Assembly: GCA_016458225.1 (NCBI GenBank)
Contig: JAEMGR010000027.1
Location: 1 to 48,236, forward strand
Reading direction: 5' to 3'
DNA from: Myxococcaceae bacterium JPH2
GTDB taxonomy: Bacteria > Myxococcota > Myxococcia > Myxococcales > Myxococcaceae
Length of the DNA: 48,236 bases
Part shown: one piece after another, positions 1 through 48,236 of the stretch
Layout: each line of letters opens with the position of its first letter
Numbering within the stretch: the stretch's first letter is position 1
The notes under the pieces: generated by a model
Database searches by the model: none
The model's input: the letters and a program-made list of their open reading frames with translations, nothing else
Told to the model about the DNA's origin: nothing
Translations under genes and position numbers: made by a program

Positions 1-554
1 ATGGCACCGCTGGCGTTCGGGGTGAAGATGATCTCGTACTCCTCGGGTGATGCATGGAAGAAGCGGTAGATCTCCGCGCGGGCCTTCTCGTAGGCCGCCT
101 CGGCGGTGCGTGAGCCGGTGTGTGGGTTGCCGAGGATCGTCCTCTTGAGGACGTGATGATCGAACTCGACAAGGCTCTCGGGAACGAGGGCCGCGCCGAC
201 ATGGTCCAGATAGGTCTCCAGGTGGGCATCCAGGCGCGAGAACTCCGCGCGCCGCAGTGCCTCGACCTCGTCCTCCACATACTCCGGATGGTCGGCCAGG
301 AGGGCGGCCTTCATCGTGCGATAGCTCCGGAGGAGGGGCAGCTCGAATCGAGGGCTTCGTTGCGCGCCACGATGGTCCACCAACTCGGCCGCCATGGCGC
401 GGAACGCGCTCAGGGGGCCGAAGTCAGGCAGCGCTGTGACGGCGACGTTCGCCTTGCTCTCCGGGTCGACCGCGCCGCGCAGGAGCCAGGCGTTGCCTTG
501 CAGGCCGCTCCGGGTGGAGATCCTTTCAAATCTCGCGCACGAGGAACGTTTCAT
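1..554 (-). CDS. Class-V aminotransferase-fold PLP enzyme, N-terminal part (gene leaves left edge)
   Basis: An open frame on the minus strand has no stop from 554 to the window edge (184 complete codons), so only the N-terminal portion is present. About residues 105-180 read like the start of a class-V aminotransferase such as a cysteine-desulfurase or molybdenum-cofactor-sulfurase-type enzyme: a YLDHVGAAL segment, then ILGNPHTGSR, an EKARAEIYRFF helix and EYEIIFTPNASGA, where a PLP phosphate-binding loop begins. The PLP lysine would lie outside. The start is uncertain. ATG at 554 gives the longest frame, and GC-rich third positions support coding from about 530; in-frame ATGs at 395 and 314 are alternatives, and the last has a GGAG about 11 nt upstream. 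The exact substrate cannot be told from this part. Confidence 0.75.
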   Translation of the reverse strand, partial: MKRSSCARFERISTRSGLQGNAWLLRGAVDPESKANVAVTALPDFGPLSAFRAMAAELVDHRGAQRSPRFELPLLRSYRTMKAALLADHPEYVEDEVEALRRAEFSRLDAHLETYLDHVGAALVPESLVEFDHHVLKRTILGNPHTGSRTAEAAYEKARAEIYRFFHASPEEYEIIFTPNASGA

Positions 555-804
555 AGGGCTCGAAGCGCTCGGGCCCGAGGACACAGTCAGAGAACTCCCT
601 GAACGCGCTCAGCTTCATTGGGGTTCGAGTGCTGTCTTGGAGGAATGTGTTGCAGATGTATGCATGTGCGCGCTCAGACAGAGGCTGGGGGATGAGCGCG
701 CTCAGTATTGGAATGGCCTTTCCCGCGTCAGGGTCGTCTTCCAGGGCAGGTGTCACCCCATGGACATCGCGTGAGTGTTCGGATTCATCGCGGCGCCCGG
801 GCAA
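526..804 (-). CDS. Small hypothetical ORF or frame-shifted 5' piece of the next gene
   Basis: A 92-codon minus-strand frame. Its last 30 codons (from the internal Met of the MKLSAFREF segment to the stop at 526) use mainly G/C-ending codons and look coding; the first 60 are less convincing. I do not recognise the protein. It overlaps the possible ATG (554) of the downstream aminotransferase by 29 bases in another frame. It is therefore either a short translationally coupled protein or the remains of an upstream coding segment shifted out of frame. No signal peptide or transmembrane segment is evident. The rest of 555-865 shows no other supported gene. Confidence 0.3.
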   Translation of the reverse strand: MPGRRDESEHSRDVHGVTPALEDDPDAGKAIPILSALIPQPLSERAHAYICNTFLQDSTRTPMKLSAFREFSDCVLGPERFEPYETFLVREI

Positions 805-865
805 AGACGTACCGTCGACGCATGCCTGGAGATGCCTCGCTTCGCAAGTGGGCCGTGGGGGGCCT

Positions 866-2461
866 TCAGGGTGACAGGGCTTTCAGCTTCCGGGTGCTCT
901 CCGTGAGGAGCGTGGCTCGTGACTCCGTGTTGAGGGCGGGGTCCTTGGGGGCCCGCTCGACGGCGCGCGCAAAGGCCTGGCGAGCAGCGTCCTTCTGTCC
1001 CGCCGCCAGGTAGCCATCTCCCAGGCTGTCCGAGGCATTGGCCGAGGTGGGATGGAAGTGCTCCGCGAGGCGGAAGGCGAGGACGGCGCGGTCGGGCTTG
1101 GCCTGGCCGAGCAGCGCGTAACCCATCGCGACGAAGACAGACTCTTCGACGATGGGCTCCTCGGGAAGCTCTCGTTCGAGCTGCTCGATGGTGGCGACGG
1201 TCGCGTCGAACCCGTTGGCTTCGGCCTGTTCGAGAACGGTGGCCGGTGGCGGACGGGCGGGGAGGGCGGGCTCATGCGCGAAGGTGGCCCTTGGGTTGTG
1301 GGCGACGGCCTCGTTGATCCGCGTGAGGCCCGTGGCGTCTGCCTTGAGCTGGAGATCGAGGAACGCCTCGATGAGCGTGCAGGTCCAGGTGAAGCCTTCT
1401 CCGCTCAACCGTGGCGTCGTCCCCTCGGGGTTCGCGGGGAACTCCTTCCTGAAGCGCTGGTGCAGATTGCCCTTGATGAAGCTGGTGTGGAACATCTGGC
1501 CCAGCGTCACCAGGTAGCGGTCGGAGTGCCGATAGGAGCGGACCGCGCTCAAATCAATCCACGGCTGCTGTCGTCGCAAGTCGAGGATGGCGGCCTGCAT
1601 CTTTCGCGGCGCGTGGTGATACCCCTGCGTCACCGAGAGGATTCCAGGCTCGGCGGGGGGATTGGGGAACCCATAGGTGCCGTCCAGCCCCACGACGGCG
1701 GAGACGTTGGGGTTCTGCATCGCGAAGAGGATGGCCGCGCTGCCGCCCAGGCTGTGGCCAACCATGGCGAGCCGCGAGGCGTCCACGAAGGGGAGGGTTC
1801 GCACCACGGACCCCGTGAACTCGAAGTCTCGGACGGTGATGTCGACCTCGGCGGGGGTGAGGCCCAGCATGGGCTCATCGCTCGTTGGTCCCAGGGTGAG
1901 GACCGTGGCGACGACGTAGCCATGGCTGGCGAGGTACTCGGCCAACGTGGCATGCGTCGTGAGCATCGCCCCTTGTCCTCCCGTGGTGAGGACCAGCGGA
2001 AAGCGTCCCGCCGCGGCGGGCGCGTTGGCGATGGCGTTCACGGGCGTGGCGGCCAGGGCTGGGTAGGCGTCTTCCTCGCTTTGTCGATAGGCGCCACCGT
2101 CCCGCTCGGCGAGCACGGCCTCGATGCCCGCGAACTCCTTGGGCGCGCTCGCGCCTCGGAAGTACTCCTCGAAGCGGAGCGGCCGGCCCGTGGCGCGCGC
2201 GGCCGGATACCAGACGCTGATCCGCATCGGCCGGCCCTTGGTGTCCGCCGTGAAGGCCTTGCCGTAAGGACGCGTCGTGGCCCAGGCGCGGCTCGTGTCG
2301 AACCGATAGAGGACCTGATAGCCGACGGCGTAGGGCCCAGGGCGCAGGTCACCCCACAAGGGACTGGGACTGGGCGCGGCGGGGACTTCCTTGGCCGCCG
2401 CGGGCAATCCCATGCCCAGTAGCACGCACACGCTGAACGCCACGACGCTCGCACGAGTCAT
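866..2461 (-). CDS. Secreted alpha/beta hydrolase (dienelactone-hydrolase-like) with C-terminal TPR
   Basis: Predicted 531-residue exported hydrolase. The ATG at 2461 is chosen because it is followed directly by a signal peptide (hydrophobic stretch ending PAAAKE near residue 24), although the frame stays open to 2902. The alpha/beta-hydrolase core shows an oxyanion-type segment (PLVLTTGGQG), the nucleophile elbow GHSLGG with Ser237, and later a plausible His region (HSDRYLVTLGQMFHTSF). About residues 430-531 form TPR-like helices (VFVAMGYALLGQAKPDRAVLAFRLAEHF; SLGDGYLAAGQKDAARQAFARAVE). Ser-hydrolase activity on an ester or peptide is inferred; the substrate is unknown. It stands alone, with about 190 bp to the next gene upstream. 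Confidence 0.85.
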   Translation of the reverse strand: MTRASVVAFSVCVLLGMGLPAAAKEVPAAPSPSPLWGDLRPGPYAVGYQVLYRFDTSRAWATTRPYGKAFTADTKGRPMRISVWYPAARATGRPLRFEEYFRGASAPKEFAGIEAVLAERDGGAYRQSEEDAYPALAATPVNAIANAPAAAGRFPLVLTTGGQGAMLTTHATLAEYLASHGYVVATVLTLGPTSDEPMLGLTPAEVDITVRDFEFTGSVVRTLPFVDASRLAMVGHSLGGSAAILFAMQNPNVSAVVGLDGTYGFPNPPAEPGILSVTQGYHHAPRKMQAAILDLRRQQPWIDLSAVRSYRHSDRYLVTLGQMFHTSFIKGNLHQRFRKEFPANPEGTTPRLSGEGFTWTCTLIEAFLDLQLKADATGLTRINEAVAHNPRATFAHEPALPARPPPATVLEQAEANGFDATVATIEQLERELPEEPIVEESVFVAMGYALLGQAKPDRAVLAFRLAEHFHPTSANASDSLGDGYLAAGQKDAARQAFARAVERAPKDPALNTESRATLLTESTRKLKALSP

Positions 2462-2655
2462 TCCGGTCTCCCGGTCCGCCCCCCGCGGACGCCCACTCAA
2501 CACGAAGCGCGTGCGAGACGATTGCACGGCGGTGCGCTTGAACTCGGTGAGATCGCGGAGCGGTCGAGACTCGCCATCATCCAGGCACGGCGCGCGTGCC
2601 CATCCGCGCCGCCGCTTCTTGCGAGGCACGGGGCGCGGCGCCGGAGCGCAGTGCG

Positions 2656-2853
2656 TCAGAGCGCGGGCTGCTCGCGCTGCATCAAGGGCTCCACTTGTCG
2701 TTGGAGCGCCTGAAGCTGGGTGAGCTTCTCCCGCAGTTTGATGCGCATGTCGCGCGCGTCGGTGTGGAGGACCTCGTCGTGCAAGTCCTCGATGCATTCC
2801 CCCAGACACGAATGGAGGAGGTGGATCTGCTGCTGGGAGAGCTCCAGAACCAT
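2656..2853 (-). CDS. Small hypothetical protein, 65 aa, helical
   Basis: A short acidic and Gln/Leu-rich protein starting at the ATG at 2853. The sequence (MVLELSQQQIHLLHSC, then IEDLHDEVLHTDARDMRIKLREKLTQLQALQRQVE) predicts two amphipathic helices with hydrophobic residues spaced as in a coiled coil. It has two Cys (16 and 20) and no signal peptide or membrane segment. Codon third positions are G/C-rich, as in neighbouring genes. The family is not recognised; it resembles the small cytosolic helical proteins often found in myxobacteria. It lies about 195 bp upstream of the hydrolase gene on the same strand. Confidence 0.65.
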   Translation of the reverse strand: MVLELSQQQIHLLHSCLGECIEDLHDEVLHTDARDMRIKLREKLTQLQALQRQVEPLMQREQPAL

Positions 2854-2932
2854 GGGACACCTCTCGGTCAGCGAAACGACGGTGGCACTCCTCCCCCCAC
2901 ACCCCGGGGAAGAAGGTGCGAGCGCGCGCGCG

Positions 2933-3118
2933 TCAGGCTTTGAGAGGCCATGGCTGCGGCTCCTGCTGCCTGGCGCGCAGGCGATCGCGGAACACGCCCG
3001 AGCGTAGCGCGTGCGTGACGGCCACCCGGTGACCCACCGGGTGCATCCCTTCAATGTGTTGGATGAAGGACACTCGCACCCCGAGGCGCTGGCCGAAGTC
3101 CGCGCCTGTCTGGCGCAC
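2933..3118 (-). CDS. Possible small basic protein, 61 aa
   Basis: A 61-codon minus-strand frame with GTG at 3118 as the likely start and a weak GTGGAG immediately upstream. Roughly four fifths of third positions are G/C, which favours coding, and the composition is basic (HALRSGVFRDRLRARQQ near the end). The same frame stays open upstream without a Met, so it may be the tail of a decayed longer gene. No family, signal peptide or transmembrane segment is recognised. It sits downstream of the pyrophosphatase terminator in an otherwise gene-poor stretch of about 400 bp. Confidence 0.35.
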   Translation of the reverse strand: MRQTGADFGQRLGVRVSFIQHIEGMHPVGHRVAVTHALRSGVFRDRLRARQQEPQPWPLKA

Positions 3119-3208
3119 GACTCCACGGCGAGCTTCGTCCCGGTTCGCGACGAGCCGCGCCCCGCCTGCTCGAAGTCTCCGAGCGCGATGGGGCGCGGTG
3201 TTCGCGAT

Positions 3209-3234
3209 GCGGCGCCTCGGTGAGGAGGCGCCGC
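3209..3234 (-). terminator. GC-rich hairpin terminating hppA
   Basis: A perfect 10-bp inverted repeat (GCGGCGCCTC / GAGGCGCCGC) with a 6-nt loop lies 15 bp downstream of the pyrophosphatase stop codon. There is no T-run on the minus strand, so it is a factor-assisted or weak intrinsic terminator or a 3'-end stabilising hairpin. Confidence 0.6.
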
Positions 3235-3248
3235 ACCGTGTGCGACGA

Positions 3249-5327
<2,079 letters not shown>

Positions 5328-5672
5328 CCAATCCTCCAGAGCAATCCCGGGGCCCGACCTCCCCCTCTGGGGCGCTCGTACGCCGCACAGTGTGCGCGCA
5401 TGGCCTATACGGGATTTCCGAGCCATCTGGGAGCCTTCTTGACAGTTGTGGGCCGGATGACCGGCAGGCTGGGGGGCTCGGGCGCGAACCTGTGGGGTCC
5501 ACCCCTGGAAATGACCGGTTTTTGTGGGCCGCTCGCCCCCCTTTGAGCACACGCCGAGCGTGGCCCCTCCGTTGGTTGGGGGGCCTACGAAGTCGGTTGA
5601 GGCGGAAAGAGGGGCTCCTGGCGGGTACGAATCACCCCGCTGTGGCCGGGAGAGCGCGGCCTGCGCCCCGCC
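5328..5672. other. Intergenic region between hppA and the pseudokinase gene
   Basis: About 345 bp without a supported gene. It should hold the hppA promoter near its left end; I could not place -35/-10 boxes with confidence. An imperfect GGCCCC/GGGGCC hairpin at 5562-5585 and a GCCCCGC/GCGGGGC hairpin at 5665-5685, which overlaps the kinase-like gene's stop codon, may end that transcript. Confidence 0.5.
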
Positions 5673-6677
5673 TCAGGAGCGGGGCAGGAGGCGCGCGAGT
5701 GCCTTCCGGATTCTCGAGACCGCGTGTGGGGGCGGTTCGACCGCGACGTGCTGCTGCTGCTTGGGGCCAGACGCGAGGAGTTCTCTGCGCGCCTGCTGGA
5801 GGTCCGCCGCGGACAGCGAGGGCTTCTGGGATTGCAGCCACGCCGACAGGGCCTGTGCCAGGGCCTCGGCGCTCGCGTAGCGGGCGGCCGGGTCGGCTCG
5901 CAGCGCGCGATGGAGAATCTTCGCGAGCGGGGCATCCAGGGTGGGCACGTGCGTGGTCGCTGGGATCAGTTGGTCGTTCAACGCGGAGGCGAACATCGCG
6001 GCCTCATGATCCTCCGGAAAGGGACTCCGGTTGCACAACAGGCGGTACAGCACCAGGCCCGCGACGTAGACATCCGAGCGCGCATCCAGGGCTTGGCCTC
6101 GGATCTGCTCGGGCGAGAAGAACACCCGCTTGCCACGGAGGACGCCAAAGGCGTGAGGCGGCGGCACCCGGTCCGTGCCGAATCCGTCGACCTTCACCTC
6201 TCCTGACGGCGTGAGATAGACCGTCGCGGGGGATAGGTTGTCGTGGGTGAATCCCAGTGACTCACCTTGCGCGCCACGCAAGGTGTGCGCGAAGTGCAGG
6301 GCACGGCACACGTCGACGAGGATGCTCGCGGCGATGGTTGGGGGAAGCTCTCGATGTCCGTGCCGCTTGGCGATGCCCTGGACGCGGAGCAAGTTCAGCG
6401 CATCCAATGCTTCCGATACCAGGAAGTGCTCCCCGTCGACGCTCCCGAACTCAAACACCCGCACGATGTGGTCGTGCTGGAGCCGCATCGCGAGCTGCGC
6501 ACCCTGGCGATATGTCTCCAGCCAGGCGCCGTCAGTGCTCCACTCGGAGAAGATCCGGAGGAGCGCGATGGGGCGTGTCCCCTCCGGCGCCTCCGTGTCG
6601 AGTGCCCGGTAGAGCACGCCAGGCAATTCGACTCCGAGTCGCTCCAGAAGTTCGAACCTGCCGAATCGGGTCGTCAT
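5673..6677 (-). CDS. Serine/threonine-protein-kinase fold, predicted catalytically dead (pseudokinase)
   Basis: A 334-residue protein beginning MTTRFGRFELLERLG, as bacterial Pkn kinases do, and keeping the overall kinase layout: an N-lobe, a helix with VDVCRALHFAHTL, an activation-loop SPEQIRGQALDARSDVYVAGLVLYRLL block (the usual SPEQ...D..SDV.S.G motif) and a C-lobe ending near residue 290. All catalytic signatures are altered. The glycine loop is degenerate (G15...G20), the VAIK Lys is Leu40, HRD is HDN (145-147, catalytic Asp to Asn), the following LKPxN is LSPAT, and DFG is GFG (165-167). Phosphotransfer is therefore unlikely. The C-terminal tail (about 290-334) is basic, with no transmembrane helix or sensor domain. 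A longer start at 6716 lacks a ribosome site. A scaffold or allosteric role is inferred. Confidence 0.85.
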   Translation of the reverse strand: MTTRFGRFELLERLGVELPGVLYRALDTEAPEGTRPIALLRIFSEWSTDGAWLETYRQGAQLAMRLQHDHIVRVFEFGSVDGEHFLVSEALDALNLLRVQGIAKRHGHRELPPTIAASILVDVCRALHFAHTLRGAQGESLGFTHDNLSPATVYLTPSGEVKVDGFGTDRVPPPHAFGVLRGKRVFFSPEQIRGQALDARSDVYVAGLVLYRLLCNRSPFPEDHEAAMFASALNDQLIPATTHVPTLDAPLAKILHRALRADPAARYASAEALAQALSAWLQSQKPSLSAADLQQARRELLASGPKQQQHVAVEPPPHAVSRIRKALARLLPRS

Positions 6678-6750
6678 GCGAAGGCCAATCTGACCCGATG
6701 CAGGAATGCATGGCAAATGCGTGCGCAGCGGGTGACGGCGCCACGCCGGG

Positions 6751-7707
6751 CTACAGCGTGGAGCTGTTGGTCCGGACCTGCTGCTGAATCCAGGAGATGT
6801 AATTGGAGACGCGTGTGTAGATGCCGGGGAGGTTTGCTCGCGCGCAGCCGACGCCGAAGCTGGTGATGCCTTGCAGGACGTAGTTGCTCCCGGACTTCGA
6901 ACTCAGGGGACCTCCGCTGTCACCTTGGCAGGAGTCCTTTCCCCCTTGTGCGTAGCCGGCTCCGAGCATCGCGGTGTCGTCGATGTGAATGCCTTGCGTG
7001 CTGTAGCCCGCGTTGAGGGTTGCGTAGCTGACCACCGGGACGGCCACCTGCATCAGGAGGGATGAAGTCGAGGTCCCGCCTTCGCGCGTCAGGCCCCAAC
7101 CCGCGGCCAGCATGGTCGCGCCGACCGCAGGACGCTCCCCCGATGCCGGAAGGCAGATGGGGCCGACCACGGGGCCGGACGAGGTGCCGGTCTCGGGGCG
7201 GATTCCGGAGGAGCGGCCACACGTGCCGATGGGCGTCTTGACGAACTTGATGGGCTTCTCGAGCTTGAGGATGGCGACGTCGTTCAGGGCCGTGTCCGGG
7301 TTGTACTGCGGATGTGGAATCGCGCGCGTAACGCGGACATTGACTTGCGTGGACGAGGGGCTGTCCAGGTTGTGTGCGCCCGCGACCGCGATGACATCGC
7401 TGCCTCCATCCGCGATGCAGTGCGCCGCCGTCACGACGATGTCGCTCTGCTCCTTGGCGCCGACGCGGATCAACGAGCCGCCACAGAAGTGGCGCCCCCC
7501 AGACTGCAAGCTGATGATCCACGGGAAGGAGTTCGGGCGAGCCTCGACGCCTCCCACAATCTCCTGTCCCAGCGTTTCCACCTCGGTGCTCGGCTCCGAC
7601 TCCATCCCCGTTCCGCCACAGCCCAGCAGACCCACCGCGACAATCCAGCCACTGACGAAGCGCAAAGCGCCCTCCCATTTCGAGCTGCCCAGCTCTTCGC
7701 AAGTCAT
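6751..7707 (-). CDS. Trypsin-like serine protease, lipoprotein (family S1)
   Basis: A 318-residue protein. The N-terminus has a hydrophobic segment ending in a lipobox (LLGC, Cys30), so the protein is probably anchored to a membrane. The chymotrypsin-fold domain starts at IVGG (50-53) and carries the full triad: His96 in TAAHC, Asp143 in NDVAILKL and Ser264 in GDSGGP. Asp258, six residues before Ser264, occupies the S1-pocket position of trypsin, so Arg/Lys specificity is expected. Paired cysteines support disulfides. The residue before IVGG is Glu49, not Arg/Lys, so activation would need a protease other than trypsin. ATG at 7707 is chosen so that the signal peptide is near the N-terminus; the frame stays open to 7782. 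It is divergent from the desaturase gene. Confidence 0.92.
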   Translation of the reverse strand: MTCEELGSSKWEGALRFVSGWIVAVGLLGCGGTGMESEPSTEVETLGQEIVGGVEARPNSFPWIISLQSGGRHFCGGSLIRVGAKEQSDIVVTAAHCIADGGSDVIAVAGAHNLDSPSSTQVNVRVTRAIPHPQYNPDTALNDVAILKLEKPIKFVKTPIGTCGRSSGIRPETGTSSGPVVGPICLPASGERPAVGATMLAAGWGLTREGGTSTSSLLMQVAVPVVSYATLNAGYSTQGIHIDDTAMLGAGYAQGGKDSCQGDSGGPLSSKSGSNYVLQGITSFGVGCARANLPGIYTRVSNYISWIQQQVRTNSSTL

Positions 7708-7776
7708 GTGCCACGCGCTCAGGCCCGCGGGCCGTCGAGGAGCGCCAGCGTCGCCACGTCGACGGAGGGGCTCGTG

Positions 7777-7818
7777 TGACACGTCACGAGGCCCGAGCCG
7801 CTGCTGCGTGACACGTCA
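7777..7818. promoter_or_regulatory. Two copies of TGACACGTCA, 32 bp apart, in a divergent promoter region
   Basis: TGACACGTCA (a TGAC-NN-GTCA dyad) occurs at 7777-7786 and again at 7809-7818. Both copies are in the same orientation and three helical turns apart. They lie between the divergent protease and desaturase genes, 70-110 bp upstream of the protease start. The arrangement is what a dimeric repressor or activator would bind; the regulator is unknown. Confidence 0.45.
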
Positions 7819-7987
7819 GGTGAATGCGAATCGAGCGCGGCGCACAGGAGGGTGTGTCCACGGCGGCGACGGCGCGCCGTGAACCGCGTTGTCAGTGCAT
7901 GGGCTGACTTCCGCCAAGTGCCTGGAATCTGGCGCGCGATTCATTGGCAGGGCCCTTGCGATGGGCCGGCTCCGAAAGGGGCGAGTC

Positions 7988-9574
7988 ATGGACGCGGACA
8001 GCACGCGGTGGGGTGTGGCGCGATGGGATGCAGGCAAGGTGTTGCGGTGGGTGGGACTCCATGTGGGGGCCGCGGTGGGGGGCGCGCTGTTCTTCTCCTG
8101 GAGCGCGGTGGCTGTGTTCGCCGTGTTGACGGTCGTGATGTTGGGCTTGGGCGTGTCGGTGGGGATTCATCGCGGCCTCATTCATCGGGCCTTCCGTGCG
8201 CCGCTCGCGGTGGAGCGCGCACTGGGGCTGCTCGGCACCCTGGCGGGACTGGGTGGAGTCATCGGCATGAGCCGCGTGCACCACATGCGCGACTTTCATC
8301 AGAATCAACCCGAGGCCGATTGCCCCGCGTATTTCGGCTACCGCGATGGCTTCGCGAGCGCGATGGCGCATGCACTCTTCCGCACGTGGGAGGCGAAGCA
8401 ACCGGGGCGCTATCCCGCCGTCGAGCCAGGAGTCGCGAACGATGTGTTCTTCGTCGCGCTGGAGCGGCTGGGGCTCTGGCTTCAGGTACCGCTCGCGCTC
8501 GCTCTGTACGCACTGGGAGGCCCCGCGTGGGTGGCATGGGGTGTGTTCATGCGGCTGGCGCTCACGCAGGACGGCTTCTGGGGTGTTCACTACGTGAGCC
8601 ACGTCGAAGGGGCGCAACCTCACGAGCTTCCGGGTTGCGCGGAGCAGGGGCGCAACGCGGGCTGGCTTGCCCTGGTGAGCCTGGGCGAGTCCTGGCACAA
8701 CAATCACCATGCCCGTCCCAGCTCGGCGCGGATGGGCTGGAGCTGGCGCCAGCCGGATCCCGGCTGGTGGATGATTCGAGGGCTCGCCGCGCTGGGGCTC
8801 GTCTGGGATGTCCAGACACCGGAGAACGTGCCGTTGCGTCCCGGCGTGCGCGTCGCTCGGTCCGCGCGCTACTCCCCGCGGAGCGCGATGACGGGGTCCA
8901 CGTGGGGGGCGCGACGCGCGGGCAGCCAGGTGGCGAGCAGGGCCACCGCGCTGAGCAACAGGGCCACGCCCGCGAAGGTCCATGATGGGTCCAGTGGCGC
9001 CACGCCATACAGAAGTGGCGAGAGCATCCGCGACAACGCCCGGGTGAGGGGCCACGAGAGTCCCAGGCCCAGCGCCCCGCCCGGGGTCGACAGTCGCAGT
9101 CCTTGTCTCAGCATGCGCTGGAGCACCTCGCCCGGTGTCGCGCCCAGCGCGATGCGGATTCCCAGCTCGCGCGTGCGCTGCACCACCGAGAAGGCGATGC
9201 CCCCGGCGATGCCGAGCGCCGCCAGCAGCAAAGCCGCTCCGGCGAACAGCCCCATCCGCGACGCGGAGAGTCGCGTCGAGCCGAATGAGTCGTTCACCTC
9301 CCGCGCGAGCGGCATCACGTCCAGGAACTGCGCCAGGAGTCGCTGGCGCCTCGCGCCCAGGGCCGCGCGGATGGCCACCTCCCGTCCTCGGGAGACCGCG
9401 CGAGCAGCAGGTTCGCCACGCTCGAACAGGCCACGAGCAGCACGAACCCCACGGCGCCCAGCAGCAGTCGGAGCGTGCCGCGCACGTCGCCCACCGTTCG
9501 CTCGACGACCGACTTCAACGAGCTGGCCCAGCCCACCTCGCGGGATCGCTCCGGATGGGCCTCCGCGCGAGTGA
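7988..9574 (+). CDS. Membrane fatty-acid (acyl-CoA-type) desaturase with run-on C-terminus
   Basis: The first about 290 residues form a membrane desaturase with several hydrophobic segments and diiron histidine boxes: HRGLIH (HX4H), RVHHMRDFH (box 2, whose first His is replaced) and the strong third box HNNHH in [17 protein letters not shown] at 7988 is preceded by AAGGGG; an earlier in-frame start at 7889 is less likely. After the usual end of the family (around 8866, near [14 protein letters not shown]) no stop appears. The frame runs about 235 further codons antisense to the permease pseudogene and stops at 9574, giving 528 aa instead of about 300. The extension looks like shadow coding, so a lost stop or a sequencing error is likely. 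Fatty-acid desaturation in the cytoplasmic membrane is inferred from the family. Confidence 0.75.
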
Positions 9575-9827
9575 TGTCTGGCTTCAGACGTCCCAGGACC
9601 GACAGGTAGCGCGCGCCACGGTAGGTCTCGGTGAAGTGCTCGGCTGGCGGCGCCAGGGGGATGAAGACATCCGTGCTCGCGGGATAGACGCCGTCGGCGG
9701 GGAGACTGAAGACCGCGCTGTTGGCGCCAATTCCAAGCGCGAGCGCCAGCACCGCCATGAGCGTGAAGCCTGGGCTGTTGCGCAGCGCCCGCAGCGCATA
9801 CCGCACGTCTTGTAAGCGGGGCTCCAT
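8869..9827 (-). pseudogene. Decayed MacB/ADOP-type ABC-transporter permease
   Basis: Two frames together resemble an ADOP-type permease (normally about 800 aa). The N-terminal part from 9827 reads [20 protein letters not shown] with the transmembrane segment [22 protein letters not shown] large internal portion is missing, and sequence resumes with [16 protein letters not shown] and the next membrane helix ending [11 protein letters not shown]. Near 9389-9393 the frame shifts: the expected continuation ([23 protein letters not shown]) lies in the other frame and runs to the normal C-terminal FtsX-like block ([16 protein letters not shown]...[17 protein letters not shown]) and stop at 8869. 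The internal deletion plus the frameshift indicate a pseudogene. It is convergent with and overlapped by the desaturase frame. Confidence 0.8.
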
Positions 9828-10069
9828 GGGGCTTCGTGCGCGAAGCAAACCTCCTGCGCGTGGAGAGTGGAACGCCAATGGCGCGGAATCACGCGGCCTG
9901 TCGGGCTGGCTGTGTTCGAGTGCGCGACGCGCGATCCCAAGACCGAACGCGCGTGGGCCACGGCACCGTCCCTTCGCGCGGCGCCGTCGGGGCTCGTGGA
10001 CTCGACAGCGCCGGGGGCCTCGCGCGGATGAAGCGTTGACTCCGTGCGGGTGATGGGGGACGGGGAGGG

Positions 10070-10987
10070 ATGGCTCTGCGCAAGGTCCAGGTACCCCATG
10101 CGGTCGCAGGCGAGCGACTCGACCGGTTCCTCACGAAGCATGTCCCCGGGCTGACCCCGGAGCGGGCCCGTGCGCTCTTGGACGCGGGCCGGGTGCGCAT
10201 CCGGGGCAAGAAAGCGCAGGCCACGCGCAAGCTGTGGGGCGGTGAGGAACTGGAGGTCGAGACGCCGGAGGCGCGTCCCTCGCCGCATGCGTCGAGCGAA
10301 GGGCCTCCGCTCCCCATCTTGTATGACGATGCCGCGCTCGTCGTGGTGGACAAGCCGCCGGGGCTCGTCGTGGAGCCCGAGGGGCGGGCCGCGTCCGTGG
10401 TGGGGCTGCTCGCGGCGCGGTGTCCTCCGTTCGATGTGGAGGGGCTCGCGCAGCCGGGGGTGGTGCACCGGTTGGATCGCGAGACGAGCGGGTGTCTCGC
10501 GCTCACGCGCACGGACGTGGCGACGGCGGCCCTGCTCCAGTCGTTCCAGGCGAAGCGCGTGGACAAGCGATACCAGACGCTGGTGCTGGGGCGCCCGCCC
10601 GACACGGGGCGACTGGAAGGGCCGTATGCGAGGGACCCGAAGGATCCGCGTCGCTTCACGACCCGCGTGCCCTCGGCGCGTCGGGCGGCGCTGACGTTCT
10701 CGGTGCGCGAGCGCTTCGCGGATGCCGCGTTGCTCGACATCGACCTGGACACGGGACGCACGCACCAGATTCGCGTGCAGCTCTCCGAGGCGGGCTTCCC
10801 GGTCTTGGGGGATTCGCTCTATGGCACCGAGGCCGCGCGCCAGCATCCCGCCGCGCTTGCCGTGGGGCGCCAGGCGCTGCACGCGTGGCGCCTGGAGGTG
10901 CCCTCGTCCGCGACGGGTCAGGTCGTCCATGTGGAGTCCGCGCTGCCCGAGGACTTCCTGCGCGGGCTCGCGCTCCTCCGCGGATGA
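10070..10987 (+). CDS. RluA-family pseudouridine synthase
   Basis: A 305-residue enzyme that isomerises uridine to pseudouridine in rRNA or tRNA. An N-terminal S4-like RNA-binding domain (about 10-65: [31 protein letters not shown]) precedes the catalytic domain with [10 protein letters not shown] and the family motif HRLDRETSG at 133-141, where Asp136 is the catalytic aspartate. Later motifs [12 protein letters not shown] and PVLGDSLYG are intact. The start is supported by GGGGAGGG just upstream. The base modified cannot be predicted among RluA/C/D types. It is convergent with the NsrR gene, 27 bp away. Confidence 0.95.
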
Positions 10988-11014
10988 AGGGAGGGGCTCC
11001 GTCCAGGAGGCGCG

Positions 11015-11473
11015 TCAGTCTTGCGCGTCGTTCGCTGGGGACACGCGGAAGAGGTTGGCCATTCCTGGCTTGGAGCGGCGCAGCAGGTCCTCCAGCGTGT
11101 AGCGGTCCAGCGTCTCCAGGAAGGCTCTCTGGGCCTCCGCGAGCACGCCCTTGAGTCCACACGCCGCCGCGATGGGGCAGGTGTTCCGCGCGGGGTCGAA
11201 GCACTCCACCAGGTGGAAGTCCGGCTCGGCCGCGCGCACGACCGTGCCCAGCCGGATGTCCCTCGGAGGACTGGCGAGCAGGACGCCGCCCGCCCGCCCG
11301 GGGCGGATCTCGACATAGCCCAGGCTCCCCAGCGTCTGGACGACGCGGACCAGGTGGTGCTTGGAGATTCCGTAGGCGTCCGCCATCTCCTGCGTGGACG
11401 TCGGGCGGTCGGGACGCGCCGCGAGGTAGATGAGGACGCGCAGCGCGTAGTCGGCGTGAAGGGTGAGATGCAA
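11015..11473 (-). CDS. nsrR: Rrf2-family nitric-oxide-sensing repressor NsrR
   Basis: A 152-residue winged-helix regulator. TTG at 11473, 2 nt after the reductase stop, gives the typical family beginning MHLTLHADYALRVLIYLA; no ATG is available. The helix-turn-helix spans about 27-50 (STQEMADAYGISKHHLVRVVQTL), followed by a wing (GRAGGVLLA). Three cysteines at 91, 99 and 105 (ECFDPARNTCPIAAACGLKG) have the C-x7-C-x5-C spacing of NsrR Fe-S ligands. This separates it from IscR and from cluster-less Rrf2 proteins. It is the last gene of the globin-reductase operon, and its predicted operator lies upstream of the first gene, which suggests autoregulation relieved when NO damages the cluster. Confidence 0.93.
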   Translation of the reverse strand: MHLTLHADYALRVLIYLAARPDRPTSTQEMADAYGISKHHLVRVVQTLGSLGYVEIRPGRAGGVLLASPPRDIRLGTVVRAAEPDFHLVECFDPARNTCPIAAACGLKGVLAEAQRAFLETLDRYTLEDLLRRSKPGMANLFRVSPANDAQD

Positions 11474-11475
11474 GG

Positions 11476-12471
11476 TCAGGCGGCTCCGGCGCGGGGCCCC
11501 CCTGGCGGTGTGCTCGGTAGGAAGGCATCCGCGTGGATGTCCTTCAGGGAGAACCCCGCCAGGAAGAGCTTCTTGCGCAGGGATAGCACCCCTTCGACGT
11601 TGCCGCAGAGGTAGGCCCGCCATCCCTGAGGCCGCTTGGGCAGGACGGTGGGGAGGAGCGCCTCGATGCTCCCCTCCTCCACGCCAGCCCCGCCGCCGCA
11701 CAGCACGTTCGGGCGGTAGCGGAAGTTCGGGTGCCGCGCCGCCAGCTCGCGCAGCGTCTCCACGAGGTACAGCCCGCCTGGCTCCCGCGCGCCGTGGAAG
11801 AGGAAGAGCGGCCCGGTATGCCCTTGCTCCAGCGCGTCTCGGGCAATGCCATACAGCGGCGCGAGTCCCGTCCCCGTGCCCGCCAGGAGCAGCGGTGCCT
11901 CGGGGTTGCCAGGTACGTAGAAGCACTCGCCCGCGGGGCCTTGCAGCGCGACCTGCTCACCGAGACGGGCCTCGCGGGCCAGCCAGCCGCTCAGGGTGCC
12001 GCCCGGGACCAGGCGCACGTGCAGCTCCAGGTGTTTCTCCCGAGGCAGGCTCGCCAGCGAATAGCTGCGCGCGAGTCCATCCGCGCGCAGCAGGGTGACG
12101 TACTGGCCCGCGCGATAGTCGAGCGTCGCCTCGGGTTCCAGACGGACGCGCAGCACATCCGTCGTGAGTCGCTCCAAGGCGGTGAGCCGCGCGGGCACGC
12201 GCAGGTCTTGTGCCCCCGCTACCTCCAGGCCCGTGCCCTCGGGCAGCTTGCACATGCAGGCGAGAAAGTAGCTTCGGGCCTTGAGCGTGTCCTTGAGTCC
12301 GACCTGCGCCGCGGAGGGAACGCTGCCCGCCACGCCTCGCATCATGCAGGACTGACAGGCCCCCGCTCTGCACGCGTGGGGAACCGTCACCCCTTGCCGC
12401 AAGAGGCCGTCGAGGACGGTCTCCTCGGGCTCCAGCGGGTACCACGTCGACTCGACTTTCACTCTCGCCAT
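11476..12471 (-). CDS. NAD(P)H-dependent [2Fe-2S]/FAD reductase, probable electron donor of the globin
   Basis: A 331-residue two-part electron-transfer flavoprotein. Residues 1-90 form a plant-type ferredoxin domain with ligands Cys34, Cys39, Cys42 and Cys72 (CRAGACQSC, later ACMC). About 95-190 is an FAD-binding barrel with RSYSLAS, the isoalloxazine motif. About 195-310 is an NAD-binding domain with LLAGTGTGLAPLYG and YLCGNVEGV. The layout matches Hcr-, benzoate-1,2-dioxygenase-reductase- and CDP-6-deoxy-hexose-reductase-like proteins. It lies 18 bp downstream of the truncated haemoglobin and 2 bp upstream of nsrR. It would logically re-reduce ferric globin after NO dioxygenation; this pairing is inferred from context. 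Confidence 0.9.
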   Translation of the reverse strand: MARVKVESTWYPLEPEETVLDGLLRQGVTVPHACRAGACQSCMMRGVAGSVPSAAQVGLKDTLKARSYFLACMCKLPEGTGLEVAGAQDLRVPARLTALERLTTDVLRVRLEPEATLDYRAGQYVTLLRADGLARSYSLASLPREKHLELHVRLVPGGTLSGWLAREARLGEQVALQGPAGECFYVPGNPEAPLLLAGTGTGLAPLYGIARDALEQGHTGPLFLFHGAREPGGLYLVETLRELAARHPNFRYRPNVLCGGGAGVEEGSIEALLPTVLPKRPQGWRAYLCGNVEGVLSLRKKLFLAGFSLKDIHADAFLPSTPPGGPRAGAA

Positions 12472-12489
12472 GGCGTGGGCCCAGGTGCT

Positions 12490-12855
12490 TCAGCGGTTCA
12501 GCACATCCGCGCGGGCACCCTCTGCGACCGCCATCACCTGCCTCACGAGGTCCGCCGATACACCCAGCTCCTCCAGCGTCCCCTGGAGATGCTCCGCCAC
12601 CGCGTTGAAGTGGATGTCATTCAGGCCCCGCTTCACCAGGTGGCGGTGACCCTCGCGCATGTCCTTGCCCGAGTAGTGCGAAGGGCCGCCGCACACCATC
12701 GTCAAGAAGGCCTGCTGCTTCGCGGCCTGCCGGTCCATGTCCACGTCCTCGAAGTAGTGGCTGATGCGGTCATCCGCGAGGACCTTCCGGTAGAAAAGCT
12801 CCACCGCCGCCGCCATCGCCGGCTCTCCGCCCAACTGCTCGTACACGCTCGACAT
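12490..12855 (-). CDS. glbN: Group 1 truncated haemoglobin (trHbN type)
   Basis: A 121-residue 2/2 globin that starts MSSVYEQLGGEPAM, as is common in the family. B10 Tyr22 (ELFYRKVLAD), the conserved phenylalanines, and the proximal His70 (KDMREGHRHL) followed by the IHFNAVAEHL helix are present. Group 1 globins with Tyr-B10 bind O2 tightly and oxidise NO to nitrate when a reductase is available. ATG at 12855 has GGGAG about 8 nt upstream. A longer frame from 12897 would place the start inside the predicted NsrR operator and is rejected. It is the first gene of a three-gene operon with the reductase and nsrR. Confidence 0.95.
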   Translation of the reverse strand: MSSVYEQLGGEPAMAAAVELFYRKVLADDRISHYFEDVDMDRQAAKQQAFLTMVCGGPSHYSGKDMREGHRHLVKRGLNDIHFNAVAEHLQGTLEELGVSADLVRQVMAVAEGARADVLNR

Positions 12856-12890
12856 GTCCGCGCTCCCTCGCCCGAGACCGGGCGCATAAA

Positions 12891-12909
12891 GATGCATTCT
12901 GAATGCATC
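12891..12909. promoter_or_regulatory. Predicted NsrR operator
   Basis: A perfect 9-1-9 palindrome, GATGCATTC-T-GAATGCATC, located 36-54 bp upstream of the globin start. It closely matches the established NsrR consensus (two AAGATGCATTT-type half sites facing each other). The A/T-containing core contrasts with the GC-rich surroundings. Its position next to a -35-like element suggests it overlaps the -10 region, so bound NsrR would block RNA polymerase. Confidence 0.85.
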
Positions 12910-12928
12910 GTTTTGCTCGAAGCGTCAA
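12910..12928 (-). promoter_or_regulatory. Promoter of the NO-response operon (-35 region)
   Basis: On the minus strand TTGACG (12923-12928) is a good -35 element. The -10 region would then fall inside the operator palindrome 17-20 bp downstream, but no exact TATAAT is present. It is placed by spacing and by the operator. Confidence 0.5.
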
Positions 12929-13114
12929 TTCATCGGGGAAAGGGGGGCTGCTCGCAGCGAGTCCTTGGGCTAACAGACTGGGCGTCGCATGCAGGAACGC
13001 GCCCGGTGTCAGCTAATCGGGGAGGGCTCCGTCCGCGCGCGCCGTACTCTTGCCAGTGGGAGCTCCGTGGGGGCTGGCGCGTCACACGTCGCGAGCACGT
13101 CCACGGAAGACGCC

Positions 13115-13981
13115 ATGGATTTGATTGTCGAGACCGACCTCGGACGCGACCCCGATGACTTCTTTGCCCTGCTCTACCTGGTCGCGGCGGGAGCCCGCAT
13201 CCGCGCCATCACCCTGTCCCCAGGTGACAAGGACCAGGTGGCTGTCGCCCGCTTCCTCTGTCGTGAGCTGGGGCTGGACATCCCGATTGGTAGCGCTGGG
13301 CCCGAGCGAGAGAAGTCCAGCGTGGGCAGCGTCCACGTGGACCTGCTCAAGAAGTACCAGTGGCCCAGTCGCCAGCCACCGGATGCGCTGGGCCAGGACG
13401 TGCTGCGCGAGACCATGGCGCGCTACCCCGAGGCCGAGTGGTTCATCATCGGCCCGCTCCAGAATGTCGGCGGCTACCTCGCGAGTGATTCGCCCAGGCT
13501 TCCCCGCCGCGCCACCATGCAAGGCGGCTTCGTGGGGTATCACCTGCATGCCCCGTCGGTGCGGCTCGAGAAGTTCGAGGGCCGAGAGTCCGTGGCGACC
13601 TTCAACCTGAATGGTGACGTGAAGAGCGCCCAGCGCTTCCTCACCCACGACATCCCTCGGCGCTTCGTGGGCAAGAACGTCTGCCACACCATGGTCTATG
13701 ACCGGGACATCCTGCGGCGGCATCGGGAGCACCCGCCGCGCTCTCGCGCCATGGAGCTCTTCCTGGAGGCCATGGCGATGTATCTCGCCCACTCGCCAGA
13801 GAAGATGTTCCATGACCCCACCGCCGCGGTCTGTCACCTGCATCCCGAGGTGGGCACGTGGCTCCCGGGCGAACTCTTCCGCGAGAAGGGCGGCTGGGGG
13901 ACGCGCCCGGGAGGCCGAGACGCGATGCTCGTCGAGCTTCAGCGCGAGGCGGTCTGGACGCACATCTTCACGGGCACGTAG
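13115..13981 (+). CDS. Nucleoside hydrolase (IUNH-fold)
   Basis: A 288-residue protein of the inosine/uridine-preferring nucleoside hydrolase fold, which cleaves N-glycosidic bonds of nucleosides. The N-terminal Ca2+-binding aspartate cluster reads ETDLGRDPDDFFAL (Asp8, Asp12, Asp14, Asp15), a variant of the classic DTDPGIDD, followed by LYLVAAGARIRAITLSPG. The middle has WFIIGPLQNVGGYL and MQGGFVGYH, equivalent to the family's GPLTNLA and MGG elements. The C-terminal MFHDPTAAVCHLHPE carries the late metal/active-site Asp and His. ATG at 13115 has GGAAG just upstream; the frame is open from 12989. The variant motif leaves the substrate uncertain. It is divergent from the NO operon. Confidence 0.85.
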   Translation: MDLIVETDLGRDPDDFFALLYLVAAGARIRAITLSPGDKDQVAVARFLCRELGLDIPIGSAGPEREKSSVGSVHVDLLKKYQWPSRQPPDALGQDVLRETMARYPEAEWFIIGPLQNVGGYLASDSPRLPRRATMQGGFVGYHLHAPSVRLEKFEGRESVATFNLNGDVKSAQRFLTHDIPRRFVGKNVCHTMVYDRDILRRHREHPPRSRAMELFLEAMAMYLAHSPEKMFHDPTAAVCHLHPEVGTWLPGELFREKGGWGTRPGGRDAMLVELQREAVWTHIFTGT

Positions 13982-13996
13982 TCGCTCGCCGTCACG

Positions 13997-15289
13997 TCAA
14001 GGCGTGCCGGCGAGCCGGCTCTCACGAAACTGGCCGGGCGCCACCACGGACACGAAACTCCGCGCCGCGGGATGCCAGGCCGTGGGCTTCAGCTCCGCGT
14101 CGACGAGGAGGCGCTCGCCGGTCTCCCAGTTCCAGACGGCCGTGCCCTCGTCCGATGCGCGGGTGAGCAGGAATTGCCCATCGCAGTGGAAGTCTCCCCG
14201 AGGCCCCGGGAACCAGCGGCGCAGCTTGCCGGACTCGATGTCGAGAACGAGCGCCGCGTCGAAGAGGGTCCTGTCGGTGCTGCCGAATCCCCAGACCGCG
14301 AGGAGTCGCGGGCCGACAAAGCACCGAGGGCCATCCCAGAAGTACTCGACCTGTCGGAGTGACTTCCGCGAGGGGCCGTCCTCGGATTCCCACACATTCT
14401 CGTGCAGCCAGCGGCGCAGGGAGAGGCTCGTCAAGATGCCCACCGGGTGCCAGACCCAACCATCGTCCACGAGCCACTGCCCATCGGGGGAGACCGTCAG
14501 GCCACAGTGGAAGTAGTCGAGCCCGTGGGCTTTCGCGTCCTCGGACTTCGTCGCCGCATCGTCTGGGCGGGGCGTCAGTCGCTCGCCGGTGGAGGGATCG
14601 GAGATGTCGAGCTGGTTCCACTCCGTGCCGTGCACGAGCAGGGTGCGGTCGCCGTCGCGGAAGAACGCCAGGGGGAACTGGCAATGCGTCACATGGTACG
14701 TGCCGCGGTCCAGCTTCATCGTCACCGCGCCGGAGTCCAGTGAGAGCACGACGCCGTGTGAGCCCGCCGCATTCGCCACCGCCGCGTAACGGCCACAATC
14801 GGAGACGTGCAGGGCCAGCGGCTCCGAGAGCACGACCGCGTCCGAGGGCACCGTGGCGAGGCGGGTGGTGGTCCCCGCCTCGAGGTCCAGCCGCAGCAGG
14901 TCTCCCGTGGGAGTCACCGCGAGCCACTGCGAGCGAGGCGCGCTCCCGAGCGGTTCGAGCGCGAGCAGGGGTGTGCCCGCCAGGGAGGGGAGGGTGTGCT
15001 CACGGTGCTCGAAGCGGAGCGCCGATGCGCGCGTGCGGACCTCGGGCCTGCCGAGCGCATGGAGGAGGTCTTCCAGTCGCTCGAGGTGCGCTTGCTGGCA
15101 GTCCACGCAGAGCGGCTGGAGGTCCGCGCGGGCGGGAGCGGTGGGGCCGTCGCAGTCATCGCACAGGAGGTCGAGGTCCTGGCCCTGGCCCGTGAAGCGG
15201 ACCGCGTAGGGCGCGCCTGGAGTCTTGAGCAGGTGCGCGCACGCATGGCCCGCGATGGGCGCGGCATGTCCACAGGCGAGCTGTTCCAT
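13997..15289 (-). CDS. Hypothetical protein, WD40/propeller-like with zinc-type Cys pairs
   Basis: A 430-residue cytoplasmic-looking protein starting at the ATG at 15289 (AGGAAG upstream). Residues 1-75 carry closely spaced Cys/His (CGHAAP..HACAH, LLCDDCDG, LCVDCQQAHLERL) that could bind zinc. Residues 100-430 contain repeated beta-strand blocks (QWLAVTPTGDLLRLDLEAG, SDCGRYAAVANAAG, VSPDGQWLVDDGWVW, DGQFLLTRASDEGTAVWNWETGE) typical of a degenerate beta-propeller. I recognise no named family. It is convergent with the nucleoside hydrolase, with a 15-bp gap. Function unknown; a binding or sensing scaffold is plausible. Confidence 0.8.
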   Translation of the reverse strand: MEQLACGHAAPIAGHACAHLLKTPGAPYAVRFTGQGQDLDLLCDDCDGPTAPARADLQPLCVDCQQAHLERLEDLLHALGRPEVRTRASALRFEHREHTLPSLAGTPLLALEPLGSAPRSQWLAVTPTGDLLRLDLEAGTTTRLATVPSDAVVLSEPLALHVSDCGRYAAVANAAGSHGVVLSLDSGAVTMKLDRGTYHVTHCQFPLAFFRDGDRTLLVHGTEWNQLDISDPSTGERLTPRPDDAATKSEDAKAHGLDYFHCGLTVSPDGQWLVDDGWVWHPVGILTSLSLRRWLHENVWESEDGPSRKSLRQVEYFWDGPRCFVGPRLLAVWGFGSTDRTLFDAALVLDIESGKLRRWFPGPRGDFHCDGQFLLTRASDEGTAVWNWETGERLLVDAELKPTAWHPAARSFVSVVAPGQFRESRLAGTP

Positions 15290-15372
15290 CGACTTCCTCC
15301 CAGGTGTGGTGGCTCGTGGCAGGCTTCGCATTCATCGCGCCGGGTCGCAAGCCGGCGCGCCGTGGAAGAGGG

Positions 15373-16422
15373 TTACGGCTTCGTAGGCGCGGCGGAGACG
15401 AGCTTCGCGATGCGGCCTTCCTCGCCCACGGCGAACGCGGTGTCTCGTGAGCGGGGGGAGGACACGGCGTGGAAGCCGGTGGTGTCCAGCGCCTCCCAGG
15501 TGCGCCCGCCATTGAGGGAGAAGTCGGAGCCCGTGGGGCCCACCGCGATGAGCCACATCTGCCGGTTCCGCGTGATGGCGGCGACACACGAGCGATAGCC
15601 AGTGGGGGGCGCGTCCGTGGGGGCGCTCCAGGTCCTTCCTCCGTCGAGCGTGACGGCCGCGGTGCCGCTTCGCTCCTCCGGCTTCTTGTAGTTGCCACCC
15701 AACGCGACGCCCGCCTTCGCGGTCCAGAAGAAGAGCGAGAAGACCCCCGCGCCTTCGCCCGTGGCCAGCGGGGTCGTCGCGACGGTCCACGAGTGGCCTC
15801 GGTCCGTGGAGCGCAGCACGCGCGCCACCGAGCCGCCCAGTCCGAACCACGCGTTCTCCGTGCCCTGCACGGCGATGCTCGTGCCGCTGGCCGCGAAGCC
15901 CGCCTCGCCTGGGGAGGCGGGGGGGATGGCTTCGGGGAGCACGGGCTTCCAGGTCGTTCCCCCGTCCTCGGTGGTGATGACGACGAAGCGGCCGTCCACC
16001 GGGTCGCTGAAGGCCACGCCGTGCCGCTCATCCCAGAAGGCCATCCCGTTGAAGAACGCACCGGGCTGCGGATTGGTGAACTGGAGCGTCCAGTGCGCGC
16101 CACCGTCGGTGGTCTTGTAGATGCGGGACTTGTCGCCGGGCCCGATGGACAGCACGTACGCGGTGCGCTCGCTGAACGCATCCACGTCTCGGAAGTCGAG
16201 CGCGTCCGCGCCAGGGACAGGCGCGGCGGACCACGTCTTGCCGCCATCCGTGGTGCGCAGCACCGTGCCCTTGTCACCGCTCGCCCAGGCGACCCGCGCA
16301 TCCACCGCGCTGACTCCCCTCAGCCGCACGGTGGTTCCGCTGGTCTGTGGGTCCCACTTCAGTTCCGCGCTTCCCAGCGCGAGTCCCATCGCCAGCCAGA
16401 TGCCCGCTGCCACCATGTCCAT
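15373..16422 (-). CDS. Exported Ycf48/BNR-repeat beta-propeller protein
   Basis: A 349-residue protein with a signal peptide (MVAAGIWLAMGLALGSA). It is built from sialidase-like Asp-box repeats: TTDGGKTW, TTDGGAHW, TEDGGTTW, STDRGHSW, TLDGGRTW and SLNGGRTW, spread over most of its length. This fits a six- or seven-bladed propeller of the Ycf48/photosystem-stability-factor-like or oxidoreductase-like group common in myxobacteria and acidobacteria. No sialidase catalytic Arg triad could be assigned, so enzyme activity is not claimed. The ATG at 16422 follows AGGAGA. It lies 83 bp upstream of the propeller-like gene on the same strand and may be co-transcribed with it. Confidence 0.85.
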   Translation of the reverse strand: MDMVAAGIWLAMGLALGSAELKWDPQTSGTTVRLRGVSAVDARVAWASGDKGTVLRTTDGGKTWSAAPVPGADALDFRDVDAFSERTAYVLSIGPGDKSRIYKTTDGGAHWTLQFTNPQPGAFFNGMAFWDERHGVAFSDPVDGRFVVITTEDGGTTWKPVLPEAIPPASPGEAGFAASGTSIAVQGTENAWFGLGGSVARVLRSTDRGHSWTVATTPLATGEGAGVFSLFFWTAKAGVALGGNYKKPEERSGTAAVTLDGGRTWSAPTDAPPTGYRSCVAAITRNRQMWLIAVGPTGSDFSLNGGRTWEALDTTGFHAVSSPRSRDTAFAVGEEGRIAKLVSAAPTKP

Positions 16423-16691
16423 GTCTCCTGTTCGAGCCCGCGTCGAGGAGGATCCTCCATCAAGCCGCGGGAGCGCGTGGGAGAATCTTCACGCCCTCCA
16501 CTCGCGCGCGGAGTTTCGACAACCATTCCCCGCGACGGGAGGGGCAATCGGGACCCGTGGGGCCACGTGTTTCAAAGTGTTGCGATGAATCAAACCGGTG
16601 ATGCCGGGTTGGCGTGAAAGGCTCTGAATAGGCGCCGTGTCCGTCAGGTCTGTGAGAAAGGGCGCGATATCGCCCCTGATGAAAGGTCTCC

Positions 16692-17921
16692 ATGATGAGT
16701 CTTTCGAGAACCTTGGCTGTGTCACGAAGAAACTCTCTCTCACTCTCCACGCTGGGATTGCTGGCCGCGGTGGCTTGCGGCCCGGCCCCCTCCGGCGAGG
16801 CTCCTGGCAACGAGTCCGTGCCCGCGCCACAGACACGCGCTGCGGCACTGGGAAGCACCACCGTGTCGCTCACGCCGGTCGCGGACGCGCAGGTGACGTC
16901 GGACGCGCCCACCACGAACTATGGCAGCAGTACGACCTGGCTCGTGAATCGGCAGAGCGCTCTGAGCTATCTGCGCTTCGACCTCAGTGGCATCCCGTCG
17001 AATGCGCATATCACCGCGGTCACGCTGAGCGCCCAAGCCTACGACGGCTTCGCGTATGGCGGTGATGGCAATGTCTACACGACCTTCGTGCCGGATGACA
17101 CCTGGACTGAGACAGGTATCACCTGGAACAACAAGCCCGCGACCTCGGGGACCTCGTTGGGCGAGTGGTTTCTCTGGTACAGCTCGACACCCGAGAACAA
17201 GCTGGGCGTCAACTCGAGTCCGCTGCTCATTCCCGTGGTGCAGCAGGAGTTGGCGGGCGACAAGAAGTTGAGCTTCCGCTTGAATTCTCCGGGCTACAAG
17301 ACGCGCTACCGCTCGCGCGAATACGCTGACGCCACCCAGCGCCCGAAGCTCGTCATCACCTACGAATTGCTGGATGTCACCACCGTGCTCGAACCCGAGG
17401 CGGATACGTATGCCAATGGCGACTTCTGGGGAGAGCGAGATTGGAACTACGGCAGCGCGACCGAGTTGCTGATCCACCCCTACTTCGACCGGCGAGTCTT
17501 CCTGCGGTTCAACTTGGGAAGCATCCCGGCGAGCGCGACCATCAAGTCCGCCACGCTCTCCGCCACCGCGTTCTTCGGTTTCTCTGGGGGAGGGGACGGC
17601 AACGTGTACACGCACCTGGTTCCGGACAACACGTGGGGGGAATCGACGCTGACGTATAACAATCAGCCCGCCGTCCAAGGCGATCCCCTGGGCTCGTGGT
17701 TCCTCTGGTATCCCCAAGAGTCCCCGAACTTTGATCAGGTTGGCACCACGAGCGATCCGGCCCTCATCCCCGCCATCCAGAGCGCCTCGCAAGGCTCGGA
17801 TCGGCGCATCTCCTTCCGACTCACCTCGACGGGCGTACCGGGCTACCAGACGTCCTATTACTCGCGCGAGTCGCCGGATGCGACGAAGCACCCGAAGCTC
17901 ACCGTGACCTATTCGCCGTAG
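16692..17921 (+). CDS. Lipoprotein with two DNRLRE (CBM96-like) domains
   Basis: A 409-residue exported protein. The signal peptide ends AAVAC (Cys29), which suggests a lipoprotein. Two tandem DNRLRE domains occupy about 55-230 and 232-409. Both share a SLTPVADAQVTSD / VLEPEADTYANG start, an SALSYLRFDLSGIPS or RRVFLRFNLGSIPA strand, YGGDGNVYTTFVPDDTW or GGGDGNVYTHLVPDNTW, GEWFLWY or GSWFLWY, and a closing YRSREYADATQRPKLVITYE or YSRESPDATKHPKLTVTYS. The duplication is obvious by eye. Related domains bind carbohydrate or serve as surface modules. ATG at 16692 or 16695 has GAAAGG upstream. It is followed immediately by a long hairpin. Confidence 0.9.
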   Translation: MMSLSRTLAVSRRNSLSLSTLGLLAAVACGPAPSGEAPGNESVPAPQTRAAALGSTTVSLTPVADAQVTSDAPTTNYGSSTTWLVNRQSALSYLRFDLSGIPSNAHITAVTLSAQAYDGFAYGGDGNVYTTFVPDDTWTETGITWNNKPATSGTSLGEWFLWYSSTPENKLGVNSSPLLIPVVQQELAGDKKLSFRLNSPGYKTRYRSREYADATQRPKLVITYELLDVTTVLEPEADTYANGDFWGERDWNYGSATELLIHPYFDRRVFLRFNLGSIPASATIKSATLSATAFFGFSGGGDGNVYTHLVPDNTWGESTLTYNNQPAVQGDPLGSWFLWYPQESPNFDQVGTTSDPALIPAIQSASQGSDRRISFRLTSTGVPGYQTSYYSRESPDATKHPKLTVTYSP

Positions 17922-17926
17922 CTGAG

Positions 17927-17964
17927 GCCCTCGTCCCCGTTCGAGGCCCAGCGGGGACGAGGGC
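17927..17964. terminator. Bidirectional hairpin terminator, 13-bp perfect stem
   Basis: GCCCTCGTCCCCG (17927-17939) pairs perfectly with CGGGGACGAGGGC (17952-17964) around a 12-nt loop, 5 bp after the DNRLRE lipoprotein stop and 12 bp from the stop of the convergent Cys-rich gene. A short T-containing tail (TGTTCTATT) follows on the + strand. Confidence 0.85.
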
Positions 17965-17976
17965 TGTTCTATTGGC

Positions 17977-18285
17977 TCAGGGCACGGTCGACGTGCAGCA
18001 CGAGGTGCATTGTCTGTAGGAGGCCGCGCAGTTGTTGTGGCATGCCGTGGTCGTACAGGCCGCGTCACAACTGTCGAACATCTTCTCGCAGGTGAGGCAG
18101 GGATACTGACGACACGCGAGCGCCTGCTCCTGGGCGGGTGCCGCCGAGGGCTTGGGGGAAATACAGACCGCGAGGCTCGAGGCCTCTCCCGTGTGCTCCG
18201 CCGCGGGGACTGACGTCGTGCTTGCCTGGGCCAGACCCGCCAAGAGAAGTCCCGCCCCGACAATGGACAGCCATGCTCGCTTCAT
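17977..18285 (-). CDS. Small secreted cysteine-rich protein, 102 aa
   Basis: The protein has a clear signal peptide (MKRAWLSIVGAGLLLAGLAQAS) and a mature part of about 80 residues with 11 cysteines. They are packed in the last 60 residues (YPCLTCEKMFDSCDAAC, TTACHNNCAASYRQC, TSCC). The CxxC and spaced Cys pattern suggests several disulfides or metal binding after export. No family is recognised; myxobacteria carry many such Cys-rich secreted peptides. It is convergent with the DNRLRE lipoprotein, with a shared terminator between them. Confidence 0.8.
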   Translation of the reverse strand: MKRAWLSIVGAGLLLAGLAQASTTSVPAAEHTGEASSLAVCISPKPSAAPAQEQALACRQYPCLTCEKMFDSCDAACTTTACHNNCAASYRQCTSCCTSTVP

Positions 18286-18410
18286 GGAGACCCTCCTGCG
18301 ATGCCGCGGGCGAAAGTGCCGCGCGGTCGAGGAAGTCTAGCAAATCAGGCAAGTGAAGTGAGGGTGCGAGGGCTTGCTCGCAGGAGAAGGAAGCCCTCGC
18401 GGAATCCTGC

Positions 18411-20039
18411 TCACACCACGTCGGGGTGGTACGGCTCGAAGTCGCCCGTCTTGTCGAACATGTCCGAGACGGGGACGGTCTTCTTGGGGGCCATGAGGAC
18501 AGAGTCCGTCACGGAGGCCGTGCACGAGAAGCCACCGACGGGGGTGGGGTCCCCCAGCTGCCCCGCTACTTCGGTTCGCTTCTTGTTCTCCGCGAGGCCG
18601 TGGGCGAGCCGGTAGAGCGAGAAGGGCTTCCAGCCATGGTTGTAGATGGGAGGCCGTTGTCGGCAGAGGAGGTAGGCCCACGAGCCGGTCAGCACGAGCC
18701 CCTTGAGATGGGTCGACAGCGAGGCGACGTAGTCGCGATGGTCGGCGCTATCGAGCGGGAGGGATTGGAAGGGCGTCTTGGCGGTGTAGCTGATGCTTCC
18801 GCTGAAGAAGATGACATTCTGAAGCGCAGCATCCGCTGGCGTCGGGAGCGTGCCGGCATACTCCCGCATCTGGGCCAGCTCCTTGCGGAGGTTGGTCCAG
18901 ACCTCCGCGGGGTCCTTGAAGCCATCCGAGGGCGTGCGGCTCGAGATGCGGCCCATGGTCTCGGGCAGGCCGGTGATGTCGAAGCCGATGAGCTTGGCCG
19001 CGGGGCGCGTGGCGGTCTCCGTCTCCTGGGCGCTCATGAGATAGCTGCCCAGCGCGGCTCGCAGGTAGGGGATGAGCGCGGTCGGGCCATCAATCGCACC
19101 GTCGCCCCACTGGGTGTAGCTGTTGCGCAGGACGTCCCGGTCGATGGTGAAGAACACGTACTTGATGGGGGCGTCGAAGTACTGTTCGACCGACTTCCAG
19201 AACGCGGTGAAGATGTTCTTCAGCGCCTCCTCGCGCTCCTCCATGTTGGAGATGGCCAGCACCTCCTCGCTGATGGTGGGCTTCGTGGGGACGGTGCCTT
19301 GGCCTCCCGCGGCGACGAAGTGATTCCCGCGCCCCTTGGGGTGGTTGAACGTCGAGAGGTAGCACGCGGGGACGCCTTCGCCGTGGATGGCGGTGACGAG
19401 CATGCCGCCCCATCGGTCACTGGCGACGAAGCGCGAGGCCTTGGTGCCGGCGTCGGAGTGGCTGTCGAAGTTGAGGACCGCGACGGGCCCGTCCAGCTTG
19501 CCTTGTGCCTTCAGGGCCTTCGCCGCGTAGAACCCCCACAGGTAGCCCGTGGTGTGAAAGCTGTTGTTGTCGCAGAGGGTGAAGAGCGGGAAGCCCATCG
19601 ACGGGCTCAGCTTGATGAGGCCGTCGATGAAGGCATCCATCTGCTCCTTCGGGACCGCGGAGGACTTGTTGGTCTCCGTCACGGACGAAGGCGGGGGCTC
19701 CGAGGTGAGGGCGATCGAGGTGGCGATCTTCGTCCCGATGGAGACCGACGGAATGATCTGCGAGGTCGACGTGCTCTCCTTCACCTTCAGGGGCGAGGGC
19801 TTCGGGGAGACGGACACGATGCTGGGAGGTGTCTCCTGAACCTGAAGCATCGGAGACGACTTCAGGAGGCTCTGGGTTGGCGGAGATGTGACCGGAACCG
19901 TGAACTGAGGCTTCGGCTTGGGAAGGACCGTGGGCGGAAGCTTGGGCACGTCGTCCGACGAGGACGTGGTGCCGTCCGTGCACTTCGGGCACGAGCTGCC
20001 CTGATAGAAGGCCTTGTGGGTCTGACAGAAACCGGCCAT
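18411..20039 (-). CDS. Arginase/deacetylase-fold (UPF0489-like) protein with N-terminal zinc-knuckle motif
   Basis: A 542-residue protein. ATG at 20039 has GGAGGAG upstream. Residues 5-20 hold a CxxH...CxxC knuckle (Cys5, His8, Cys17, Cys20). About 25-130 is a Ser/Pro/Thr/Lys-rich linker. From about 133 a globular domain contains VAVLNFDSHSDAG (Asp192, His194, Asp196, like the DxHxD metal motif of ureohydrolases) and YVFFTIDRDVL (Asp300, Asp302, like SxDxD). The third Asp of the arginase SxDxDxxDP motif is replaced, and an upstream His162 (NSFH) may be the first metal ligand. This resembles UPF0489-like ureohydrolase-fold proteins more than classical arginases. Enzyme activity and substrate are unknown. 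It lies 50 bp downstream of tryptophanase on the same strand. Confidence 0.7.
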   Translation of the reverse strand: MAGFCQTHKAFYQGSSCPKCTDGTTSSSDDVPKLPPTVLPKPKPQFTVPVTSPPTQSLLKSSPMLQVQETPPSIVSVSPKPSPLKVKESTSTSQIIPSVSIGTKIATSIALTSEPPPSSVTETNKSSAVPKEQMDAFIDGLIKLSPSMGFPLFTLCDNNSFHTTGYLWGFYAAKALKAQGKLDGPVAVLNFDSHSDAGTKASRFVASDRWGGMLVTAIHGEGVPACYLSTFNHPKGRGNHFVAAGGQGTVPTKPTISEEVLAISNMEEREEALKNIFTAFWKSVEQYFDAPIKYVFFTIDRDVLRNSYTQWGDGAIDGPTALIPYLRAALGSYLMSAQETETATRPAAKLIGFDITGLPETMGRISSRTPSDGFKDPAEVWTNLRKELAQMREYAGTLPTPADAALQNVIFFSGSISYTAKTPFQSLPLDSADHRDYVASLSTHLKGLVLTGSWAYLLCRQRPPIYNHGWKPFSLYRLAHGLAENKKRTEVAGQLGDPTPVGGFSCTASVTDSVLMAPKKTVPVSDMFDKTGDFEPYHPDVV

Positions 20040-20089
20040 CGCGGACTCCTCCGGGTGGAATGAGCCCCAGCATAGAGCGCAGTTCGCGG

Positions 20090-21478
20090 CTATTCGAGCG
20101 GCTCCAGGTGAGCCTGGAAGTGGCGCAAGAGTGGTGGCTCCCAGGTGATGCGAAAGCCGCGCTGGATGGCGCTCGCGCGCTTCTTGATGGCGACGAGGGC
20201 CTCGGCGACCACGTCCAGATGGGCCTGGGTGTAGACCCGGCGCGGCAGGGCCAGCCGGGTGAACTCGAAGTCGGCCTTCAACTGCTCACCGGTATCGGGG
20301 GCTCTGCCCAGCATGAAGCTGCCGATGTCGCAGGCGCGAATGCCTGCTTCCTTGTACAGCTCCACCGCCAGGACCTGTCCCGGGAACTCGGTATAGGGCA
20401 GTTGGGGGTACATCGCGGCGGCGTCGACATAGAGGCCGTGTCCGCCCACGGGGCTCTGATAGGCGATGCCCGCGTGGTCCAGCTTCGCCGCCAGGTACTC
20501 CAGTTGCCCCACCCGGTACCGAAGGTAGGCCTCGTCCGTGCCCTCGTACAGTCCAATGGACAGGGCCTCCAGGTCACGCCCGGCGAGTCCGCCATAGGTA
20601 TAGAAGCCCTCGTGGTTGATGCATTGGGCCTTGATGGCGGCGACCCACGGGGACTCGGGGTCCTTCACGCCAACGAGCCCACCGATGTTCACCAGGGCAT
20701 CCTTCTTGGATGACATGACGAACATGTCGCCAAGGCTGAACAGCTCTCGGATGATGCTCCGGATGGGGGTGTCCTTGAACTCCAGTTCGTCGCGCTGGAT
20801 GAAGAAGCAGTTCTCGGCGTAGCGAGCGCCGTCGATGCAGAGCGGCAGGTGGTGCTGGCGACAGACGGCCGCCACGTCGCGGAGGTTGCGCATGCTCACC
20901 GGCTGGCCCCCTGCGGAGTTGTTGGTGATGGTCATGACCACCAACCCGATGTTCTTCGCGCCGTGCTCGGCGATGAGGGCCTCCATCCGGCCGATGTCCA
21001 TGTTGCCCTTGAAGGGGGCTCGCCGGGTTGGGACCTTGGCGTCTTCCACCACGGCGTCCAACGGACGCGCGCCCGCGAGGATGACGTGGGCTCGCGTGGT
21101 GTCGAAGAACGTGTTGGAGATGGCGTACTTGTCTTGAGAGAGGAAGAGCGGCAGCAGGACCTTCTCCGCCGCGCGGCCCTGGTGGACCGGCTGAATGTAG
21201 TCGTATCCGAAGAGGTCCTGCCCGGCGGCGATGAGCTTGTAATAGCTGGATGCGCCCGCGTAGGTCTCATCTCCGCGCATCACTCCGGCCCATTGCTCCG
21301 TGCTCATGGCGCTGGTGCCGGAGTCGGTGAGCAGGTCGATATAACAATCCTCGCTCCGCAGGCCGAAGAGGTTGTGTCGGGCGGCGGCAATCCTGGCTTC
21401 GCGTTCTGCTCGGGTCAGCTTGTGAAGGGGCTCGACGACTTTGATACGAAAGGGTTCAGGAATGTAAGGGTGGACCAT
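20090..21478 (-). CDS. tnaA: Tryptophanase (tryptophan indole-lyase)
   Basis: A 462-residue PLP enzyme that splits L-tryptophan to indole, pyruvate and ammonia. The N-terminus [21 protein letters not shown] and motifs [17 protein letters not shown]-like [34 protein letters not shown] (Asp216, Arg219) and the PLP lysine Lys259 in [13 protein letters not shown] are intact. It is called tryptophanase rather than tyrosine phenol-lyase because the late segment reads [14 protein letters not shown], as in TnaA (GIRAVEIGSF); the substrate-binding Arg of tyrosine phenol-lyase (MERG) is absent here. ATG at 21478 matches family length; the frame continues 111 codons upstream without homology. It may be co-transcribed with the arginase-fold gene. 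Confidence 0.94.
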
Positions 21479-22517
21479 CTGTTCGCCATCCAAGGCAGTG
21501 CCGCGCGAAACTAGGAATGGGCGCGGCTGCGCGCAGCGAAATCGCGATGGATGCTGGGGGCAGGGCAGTGTTTGAAACCAGCGCAACCGCTCCGGCTCCT
21601 GTGTGGCGTGGAATGAGGCGTGCGACGCACGAGGGGCGTTGGAGGCGCATGGCGCACCCTCTGGCGGCTCGTGATACCTCACGTGACTCATTGTCTGTGA
21701 CGTGCTTCCTGCGACAATGCGGGCAATGTTTTGCGTGGTCATGAAATTCGAGTGACTCTGGCAAATGACGTAATGGCTGTAGATGTTGGTCCAGGGGGCG
21801 AGCCAAGCCACCGCCAGCCGACGGAAGCCACGCCAAGGGGCTCTCGAAACCCGTATGAGGTGAGGGCACCGGCGCCGAGGGTGTCCTATCGAGGGGCCTG
21901 ATTCGGTATGTGCACCGCGTCATGCACGTCGTGTGAGATGGTGGGGCGTCGCCCGTCGCGCAGCGTACGGGCGGCCTCCTGTCGGGGCTCGACTCAGTAT
22001 TTGTTCACGTCCTGAGCCGGCCAAGAGTCGCGGCCCTGCGTCATATCGGATGGCTCCATCGTTCTCCTGACGTCAGGGAGGACTGCTCAATGGCGCTGTG
22101 CTGGCGCTTTCGTTCGATGTGTCCAGAACGTTCTTGTTTCCGTTCATGTGGGACTCAAGGCAGGTCTCTCGCAGGTCGCCTCCGAGCGGCGAATGGTTCA
22201 TCGGGTAGCGGAGCCGCTGCAGCGGTACTGCGTGCGTTCCCGGAGGAGGTCACCTCGCGTGACCTGAGCTCCGATGGGCGGCGTCCCTCGTCACCTTCCT
22301 GGGAGAGTGCCTGTCGCTTCGCATCGCGTGCTGACCTTGGAGATCGTTCGCGCATCGGCGCAGGTTTGACGTCGAACTTGGTGTCCTCGCCGCAGATGTA
22401 CCGGGCGCGTGATGCGCGCCTGCGCATGGGCGACCTTCTTCGTCGCTTTCTCTTTAAGGTCTGGCGGAGGAGTGGGGGGAGGCGGATCGTTTACAGTGTG
22501 CGTGCGAGGGGGAATGC
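21479..22517. other. Long intergenic/leader region upstream of tnaA and of the PDZ gene
   Basis: About 1 kb with lower GC than its surroundings and no large gene. It should contain the divergent promoters for tnaA (minus) and the broken PDZ gene (plus). The only translation signal I can support is the 21-codon ORF at 21994-22059. Frames of 60-170 codons elsewhere here are Arg/Ser/Cys-rich and unlike proteins. Confidence 0.5.
21994..22059 (-). CDS. 21-residue ORF with strong ribosome site; possible tna leader peptide
   Basis: ATG at 22059 follows AGGAG with 5-nt spacing, and a TGA ends the frame at 21994. The peptide has one Trp (residue 13), an Asp four residues later (Asp17) and an Asn-Lys near the end. 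The Trp-x3-Asp spacing equals the Trp12/Asp16 pair of Escherichia coli TnaC, but there is no C-terminal proline and tnaA begins about 515 bp downstream, farther than in known tna operons. It is on the same strand as tnaA. It could equally be a small unrelated protein. Confidence 0.4.
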   Translation of the reverse strand: MEPSDMTQGRDSWPAQDVNKY

Positions 22518-24490
22518 ATGCGAATCTCAGCCAGAGAGCGGTTCAAGAGCGTGCTGTTCGCAGGAGTGGTCGTTTCCGTTGTCGGGTTGTTGATCGCGGT
22601 TGCGTTGCGTAGGGGAGCCTCCCTGTGCCGCAGGTGCCGCTGTCCGCACTCGAACGCGAACGCGCTCCGTTACAGAGGCATTCATCCCCAGGCGTGCGCG
22701 CTGCGCTCCCTCAGTCTGCGGCCTTGCCTGACTCAGGCACTCCGGTATTCCCTCACAGCTGATTGGAAGGACGTGTCATCTCCGCGGTGAGCGGAATGGG
22801 CCTCCCCGGTGCGTTCGTGCTCTTGAGGCACCCGGGGCGTGTCGAGCAGGTTGTGACAGGCGAAGAGGGACAATTCTTCTACGAGCCTCCCCTGGATGGG
22901 GACACCGCGATCGCGAGCGTGACGAAGGAGGGATTTCGCCCATACGCTCCCGCGCCTCGCCAAGGCGAGATTCACTTCTGGGGGAGTGCTGGAGCCCGAG
23001 TCGGTGGAGTCACCATTGCTCTGCATCCGCTCGTGATGTTTGACGGCGTGGTGCTGGATGAGCAGGGGCATCCCGTGAGTGGCGCCTCGGTCTATTTCGT
23101 CGCCACGGGACACTTGAATACGGAGTTCGCTAAGACCCCGAAGGTGCGTTCCGATTCCGAGGGCAAGTTCAGACTGCCGTTGATTCCGGATGCCATGGTG
23201 GAGGCGTCCCTGGGCGACAGGGTATCTCGATCCGAATGCTTGGAATGGACAACGCAGTATCCCCTTACTATCCAATTCGAGGGGCGCCACGAGAGCGAGA
23301 TGCAGAGGTCAATCGAAGGTATTGTGCTGGATGCCCGCGGTGACCCGGTTCCCGACGTTGTCGTCGAGGCTCAAGAAGTCATCGGCGTTGCGATGCGCGA
23401 GAAGGAGGATGGTTCAGGCTCGCGCACCTCTCCTCCTCCTCGCATGATGGAGTTCAGAGCGAATGTCATTGGACACTCCGATGAACTCGGGCGGTTCATG
23501 TTGGGTCCGCTGGAGAGTGGTCTCTACCGAGTATTCGTCCCTGGGGAGGATACGGAGGGCTCGATTGTCGAGGACGGGACGCGGGACCTGGCCATCCGGC
23601 TCGAAACTCCCGGACAGCTTCTCGGGCGTGTCACCGTGAAGGGAGAAGGCGCTCCGGTTGAGTCCTTCACCGTGATGCTCTTCAGGGACGTGGCTGCCTC
23701 GCAAGTGATGATCGGGGTTGCCCGGCAAGAACGGCAGCGATTCCACTTCTTCAGCGCAGGGGGAACGTACTCGATAGCGCGCCTCCACCCGGGCACGTAT
23801 GCGATGACCGTCACCGCACCGGGCTACCGTGATGCATCCGTTGATGATTTCGTGGTCTCGGCAAATGAGGACCAGTGTCTGGATTTTGAGCTCGTCCCGG
23901 CAAGCCGTGCGCATGGCATCGTGGTGGATGCGAGTACGGGGACGCCGATTCGAGGTGCGCGGATCACGACGCGGGAACCTGAGTCCCGAGGACTATTCTG
24001 GCAGGCGCTGCGCTCGGAGACTCCGGAGATTGACGCTGAGGATGCCTGGTCCGATGCGGATGGCCGCTTCTCATTGGCTCGGACGAGCTCTGCCTTCAGG
24101 GTGGAGCGAGCTGGATATATGAGCTGGGAGCAACGGATGATGTCCTCCGAAGCCGCCTATCGGATTCAGTTGAGCCCTCTGGTGGGGGATGCGGGTGTGG
24201 GAGTGGAGTTCGGGGGAGTGGGGATGAGCTGGCAGCGTCCAGAGGACGGCGACGACAGGGGGCTCCCAGTCCTCGAAGTACAGCACGAGAGCCCCGCCGA
24301 GCGGGCTGGCGTCCTGTCCGGGGACCGATTGGAGGCGGTCGACGGGACTCCAGTTCAGAGCCTGAGCGACGGTGAGATGATCGCCTTGATTCGTGGCGAT
24401 GTCGGCACGCCCGTGATGCTCCGTGTCCGAAGAGGAGACCAGACACTCCACGACATCGTGATCGTCCGAGGACGGCTCATCTCGCAGTAG
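22518..24490 (+). pseudogene. Carboxypeptidase-regulatory-like/PDZ protein, disrupted by frameshift and in-frame stop
   Basis: The N-terminus (ATG 22518 after GAGGGGG) encodes a basic start and one membrane helix (FAGVVVSVVGLLIAVAL). The frame then goes wrong: protein-like sequence (VPQVPLSALERERAPLQ...) continues in another frame from about 22611, and this frame meets TGA at 22760-22762. It then stays open from LEGRVISAVSGMGLPGAFV to 24490. That 575-codon body has several carboxypeptidase-regulatory-like beta-sandwich repeats (FDGVVLDEQGHPVSGASV, IEGIVLDARGDPVPDVVV, AHGIVVDASTGTPIRGARI) and a C-terminal PDZ domain (SPAERAGVLSGDRLEAVDGTPV). TTG at 22763 directly after the stop has no ribosome site. 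Either a recent pseudogene or two sequencing errors. Confidence 0.75.
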
Positions 24491-26624
24491 CGCGCTGGCC
24501 CGCGGCGTTCGTCATGACGCCGCCTTGCTCCAGGACCTCGAAGAGGGCGAGGAGCGCCTCAACTGGGATGGCGTGGCCGTACTCGGCATAGGCCGCGTCG
24601 CGGATGTCCGCCACGGAGCGCTGGCCGTTGGCGTAGCTCGCGATGGCGTCGGGCAGTTCGTAGAAGCGCAGCTCGCTCTCGCCTCGCTCCCGCAGGGCCT
24701 GCGTCGCCGTGGTCATCGCTTCCTGCACGGTGGTGACCCGGGCCTTGGTCTCGGGAGTTGCCTTGCCCGCGAGCTCCTCGAAGGAGGTCAACTCCTGCCC
24801 CGTGACTCGCCGGGGAATGAAGGCCCTCGCACGACGCTCCGCTTCCGTGGGCACGGGCTCGCGGGTGACTCCGCGCTCACGTCCGTCCGCGTCCACTCGA
24901 CCCAGGGCCTGGGCCTCCGCGGTCTCCAGGGCCTTCACCATGCGCTGGATGGGCGCGGGCGCGGCGCCCAATGGCAGACATGAGCGGAGCGCCTCGCGCT
25001 CGCGCTGGTAGCCCACGCGCACCGAGGCGCGCGCCAAGGCATACGTGGTGGCGAGCTGCTCAGGGGCTGCGGAGGCCAGGTTCCGGCGCGCGGTGAACTC
25101 GTCCTCCCCCACGCGCCGCGCTGCGTGCACCGCCACCAGCCGCGCCAGCTCCAGCGCGCCGGGGCCCTCCGCCCACGCGGCGACGGTGATGGAGGCGAGG
25201 CTCGCGAACGCGGCGCGGTGAAGCTGCGTGGGGTCCACGAACTCGGGGCGATCCCCGCTCGTGTGGTAGCCATCATCCGGCCACGTAGCGAAGGCCACCC
25301 CGGGGATGCCGTGGTCGTTGAAGAGCTGGTGGTCCGAGCCTCGGCCGTACCGCTCCATGTGCGCGTCCAGGACATCGCGCGACCCATTCACCGAGGTGAT
25401 GCGGAAGTCCTTCCGCGTGGGATAGGCCACGCCGTTGAAGCGGTTCATGAAGGCCACCGTGGACTCCGACACGGCGTTCACGAAGCTGGCGTTCCAGTCC
25501 GGCGTGTACGAGACCTGGAAGCGCGAGTGCGCTCGGGTCACGCTCGCCCCGAGCATGTCGAAGTTGAACTGCGCCACGCGCCGCACCGGCTCCGCGCCAT
25601 GGTGCGAGAACCATTCGCGCGTGCCGGAGAACTCGGGCAGCCACACGACGCGCAGGCTGCGCTCGGGTGGCGGCAGCACGCCGCGGCGGATCAGCGTGGA
25701 ATACGTCCGCACCACCTCCAGCAGCGTGGCCGAACCCGAGGCGTTGTCATCGGCGCCCGGCTTGTAGTGGTCCAGGTGCCCGGTGAGCACCACCTCCTCG
25801 CCCGCGCGCTTGCCGGGAATCACCCCACTGACGAGGCTGAAGTGTCCCTCGAAGGTCTCGGCCGCGATGCTCACGTCCACCTTCACCGGGCCCGCCTGGG
25901 TCTGCGCGCGCAGCTCACGCCCCTGGCGATCCGACACCATGAACAAGAAGGGTGAGCGGCCCGCGGCGGTCCTCAGCGTGCGCGGAACCAGGGCCCAACC
26001 CACTTGGTCCGGAAAGTCTCCATCCATGCGGTTCGGCGCGTTCCAGGGCGGCGTCGAGTAGGACGACACTGCGCCCACCGCGCCGCGCTCGATGGCCTTG
26101 CGCATGACAGCCCCGGGGTGGCTCTGGGTGAGGACCACCTTGCCCGTGAGGTCCTTGCCCGCGTAGTCCGAGTCCTGCGTGCCCAGGCCCACGTCGACCA
26201 GCTCGATGCCCGTGCCCTCGAAGGCGCCGCTGCTGGCCGCCAGGGACATGGGGAGGTCCGCGAACGATGTGACTTTGTATCCATGCGGACCGGACACCCG
26301 CAGCTCGCCCCGCGTCGCGCGCCACTGCGTTCCGTCCTTCATTGCCTCGAGGTGGACGTCTTGCAGTCCAGCGGCCTCGGCGGCGGTCTTCGTCCACTCG
26401 GCGGCCTCGGTGTATCCGCCGTGGAGGTCTCTCGCGATGAGCGAGAGGCGCTGCACGTCGTCGTGAATGCGGTCTCCCGAGCTCTCCTGGATGAGCGCGC
26501 GGACGACGTCGTCTCGCAGCACGAGTCCCGTGGTGGGAGAGACCGGCCCCAGCGGCGATGCGACGGACTGTGCCGAGGCGGGGAGCGCGGCGAGGACCCA
26601 GAAAACGAGAGGAGGAAGGCGCAT
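24477..26624 (-). CDS. Secreted M28-family zinc aminopeptidase with PA domain
   Basis: A 715-residue exported peptidase with signal peptide (VFWVLAALPASAQS). About 130-230 forms a protease-associated domain (GTGIELVDVGLGTQDSDYAGKDLTGKVVL). The M28 core carries two-zinc ligands and catalytic residues: TGHLDHYKPGADDNASGSAT (His, bridging Asp), PEFSGTREW (Glu), QFNFDMLG (Asp) and DDGYHTSGD (last His). A long helical C-terminal extension (about 500-715) of unknown role follows. ATG at 26624 has GGGAGTGAGG upstream. Only 12 bp separate it from the DUF488 gene, so it is probably the third gene of an operon. Its 3' end overlaps the convergent PDZ pseudogene by 14 bp. Confidence 0.93.
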   Translation of the reverse strand: MRLPPLVFWVLAALPASAQSVASPLGPVSPTTGLVLRDDVVRALIQESSGDRIHDDVQRLSLIARDLHGGYTEAAEWTKTAAEAAGLQDVHLEAMKDGTQWRATRGELRVSGPHGYKVTSFADLPMSLAASSGAFEGTGIELVDVGLGTQDSDYAGKDLTGKVVLTQSHPGAVMRKAIERGAVGAVSSYSTPPWNAPNRMDGDFPDQVGWALVPRTLRTAAGRSPFLFMVSDRQGRELRAQTQAGPVKVDVSIAAETFEGHFSLVSGVIPGKRAGEEVVLTGHLDHYKPGADDNASGSATLLEVVRTYSTLIRRGVLPPPERSLRVVWLPEFSGTREWFSHHGAEPVRRVAQFNFDMLGASVTRAHSRFQVSYTPDWNASFVNAVSESTVAFMNRFNGVAYPTRKDFRITSVNGSRDVLDAHMERYGRGSDHQLFNDHGIPGVAFATWPDDGYHTSGDRPEFVDPTQLHRAAFASLASITVAAWAEGPGALELARLVAVHAARRVGEDEFTARRNLASAAPEQLATTYALARASVRVGYQREREALRSCLPLGAAPAPIQRMVKALETAEAQALGRVDADGRERGVTREPVPTEAERRARAFIPRRVTGQELTSFEELAGKATPETKARVTTVQEAMTTATQALRERGESELRFYELPDAIASYANGQRSVADIRDAAYAEYGHAIPVEALLALFEVLEQGGVMTNAAGQRATAR

Positions 26625-26636
26625 GGCCTCACTCCC

Positions 26637-27023
26637 TTACTCCAATCGCGCGCCGCGCGCCTCGAACAGCTCGCGCAAGACGGAGCGATGGCAGCGCGCC
26701 GCGTCCTCGCAGTAGCACCCGACCGAGAAGTCCGCCGTATGGGACAGCGCGGCGAGCAGGTCGAGGGTGCGGCTCGCGGCGGGCTCGGCCATCTCGGCGC
26801 GATAGCGCTTCGTGAACGCCGCCCAGTCCTTGTCCGTCTGCGCGTGTTGCCCGAGCTTCACCACCTCGGGACTGGGTGCCAGCTCCGGGTACCAGACGTC
26901 ATACCAATCATCCGAGGCGAAGCGAGCCGCGGGGACTCCGCGCGGGGGGCGGCGCACGGTGCCGATGCGCAGGCCCTCTTGCGCGACGCGAGGAGTCCCC
27001 AGACGAACGATGCGGACGGTCAT
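26637..27023 (-). CDS. DUF488 family protein
   Basis: A 128-residue cytosolic protein with family hallmarks: an early VRLGTPR segment, WYDVWYPELAPS, DWAAFTKRYRAEM and the conserved C-terminal GCYCEDAARCHRSVLREL, whose Cys and His are typical of DUF488. Biochemical function is not established for the family. Its ATG overlaps the stop of the NTF2-like gene by 4 nt (ATGA), which indicates translational coupling; the M28 gene follows 12 bp later. Confidence 0.9.
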   Translation of the reverse strand: MTVRIVRLGTPRVAQEGLRIGTVRRPPRGVPAARFASDDWYDVWYPELAPSPEVVKLGQHAQTDKDWAAFTKRYRAEMAEPAASRTLDLLAALSHTADFSVGCYCEDAARCHRSVLRELFEARGARLE

Positions 27024-27499
27024 GGGGCCGCTTTTAGCACCGGCGCCTTGCGCTCCTCATGGAAGGACTTGTTGATGATGCGCCACTCCCCCTTCACCTG
27101 GAGCAGCGTCAAGTACGAGGTGTAGCGGCTCTCGGGCCCGTCCTCGACCACCGTGGCGACGGCCATGGTCCCCAGGACCTGCACCGCACGGATGTCGCGA
27201 TGCCACGCGCCCGCATCCGGCCTGGGCTTGCCCGCGGGCGAGCGGTAGTGGTCCGCGAAGCGCTTGAAGTGCTCGTCGATGCTCATGACTTGCACGGCGC
27301 CGTCTCGCACGAACGTCAGCCGCGCGTCGGGCCAATAGGCTTGCTGGAGGGACTCGACCTTGCCGGTGGAGTGTCCTTGGAGGAGCGCCTCCAAGGGTTT
27401 GTGCACGGCTGCTTCGTCGCTTGGGTCCGCGCCCGCGTCGCGGGGCGCGAGTGTCACGCCCGAGAGCAGCAGGCTCATGCACAGCATCCAGGTCTTCAT
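27020..27499 (-). CDS. Exported NTF2/SnoaL-like protein
   Basis: A 159-residue protein with a signal peptide (MKTWMLCMSLLLSGVTLA). The mature part is an alpha/beta cone of the NTF2-like superfamily: HKPLEALLQGHSTGKVESLQQAYWPDARL, then SIDEHFKRFADHYRS and paired strands ending SYLTLLQVKGEWRIINKSFHEE. Such domains bind small ligands or act as lumazine/limonene-epoxide-type enzymes; no catalytic pair can be assigned. ATG at 27499 has AGGAAG upstream. It is first in the NTF2-DUF488-M28 gene set. Confidence 0.85.
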   Translation of the reverse strand: MKTWMLCMSLLLSGVTLAPRDAGADPSDEAAVHKPLEALLQGHSTGKVESLQQAYWPDARLTFVRDGAVQVMSIDEHFKRFADHYRSPAGKPRPDAGAWHRDIRAVQVLGTMAVATVVEDGPESRYTSYLTLLQVKGEWRIINKSFHEERKAPVLKAAP

Positions 27500-27706
27500 G
27501 GGGAGCTTCCTCGCAGGGGAGACGGGAGCTTCGTCTCGTCGGTCCGCGCGAAGGCTAGAGGGCGAGCGAAGCGCGAGCCCGGGCGAATCGGTCAATGAAC
27601 CGAAGGCGTCGGTGAAGTGCGCTGACGCACCGATGAAGCGAGCGCCTCCGGAGACCCGTGCCGCGAGTCCCCGGAGGCGGTTGCGCCTCATCCGTGCGCC
27701 AGCGCA

Positions 27707-28867
27707 CTACTGCGCGGCGGGCGCGGGAGACAGGCGGTCCGGGGTGGGCGTGGGCTCGGTGGTGGGCACCGCGTCGAGCCGACCGAAGACGCCGTGGGCT
27801 TCCTCTTGTGGACCCGCGGCGAAGAAGAGCGCGTTGCCAGGCTGGCCGTTGACGCCATTGCCGAACGCCATCCCCCACAGGCCATCGATGCGGACCGCGG
27901 TGCCATCGGGGCTTTCGAGTGAGCCCTCGGCGTGGCCGGTCGCCAGGTCATAGGCGTTGATGGTCCCATCGCCAAAGTTACCCACCAACAGTCGGTTGCT
28001 GAAGCTGCCGAAGTCGGCGGGCGCCAGCGCGATGCCCCAGGGCGCGTTGAGCTTCCCTTGCGAGATGAGCCGCCGCAGGAAGTGGCCGTTCGCATCGAAC
28101 ACGCTCACGAACCCCAGGCCCTTGCCCTTGACGTCGTCGTGGCGTTCCTCGTCCTGGCGGGCATACGTCACATAGAGGTTGCCCTGGAGGGTGTGGATGC
28201 CGAAGGGCGCGAAGCCATCCGGCAGCGATGGGTCCACGAACGAGCCTTCCAGATGGACCGGGGAGAAGTGGCGATCGAAGACGTCGATGCGGCCGTGGTG
28301 GAAGTCCGTGGCGTACAGGTGCAGGCCCTCGCCGTTCCCCGCCAGCGCCAAGCCCTTGTAGACGGCGTCCGAGCCGGAGTTGTCCACCACGAGGATCGCG
28401 TGCGTGCGGTCCACGTCGGGGGACCAGGCTCCCAGCGTTCCTTGCTCCGTGGCGAAGATGAAGCGACTGGGGCCCTCGGCGGAGCCTTGATGGATGACGA
28501 AGTCCTCGGAGCCGTTGAAGACGACGCCCGTGGGACTGGCGTCTCCCGTGTCTCCAGGCGGCGTGGGAATGGTCACGATGGGAGCCTGCGGCTTCCCATT
28601 GCCATCCAGGGGTGTCGCGCGCCCTGTTCCGTTGTCCGCGACCCAGGCGAAGCCGAAGGGATTGAACGCGACGCCCCAGGGGTTCACCAGGTTCTTGTCG
28701 ACGTGCTCCGCCTCCTGCGCGCCGTCAGAGGTGAGGTCGTGCTGCACATAGGCGTTGGGCTGGGCCCAGAGGCCCGCCGCGAGAGCCAACCCCGACGTCG
28801 TTCCCAGGATGAGGCCGAGGGGAATCCAATGCCGCTGACGCTGCCGTGGAGACCGTGCGGAACTCAT
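27707..28867 (-). CDS. TIGR03118-type exported beta-propeller protein
   Basis: A 386-residue protein with a Tat/Sec-like basic N-terminus (RSPRQRQRHW) and hydrophobic segment to about residue 35. It matches the TIGR03118 pattern: YVQHDLTSDG, KNLVNPWGVAFNPFGFAWVADNGTG, ASPTGVVFNGSEDF, GLALAGNGEGLHLYATDFHHGRIDVFD and NAPWGIALAPADFGSFSNRLLVGNFGDGTINAYD. The repeats are NHL/propeller-like strands. Family function is unknown. The C-terminus is Pro/Thr-rich and lacks an obvious sorting motif. A strong GGGAGGA precedes the ATG at 28867. Confidence 0.88.
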   Translation of the reverse strand: MSSARSPRQRQRHWIPLGLILGTTSGLALAAGLWAQPNAYVQHDLTSDGAQEAEHVDKNLVNPWGVAFNPFGFAWVADNGTGRATPLDGNGKPQAPIVTIPTPPGDTGDASPTGVVFNGSEDFVIHQGSAEGPSRFIFATEQGTLGAWSPDVDRTHAILVVDNSGSDAVYKGLALAGNGEGLHLYATDFHHGRIDVFDRHFSPVHLEGSFVDPSLPDGFAPFGIHTLQGNLYVTYARQDEERHDDVKGKGLGFVSVFDANGHFLRRLISQGKLNAPWGIALAPADFGSFSNRLLVGNFGDGTINAYDLATGHAEGSLESPDGTAVRIDGLWGMAFGNGVNGQPGNALFFAAGPQEEAHGVFGRLDAVPTTEPTPTPDRLSPAPAAQ

Positions 28868-29055
28868 GTGCTCCTCCCTTCGGAATCACGGGCGCGCAGC
28901 ACGCGCACACCGCTGGGAGGTCAATGTGGGTGGCGGACCCGGGACACGGCAATGCGCCCCGGTGTCTCGGGTTCTGGACACTGGCCGCCAATGACAGGGA
29001 TTGGCGGGAGGGAAGGAGGGGCGCGCGAGGGCCCGTCGAGTCGCTCGGGTTCAGT

Positions 29056-29499
29056 TCACTGGATGGTGAGGTTGGCCCGGTTGAGCATCATGCTGGTGTG
29101 GATGGCGCAGAAGTAGGGGACGAAGGTCCCGCTCACCGCGTCCGCGGGAATCGTGAACGTGGTCTGTCCCATGAAGGGGCCCGTGTCGAAGACGATGGTT
29201 CCCACGGGCCCGGGGATGAACGTGTCCGGGAGCGTCTGGCTCGTCACCGTGTGCGGGACGGGGTCCATGTTGATGACCGTGATGGTCGCGCCCGCGGGGA
29301 CGATGAGGTTGGCCGGGCTGAAGGCGAAGTTCTGGATGGTGATGGTGGTGCCGATGACGCCGGCGTCCCCATCCGTGGGGGCGGGCGGGGTGGTGGGGGG
29401 CGGTGGATAGCCGGCGGGGTCGGTGTTCCTGTCGTTGCAGGCGGTCAATGTCAGACACGCCAAGATCACGCCACACGCCGCCCACGAACTTCTTCTCAT
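29056..29499 (-). CDS. Cupredoxin (plastocyanin-like) lipoprotein
   Basis: A 147-residue lipoprotein: lipobox LTAC (Cys21), a Pro/Thr/Asp-rich spacer (about 22-50), then a single cupredoxin fold. Type-1 copper ligands are present: His83 (VPHTVTS), Cys131, His134 and Met137/138 (YFCAIHTSMM). It is expected to bind copper and carry electrons at the envelope. GAGAGGAA precedes the ATG at 29499. The TIGR03118 gene is 188 bp downstream, so it is probably a separate transcript. Confidence 0.93.
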   Translation of the reverse strand: MRRSSWAACGVILACLTLTACNDRNTDPAGYPPPPTTPPAPTDGDAGVIGTTITIQNFAFSPANLIVPAGATITVINMDPVPHTVTSQTLPDTFIPGPVGTIVFDTGPFMGQTTFTIPADAVSGTFVPYFCAIHTSMMLNRANLTIQ

Positions 29500-29615
29500 G
29501 ACTGCATTCCTCTCAGAGAGTCTCCGAGAAGAATGGCCCCTGGCCCCCCGAGGGCAAGGTGCTCCCCAGGGGTACTGCGATGTCCCCTGGTGTGTGGAGC
29601 CCGGCGCGTGCCGCG

Positions 29616-30899
29616 TCAGGGAATGTACTTTTCCACGGAGCGCAGCGGCCCCGTGGCTTCGTTGACGCCGCCGACGATGAGGACCCCGCCTCCATTGATG
29701 AGCGTGGCCGCGTGGTAGCTGCGGCCCACTGTCATGGATGGAATCCGGACCCACTCGTCGCTCGCCGGGAGATAGAGCTCGGCGGTCCGGAGCATGGCCG
29801 TCGTCGCGGTCTGTCCGCCTGTGACGAGCACCGCGCCCGAGCTCAGGAGGGTGGCCGTGTGGAACCGGCGCCCCTCATGCAGAGTCCCCGCGACATGCCA
29901 GGTCCCGGTGGCCGGGTCATACCGGTCACACGACATGTCCGGCGCGCTGTTGATGTTCGAGCCCGCGAGCAGGACTTGCCCGGACGTCAGCAGCGTGGCG
30001 GTGTGCGAGCTGCGGGAGACCGCGGTCTGTCCCGGGACGGGCGCCCAGGTGTTCTTGCTCGGGTCATACAGGTCCGCCGTCATCACGGGAGGGCCCTCGT
30101 TGAATCCCCCGGTGACGAGCACCGCGCCGCCGTCCAGGCTCACCGCCGCGGGCGCGTTCCGGGCGTACGTCATCGTCCCTGTGGTGACCCAGGTGCCGGA
30201 CCCCGGGTTGTAGACCTCGGCGGAGTCCTCGGCGTTTCCCTGCGCGGGACCGCCGCCCGCCACGAGCACCTTTCCCGAGGGGAGCAGGGCCGCGATGTGC
30301 GTGGCGCGGGCCTTCAGCATCGAGCCCGTGGGGGTCCAGGTGTTTGCCCCCGGGGTGAACAGGTCGGCGGTATTCACCGCGATCTGGTTGTTGAGTCCGC
30401 CCACCACGAGCACTCGGCCATCCGGCAGCTCCGTGGCCGTGTGACTCTCACGCCCACTCGACATCGTGCCGGCGTCGATCCAGGAATCCGTCTCGGGCGT
30501 GTACAGCTCCGCGGTGGCCAGCGTCGTGCCCCCGTTGTTTCCGCCCACCACCAGCACGCGGCCGTCCTTCAGGCGCGTGGCGGTATGCGCGATGCGCGGC
30601 ATGCCCATCGACTTCATCGTCTCCCAGTGACCGAGGCCCGCGTCTGGGCTGGCACCACCGTCCGTGCCTCCATCGGTCCCGCTGTCCGCGCCGCCATCGG
30701 TGCCGCTTCCGGTGCTCGCGTCGGGGCCGCCATCTCCCCGAGGCGTCCCCGCGTCCCCTCCGTCCGCGGAGGTGTCAGGGCAGAGGGTGGGGTCCCGCTT
30801 GCACGCGTTCCGCTCCTCTTCGTCAAAGTCGATGCACGCGCTGAGCTGGAGCATCACGGCCAATGCCAGACACAGGGCGCTCCCCGGGGTACGCTTCAC
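29616..30899 (-). CDS. Kelch-repeat lipoprotein
   Basis: A 427-residue lipoprotein starting with GTG at 30899, which gives a signal peptide ending LSAC (Cys22). A low-complexity Asp/Gly/Ser/Thr linker (about 40-85, repeated TDGG units) leads to six or seven Kelch blades with the pattern RxxHTATxLxDGRVLVxGGxN...AELYxPxTxxW (for example SSGRESHTATELPDGRVLVVGG and EGRRFHTATLLSSGAVLVTGG). Surface recognition or binding is likely. The start overlaps the stop of the upstream TPR gene (GTGA), so translation is coupled. CCAGGGG/CCCCTGG hairpins at 29537-29590 may terminate it. Confidence 0.9.
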   Translation of the reverse strand: MKRTPGSALCLALAVMLQLSACIDFDEEERNACKRDPTLCPDTSADGGDAGTPRGDGGPDASTGSGTDGGADSGTDGGTDGGASPDAGLGHWETMKSMGMPRIAHTATRLKDGRVLVVGGNNGGTTLATAELYTPETDSWIDAGTMSSGRESHTATELPDGRVLVVGGLNNQIAVNTADLFTPGANTWTPTGSMLKARATHIAALLPSGKVLVAGGGPAQGNAEDSAEVYNPGSGTWVTTGTMTYARNAPAAVSLDGGAVLVTGGFNEGPPVMTADLYDPSKNTWAPVPGQTAVSRSSHTATLLTSGQVLLAGSNINSAPDMSCDRYDPATGTWHVAGTLHEGRRFHTATLLSSGAVLVTGGQTATTAMLRTAELYLPASDEWVRIPSMTVGRSYHAATLINGGGVLIVGGVNEATGPLRSVEKYIP

Positions 30900-31705
30900 G
30901 GCCACCTCCAGGTCACGAACGCGGACTTGCCATCCGTGTCCACACTCGGGAGACCGGAGTCCGAGGGGCCTCCCAGCCAATACATCCCGGTCGCGATCCC
31001 GAGCCCCACCACGCCCACCGTCAGCAAGCCCACGCCGACCGTCTGGAGGTTACGGCCCCGCGACGCCACCGCGGTGACGTCCTGGTTCGTCCGAATGCTG
31101 CTGTCGCCATTGCGCAGCTTCGCCTTCTCTCCATGGGCCAATCCCCAGGACACCCCGCCCGCCACCGCGAGCGCGCCGCCCGCGATGGCGGGAATGAGGG
31201 CCTTGCTGCGCAACGTCGAGGGTGGGGGTGGGGGTGGAGGTGGCGGCTTGGGCGGGGTCTTCGCCAGCTCTGCCTGGACCTGTCTGCGCACGTCCTCGAA
31301 GAGCATCCGCAGCTTCGGGGAGACCTGCACGGGCAGTTGCGCCTCGGGGCGGAGGAACAGCGCGGCCTTGAAGGCGGCGTTGGCCTGCTCCTGCTTGCCT
31401 CGGCCGAGTTCCGCCAGCACGACGCCTTCGTAGAGCGACAGCGCCACGTCATCATCCGGGCCCTGCGCCACCCGCTTCGCGCGGTTGATCTGCTCGAGGG
31501 CCCGCTCGTACTCGAGGTCCTCGATGAGCCGGCTCGTGGAGAGGAGGTAGGCCTGGACGTTCTGGGAGACCTCGGCGCGGGTCAACGCAGGGGCGAGCAG
31601 CGCGAGGCACAGGCACAGCCTCAATAGCCCGCGCCATGTCCCGGAACCCCATGGCGGGACTTCTCGGGGACGAACCTTCATGGAGTCCGACACGCGCAGG
31701 TTCAT
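30896..31705 (-). CDS. Exported TPR-like protein with polyproline linker and C-terminal membrane segments
   Basis: A 269-residue protein. A signal sequence (LLRLCLCLALLAPALTRA) is followed by TPR-like helices (about 40-135: LLSTSRLIEDLEYERALEQINRAKRV, LSLYEGVVLAELGRGKQEQANAAFKAALFLRPEA), a run of nine prolines after KPP (about 155-166), then hydrophobic segments (ALIPAIAGGALAVAGGVSWGLA and TVGVGLLTVGVVGLGIATGMYWL). This architecture recurs in myxobacterial secreted TPR/PEGA-type proteins. GAGAGG lies 5 nt before the ATG at 31705; an ATG at 31681 is an alternative. Coupled to the downstream Kelch lipoprotein by a 4-nt overlap. Confidence 0.85.
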   Translation of the reverse strand: MNLRVSDSMKVRPREVPPWGSGTWRGLLRLCLCLALLAPALTRAEVSQNVQAYLLSTSRLIEDLEYERALEQINRAKRVAQGPDDDVALSLYEGVVLAELGRGKQEQANAAFKAALFLRPEAQLPVQVSPKLRMLFEDVRRQVQAELAKTPPKPPPPPPPPPSTLRSKALIPAIAGGALAVAGGVSWGLAHGEKAKLRNGDSSIRTNQDVTAVASRGRNLQTVGVGLLTVGVVGLGIATGMYWLGGPSDSGLPSVDTDGKSAFVTWRWP

Positions 31706-31893
31706 GGATGCCTCTCCCGCAGCAATCCATGCGCTATTTCAAGAGCCGAAACAAGAGCGAAGGCCGACATCCAAGGAAGTCGTTGTGCTGCGCAATATTT
31801 TCGGTGAGTGCGCGCGCAACGGTCCAAGCGCCAGTGGCCTCATCTCCTGGGGCGAGGGATAAGCTTCGGACTCCTTCCACTCGGAACGTGCGC

Positions 31894-32436
31894 ATGCCTC
31901 CCAACCTCGACCCCACTGCCATTGACACCGAGCGCCTCACGATGCGGCGCCCTCGCCTGGAAGACTTCGAGGAGGCGCTCGCGATGTGGGGGGACCCGGC
32001 GGTGACTCGCTTCATCACGGGTAAGGCGGCCACTCGCGAGGAGATGTGGAACCGCCTGCTGCGTTACGTGGGCCACTGGGAGCTGATGGGCTACGGGTTC
32101 TGGGTGGTGCGTGAGAAGAGCACCGGGAAGTTCGCTGGAGAGGTGGGGCTCGCGGACTTCCGCCGCGACATCGAGCTGTCCTTCGATGGTGCGAAGGAGA
32201 TGGGCTGGGTGTTGTCCTCGGAGTTCCACGGCAAGGGCTTCGCCACGGAGGCGATGACCGCGGCGCTGAAGTGGGTGGAGGGGCGCTTCGGTCCGGAGCG
32301 CGTGGTCTGCATCATCGACCCGGGCAACGAGCCGTCCCGCAAGGTGGCGCTCAAGGTCGGGTTCCGCGAGTGCGCGCGCGGCAGCTACAAGGGATCGCCC
32401 ACGGTGATGTACGAGCGACTCCCTGGCGGGAAGTGA
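31894..32436 (+). CDS. GNAT-family N-acetyltransferase (RimJ/RimL-like)
   Basis: A 180-residue acetyltransferase. The N-terminal IDTERLTMRRPRLEDFEEALAMWGDP and the acetyl-CoA motif around GWVLSSEFHGKGFATEAMTAALKWVE (Q/RxxGxG/A type, here HGKGFA) followed by NEPSRKVALKVGFRECARG are typical of the RimJ/RimL group. The acceptor amine is unknown. ATG at 31894 has GGAA upstream; the frame continues to 31636 without homology. It is convergent with the next gene, with 4 bp between. Confidence 0.9.
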   Translation: MPPNLDPTAIDTERLTMRRPRLEDFEEALAMWGDPAVTRFITGKAATREEMWNRLLRYVGHWELMGYGFWVVREKSTGKFAGEVGLADFRRDIELSFDGAKEMGWVLSSEFHGKGFATEAMTAALKWVEGRFGPERVVCIIDPGNEPSRKVALKVGFRECARGSYKGSPTVMYERLPGGK

Positions 32437-32440
32437 CGCC

Positions 32441-32809
32441 CTACGTCGCCGCCTGTAGGTCGGCGATGAAGGGCTCGGGCTCCTCCAGCGAGACGAAAAT
32501 TCGGCGGGCCCGCACGGGAAGCCCCAGGACGCTCACGCGGTGGGGCTCGCGCAGGTCCACCGCGACGACGTTCTGACGCGCGCCAATCAACCCCACGGTG
32601 CCCACTCCGACCCGCCAGCCAATGCCTCCGAGCATGGGCCACTCCGCGCGGGCCGCGCCGAGGATGTCGGTGCGCGGGATGCGGGCCTCGAAGAAGCCGA
32701 AGCGGAAGGTCACGACGTCCGGCGTCACGTCGACGAAGGAGCGCTCACTCGTTCCTCCGAAGAGGACGAGCAACGGACTCCAGGCCCCGCGCTTGATGGC
32801 ATGCCGCAT
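32441..32809 (-). CDS. Conserved-looking hypothetical protein, 122 aa
   Basis: ATG at 32809, with GGGAGA upstream, begins MRHAIKRGAWSPLLVLFGG. Alternating hydrophobic strands follow (SFVDVTPDVVTFRFGFFEARIPRTDIL, GIGWRVGVGTVGLIGARQNVVAVDL, VSVLGLPVRARRIFVSLEEPEPFI). The pattern suggests a small beta-rich, PH-like domain. No signal peptide. Family not recognised by name. A longer GTG start at 32902 is possible but lacks a ribosome site. Confidence 0.75.
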   Translation of the reverse strand: MRHAIKRGAWSPLLVLFGGTSERSFVDVTPDVVTFRFGFFEARIPRTDILGAARAEWPMLGGIGWRVGVGTVGLIGARQNVVAVDLREPHRVSVLGLPVRARRIFVSLEEPEPFIADLQAAT

Positions 32810-33060
32810 GACTCGTCTCCCAAAAGTGGCGGGTGAACAGTAGCACCCGGCTCGCCGCGCGGGCTGTGGTGGGGTTCCGGCAGGTTGCTCCACGCGGGGC
32901 ACTCTCGTGTGGACTACGGCCGTGCGAAGCCTGTGGGCGGGCGACTCTTCCCCAGGGCGTTTCGAAGTGGACGCCCCAGCGGACTCATGCCGGGTGGTAC
33001 GAGTGATGTGGTGTGCCGCGATGAATGCCCGGGCTCTTGCCCGCGGTTACACTCCCGCCC

Positions 33061-35436
33061 ATGAACTCCAGCCCTTCCGGCCGTGCGTCCGTCGTCGTGG
33101 CGGAGCTGGGGCCCACCAACACCGGGAAGACCCATCGGGCCATCGAGCGCATGCTGGAGCATGACTCGGGGATGATGGGGCTGCCGCTCCGGCTGCTGGC
33201 CCGCGAGGTCTACGACCGGGTGACCGCCCGAGTCGGCGAGGGTCGCGTGGCGCTGATGACCGGAGAGGAGAAGCGCCTGCCTCCCCGCCCGGACTATTGG
33301 ATCTGCACGGTCGAGGCGATGCCGATGGACCGGACCGTCGACTTCCTCGCCGTGGATGAAATCCAGCTCGCGGCGCACCGTGAGCGCGGACATGTCTTCA
33401 CGGACCGGCTGCTGCACGCACGTGGTCGCAAGGAGACGTGGTTCCTGGGCGCGGAGACCCTGCGCCCCATGGTGCAGTCGCTCATCCCGCACGTCTCCGT
33501 GAAGCGCGCGACCCGCTTGTCCCAGCTGCGCTATTCCGGGCGCCGCTCGCTGAAGAGCCTGCCGCCCCGCTCGGCGGTGGTCGCGTTCTCCGCGGACCGC
33601 GTGTACGAGCTGGCCGAGTCGCTGCGCCGCCTCCGAGGGGGTGTCGCGGTGGTGCTGGGCGCGCTGTCGCCTCGGACGCGCAATGCCCAGGTGGCGATGT
33701 ACCAGTCGGGCGAAGTCCAATACCTGGTGGCCACGGATGCCATTGGCATGGGGCTCAACCTGGACCTGCATCACGTCGCGTTCGCGTCGCTCTCCAAATA
33801 CGACGGCGCCGAGCAACGCGACCTCTTCCCAGACGAGCTGGCGCAGATTGCCGGGCGCGCGGGCCGGCACCTCAACGACGGCACCTTCGGGACCCTCAAC
33901 ACGCTGCCGGAGCTGTCTCCTCGCATCGTGTCCGCCGTGGAGACCCACCAGTTCCCCGCGGTGCGCAGACTCATCTGGCGCAACGCCCAGCTCGACTTCT
34001 CCACCTCGGAGGCCTTGCTCGACTCGCTGTCTCGCGCACCCCAGCACTCGGCATTCGTTCGCGTGGAGCGCGCGGATGACTTCGATGCGCTGAAGGACCT
34101 GTCGCAGGTGCCCGCCATCCGCGACCTCATCACCGAGCCCGCGTCGGTCGAGCTGCTGTGGCAGGTCTGCCAGATTCCCGACTTCCGCAAGGGGCTCTTT
34201 GGTCAGCACGTGGCGCTGCTGCGCGAGACGTTCCTGCAGCTCTCCGAGGGCGACGGCACGCTCGAGACCTCGTGGCTGGCGAAGCAGGTCGCGCCGCTCG
34301 ATGACGTCTCGGGAGACATCCACACGCTGATGGACCGGCTGGCCGCCATCCGCATCTGGACATACATCAGTCAGCGGTCGAGCTGGCTGCATGACGCCGA
34401 GCACTGGCAGGAGCGCACGCGCCACATCGAGGATGCGCTGGGCGATGCCCTCCACGAGCGACTCGTGGAGCGCTTTGTTCAGCGGGCCGCGCGTCGCAGT
34501 GCGCGTCGCTTCACGCGGGCCACCGCCGCGCGACCGGCGGCTGCGTCGGACAGCCCCTTCGCCAAGCTGGGGCTGCTGTTGGGCGACACCGCTGGCGCAG
34601 AGGGCACCCCGCTGACCGAAGAGCAGTTCGTGCAGCGCGTGGTGGACGCGACGCACGAGAGCTTCCAGGTGGATGCGGCGGGGAACATCTCGTTCGAGGA
34701 TCAGCCCTTGGCGCGCCTGGTGCGCGGCGCGGACCGGCGCTCGCCGCAGCTCGCGCTCGCGGAGCCGGAGGTGTGGACGGGCGGGGCGCGGCAGCGGCTC
34801 GAACGTCGCATGCTGGCGTTGGCTCGGGACCTCGTCACCGAGGCGATGGGTGGCTTCCCCGCGGAGTCCCTCACGGGCGCGGGGCGCTCGCCCGCGACGC
34901 GGGGACTGGCGTATCGGTTGGCCGCGGGACTGGGCGTGGTGTCGCGCCACGAAGCGCGAGAGCAGTGGGAGCAACTGGACACGGAGTCGCGCGAGCGGCT
35001 GCGCGCGCTGGGCGTCCGTGAGGGGCAGCGGTTCTTCTACGTCAGCGAGTCCTTGGCCCCTCCCGCCCTGGAGCGGCGGAGCATGTTGATGTCGCTGTTC
35101 CATCAGCGTGCAGTGCCCGCCGGGATTCCGCGCGAGCCCCTCCTGGAGGTCGCGACGTTGGGCGATTGGGATGCGCGCGCGTTCGGCTACGAGGTGCTCG
35201 GGGCCGTGGCCCTGAGAATCGACATCGTCGAGCGGCTCAGCGAGGCGCTGCGTCACCCGCACGGTGGCCCTCAGGTGCAGCGGCTCCTGCAGGAGCTGCG
35301 ATTGGACGGCGCGGCGCGTGCTCGCGTCTTGCGCGAGCTGGGCGGGCCTTCGGGCACAACACAAAAGAAGCGGCGCCGACGCCGGCGGGGAAAGCCTGCC
35401 CCGGCCGTTCCCAACAAGGGCGATGCGCGCGTGTGA
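33061..35436 (+). CDS. SUV3-like DExH RNA helicase
   Basis: A 791-residue helicase. Motif I GPTNTGKT (17-24), motif II DEIQ (99-102; the unusual DEIQ is diagnostic of SUV3), VATDAIGMGLNLDLHHVAFASLSKYDG (motif V with the SUV3 beta-hairpin) and QIAGRAGRH (motif VI) are in order. A middle helical region follows, and the C-terminus (about 760-780) is strongly basic (KKRRRRRRGK), probably for RNA binding. Mitochondrial SUV3 works with PNPase or exonuclease in RNA turnover; a bacterial degradosome-type role is inferred. ATG at 33061 is selected over an upstream ATG at 33025 because conserved sequence begins about residue 10. It is convergent with the Lgt-like gene, 6 bp away. Confidence 0.92.
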   Translation: MNSSPSGRASVVVAELGPTNTGKTHRAIERMLEHDSGMMGLPLRLLAREVYDRVTARVGEGRVALMTGEEKRLPPRPDYWICTVEAMPMDRTVDFLAVDEIQLAAHRERGHVFTDRLLHARGRKETWFLGAETLRPMVQSLIPHVSVKRATRLSQLRYSGRRSLKSLPPRSAVVAFSADRVYELAESLRRLRGGVAVVLGALSPRTRNAQVAMYQSGEVQYLVATDAIGMGLNLDLHHVAFASLSKYDGAEQRDLFPDELAQIAGRAGRHLNDGTFGTLNTLPELSPRIVSAVETHQFPAVRRLIWRNAQLDFSTSEALLDSLSRAPQHSAFVRVERADDFDALKDLSQVPAIRDLITEPASVELLWQVCQIPDFRKGLFGQHVALLRETFLQLSEGDGTLETSWLAKQVAPLDDVSGDIHTLMDRLAAIRIWTYISQRSSWLHDAEHWQERTRHIEDALGDALHERLVERFVQRAARRSARRFTRATAARPAAASDSPFAKLGLLLGDTAGAEGTPLTEEQFVQRVVDATHESFQVDAAGNISFEDQPLARLVRGADRRSPQLALAEPEVWTGGARQRLERRMLALARDLVTEAMGGFPAESLTGAGRSPATRGLAYRLAAGLGVVSRHEAREQWEQLDTESRERLRALGVREGQRFFYVSESLAPPALERRSMLMSLFHQRAVPAGIPREPLLEVATLGDWDARAFGYEVLGAVALRIDIVERLSEALRHPHGGPQVQRLLQELRLDGAARARVLRELGGPSGTTQKKRRRRRRGKPAPAVPNKGDARV

Positions 35437-35442
35437 GCGGCC

Positions 35443-36390
35443 TCACGCCTGGGAAGTTGGCGCCACCACGCGGCGCTGACCCAGGACTTCGAGCAGGAAC
35501 GCCGCGCCCACCGCCAGCAAGAGGAGGGACAGCAGCACCCCTTGCTCGAACTGGTACGACAGCGGCAGGTTGAGGTCTGGCTCGAGGAACGGCGTGCTGG
35601 CCCAGGACAGTCCCCCGTACAGCACGAAGAAGAGTCCGGTCATCACTCCCGGACGGGCCGAGGGCCAGCGCGTGCGCGCGGCCCACAGCAGCGCAAGGAG
35701 GACGCAGCCTTCCAGCGCCGCCTGGTAGAGGAGCACGGGATGGCGGGGTGGGAGGATGCGCAGGAACTCTTCTGCGAGCCGCGGGTTCTCCCGGGCCAGG
35801 CGCGCGAGTTCGTAGCCCGGCGCATGGGCCAGGGGCGCGAGGTCGAGCGCGGCGGGAGCGACGGGCTGGAAGCCGTCGACGTTCAGCTCGGTGGGGAAGC
35901 GCAGGGCCCAAGGCACATGGGAGACGCGCCCCAAGGGCTCTCCCTCCGTGAAGGCCGCCAGGTGCCACAACAACAGGCCCACGGGGGCCAGCAGCACCAA
36001 GGCATCCGTCACCTGAAGCCATGAGCGCTGGCGCTGGCGAGCATGGAAGGCCGCGCACGCGAGGACTCCCGCGAGCACGCCGAGCACGGAAGTCCTGCTC
36101 TCGTGAAACAGGAACGAGAGGGTGCCGTCACGCGAGAAGTCATCCCACTGATGCAGGAGCACGGCCCCCGCGTGTCCGCCCAACACCACGCCCAGCAGCC
36201 CCGTGTAGAGGACAAACCCAGACACCTCGGCGGGCGCGAAAGGGCCTGCTCCTCGCGCCGCCTGGTGCTTGAGCCAGACGAACGCGAGGAGGAGCCCCGT
36301 GAGCTCCGCCGCTCCCGACCATTGCAGGGACAGCGTGTCGGAGAGACGGACGATCGAGGGAGAGAACTCGTGCAGCAGGGAGGGATTCAC
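35443..36390 (-). CDS. Lgt-like (prolipoprotein diacylglyceryl transferase) paralogue, active-site residues lost
   Basis: A 315-residue polytopic protein with seven or more hydrophobic segments and the Lgt topology. The region APVGLLLWHLAAFTEGEPLGR aligns with the Lgt signature GRIGNFINGExxGR but has His for the essential Arg, Ala for Asn and Glu for Asn. SFLFHESRTSVLGVLAG aligns with SFHGGLLG. YGGLSWASTPFLEPDL aligns with the segment that holds the second essential Arg, again without Arg. LSYQFEQGVLLSLLLLAVG matches LSMGQxLSxPMxxxG. PWALRFP is kept. I infer a divergent paralogue that may not transfer diacylglyceryl to lipoproteins. An authentic Lgt would be expected elsewhere in the genome. 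Confidence 0.7.
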   Translation of the reverse strand: MNPSLLHEFSPSIVRLSDTLSLQWSGAAELTGLLLAFVWLKHQAARGAGPFAPAEVSGFVLYTGLLGVVLGGHAGAVLLHQWDDFSRDGTLSFLFHESRTSVLGVLAGVLACAAFHARQRQRSWLQVTDALVLLAPVGLLLWHLAAFTEGEPLGRVSHVPWALRFPTELNVDGFQPVAPAALDLAPLAHAPGYELARLARENPRLAEEFLRILPPRHPVLLYQAALEGCVLLALLWAARTRWPSARPGVMTGLFFVLYGGLSWASTPFLEPDLNLPLSYQFEQGVLLSLLLLAVGAAFLLEVLGQRRVVAPTSQA

Positions 36391-36408
36391 GGTGCCTCGG
36401 GCGGGCCG

Positions 36409-36783
36409 CTATTTGAAGAAGTCCTCGGCGGCGATGGTGGTGGGATTGGTCTCCACCATCTTCCGGAACGTGAGGGTGTAGGTATTGTTGTCATTGCTGA
36501 TGACTTGATAGCGGAACCCGTCCAGCTTTCCATCCTTGCGCAGCCGCTCCCAATCATTGCCGTTGACGCGAATGGTGGGGCTCGAGCCGCAGCAGTTGTA
36601 GGTGACGTCCTTGGTAATGACTCCGGACGACCACGAGATGGTGGGGCATTGCTGCTCGTACGCTCCCAGTGCGACGGTGGCTGCTCCTTGATTCAATGTC
36701 TTGATACAGTCCTCGGCGCCCTGGGCTGTCCCTTGAGACAGACACAGCCAGAGCAGACACATTCCTGCCGCGAGCTTCTTCAT
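36409..36783 (-). CDS. Small secreted protein, 124 aa
   Basis: ATG at 36783 follows a perfect AGGAGGA and encodes a signal peptide (MKKLAAGMCLLWLCLSQGTAQGA). The mature part of about 100 residues has Cys in EDCIKTLNQG, QQCPTISWS and a CC pair in YNCCGSSPTIRVNGNDWERL, then strands ending YTLTFRKMVETNP. No family recognised. It lies 18 bp downstream of the Lgt-like gene's start and 33 bp after the neighbouring 80-aa gene, so the last two may be co-transcribed with it. Confidence 0.8.
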   Translation of the reverse strand: MKKLAAGMCLLWLCLSQGTAQGAEDCIKTLNQGAATVALGAYEQQCPTISWSSGVITKDVTYNCCGSSPTIRVNGNDWERLRKDGKLDGFRYQVISNDNNTYTLTFRKMVETNPTTIAAEDFFK

Positions 36784-36816
36784 GATGGATTTGTCCTCCT
36801 GAAACAGCGGGTCCAT

Positions 36817-37059
36817 CTACAGATCGGGCTTCTGCTCCGAGTGCTCGGATTTGGTGTTCGACTCCTTGTTCTTCGGCTCTTTCTTGGCCGCGGCGTCGTC
36901 CTCGACCTTCAGCTTCTTGGGGGTGGGGGACCTGGCCTCCTGGGCTTCGGCCGGCGAGGGCGGCTTCGCGGTGGCGGGGGGGGACTGCGAGGGCGTCTTC
37001 TCCGTGGCGAAGGCGCTCGAGGCGACACAGACAAGGCAAACAGCCAACCAGCATTTCAT
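36817..37059 (-). CDS. Small secreted Lys/Pro/Glu-rich protein, 80 aa
   Basis: A signal peptide (MKCWLAVCLVCVASSAFAT) leads into a disordered, Pro- then Lys/Glu-rich mature part (KPPSPAEAQEARSP, KKLKVEDDAAAKKEPKNKE). No folded domain or cysteine in the mature protein. GGAAGGA lies upstream of the ATG at 37059. Probably first gene of a short operon with the 124-aa secreted protein. Function unknown. Confidence 0.7.
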   Translation of the reverse strand: MKCWLAVCLVCVASSAFATEKTPSQSPPATAKPPSPAEAQEARSPTPKKLKVEDDAAAKKEPKNKESNTKSEHSEQKPDL

Positions 37060-37415
37060 GTGGACGGGTCCTTCCAGGGTCCAGCCCTATGCCAGTGAAT
37101 GGGTTGAAGTAACGGCTCGTAAGGCAACGGCGAGCGTGCCCGCGCAAGGGTGGGCTCGCAATGGCCTCACTTTCGCGCTGTGTGGCCGGCGACACTTCCC
37201 GCGCGCTTGGAATGGAGATGCGGGCCCAGCCTCGTGGGCGGACGGACTGGAATGACAGCTCAGGTTCGCGAGCGCACGAGAGCCATGGGCGTCACTCCGA
37301 GCGGAGGTCGGGAGAAGAGACCGGAGTCTCTTGGGGAGCGGTGAACGGTGTGGTTGCTGCTAGCGTCGCGCGACACCTCATCGTGCGATGCGGACCGCAT
37401 CGACTGGAGCATTCC
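37060..37415. other. Divergent intergenic region
   Basis: About 355 bp between the small secreted-protein operon (minus) and the TPR gene (plus). Frames here are Arg/Ser/His-rich and unlike proteins. It must contain both promoters, but no clear -35/-10 pair or dyad was found. Confidence 0.4.
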
Positions 37416-38783
37416 GTGGACGACACCTTTGACGCTCGGCTCGAGGAGGCCCGGACGGCGCTGTCCGCGCAGGCGCCGCAAGACGCGTTCGGCCACCTCC
37501 GTCCCGTGTTGGCCTATCCCGGTGCGTCCGAGCTGGCGGTTGCCACCCAGTGGGCCGAGGCCTGGGACCTCTTCGCGCGCATCGCGGGGGCGCTGGAGGC
37601 CTCCGCGCTGGAAGGTGCCGCGCGGAACGTGGTGAAGCAGCCCACGGACGCCGAGGGCCTGTATGCGCTGGGCTTCGCGCTCGTGGACCAGGGGCTCAAC
37701 GACGTCGCCGCGACGGTCCTCGCCCGAGGCCACCGCGAGGCGCCCGACTCGGTGGAGATGCTCCAGGAGTGGGTGGCCGCGCTGGAGGGAATGGGGGCTT
37801 CAGCGGAGGCGGTCCGCGTCCTTCACGCGGTTCCTCAGCTCGTGAAGGACAACCCTTTCCTCACGTACCTGCTCGCATTCAACGCGTTGATGACGGGGGA
37901 CCTGCTGGAGCCGCGCACGTGCGTCGCCCGGCTCGAGGCGCGGATGGCTGAGCCCCTGGAGGACTCCGAGGAGCCCCCCTTGCCGCTCTCGGACTTGGTG
38001 GAGCGCTTGAAGGGCTGTCTGGCTCGCGCGGATGCCATTCGAGCCGTCACCCCGCTCGACACGCGGGACCTGCGGGGCTGGCACGCGGTCATCACGGGGG
38101 GCCTGTTGCTGCACCTGTCTCCCTATGGGCGCGATGAAGGCATGAATGGCCGATATGCCTTCGTGCAGGACTCCGAGCAGAACTGTCTGGAAGGCATTCA
38201 TCGCGTGGCCGCGGTGCTGGCTCGGATCGAGCGCGCCGTGCCGTGCGTCTTCATCCTCCCCGAGCGTGACAGCGCCATCCTCGGGCTCGCCACCGCGCAG
38301 GTGCTGGGTCTGCGCGCGGTCCCCTGGCCGGAAGGGGGCACGGACGCGCCGGGGTTGGTGGTGGCCTATGACGTGAGCCACCTGGAGGGCTCGCTGCTGG
38401 AGCAGTTGCACGCGCACCGCCCGGGACAAGTGCTGTGGAGTCATGCGTGCCCGTGGACGGAGGCGCCGCCCTTCGCTCCCGACCTCGTCACCTTGCTCTA
38501 TCAGGTGAACGTGTCTCCTTGGGCCCAGCGGCTGGTGCTCTCTCCGGATGGCCAGCAGCCCGAGCGGGCGCCGGCCGAGGAGGGGAGCGAGGCATCCCTG
38601 GCCGAGCGACTCGCCTCGCGGACACGCACGGACGAGGCTCTCGCGGACCTGCCCGAGCTGGGGGAGCTGGCGTCTGCCCTCGCGATGCAGGAGGGCTCGG
38701 GCGTGGCGGGACTCTTCCGCGAGAACGGTCGCCGGCGCCGTCAGTTCACGGACTCGCCCGTGAAGAGCAATCGCTTCGCGTGA
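37416..38783 (+). CDS. TPR-containing hypothetical protein, 455 aa
   Basis: GTG at 37416 with TGGAGC upstream is the best start; the frame is open from 37161 but the earlier part is not protein-like. About residues 5-150 contain helix pairs resembling tetratricopeptide repeats (AEGLYALGFALVDQGLNDVAATVLARGHREAPDSVEMLQEWVAALEGMG). About 210-400 is an alpha/beta region (WHAVITGGLLLHLSPYG, CVFILPERDSAILGLATAQVLGLRAVPWP, PGLVVAYDVSHLEGSLLEQLHAHRPGQVLWSHACPW) that could form a Rossmann-like fold. No signal peptide. I do not recognise the family. A decayed VOC-fold gene follows. Confidence 0.8.
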   Translation: MDDTFDARLEEARTALSAQAPQDAFGHLRPVLAYPGASELAVATQWAEAWDLFARIAGALEASALEGAARNVVKQPTDAEGLYALGFALVDQGLNDVAATVLARGHREAPDSVEMLQEWVAALEGMGASAEAVRVLHAVPQLVKDNPFLTYLLAFNALMTGDLLEPRTCVARLEARMAEPLEDSEEPPLPLSDLVERLKGCLARADAIRAVTPLDTRDLRGWHAVITGGLLLHLSPYGRDEGMNGRYAFVQDSEQNCLEGIHRVAAVLARIERAVPCVFILPERDSAILGLATAQVLGLRAVPWPEGGTDAPGLVVAYDVSHLEGSLLEQLHAHRPGQVLWSHACPWTEAPPFAPDLVTLLYQVNVSPWAQRLVLSPDGQQPERAPAEEGSEASLAERLASRTRTDEALADLPELGELASALAMQEGSGVAGLFRENGRRRRQFTDSPVKSNRFA

Positions 38784-38792
38784 GCGCGCCGC

Positions 38793-39053
38793 ATGGCTGT
38801 CTACGACGCACAGGGGACTCGCGCGAGCGGTCAGCCCGAGGTGGATCGCTCCTGGAGTCGCCTGTCGGAGGGCGGGGATGTGAGGGCGCAGCAGTGCGGT
38901 TGGCTCAAGGACCGCTTCGGCGTGTCGTGGCAGGTCGCGCCCGCCGAACTGCCCCAGCTCATGTCCACGTAGGAGAAGGCGCAGCGGGTGATGGCGGCGA
39001 TCCTGAAGATGAAGAAGCTCGACCTTGAGGCCTCTCGGCGCGCGGCGGGTTGA
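38793..39053 (+). pseudogene. Remnant of a PhnB/3-demethylubiquinone-methyltransferase-like VOC-fold protein
   Basis: Eighty-seven codons from 38793 to a TGA at 39053 read in one frame with a single internal TAG at 38970. The sequence before it (WSRLSEGGD, QQCGWLKDRFGVSWQVAP, LPQLMS) and after it (EKAQRVMAAILKMKKLDLEA) matches the C-terminal half of PhnB-like VOC proteins. The N-terminal half is missing. This is a truncated gene with a premature stop. Confidence 0.75.
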
Positions 39054-39077
39054 GCGCCGCGCGCCGGAAACCGTGGC

Positions 39078-40688
39078 CTACGGCACTTCGTAGGTCACGG
39101 CGATGGTCGAGTCCACGCTGACCCCGTCCAGGATCAACCGCGAATAGCACGGGTAGACTTTGTTCATGGCGCCGTCGAAGGCCAGGCGGAACGACAGTTG
39201 GCTGCCTTCGGTCTTCCGGTTCTTCCAGCGCAGGTCCGCGAGCGTCGTCACATCCACGCGCAGCCAGTTGAGCTTGGCGCTGGTGCTGAGCGTTCCCGTG
39301 GCGCCACCGGCCATGTCGTAGTCCGTGATGTCGAGCTTCCCGTAGTCCACCGCTGTCCAGGTGAGGGGGCCCCATTGGGTGTATGGATTGTCGATGACAT
39401 TGTCCTGATAGACGGAGAGGGTCGCGGCGGTGATGCGCGTGGCGTTGGGGTCGATGGACGTCATGTCATAGCTGGCGAACGCTCGGGAGCGATGGAGACC
39501 GGAGCCGCCAGCGACGGTCACATCGCCTACGGAGACATCGGTGCCTTGGTACGCGTAGCGGTAGTCCGTCGTCAGTGACTTCGTCACCCTTCCCGCCGTG
39601 GTGGTGTCCAGCTTCAGCACCGCCTGCTCGGAGCGGATGATTCGCATCACATCCTTGCCGCTCGCGGCCACCAACGCGTTGCCCGCGCGGTCCGTCGCCG
39701 CGCTCGTGAGACTCCAGTCGATGAAGCTTCCGTAGCTGGCGTTACCTCGGAAGGTGAGGACCCGTCCGTCGGTCGACCAGGAGAGGGTGCCGAGCACGGG
39801 GACGGGCTGCGTACCCTGCCTTGCGGTGACGAGGAGCGCGGCGTCCGTCGAGGGGCGATCCATGGGCTCGGAGAAGGTGAGGACGAGGTCGAAGTCCTGC
39901 GGGAGCCCCTTCGCTCCCGGCACGGGGCCGACCACGGTGGGGCGAGTCGTGTCTTGCGCCATCACCTTGAAGCGAGCGGTTCTCTCGGTGCCCAGCGAGT
40001 TGCCTGCCACATCCTGAGCCTCGGCGTGCACTCCCCATTCCACTTGCTGGGTCCAGGCCCATGGAGCATCCGGGGTGAAGACGAGGCGCGTGTCCTGCTC
40101 CTCCCACGTGAAGGTCCCGTTGTGACTCGCCGCACCGGTGATGAAGAAGGCCGCCACGGTCGACGTCCGCTCCATGGGCTTGCTGAAGGTGATGCGGAGC
40201 GCCTCTCGAGGCGCGACGTTTGGATCTCCATCCTCCGGAGTCATGAGTCTCACCACGGGCTTCGTGGGATCCTTCACGGTGAACAGGCCAGACGCAGACT
40301 CTTGGATGGCGTTGCCCGCGCGGTCCTTCGCGCCGGTCCCCAGGTGCCAGTGAATCTGTTGGCCCGGGGGGAGGGCCGTCCCGGGGGTGGCGGTCAGCAC
40401 CGTGCCGGCGGTGTTCATCGCGATCATCATCGTGAGGATCGCGGTCTCCTCGATGCGGAAGGACTGCATGACCGATTCCGAATCCATGGGCTCGGAGAAC
40501 GTCACGGTGAGCGTCGCGGTGTTCTCCACCTGGCGGGCGCCATGCTCCGGGACCACGGAGCTGATCCGAGGCGGCGTGGTGTCCTTCGTGGGGAGCGGTT
40601 CCTCGCCACCTCCCGGAGGGTTGTCGACCCCGGGACCGCATGCTCCCCACAGCATCCCCAACAGGCCCCACACCGCGACTCGCTTCAT
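39078..40688 (-). CDS. Lipoprotein with Big_5/SbsA Ig-like domains and DNRLRE-like C-terminus
   Basis: A 536-residue lipoprotein (lipobox WGAC, Cys17; GAGGA before ATG 40688). Three Ig-like repeats of about 110 residues begin DTTPPRISSVVPEHGA, DPTKPVVRLMTPEDGDPNV and DTTRPTVVGPVPGAKG. Each contains the TFSEPMDxxS or TFSKPMERTS motif of SbsA Ig-like/Big_5 domains and a DRAGN or DVAGN loop. The last 180 residues (SRAFASYDMTSIDPNATRITAATLSVYQ, WTAVDYGKLDITDYD) resemble a DNRLRE/CBM96 domain. A cell-surface adhesive or carbohydrate-binding role is inferred. Confidence 0.9.
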   Translation of the reverse strand: MKRVAVWGLLGMLWGACGPGVDNPPGGGEEPLPTKDTTPPRISSVVPEHGARQVENTATLTVTFSEPMDSESVMQSFRIEETAILTMMIAMNTAGTVLTATPGTALPPGQQIHWHLGTGAKDRAGNAIQESASGLFTVKDPTKPVVRLMTPEDGDPNVAPREALRITFSKPMERTSTVAAFFITGAASHNGTFTWEEQDTRLVFTPDAPWAWTQQVEWGVHAEAQDVAGNSLGTERTARFKVMAQDTTRPTVVGPVPGAKGLPQDFDLVLTFSEPMDRPSTDAALLVTARQGTQPVPVLGTLSWSTDGRVLTFRGNASYGSFIDWSLTSAATDRAGNALVAASGKDVMRIIRSEQAVLKLDTTTAGRVTKSLTTDYRYAYQGTDVSVGDVTVAGGSGLHRSRAFASYDMTSIDPNATRITAATLSVYQDNVIDNPYTQWGPLTWTAVDYGKLDITDYDMAGGATGTLSTSAKLNWLRVDVTTLADLRWKNRKTEGSQLSFRLAFDGAMNKVYPCYSRLILDGVSVDSTIAVTYEVP

Positions 40689-40789
40689 GTCATGTCCTCG
40701 GATCCGGCGGCACATCCACGGCCGCGCGTCATGGGACTGAACCCGCGAGCACATCGGGCTGCGCAAAAATTCGACGCGAGGGCCGTGGT

Positions 40790-42319
40790 TCAGAGCGCGA
40801 AGGCCAGCCCGCCCCAGGCCGCGGGCATGAGGGTCACGGTCTGGTCCTGGCCTCGGCGATAGGCGGTCAGGGGGAACTGCGCCTCCAGCGCCAGCGACAC
40901 GGGGCCCGTCAAGGGCACCTGGAATCCGACCCACGGCGCCACCCCTCCCGCGCCGCTCCACGCCGTGTCGGCCTCTCCCTGCCGCGTCTGGAGGATGGCG
41001 CCGAGCCCCAGCTCCAATCCCACCGAGAGGGTCGCGGGCTCGGTGTGCCAGGAGTGGTGAAACCCGAACCAGCCGAAGACGCTCGTCTCTCGCAGCGTGT
41101 CCAGGCCCCCGGTGGAGAGCGTCACCGCGCCCGAGATGCCCGAGGCGTCACCGCCGCGCACCGCGCCGCGAAAGCCCAGCACGCCACCCATGCCCGAGCC
41201 GACCCGGGCCTGCGCGCCCGCGGCCACGACGGCGGTCCAGCGCGAAGGCGCGGTGGCGGGCGCGCCCTTGGGGGTGGCCTCGATGCGCGCGGGCGTGGCT
41301 CGGAATGCGTCGCGGGTGAGGACCTGCGTTTGCCCTGCTTCCAGTGACACCTGCGCGGAGGTGCGGTCCCCTCTCTCGTTGGCGAGGCGCACCGCGTAGG
41401 TCCCGGGCGGCAAGGCGATGCGGCGCGCCGAGTCGGGCACCAACTCGGCGAGGACTTGCTCGCGAGGCAAAGCCACCACGAGCGCGCGCTGGTAGTCGCT
41501 GGGGATCTCCAGCACGGCGCTGGGGCGCGTCAGCTCGGTGAGCACCAGCTCGCCTCGGCCGGAGAGTCGATAGTCATAGGCGGGGTGCTGGGTGGCGATG
41601 AGCGTGTCGGACGTGTCTCGCACGGTGCGCTCGAAGGCGTAGCGATACGCCTCGGCGAGCGTGACACGGCCATCACCGGAGAGGTCCGCCGCGCCGCGCA
41701 GTCCCGAGACGAGGTGGTGCGTGAAGAACGCGCCGCCCAGCTCGCGCGACTCCAACGCCAGTTCGTCCGCCGCGCTGGACGTGAGCAAGGCTTGCCCCGA
41801 GGAATCCAGCTCGTCCGTCAGGCGGATGTCGAACGTGGGGCCCGGAGCTCCGCCCTTGAGCGCGAGCAAGGCGCCGCTGCGGCAGCTGTCCACCAGCGCC
41901 ACGCGCACGTTGGCGCCGGTGCCTTCCAACCAGCGGCGCAGGTCCGCGTAACGGAGCCGCTCGCGCCCCAGCTCCAGCGCATCGCCGTCCGAGTGGCCCG
42001 AGTAATAGAACGTGAGGATGACTCGCGCCGTGGGGTCTTGATGCCACTGCCGCACCTTCGCGGTGGTCTGCTCCAGCGCGTCGTGCAGCGCCTGGAGTCC
42101 CGGGCTGCGCAGCAGTCGGAGGTCCTCGGGTTTGACGCCGCCGAGTTCCTTGAGGACGCCCGCGACCTTGACGGCATCCGCTTCCGCGTAGCGCAGCGGC
42201 GGCTGCGTCCCGGCGCCGGTGTTGTGGCCCACCACCACGGCGATGCGGAACGTCTCCGCGCTCGCGGCGGAGGCGAAGCCCACGAGCATCACGGCGAAGG
42301 CTCGAAGGAGCGACCTCAT
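40790..42319 (-). CDS. Exported caspase-like (C14/metacaspase family) protease with beta-rich C-terminus
   Basis: A 509-residue protein with a signal peptide (RAFAVMLVGFASAASAE). About 22-230 forms a p20-like caspase domain: FRIAVVVGHN, LRYAEADAVKVAGVLKELGG, catalytic His109 in YYSGHSDGD and catalytic Cys146 in ALVDSCRSGA, then LTSSAADELALESRELGGAFFTHHLVSGLRG. About 240-330 is PEGA-like, and about 370-509 is Gly-rich beta structure with alternating strands (SRWTAVVAAGAQARVG, LSVGLELGLGAILQTRQ, FQVPLTGPVSLALEAQFPLTAY) that looks like an outer-membrane barrel. The domain fusion is unusual. The exported location suggests periplasmic or surface proteolysis. Ribosome site weak at the ATG (42319). 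Confidence 0.88.
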   Translation of the reverse strand: MRSLLRAFAVMLVGFASAASAETFRIAVVVGHNTGAGTQPPLRYAEADAVKVAGVLKELGGVKPEDLRLLRSPGLQALHDALEQTTAKVRQWHQDPTARVILTFYYSGHSDGDALELGRERLRYADLRRWLEGTGANVRVALVDSCRSGALLALKGGAPGPTFDIRLTDELDSSGQALLTSSAADELALESRELGGAFFTHHLVSGLRGAADLSGDGRVTLAEAYRYAFERTVRDTSDTLIATQHPAYDYRLSGRGELVLTELTRPSAVLEIPSDYQRALVVALPREQVLAELVPDSARRIALPPGTYAVRLANERGDRTSAQVSLEAGQTQVLTRDAFRATPARIEATPKGAPATAPSRWTAVVAAGAQARVGSGMGGVLGFRGAVRGGDASGISGAVTLSTGGLDTLRETSVFGWFGFHHSWHTEPATLSVGLELGLGAILQTRQGEADTAWSGAGGVAPWVGFQVPLTGPVSLALEAQFPLTAYRRGQDQTVTLMPAAWGGLAFAL

Positions 42320-42716
42320 GAAGCAGGTGGTTCCGAGCGAACGTGTCCCGTGCTTCGGATCCGATGTGAAGGAGACGGGGAGACTCGCGGTCGGGCGTGG
42401 AGGCATCGAGCGGGATGGGACGGCGGATCCGGATCCGCGGCGCGCAATCTTGGACGAGAGTCCCCGGACAAGTCATCCCACCTCCGTCGTTTCACTCCGG
42501 TGCGCCGTGCGCCTCACGGACCTCCGCCGCGCAGCGCGACGATTCCTTGTCGGGCGCGTCGCCGTTGGGGAGTGGCGACGCCCTGCCTGGATGCGGCTGC
42601 GGAGATGGCGCAGGTCGAAAGTCCGACGATGCGGCCTCATCCCCCGTGACAGGACGAGGCGGGGCGATAACCTGCGCCCGCGAGAATCCACTCGCTGCTT
42701 GAATGAGGCCTCACCT
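42320..42716. other. Divergent intergenic region between caspase-like gene and prxQ
   Basis: About 400 bp with promoters for both genes. It carries two palindromes centred on GGATCC: TCGGATCCGA at 42355-42364 and GCGGATCCGGATCCGC at 42423-42438. No gene is supported here. Confidence 0.5.
42355..42438. promoter_or_regulatory. Paired GGATCC-centred palindromes
   Basis: A 10-bp palindrome (42355-42364) lies 36 bp, and a perfect 16-bp palindrome (42423-42438) about 105 bp, upstream of the caspase-like start. Both share the CGGATCCG core. A regulator-binding role is plausible; there is no known consensus to match. Confidence 0.3.
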
Positions 42717-43181
42717 ATGTCCGCGGAGATTGGAAAGAAGTTTCCGGGCTTCTCGCTGCTCAATCAGGATGGTCGTACCCGGAAGCTGGAGGACTTCGCC
42801 GGCAAGTGGCTCGTGGTGTACGTCTATCCCAAGGACGACACGCCCGGCTGCACCATCCAGGGCAAGTCCTTCACCGCGACGAAGGAAGACTTCACGCGGG
42901 CCAACATCGAGGTCGTGGGTGTGAGCGAAGACGACGTGCAGTCGCACAAGAGCTTCTGCAACAAGTTCGCGTTCACCATCGACCTGCTGGCGGACACCCA
43001 GCACGAGCTGCTGCGCGCGGCTGGCGTGGGACAGTCCGAGTGGAAGGGCACGATGTACTGGGACCGCACGTCCTTCGTCATCGACCCGAAGGGTGTGCTG
43101 CGCAAGGTGTACCAGAAGGTGAACCCGGAAGGGCACGAGCGCGTTCTGCTCGCAGACATCAAGCAGTTGCAGGCGGCCTGA
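42717..43181 (+). CDS. bcp: Peroxiredoxin, PrxQ/BCP type
   Basis: A 154-residue thiol peroxidase that reduces H2O2 and organic peroxides using thioredoxin. The peroxidatic Cys45 is in DDTPGCTIQ. The Cys found five residues later in E. coli BCP is missing (Lys50); Cys81 (HKSFCNKF), 36 residues away, has the spacing of PrxQ enzymes whose resolving Cys is in helix 3. WDRTSFVIDPKGVLRKVYQKV completes the thioredoxin fold. ATG at 42717 has TGAGG upstream. Two tandem hairpins follow. Confidence 0.95.
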   Translation: MSAEIGKKFPGFSLLNQDGRTRKLEDFAGKWLVVYVYPKDDTPGCTIQGKSFTATKEDFTRANIEVVGVSEDDVQSHKSFCNKFAFTIDLLADTQHELLRAAGVGQSEWKGTMYWDRTSFVIDPKGVLRKVYQKVNPEGHERVLLADIKQLQAA

Positions 43182-43191
43182 GCGCGCATCC

Positions 43192-43218
43192 CCCGCGTCG
43201 TGATGGACGCGACGCGGG
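43192..43218 (+). terminator. First of two tandem hairpins after bcp
   Basis: CCCGCGTCG (43192-43200) pairs with CGACGCGGG (43210-43218), loop 9 nt, 10 bp after the bcp stop. Confidence 0.6.
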
Positions 43219-43225
43219 AGCGCGA

Positions 43226-43273
43226 GTGGGCTGACGCTCCCGAACCCATACCGCATCGGGAGCGTCAGCCCAC
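43226..43273. terminator. Long bidirectional hairpin terminator, 18-bp perfect stem
   Basis: GTGGGCTGACGCTCCCGA (43226-43243) pairs perfectly with TCGGGAGCGTCAGCCCAC (43256-43273) across a 12-nt loop. It lies between the convergent bcp and SDR genes, 7 bp from the SDR stop, and probably ends both transcripts. Confidence 0.85.
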
Positions 43274-43280
43274 CGCCGGC

Positions 43281-44105
43281 TCAGAGCGAGGGCTCGACGG
43301 CGCGGGTGAGGCCCAGGGTGTCCGCGTAGCTGTGCAGTCCGCGGATGTGATTGCCACCGTCGACCGCGAGGGTATCTCCAGTCACCCACGACGCCAGGTC
43401 ACTGCAAAGGAACGACACCACCTTGGCGACGTCCTCCGGCTCGCCACAGGGCTTCCCGAGCGGCGTGTGGGCGAAGAACTCGCGCCCCATGGCGCCGGTG
43501 AGCAGGCCGGCGCCTTCCGCCAGCGGCGTGCGGATGGCCCCAGGCGCCACGACATTCACCCGGATGTTGTACCGCCCCAGCTCCGAGGCCGCGACCTTCG
43601 AGAGGTTCGCGAGCGCCGCCTTGGACGCGCAGTAGTGTGCAAGCCCATCCGTCACGGCGGTCTGGTTCAGCGAGGAGATGTTGACGATGGAGCCCGGCTG
43701 TTTGGCGGCGACCAGCGCCTTCGCCAGGAGCTGGGTGAAGAGGAAGGGGCCCTTGAGGTTGATGGCCAGGACCTGGTCGAACTCCTCCACGGGCATGTCG
43801 AGGATGGGGCGCAAGGTGGCCGTGCCCGCGTTGTTCACGAGGATGCCCGGGAGGCCAAACTCTCGCGTCGCGAGCGCGATGGCGCGAGTGACGTCCTCCA
43901 CCCGGACCACGTCGCCCGCGAAAGGCACGGCCCGCGTACGTCCCTCCGATGCCTTGTTGAGTTCCGCAGCGGCTGCCTCCACCTTCTCCGGCGTCCGTCC
44001 AAAGAGCAGCACGTTGGCTCCGTCTCGCATGAGCCGCGAGGCGATTCCCAATCCGATGCCCTGTCCCGCCCCCGTCACAATGGCACTGCCTGACACCAGC
44101 TTCAT
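43281..44105 (-). CDS. Short-chain dehydrogenase/reductase
   Basis: A 274-residue NAD(P)-dependent oxidoreductase with cofactor loop TGAGQGIG (11-18), NNAG, catalytic Ser in NISSLNQTAV and YxxxK as YCASKAALANLSK; the AINLKGPFLF and VAPGAIRTPL segments are typical. FGRTP after the second strand suggests NADP preference through the Arg, but this is weak. ATG at 44105 has AGGAG upstream. A single gene, convergent with bcp. Substrate unknown. Confidence 0.93.
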   Translation of the reverse strand: MKLVSGSAIVTGAGQGIGLGIASRLMRDGANVLLFGRTPEKVEAAAAELNKASEGRTRAVPFAGDVVRVEDVTRAIALATREFGLPGILVNNAGTATLRPILDMPVEEFDQVLAINLKGPFLFTQLLAKALVAAKQPGSIVNISSLNQTAVTDGLAHYCASKAALANLSKVAASELGRYNIRVNVVAPGAIRTPLAEGAGLLTGAMGREFFAHTPLGKPCGEPEDVAKVVSFLCSDLASWVTGDTLAVDGGNHIRGLHSYADTLGLTRAVEPSL

Positions 44106-44575
44106 GATGACTCCTATTGCAGAGAGAGAGTGGAACCCTAGCAGCAGCATGCGCAGCCGGCGCCGCGTCGCCCTTCACGGTGCGGTGCTCACGGCGCGAG
44201 CACTCCGTTGAGGGATGCGATGGTGTTGGCTTCCACCCGGTCGTGGCCGGCACGGGGCGCTCGCGGACGATGCCGCACGCGATGCGGCGAGCGTAGGGGC
44301 CGGGGAATTCCCTGAGGTGCCGCCAGGAATGGCTTGTTCACCGCCGGACAGCAGGGATTCTTGCTGTCCCTGGGCTGTTGGGGCGCGGCTGATGGGGGTG
44401 CCCTGGCCCGCGGTCGAACGCGTGCGGTGTCTTGTCTGTATTTGCCGCCTGTGGTGGCACTGGGGGGGCTTGTTCGTGCTCCCTCGGGCGACGTCCTGGT
44501 TCTCCGCCTGCGATTCGCGGAGGATGGTCGTCCTCGGGGCGCGAGGTTCTTTTGCCCCGACGATGGAGGCTTGCC
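44106..44575. other. Intergenic region between SDR and serine-hydrolase-fold gene
   Basis: About 470 bp without a convincing gene. It includes an 8-bp hairpin, GGACAGCA/TGCTGTCC at 44346-44369, with an AT-containing loop. The minus-strand frame near 44189-44260 could be the tail of a decayed gene, but no family is recognised. Confidence 0.4.
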
Positions 44576-45592
44576 GTGGCCCTGCTCGGTTCCGCCGTGA
44601 GGCTGCTGTGGGGGGGGCTCGCGACCTCGCCCCATCTGGCGGTGCCTCCCTCGCAGGCGCGTGAGGCCGCCACTGAGACCGCGCGCTCCCTTCGCAACGC
44701 ATGCGCGTCCGCGCGGCCGTTCTACTGGGAGCTGGGGACCGCCACGGGAAAGGACGTGGGCGGCTCCGTGGGGCTGCTCGCCCCTGGGGCAGGGACGGAG
44801 ATGAGCATCGCCTCCGCGTCGAAGTGGCTGTACGGCGCCTATGTCCTGGAGATGCTTCAGGGACAGCTTCGCCCCGGCGTGGATGCCCCGTTCCTCAATC
44901 TGACCAGCAGGACGCCGGTGCTCGACGCGAGCGCTTCGTCCGCGTGCAAGTCGGCTTCGTCCACCGTGCGCGCGTGTGGAAAGACGGCGGGCATCGAGGA
45001 GCCGCTCATCCAATACGAGCCGGAGCCGCCGACGCGGTTCTACTACCACTCGGGACACTTCGAGGCGCACGCCGACTTCGCGATGGGGATGGGCTTCTTC
45101 GACGGTGCGGCGCTGGCGCATGCTTTCCAAAGCCGCCTCCCGTTGAGCCTCACCTTCGTGAACGTCAACCTCGCGGGCGGCGCCAAGACGAGCCCCAGCG
45201 AGTACGCGAAGTTCTTGCGCGCCCTGATGCGCGATGAGTTGAAGCTTGGCGCCTTGCTCGGGACTCACAGCACGTGCGCGACGGTGGCGTGTGGCAACAC
45301 GGGTTACAGCCCGTGGTTCACCAGCGAGCCCGCGCATTACTCCCTGGCCCACTGGGTGGAGCCGGATGATGGGGCTCGGTGGAGCGGTGGATTCAGCAGC
45401 GCGGGTCTCTTCGGCTTCTACCCGTGGATCGCCAAGGACAAGAGCCTGTATCTGATTGTCGCGGGCGAACACCTGCTGGGCGTGCTGGGAGAGCCGCCTA
45501 CGACGCCCGCGGAGGAGACGGCCTCGGGAAGGGCCATCCTGTGTGGACGGCTCATCAAGAAGGCGTACTACACGGGCGTCGTTCAGGAGTGA
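44576..45592 (+). CDS. Beta-lactamase/penicillin-binding-protein-fold serine hydrolase (SxxK)
   Basis: A 338-residue protein starting with GTG at 44576, with GGAGG six nt upstream; earlier codons in the frame are not protein-like. The segment MSIASASKWLYGAYVLEML carries a Ser80-x-x-Lys83 motif in the position of the active-site helix of class-A/C beta-lactamases and DD-peptidases. RFYYHSGHFEAHADFAMG could supply the Tyr/Ser-x-Asn element, and SGGFSSAGLFGFYPWIAKDKSLYLIVAG the KTG-like strand, with Gly-Phe instead of Lys-Thr-Gly. Four cysteines in the middle (SACKSASSTVRACG, HSTCATVACGNTG) suggest disulfides, so export is likely although the N-terminal signal is weak. It ends 5 bp from the convergent NRPS gene. 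Hydrolase or transpeptidase role inferred. Confidence 0.7.
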   Translation: MALLGSAVRLLWGGLATSPHLAVPPSQAREAATETARSLRNACASARPFYWELGTATGKDVGGSVGLLAPGAGTEMSIASASKWLYGAYVLEMLQGQLRPGVDAPFLNLTSRTPVLDASASSACKSASSTVRACGKTAGIEEPLIQYEPEPPTRFYYHSGHFEAHADFAMGMGFFDGAALAHAFQSRLPLSLTFVNVNLAGGAKTSPSEYAKFLRALMRDELKLGALLGTHSTCATVACGNTGYSPWFTSEPAHYSLAHWVEPDDGARWSGGFSSAGLFGFYPWIAKDKSLYLIVAGEHLLGVLGEPPTTPAEETASGRAILCGRLIKKAYYTGVVQE

Positions 45593-45597
45593 GTGGG

Positions 45598-48236
45598 TCA
45601 GTCCGGCTTTGTCTCCACCGGAGCGGATGCGTCCAGGAGGCGGAGTCGCTCGTCGAGGAGTTCCACGAGCACTCGGACGTGCGGCTCCTCCAGCAGGCTG
45701 GTGTGGGTTCCTGGCACGGGGCTCACTCGTACGGCTTCGGTGAGCCACTGGGACCAGCCCTCGTCCTCGGCGCGAGCGCTCGGGCGCTGCGTGGCGCGGA
45801 ACAGCTCGGCCGTTCCCGCGTAGCGATTCGCGGGCACGTAGTTGCGATAGGCCTCGCCGAGGCGCTCATGGACGGAGAAGAGGCGCTCGATGTGGCTCGC
45901 GTCCAGTCCGCCCGCGGCGGGGAGTCCGCGCAGGACCTCGATCATCCGTGGGAGCAGCGCTTCGTCCGTGGCGTCGCTGAGGTGCTCCAGTGCTTCGGCG
46001 GGCACGTCCTGGATGGACAGCCCCGCCATCTGCCCGAAGGCCACCAGTCGCGCGAGCGGCGGAGGTGCGGGCTCGGGTTCGGTCGAGGGCGCGAGGCTGT
46101 CGAGCAGCGCGAGGAACTCCACCGTCTCTCCGTGCGATTGGAGCTGCCGCGCCATCTCGAAGGCGACGGCGCCTCCGAGTGACCACCCCGCAATGCGGTA
46201 CGGCCCGCGCGGTTGGACTTCTCGGAGCTGCGCGACGTAGAGGCCGGCGAGTGACTCCATCGTGTTGGGAGGCAACACGCCTCCTTCCAGCCCCGAGGCG
46301 AACACTCCGTAGAGTGGCCACGTCTCTCCCAGGTGCCGGACGAGCTCCGTGTAGCTGAGCACGCCGCCTCCGCCGCCATGGATGAGGAAGAGGGGGTGCT
46401 GCTCGGACGTCCCTGCGTCCAGTCGCTCCAAGTTGGGACCGAGCGCGGCTCGCGATGTGGGCTCCACCCATCGCGCGAGCTGCTCGACCGTTGAGCTCTG
46501 GAACAAGGCGGACAGCGGAAGCACGCGTCCCGTGCGCTCGCGCAGCAGCGACATGAGTCGGACCGCGAGCAGCGAGTGGCCCCCCAGAGTGAAGAAGTCG
46601 TCGTCGAGGCCGACGCGTTCGAGGCGAAGGACTTCGGCGAACGCCGCCGCGACTTGCTCCTCCGCGTGGGTGCGTGGCGCCGAGAAGGGCCGTGCCTGAG
46701 AGGAGAGGTCGGGAGGAGGGAGTGAGTTGCGGTCGACCTTTCCGTTGAGGGTGAGAGGGAGAGCCGGAAGGAAGACGAAGGAGGAGGGGACCATGAACTC
46801 CGGGAGGGAAGCCCGGAGGGAGGAGCGGAGGGAGTCGGAGGAGAGAGGGGAGGAGGAGACGAGATAGGCGACGAGGCGCTTGTCGCCGGGAGAGTCGTGG
46901 CGAAGGAGGACAGAGGCTTCGAGGACGGAGGGGAGAGAGAGGAGAGCGGCTTCGACTTCAGGCAGCTCGATGCGGAAGCCGCGGAGCTTCACCTGGAAGT
47001 CAGAGCGGCCGAGGAACTGAAGGGAGCCGTCGGAGAGCCAGCGAGCCTTGTCACCCGTCTTGTAGAGGCGCTGTCCGGGAGAAGAAGAGAAGGGGTTGGG
47101 GAGGAAGCGCTCCGCGGAGAGGTGAGGAGAAGAGAGGTAGCCCCAAGCGAGGCCGAGGCCACCGACGAAGAGCTCGCCCGGGACGCCAATGGGGCAGGGG
47201 AGGAGCGAGTCGTCGAGGACGAAGGTGGAGGAGAGAGGAAGAGGCCTGCCGATGGGGACGGAGGAAGAGAAGGAGGAGGAAGAGGAGAGGGAGTGGGTGG
47301 AAGAGAAGGTGGTGTTTTCGGTGGGGCCGTAGCCGTTGGTGAAGGAGGAGAGAGGGGGGAGGCGAGAGAGGTGGTTGCGGACGAGAGAGGGAGAGAGGAC
47401 GTCACCGCCAGAGAGGAGTTGAGGGACGAGAGCGAGAGCGTCTGGGTGGTGGAGACAGAGAGAGTCGAAGAGGGCGGAGGTGAGCCAGAGGGAAGAGGGG
47501 GAGTGGAGGCGAATGAGGGAGGCGATGTCCTCGAGGGAGAGAGGGTGAGGGGGAGGAATGAAGAGAGGAGCGCCGTGGAGGAGAGCGCCCCAGATTTCGA
47601 GGGTGGAGGCGTCGAAGGAAGTGGGAGCGAGTTGGAGGAAGGAGAAGGAGGGGCCGAAGCGGATGAAGGAGGGAGAGGAAGAGACGAGGCGGAGGACGGC
47701 CTGGTGAGGGACGAGGACGCCCTTGGGCCTGCCTGTGGAGCCGGAGGTGAAGAGGAGGTAGGCGAGGGAGAGAGGAGAGGAGAAGGAGAGGGGAGGAGAG
47801 GAGGGGAAGGAGTCGAGAGGAGAGGAGTCGAGGAGGAGAGAGGGGACGGAGGAGGAGGGGAGGAGGTGAGAGAGGTGGGAGTGGGAGAGGAGGAGGGAGG
47901 GAGAGGAGTCGGAGAGGAGGAGGGCGAGGCGCGCCTTGGGGAAGGAGGAGTCGAGTGGGAGGTAGGCGGCGCCGGCCTTGAGGATGGCGAGGAGGGAGAC
48001 GAAGAGGTCGAAGGAGCGCTCGAGGAAGAGGGCGACGAAGGAGCCAGGGGAGACGCCGCGAGAGAGGAGGAGGTGTGCGAGTTGGTTGGAGCGCTCGTCG
48101 AGCTGTTGGTAGGAGAGGGAGAGTCCCTGGAAGACGAGGGCGGGGGAGTGAGGGAAGAGGCGCGCGAGGGATTGGAAGCGCTGGTGGATGGAGCGCTCGT
48201 CGGGGAGGGAGGCGTGAGTGTCATTCCACTCGACGA
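45598..48236 (-). CDS. Non-ribosomal peptide synthetase, terminal module A-PCP-TE (5' end outside window)
   Basis: An open frame of 878 codons from the right edge to the stop at 45598. The order is adenylation (starts right after a C-domain-type junction, VEWNDTHASLP), with LLFTSGSTGRPKGV (A3), NGYGPTE (A5), GELFVGGLGLAWGY (A6), RLYKTGDKARW (A7), FLGRSDFQVKLRGFRIELPEVE (A8) and NGKVDR (A10). Next comes a carrier protein with phosphopantetheine Ser in DDFFTLGGHSLLAVRL. Last is a type-I thioesterase with Ser in GWSLGG, Asp in LLDSLAP and His in PGTHTSLLEEPHV. The specificity residues read D-A-L-W-L-G-G-T-F-K, close to valine codes. The module releases the finished peptide by hydrolysis or cyclisation. 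The A-domain DNA is extremely pyrimidine-rich on the coding strand. Confidence 0.95.
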   Translation of the reverse strand, partial: VEWNDTHASLPDERSIHQRFQSLARLFPHSPALVFQGLSLSYQQLDERSNQLAHLLLSRGVSPGSFVALFLERSFDLFVSLLAILKAGAAYLPLDSSFPKARLALLLSDSSPSLLLSHSHLSHLLPSSSVPSLLLDSSPLDSFPSSPPLSFSSPLSLAYLLFTSGSTGRPKGVLVPHQAVLRLVSSSPSFIRFGPSFSFLQLAPTSFDASTLEIWGALLHGAPLFIPPPHPLSLEDIASLIRLHSPSSLWLTSALFDSLCLHHPDALALVPQLLSGGDVLSPSLVRNHLSRLPPLSSFTNGYGPTENTTFSSTHSLSSSSSFSSSVPIGRPLPLSSTFVLDDSLLPCPIGVPGELFVGGLGLAWGYLSSPHLSAERFLPNPFSSSPGQRLYKTGDKARWLSDGSLQFLGRSDFQVKLRGFRIELPEVEAALLSLPSVLEASVLLRHDSPGDKRLVAYLVSSSPLSSDSLRSSLRASLPEFMVPSSFVFLPALPLTLNGKVDRNSLPPPDLSSQARPFSAPRTHAEEQVAAAFAEVLRLERVGLDDDFFTLGGHSLLAVRLMSLLRERTGRVLPLSALFQSSTVEQLARWVEPTSRAALGPNLERLDAGTSEQHPLFLIHGGGGGVLSYTELVRHLGETWPLYGVFASGLEGGVLPPNTMESLAGLYVAQLREVQPRGPYRIAGWSLGGAVAFEMARQLQSHGETVEFLALLDSLAPSTEPEPAPPPLARLVAFGQMAGLSIQDVPAEALEHLSDATDEALLPRMIEVLRGLPAAGGLDASHIERLFSVHERLGEAYRNYVPANRYAGTAELFRATQRPSARAEDEGWSQWLTEAVRVSPVPGTHTSLLEEPHVRVLVELLDERLRLLDASAPVETKPD
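46700..48190. repeat. 1.5-kb polypurine/polypyrimidine tract inside the NRPS A domain
   Basis: The + strand here is dominated by GAG, GGA and AGG units. One uninterrupted purine run spans 47764-47812 (49 nt), and many others exceed 20 nt. On the coding (minus) strand this gives CTC, TCC, TCT and CCC codons, so the protein is Ser/Leu/Pro-rich where the family allows. Composition returns to normal by about 46690 within the same gene. Confidence 0.85.

Follow-up and report, generated by a model that had tools for sequence, protein, structure and literature searches.

A truncated globin, a [2Fe-2S]/FAD reductase and an NsrR-like regulator form a predicted two-component nitric oxide dioxygenase operon in Myxococcaceae bacterium JPH2

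Any haemoglobin is likely to be able to scavenge nitric oxide (NO) if its haem is re-reduced, and the finding of cognate reductases has been judged more useful than further in vitro work on NO and O2 binding (Smagghe et al., 2008; PMC2323109). A locus of Myxococcaceae bacterium JPH2 raises this question in concrete form: by which protein, and under what control, would a group 1 truncated globin be recharged? The DNA analysed (hereafter the window) comprises 48,236 nt of contig JAEMGR010000027.1, and its minus strand carries in a row the genes for a globin, a reductase and a regulator, separated by gaps of 18 bp and then 2 bp. A preliminary description of this DNA had named the products as a group 1 truncated globin, a ferredoxin-type [2Fe-2S]/FAD reductase with a domain that flavohaemoglobin (Hmp) lacks, and an NsrR with Cys91, Cys99 and Cys105. 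Gene order and gaps were confirmed when the coordinates were re-derived, and all three assignments are borne out by the domains, solved relatives and residues given below, the third as an NsrR-like Rrf2 protein.

The first gene (12490–12855, minus strand) encodes a 121 aa protein of the glbN/trHbN type that scores 66.5 bits on the Pfam Bac_globin model (PF01152; cut-off 21). The solved structures that match it best are those of group 1 globins and cyanoglobins (E of 1e-34). Furthermore, residues Y22, Q43, Q47 and H70 align with Y25, Q46, Q50 and H73 of 3aq5, a group 1 globin from Tetrahymena; the tyrosine and two glutamines are presumably the distal residues B10, E7 and E11, and the histidine the proximal F8. 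Fold, nearest relatives and this combination of a proximal His with distal Tyr/Gln/Gln place the protein among the group 1 truncated globins. An in-frame ATG at 12897, inside the operator described below, is unlikely to be the globin start. The JPH2 genome encodes two further Bac_globin proteins at other places.

The second gene (11476–12471, minus strand) encodes a 331 aa protein in which Pfam finds Fer2 (residues 14–75), FAD_binding_6 (96–185) and NAD_binding_1 (198–291) domains, in that order. This order, together with the cysteine motif C-x4-C-x2-C-x29-C, is that of the BenC/MmoC/GcoB-type [2Fe-2S]-FAD-NAD reductases. Since the protein falls below every NCBIfam equivalog cut-off, no narrower name is claimed for it. 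It reaches 61.8 bits on the Hmp model NF009805, against a cut-off of 432, and with globin and reductase encoded by separate genes the system is not an Hmp. Among solved structures, the nearest relative of the reductase is 5ogx. This entry carries the label cytochrome P450 reductase and accompanies the GcoB paper; GcoB passes electrons to a separate haem protein, the P450 GcoA (PMC6021390). The reductase family is also about 35% identical to the reductases of aromatic dioxygenases. Membership of an aromatic oxygenase system was rejected on the evidence of the neighbouring genes: the operon is flanked by genes for a pseudouridine synthase and a nucleoside hydrolase, and no oxygenase gene adjoins it within the window.

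The third gene (11015–11473, minus strand, TTG start) encodes a 152 aa protein with a Pfam Rrf2 score of 124.6 bits. In an alignment to 5n07, the protein shares D8, R12, N97, C99 and C105, under the same numbers, with Streptomyces coelicolor NsrR, whose cluster ligands and coupling residues have been described (PMC5411485); C91 replaces C93. The Rrf2 fold, the three cluster cysteines and Asp8 with its partner Arg12 are those of an NsrR, and the regulator is a probable NO-sensing switch. RirA and IscR identities were considered and rejected on model scores (see below) and on the residue match to S. coelicolor NsrR. In the 39 loci of the family that cover the start site, the start codon is GTG in 27, TTG in 12 and ATG in none, which would fit a repressor produced in small quantity.

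A predicted NsrR operator, GATGCATTCTGAATGCATC, lies at 12891–12909, 35 bp before the globin ATG. Its two 9-bp arms flank a single base and form a perfect palindrome, which agrees at 14 of 14 specified positions with the printed consensus gATGyAT-(N5)-ATrCATc (Rodionov et al., 2005; PMC1274295). The window holds no second site with three or fewer mismatches to the consensus (0.05 expected), and the operator is the sole match in the 9.0-Mb genome both as a 19-mer (at most one mismatch) and as a 23-mer (at most three). A box is present in 42 of 42 orthologous loci of the family, with no mismatch in 26, one in seven, two in six and three in three, and stands 29–61 bp from the aligned globin start. 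Among the 41 distinct family sites, GCAT in the first half and ATGCAT in the second are fixed or nearly fixed, and variation falls on the central five positions and on the two outermost of the first arm. A chance palindrome was rejected in view of the uniqueness of the site in window and genome and its conservation in the family and in distant lineages.

The preliminary description had proposed both this palindrome and its overlap with the promoter. The palindrome stands as described; the overlap is upheld in part. In its favour, a −35-like hexamer, TTGACG (12923–12928, minus strand), begins 19 nt ahead of the operator. In 34 of the 42 orthologous loci, a hexamer that differs from TTGACA at one base sits 19–20 nt upstream of where the box starts. 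Against it, no promoter site passed a strict sigma-70 scan.

Conservation of the gene order was followed in 117 genomes of the order, 68 of them from the family, with the JPH2 genome counted. Globin orthologues (at least 73% identity) occur in 42 of the 117, all from the same family. The trio is contiguous in 40 of the 42, and in the remaining loci, L013 and L019, the contig ends within the reductase gene. Myxococcus xanthus carries the operon as well (locus L084). The sample includes one other genome of the same genus (G003). Distances in the trees of the three proteins are correlated (globin–reductase r 0.61–0.65, globin–NsrR 0.52–0.56, reductase–NsrR 0.82–0.84; permutation maxima at most 0.26), a pattern that would fit co-inheritance and, equally, shared species history.

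Beyond the family, contigs of 84,980 species were scanned with a reductase alignment and two peptide patterns; this gave 194 relatives, and the analysis continued with the best 80. A profile search located a truncated globin gene upstream of the reductase in 78 of these 80 loci (gap −8 to 212 bp, median 13). An nsrR-like gene is present in 64 of the 80, lying downstream in the same direction in 49, divergently upstream in 12 and upstream in the same direction in three. The 57 of the best 80 loci that lie outside the family (L093–L149) come from about seven phyla, and their hosts include Acidobacteria, several proteobacterial classes (Mariprofundus among them), Hydrogenedentota, Sumerlaeia, Marinimicrobia, Rhodothermaeota and other Myxococcota. 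In these distant loci the globin is directly upstream in 55 and an nsrR-like gene is present in 43; none was found in the other 14 within the stretch examined. Conserved synteny had been set beforehand as a test on which the reading could fail, and it holds both in the family and across these phyla.

The residues on which the assignments depend are similarly maintained in the best 80 of the 194. The reductase cluster cysteines C34, C39, C42 and C72 are kept in all 80 relatives. Globin Q43, Q47 and H70 are kept in 78 of 78 covered sequences and Y22 in 77 of 77. Among the 64 regulators from these loci, D8 and R12 are present in 62 of 62 covered, C91 in 64 of 64, and C99 and C105 in 63 of 63; N97 is kept in just 49 of 62.

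The operator also recurs. Two distant loci lack a globin and two have insufficient DNA upstream; the other 53 of the 57 were searched, and a box with at most three of 14 mismatches was found in 28 of these upstream regions, against 0.65 expected from dinucleotide shuffles. Box-bearing regions are mostly acidobacterial; proteobacteria, Hydrogenedentota and Myxococcota contribute isolated cases. No box passed the same threshold in the other 25.

A second sample consisted of 369 genomes of the Gammaproteobacteria, the class of the genome that carries locus L122, which was itself included. At E <= 1e-70 it yielded 60 reductase places in 54 genomes. A globin gene lies upstream in 51 of these (divergently in L198), two reductases are fused to a truncated globin, and seven places show neither arrangement; of these seven, four match strongly and three, at less than 253 bits, match least well of the 60. 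Upstream globin and fusion are likewise both lacking at two of the best 80 of the 194 places, and because of these two sets the reductase may also serve other partners. On Methylocystis plasmids, the globin–reductase pair lies near a sigma-factor gene, with no nsrR annotated in a gene table that is incomplete.

The two fusions are single reading frames in L195 (963–2834, 624 aa, genome G477) and L200 (968–2575, 536 aa, genome G363), and each chain runs Fer2, FAD, NAD and Bac_globin domains followed by a tail with two CxxC pairs. Whereas the globin comes first in flavohaemoglobin, these proteins begin with the reductase and have the globin last. The Pfam globin domain scores 37.2 bits in L195 and 34.3 in L200 (cut-off 21). 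On a profile of the operon reductase, the reductase parts reach 310.7 (L195) and 292.4 (L200) bits; the globin parts diverge more, with 37.3 and 32.5 bits on the operon-globin profile. Genome G363 also encodes a separate globin–reductase pair (L168). Fusion is a classic sign that two proteins act jointly, and these two examples support electron transfer to the globin, short of proof.

The distribution of Hmp suggests that the operon may take its place. Hmp is over cut-off in seven of the 117 genomes of the order; all seven are in the same family as JPH2 and none has the operon. Among the 68 family genomes, 42 have the operon, seven have Hmp, none has both and 19 have neither (Fisher p of 7e-4, in a test that ignores relatedness). 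Within one genus (g2), genome G114 has the operon and G011, G068, G073 and G079 have Hmp. A family genome without the operon (G072) gave a partial Hmp match under the cut-off. Hmp is over cut-off in one of 50 pair-bearing genomes, many of them MAGs (48 of 55 from outside the family plus two from within it). The JPH2 genome itself gave no Hmp over cut-off, no Hcp, no RIC and, at E <= 1e-30, no NorB; NnrS had no match there and none in control genomes either. The Hmp regions of eight genomes contain neither an NsrR relative nor a box with fewer than three mismatches.

A further connection to NO is provided by the NO reductase gene norB, found in 34 of the 117 genomes. Six of the 34 carry the operon (NorB confirmed by Pfam in four of the six), and in all six an NsrR-like box lies 127–151 bp before norB, with 0, 2, 2, 3, 4 and 4 mismatches. 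The two boxes with four mismatches are individually weak, as 11 of 200 shuffles reach that number in each case; the other four are clear. In control norB regions from eight of the other 28 genomes, the best sites have 4–6 mismatches, and only one (G111) has four.

These features lead us to propose, with a probability of somewhat over three-quarters, that the operon is an NO-inducible two-component NO dioxygenase under autoregulated repression by NsrR. The split NO dioxygenase reading is well supported by comparison: synteny, the NsrR ligand set, the recurring box and the fused proteins all favour it. Under this proposal, NsrR with an intact [4Fe-4S] cluster would occupy the box and block transcription. 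NO would destroy the cluster, the repressor would leave, and globin, reductase and NsrR would all be produced. The oxy-ferrous globin would then convert NO to nitrate and end in the ferric state. To restore it, the FAD of the reductase would accept hydride from NADH (or NADPH) and split it into single electrons, which would run via the protein's own [2Fe-2S] domain to the globin haem; through this domain, a flavin that carries two electrons would come to donate them singly to ferric globin. The sensing, transfer and turnover steps are predicted from the genes and their relatives, and gene linkage alone is no proof of electron transfer. This class of reductase does have a solved precedent for serving a separate haem protein, because GcoB does so for the P450 GcoA (PMC6021390).

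Three other explanations need to be weighed, and each would change one part of the scheme. The globin might be the NO dioxygenase and the reductase a general donor that also, or mainly, serves other acceptors, with co-transcription reflecting a common NO response. The reductase places without a globin (two of the best 80 of 194, seven of 60) and the resemblance to aromatic dioxygenase reductases would suit this explanation, whereas a globin directly upstream in 78 of those 80 and 51 of the 60, the two fusions and the lack of an adjacent oxygenase gene within the window speak for a dedicated partner; we regard a general donor as unlikely. Globin chemistry is promiscuous. The pair could instead perform other haem chemistry under NO stress, such as peroxidase activity or the reduction of NO, nitrite or hydroxylamine, in place of NO dioxygenation. 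A peroxidase role has been reported for another truncated globin (PMC4319818), and NsrR-type boxes reveal the stress, not the reaction. However, the operon is present in M. xanthus, a species described as strictly aerobic (PMC9973013), and operon and Hmp, itself an NO dioxygenase, exclude each other in the family genomes searched. This alternative appears slightly less probable again than a general donor.

The remaining explanation concerns the signal: the regulator might sense iron or Fe-S status, in the manner of RirA, IscR or RisR, instead of NO. It scores 119.8 bits on the NCBIfam NsrR model NF008240 (cut-off 182) and, almost equally, 118.8 on the RirA model, whose cut-off is likewise missed. 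However, S. coelicolor NsrR, an NO sensor, reaches just 88.9 on the NsrR model (as a 131-residue fragment), and because it too fails, the cut-off of this naming model does not define the NsrR family. For three distant partners of the globin–reductase pair, the NsrR score exceeds the RirA score. The box fits the NsrR consensus and NsrR-like boxes precede norB too, while D8, R12, N97 and the three cysteines match those of S. coelicolor NsrR. In addition, M. xanthus RisR is described as a different Rrf2 protein, MXAN_1152, encoded beside suf and with C92, C102 and C108 (PMC9973013). Iron or Fe-S sensing is accordingly the least credible of the three and, in our estimation, very improbable.

NO oxidation by a globin and a reductase under NsrR is already known as a prediction. 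In Legionella pneumophila, glbN-lpg2536 (a cyanoglobin and a hypothetical ferredoxin reductase) is the sole predicted NsrR target, and Hmp-like NO oxidation was suggested for it from comparison; the species is said there to be without hmp, hcp, dnrN and nnrS (Rodionov et al., 2005; PMC1274295). Gardner (2012; PMC3820574) repeats this idea and suggests FNR-like proteins as common donors for truncated globins. Compared by description, the JPH2 operon resembles the Legionella pair in joining a cyanoglobin-type globin to a ferredoxin reductase under predicted NsrR control, and differs in having nsrR as its third gene. A 2024 paper, whose main text does not contain the word ferredoxin, records nsrR and glbN in Hydrogenedentota and Sumerlaeota genomes (PMC10866078).

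Other systems share single aspects of the arrangement. Hmp likewise combines a globin with an FAD/NAD reductase for what would be the same reaction, and is often under NsrR (PMC1274295). Unlike Hmp, which is one polypeptide, the JPH2 globin is separate and of the truncated family, and its reductase has an N-terminal [2Fe-2S] domain. In eukaryotes, the truncated globin THB1 of Chlamydomonas is reportedly re-reduced by nitrate reductase. In the truncated globin–nitrate reductase of raphidophytes, also eukaryotic, a flavin reductase again re-reduces a truncated globin, the donor being nitrate reductase (PMC3820574). GcoA/GcoB (5ogx) likewise has a free-standing [2Fe-2S]/FAD/NADH reductase of three domains whose acceptor is a haem protein; that acceptor is a P450 demethylase, in contrast to the globin proposed for JPH2 (PMC6021390).

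The open-licence literature searched yielded no account of the operon in myxobacteria, its occurrence across phyla or the fusions. As far as this search extends, the myxobacterial case, the occurrence in about seven phyla, the fusions, the exclusion of Hmp and the norB link are new. On balance we favour the broader view that a truncated globin with a [2Fe-2S]/FAD reductase may be a second way of building a bacterial NO dioxygenase, spread across phyla, equivalent to Hmp and of separate origin, which would replace Hmp within genera, often has its own NsrR adjacent and has been fused in reverse order at least once.

In myxobacteria, M. xanthus among them, the operon points to a candidate for the cognate reductase of group 1 truncated globins. 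Material for testing this is at hand in the many natural variants of the operon and in the two natural fusions. An arrangement that recurs in so many unrelated bacteria hints at how such haemoglobins could be recharged during the destruction of NO.

The regulator gene of the operon, the nsrR-like member of the Rrf2 family at window 11015-11473 on the minus strand, begins with a codon other than ATG wherever the family loci reach its start. In the window (start at 11473) and the orthologous family loci L005-L046, GTG or TTG stands at this position in all 39 of the loci that cover the start, and ATG in none.

The globin-reductase pair is also carried by two Methylocystis plasmids (L150 and L151), where a sigma-factor gene lies shortly upstream and nsrR is absent from the annotation around the pair. 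Another regulator may have been recruited there. The myxobacterial operon itself is present in L086 (BNCN01000005.1), a record titled Comamonas sp. KCTC 72670 that is probably mislabelled.

Among relatives of the reductase outside the family, five loci that are zetaproteobacterial by title (L120, L125, L126, L134 and L144) have a tandem pair of truncated globin genes, rather than one, preceding the reductase gene. Natural fusions of a [2Fe-2S]/FAD/NAD reductase to a truncated globin occur in L195 (963-2834) and L200 (968-2575), and the tail of both proteins carries a C-terminal CxxC...CxxC pattern. Globins are joined to signalling domains in genus g4, where L047 (3102-5489; genome G064) and L048 (2866-5427; genome G095) each encode a single chain that combines a truncated globin of the group 1-like type with PAS and MCP domains, all of these domains being checked by Pfam in one case. 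Such a protein is a putative truncated-globin-coupled sensor. Long-ORF globins with 33-38% identity to the operon globin were found in 11 genomes of this genus.

Several globin matches can also share one frame. A single 1844-aa open frame in G151, the genome of L127 (contig C155, 43281-45950), is matched six times in succession by the globin portion of the Hmp model and represents a possible polyglobin. Genomes G114 (658 aa) and G166 (698 aa) each have one long frame with two globin matches.

Near the contig end, the plus strand of window 46700-48000 is strongly purine-rich, with imperfect repeats of the GGAGGA type (GC skew 0.37 and AT skew 0.34 over 46001-48000). These repeats possibly lie within a minus-strand synthetase gene.

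NsrR-like boxes also precede norB, the NO reductase gene, in L065 (G101), L066 (G104), L067 (G107) and L068 (G097). The norB clusters of L065 and L067, the two that were checked, additionally encode a nitrous-oxide reductase-like protein. Judged by these predicted boxes, the NsrR regulon of some Myxococcus-group species is extended to the norB cluster.
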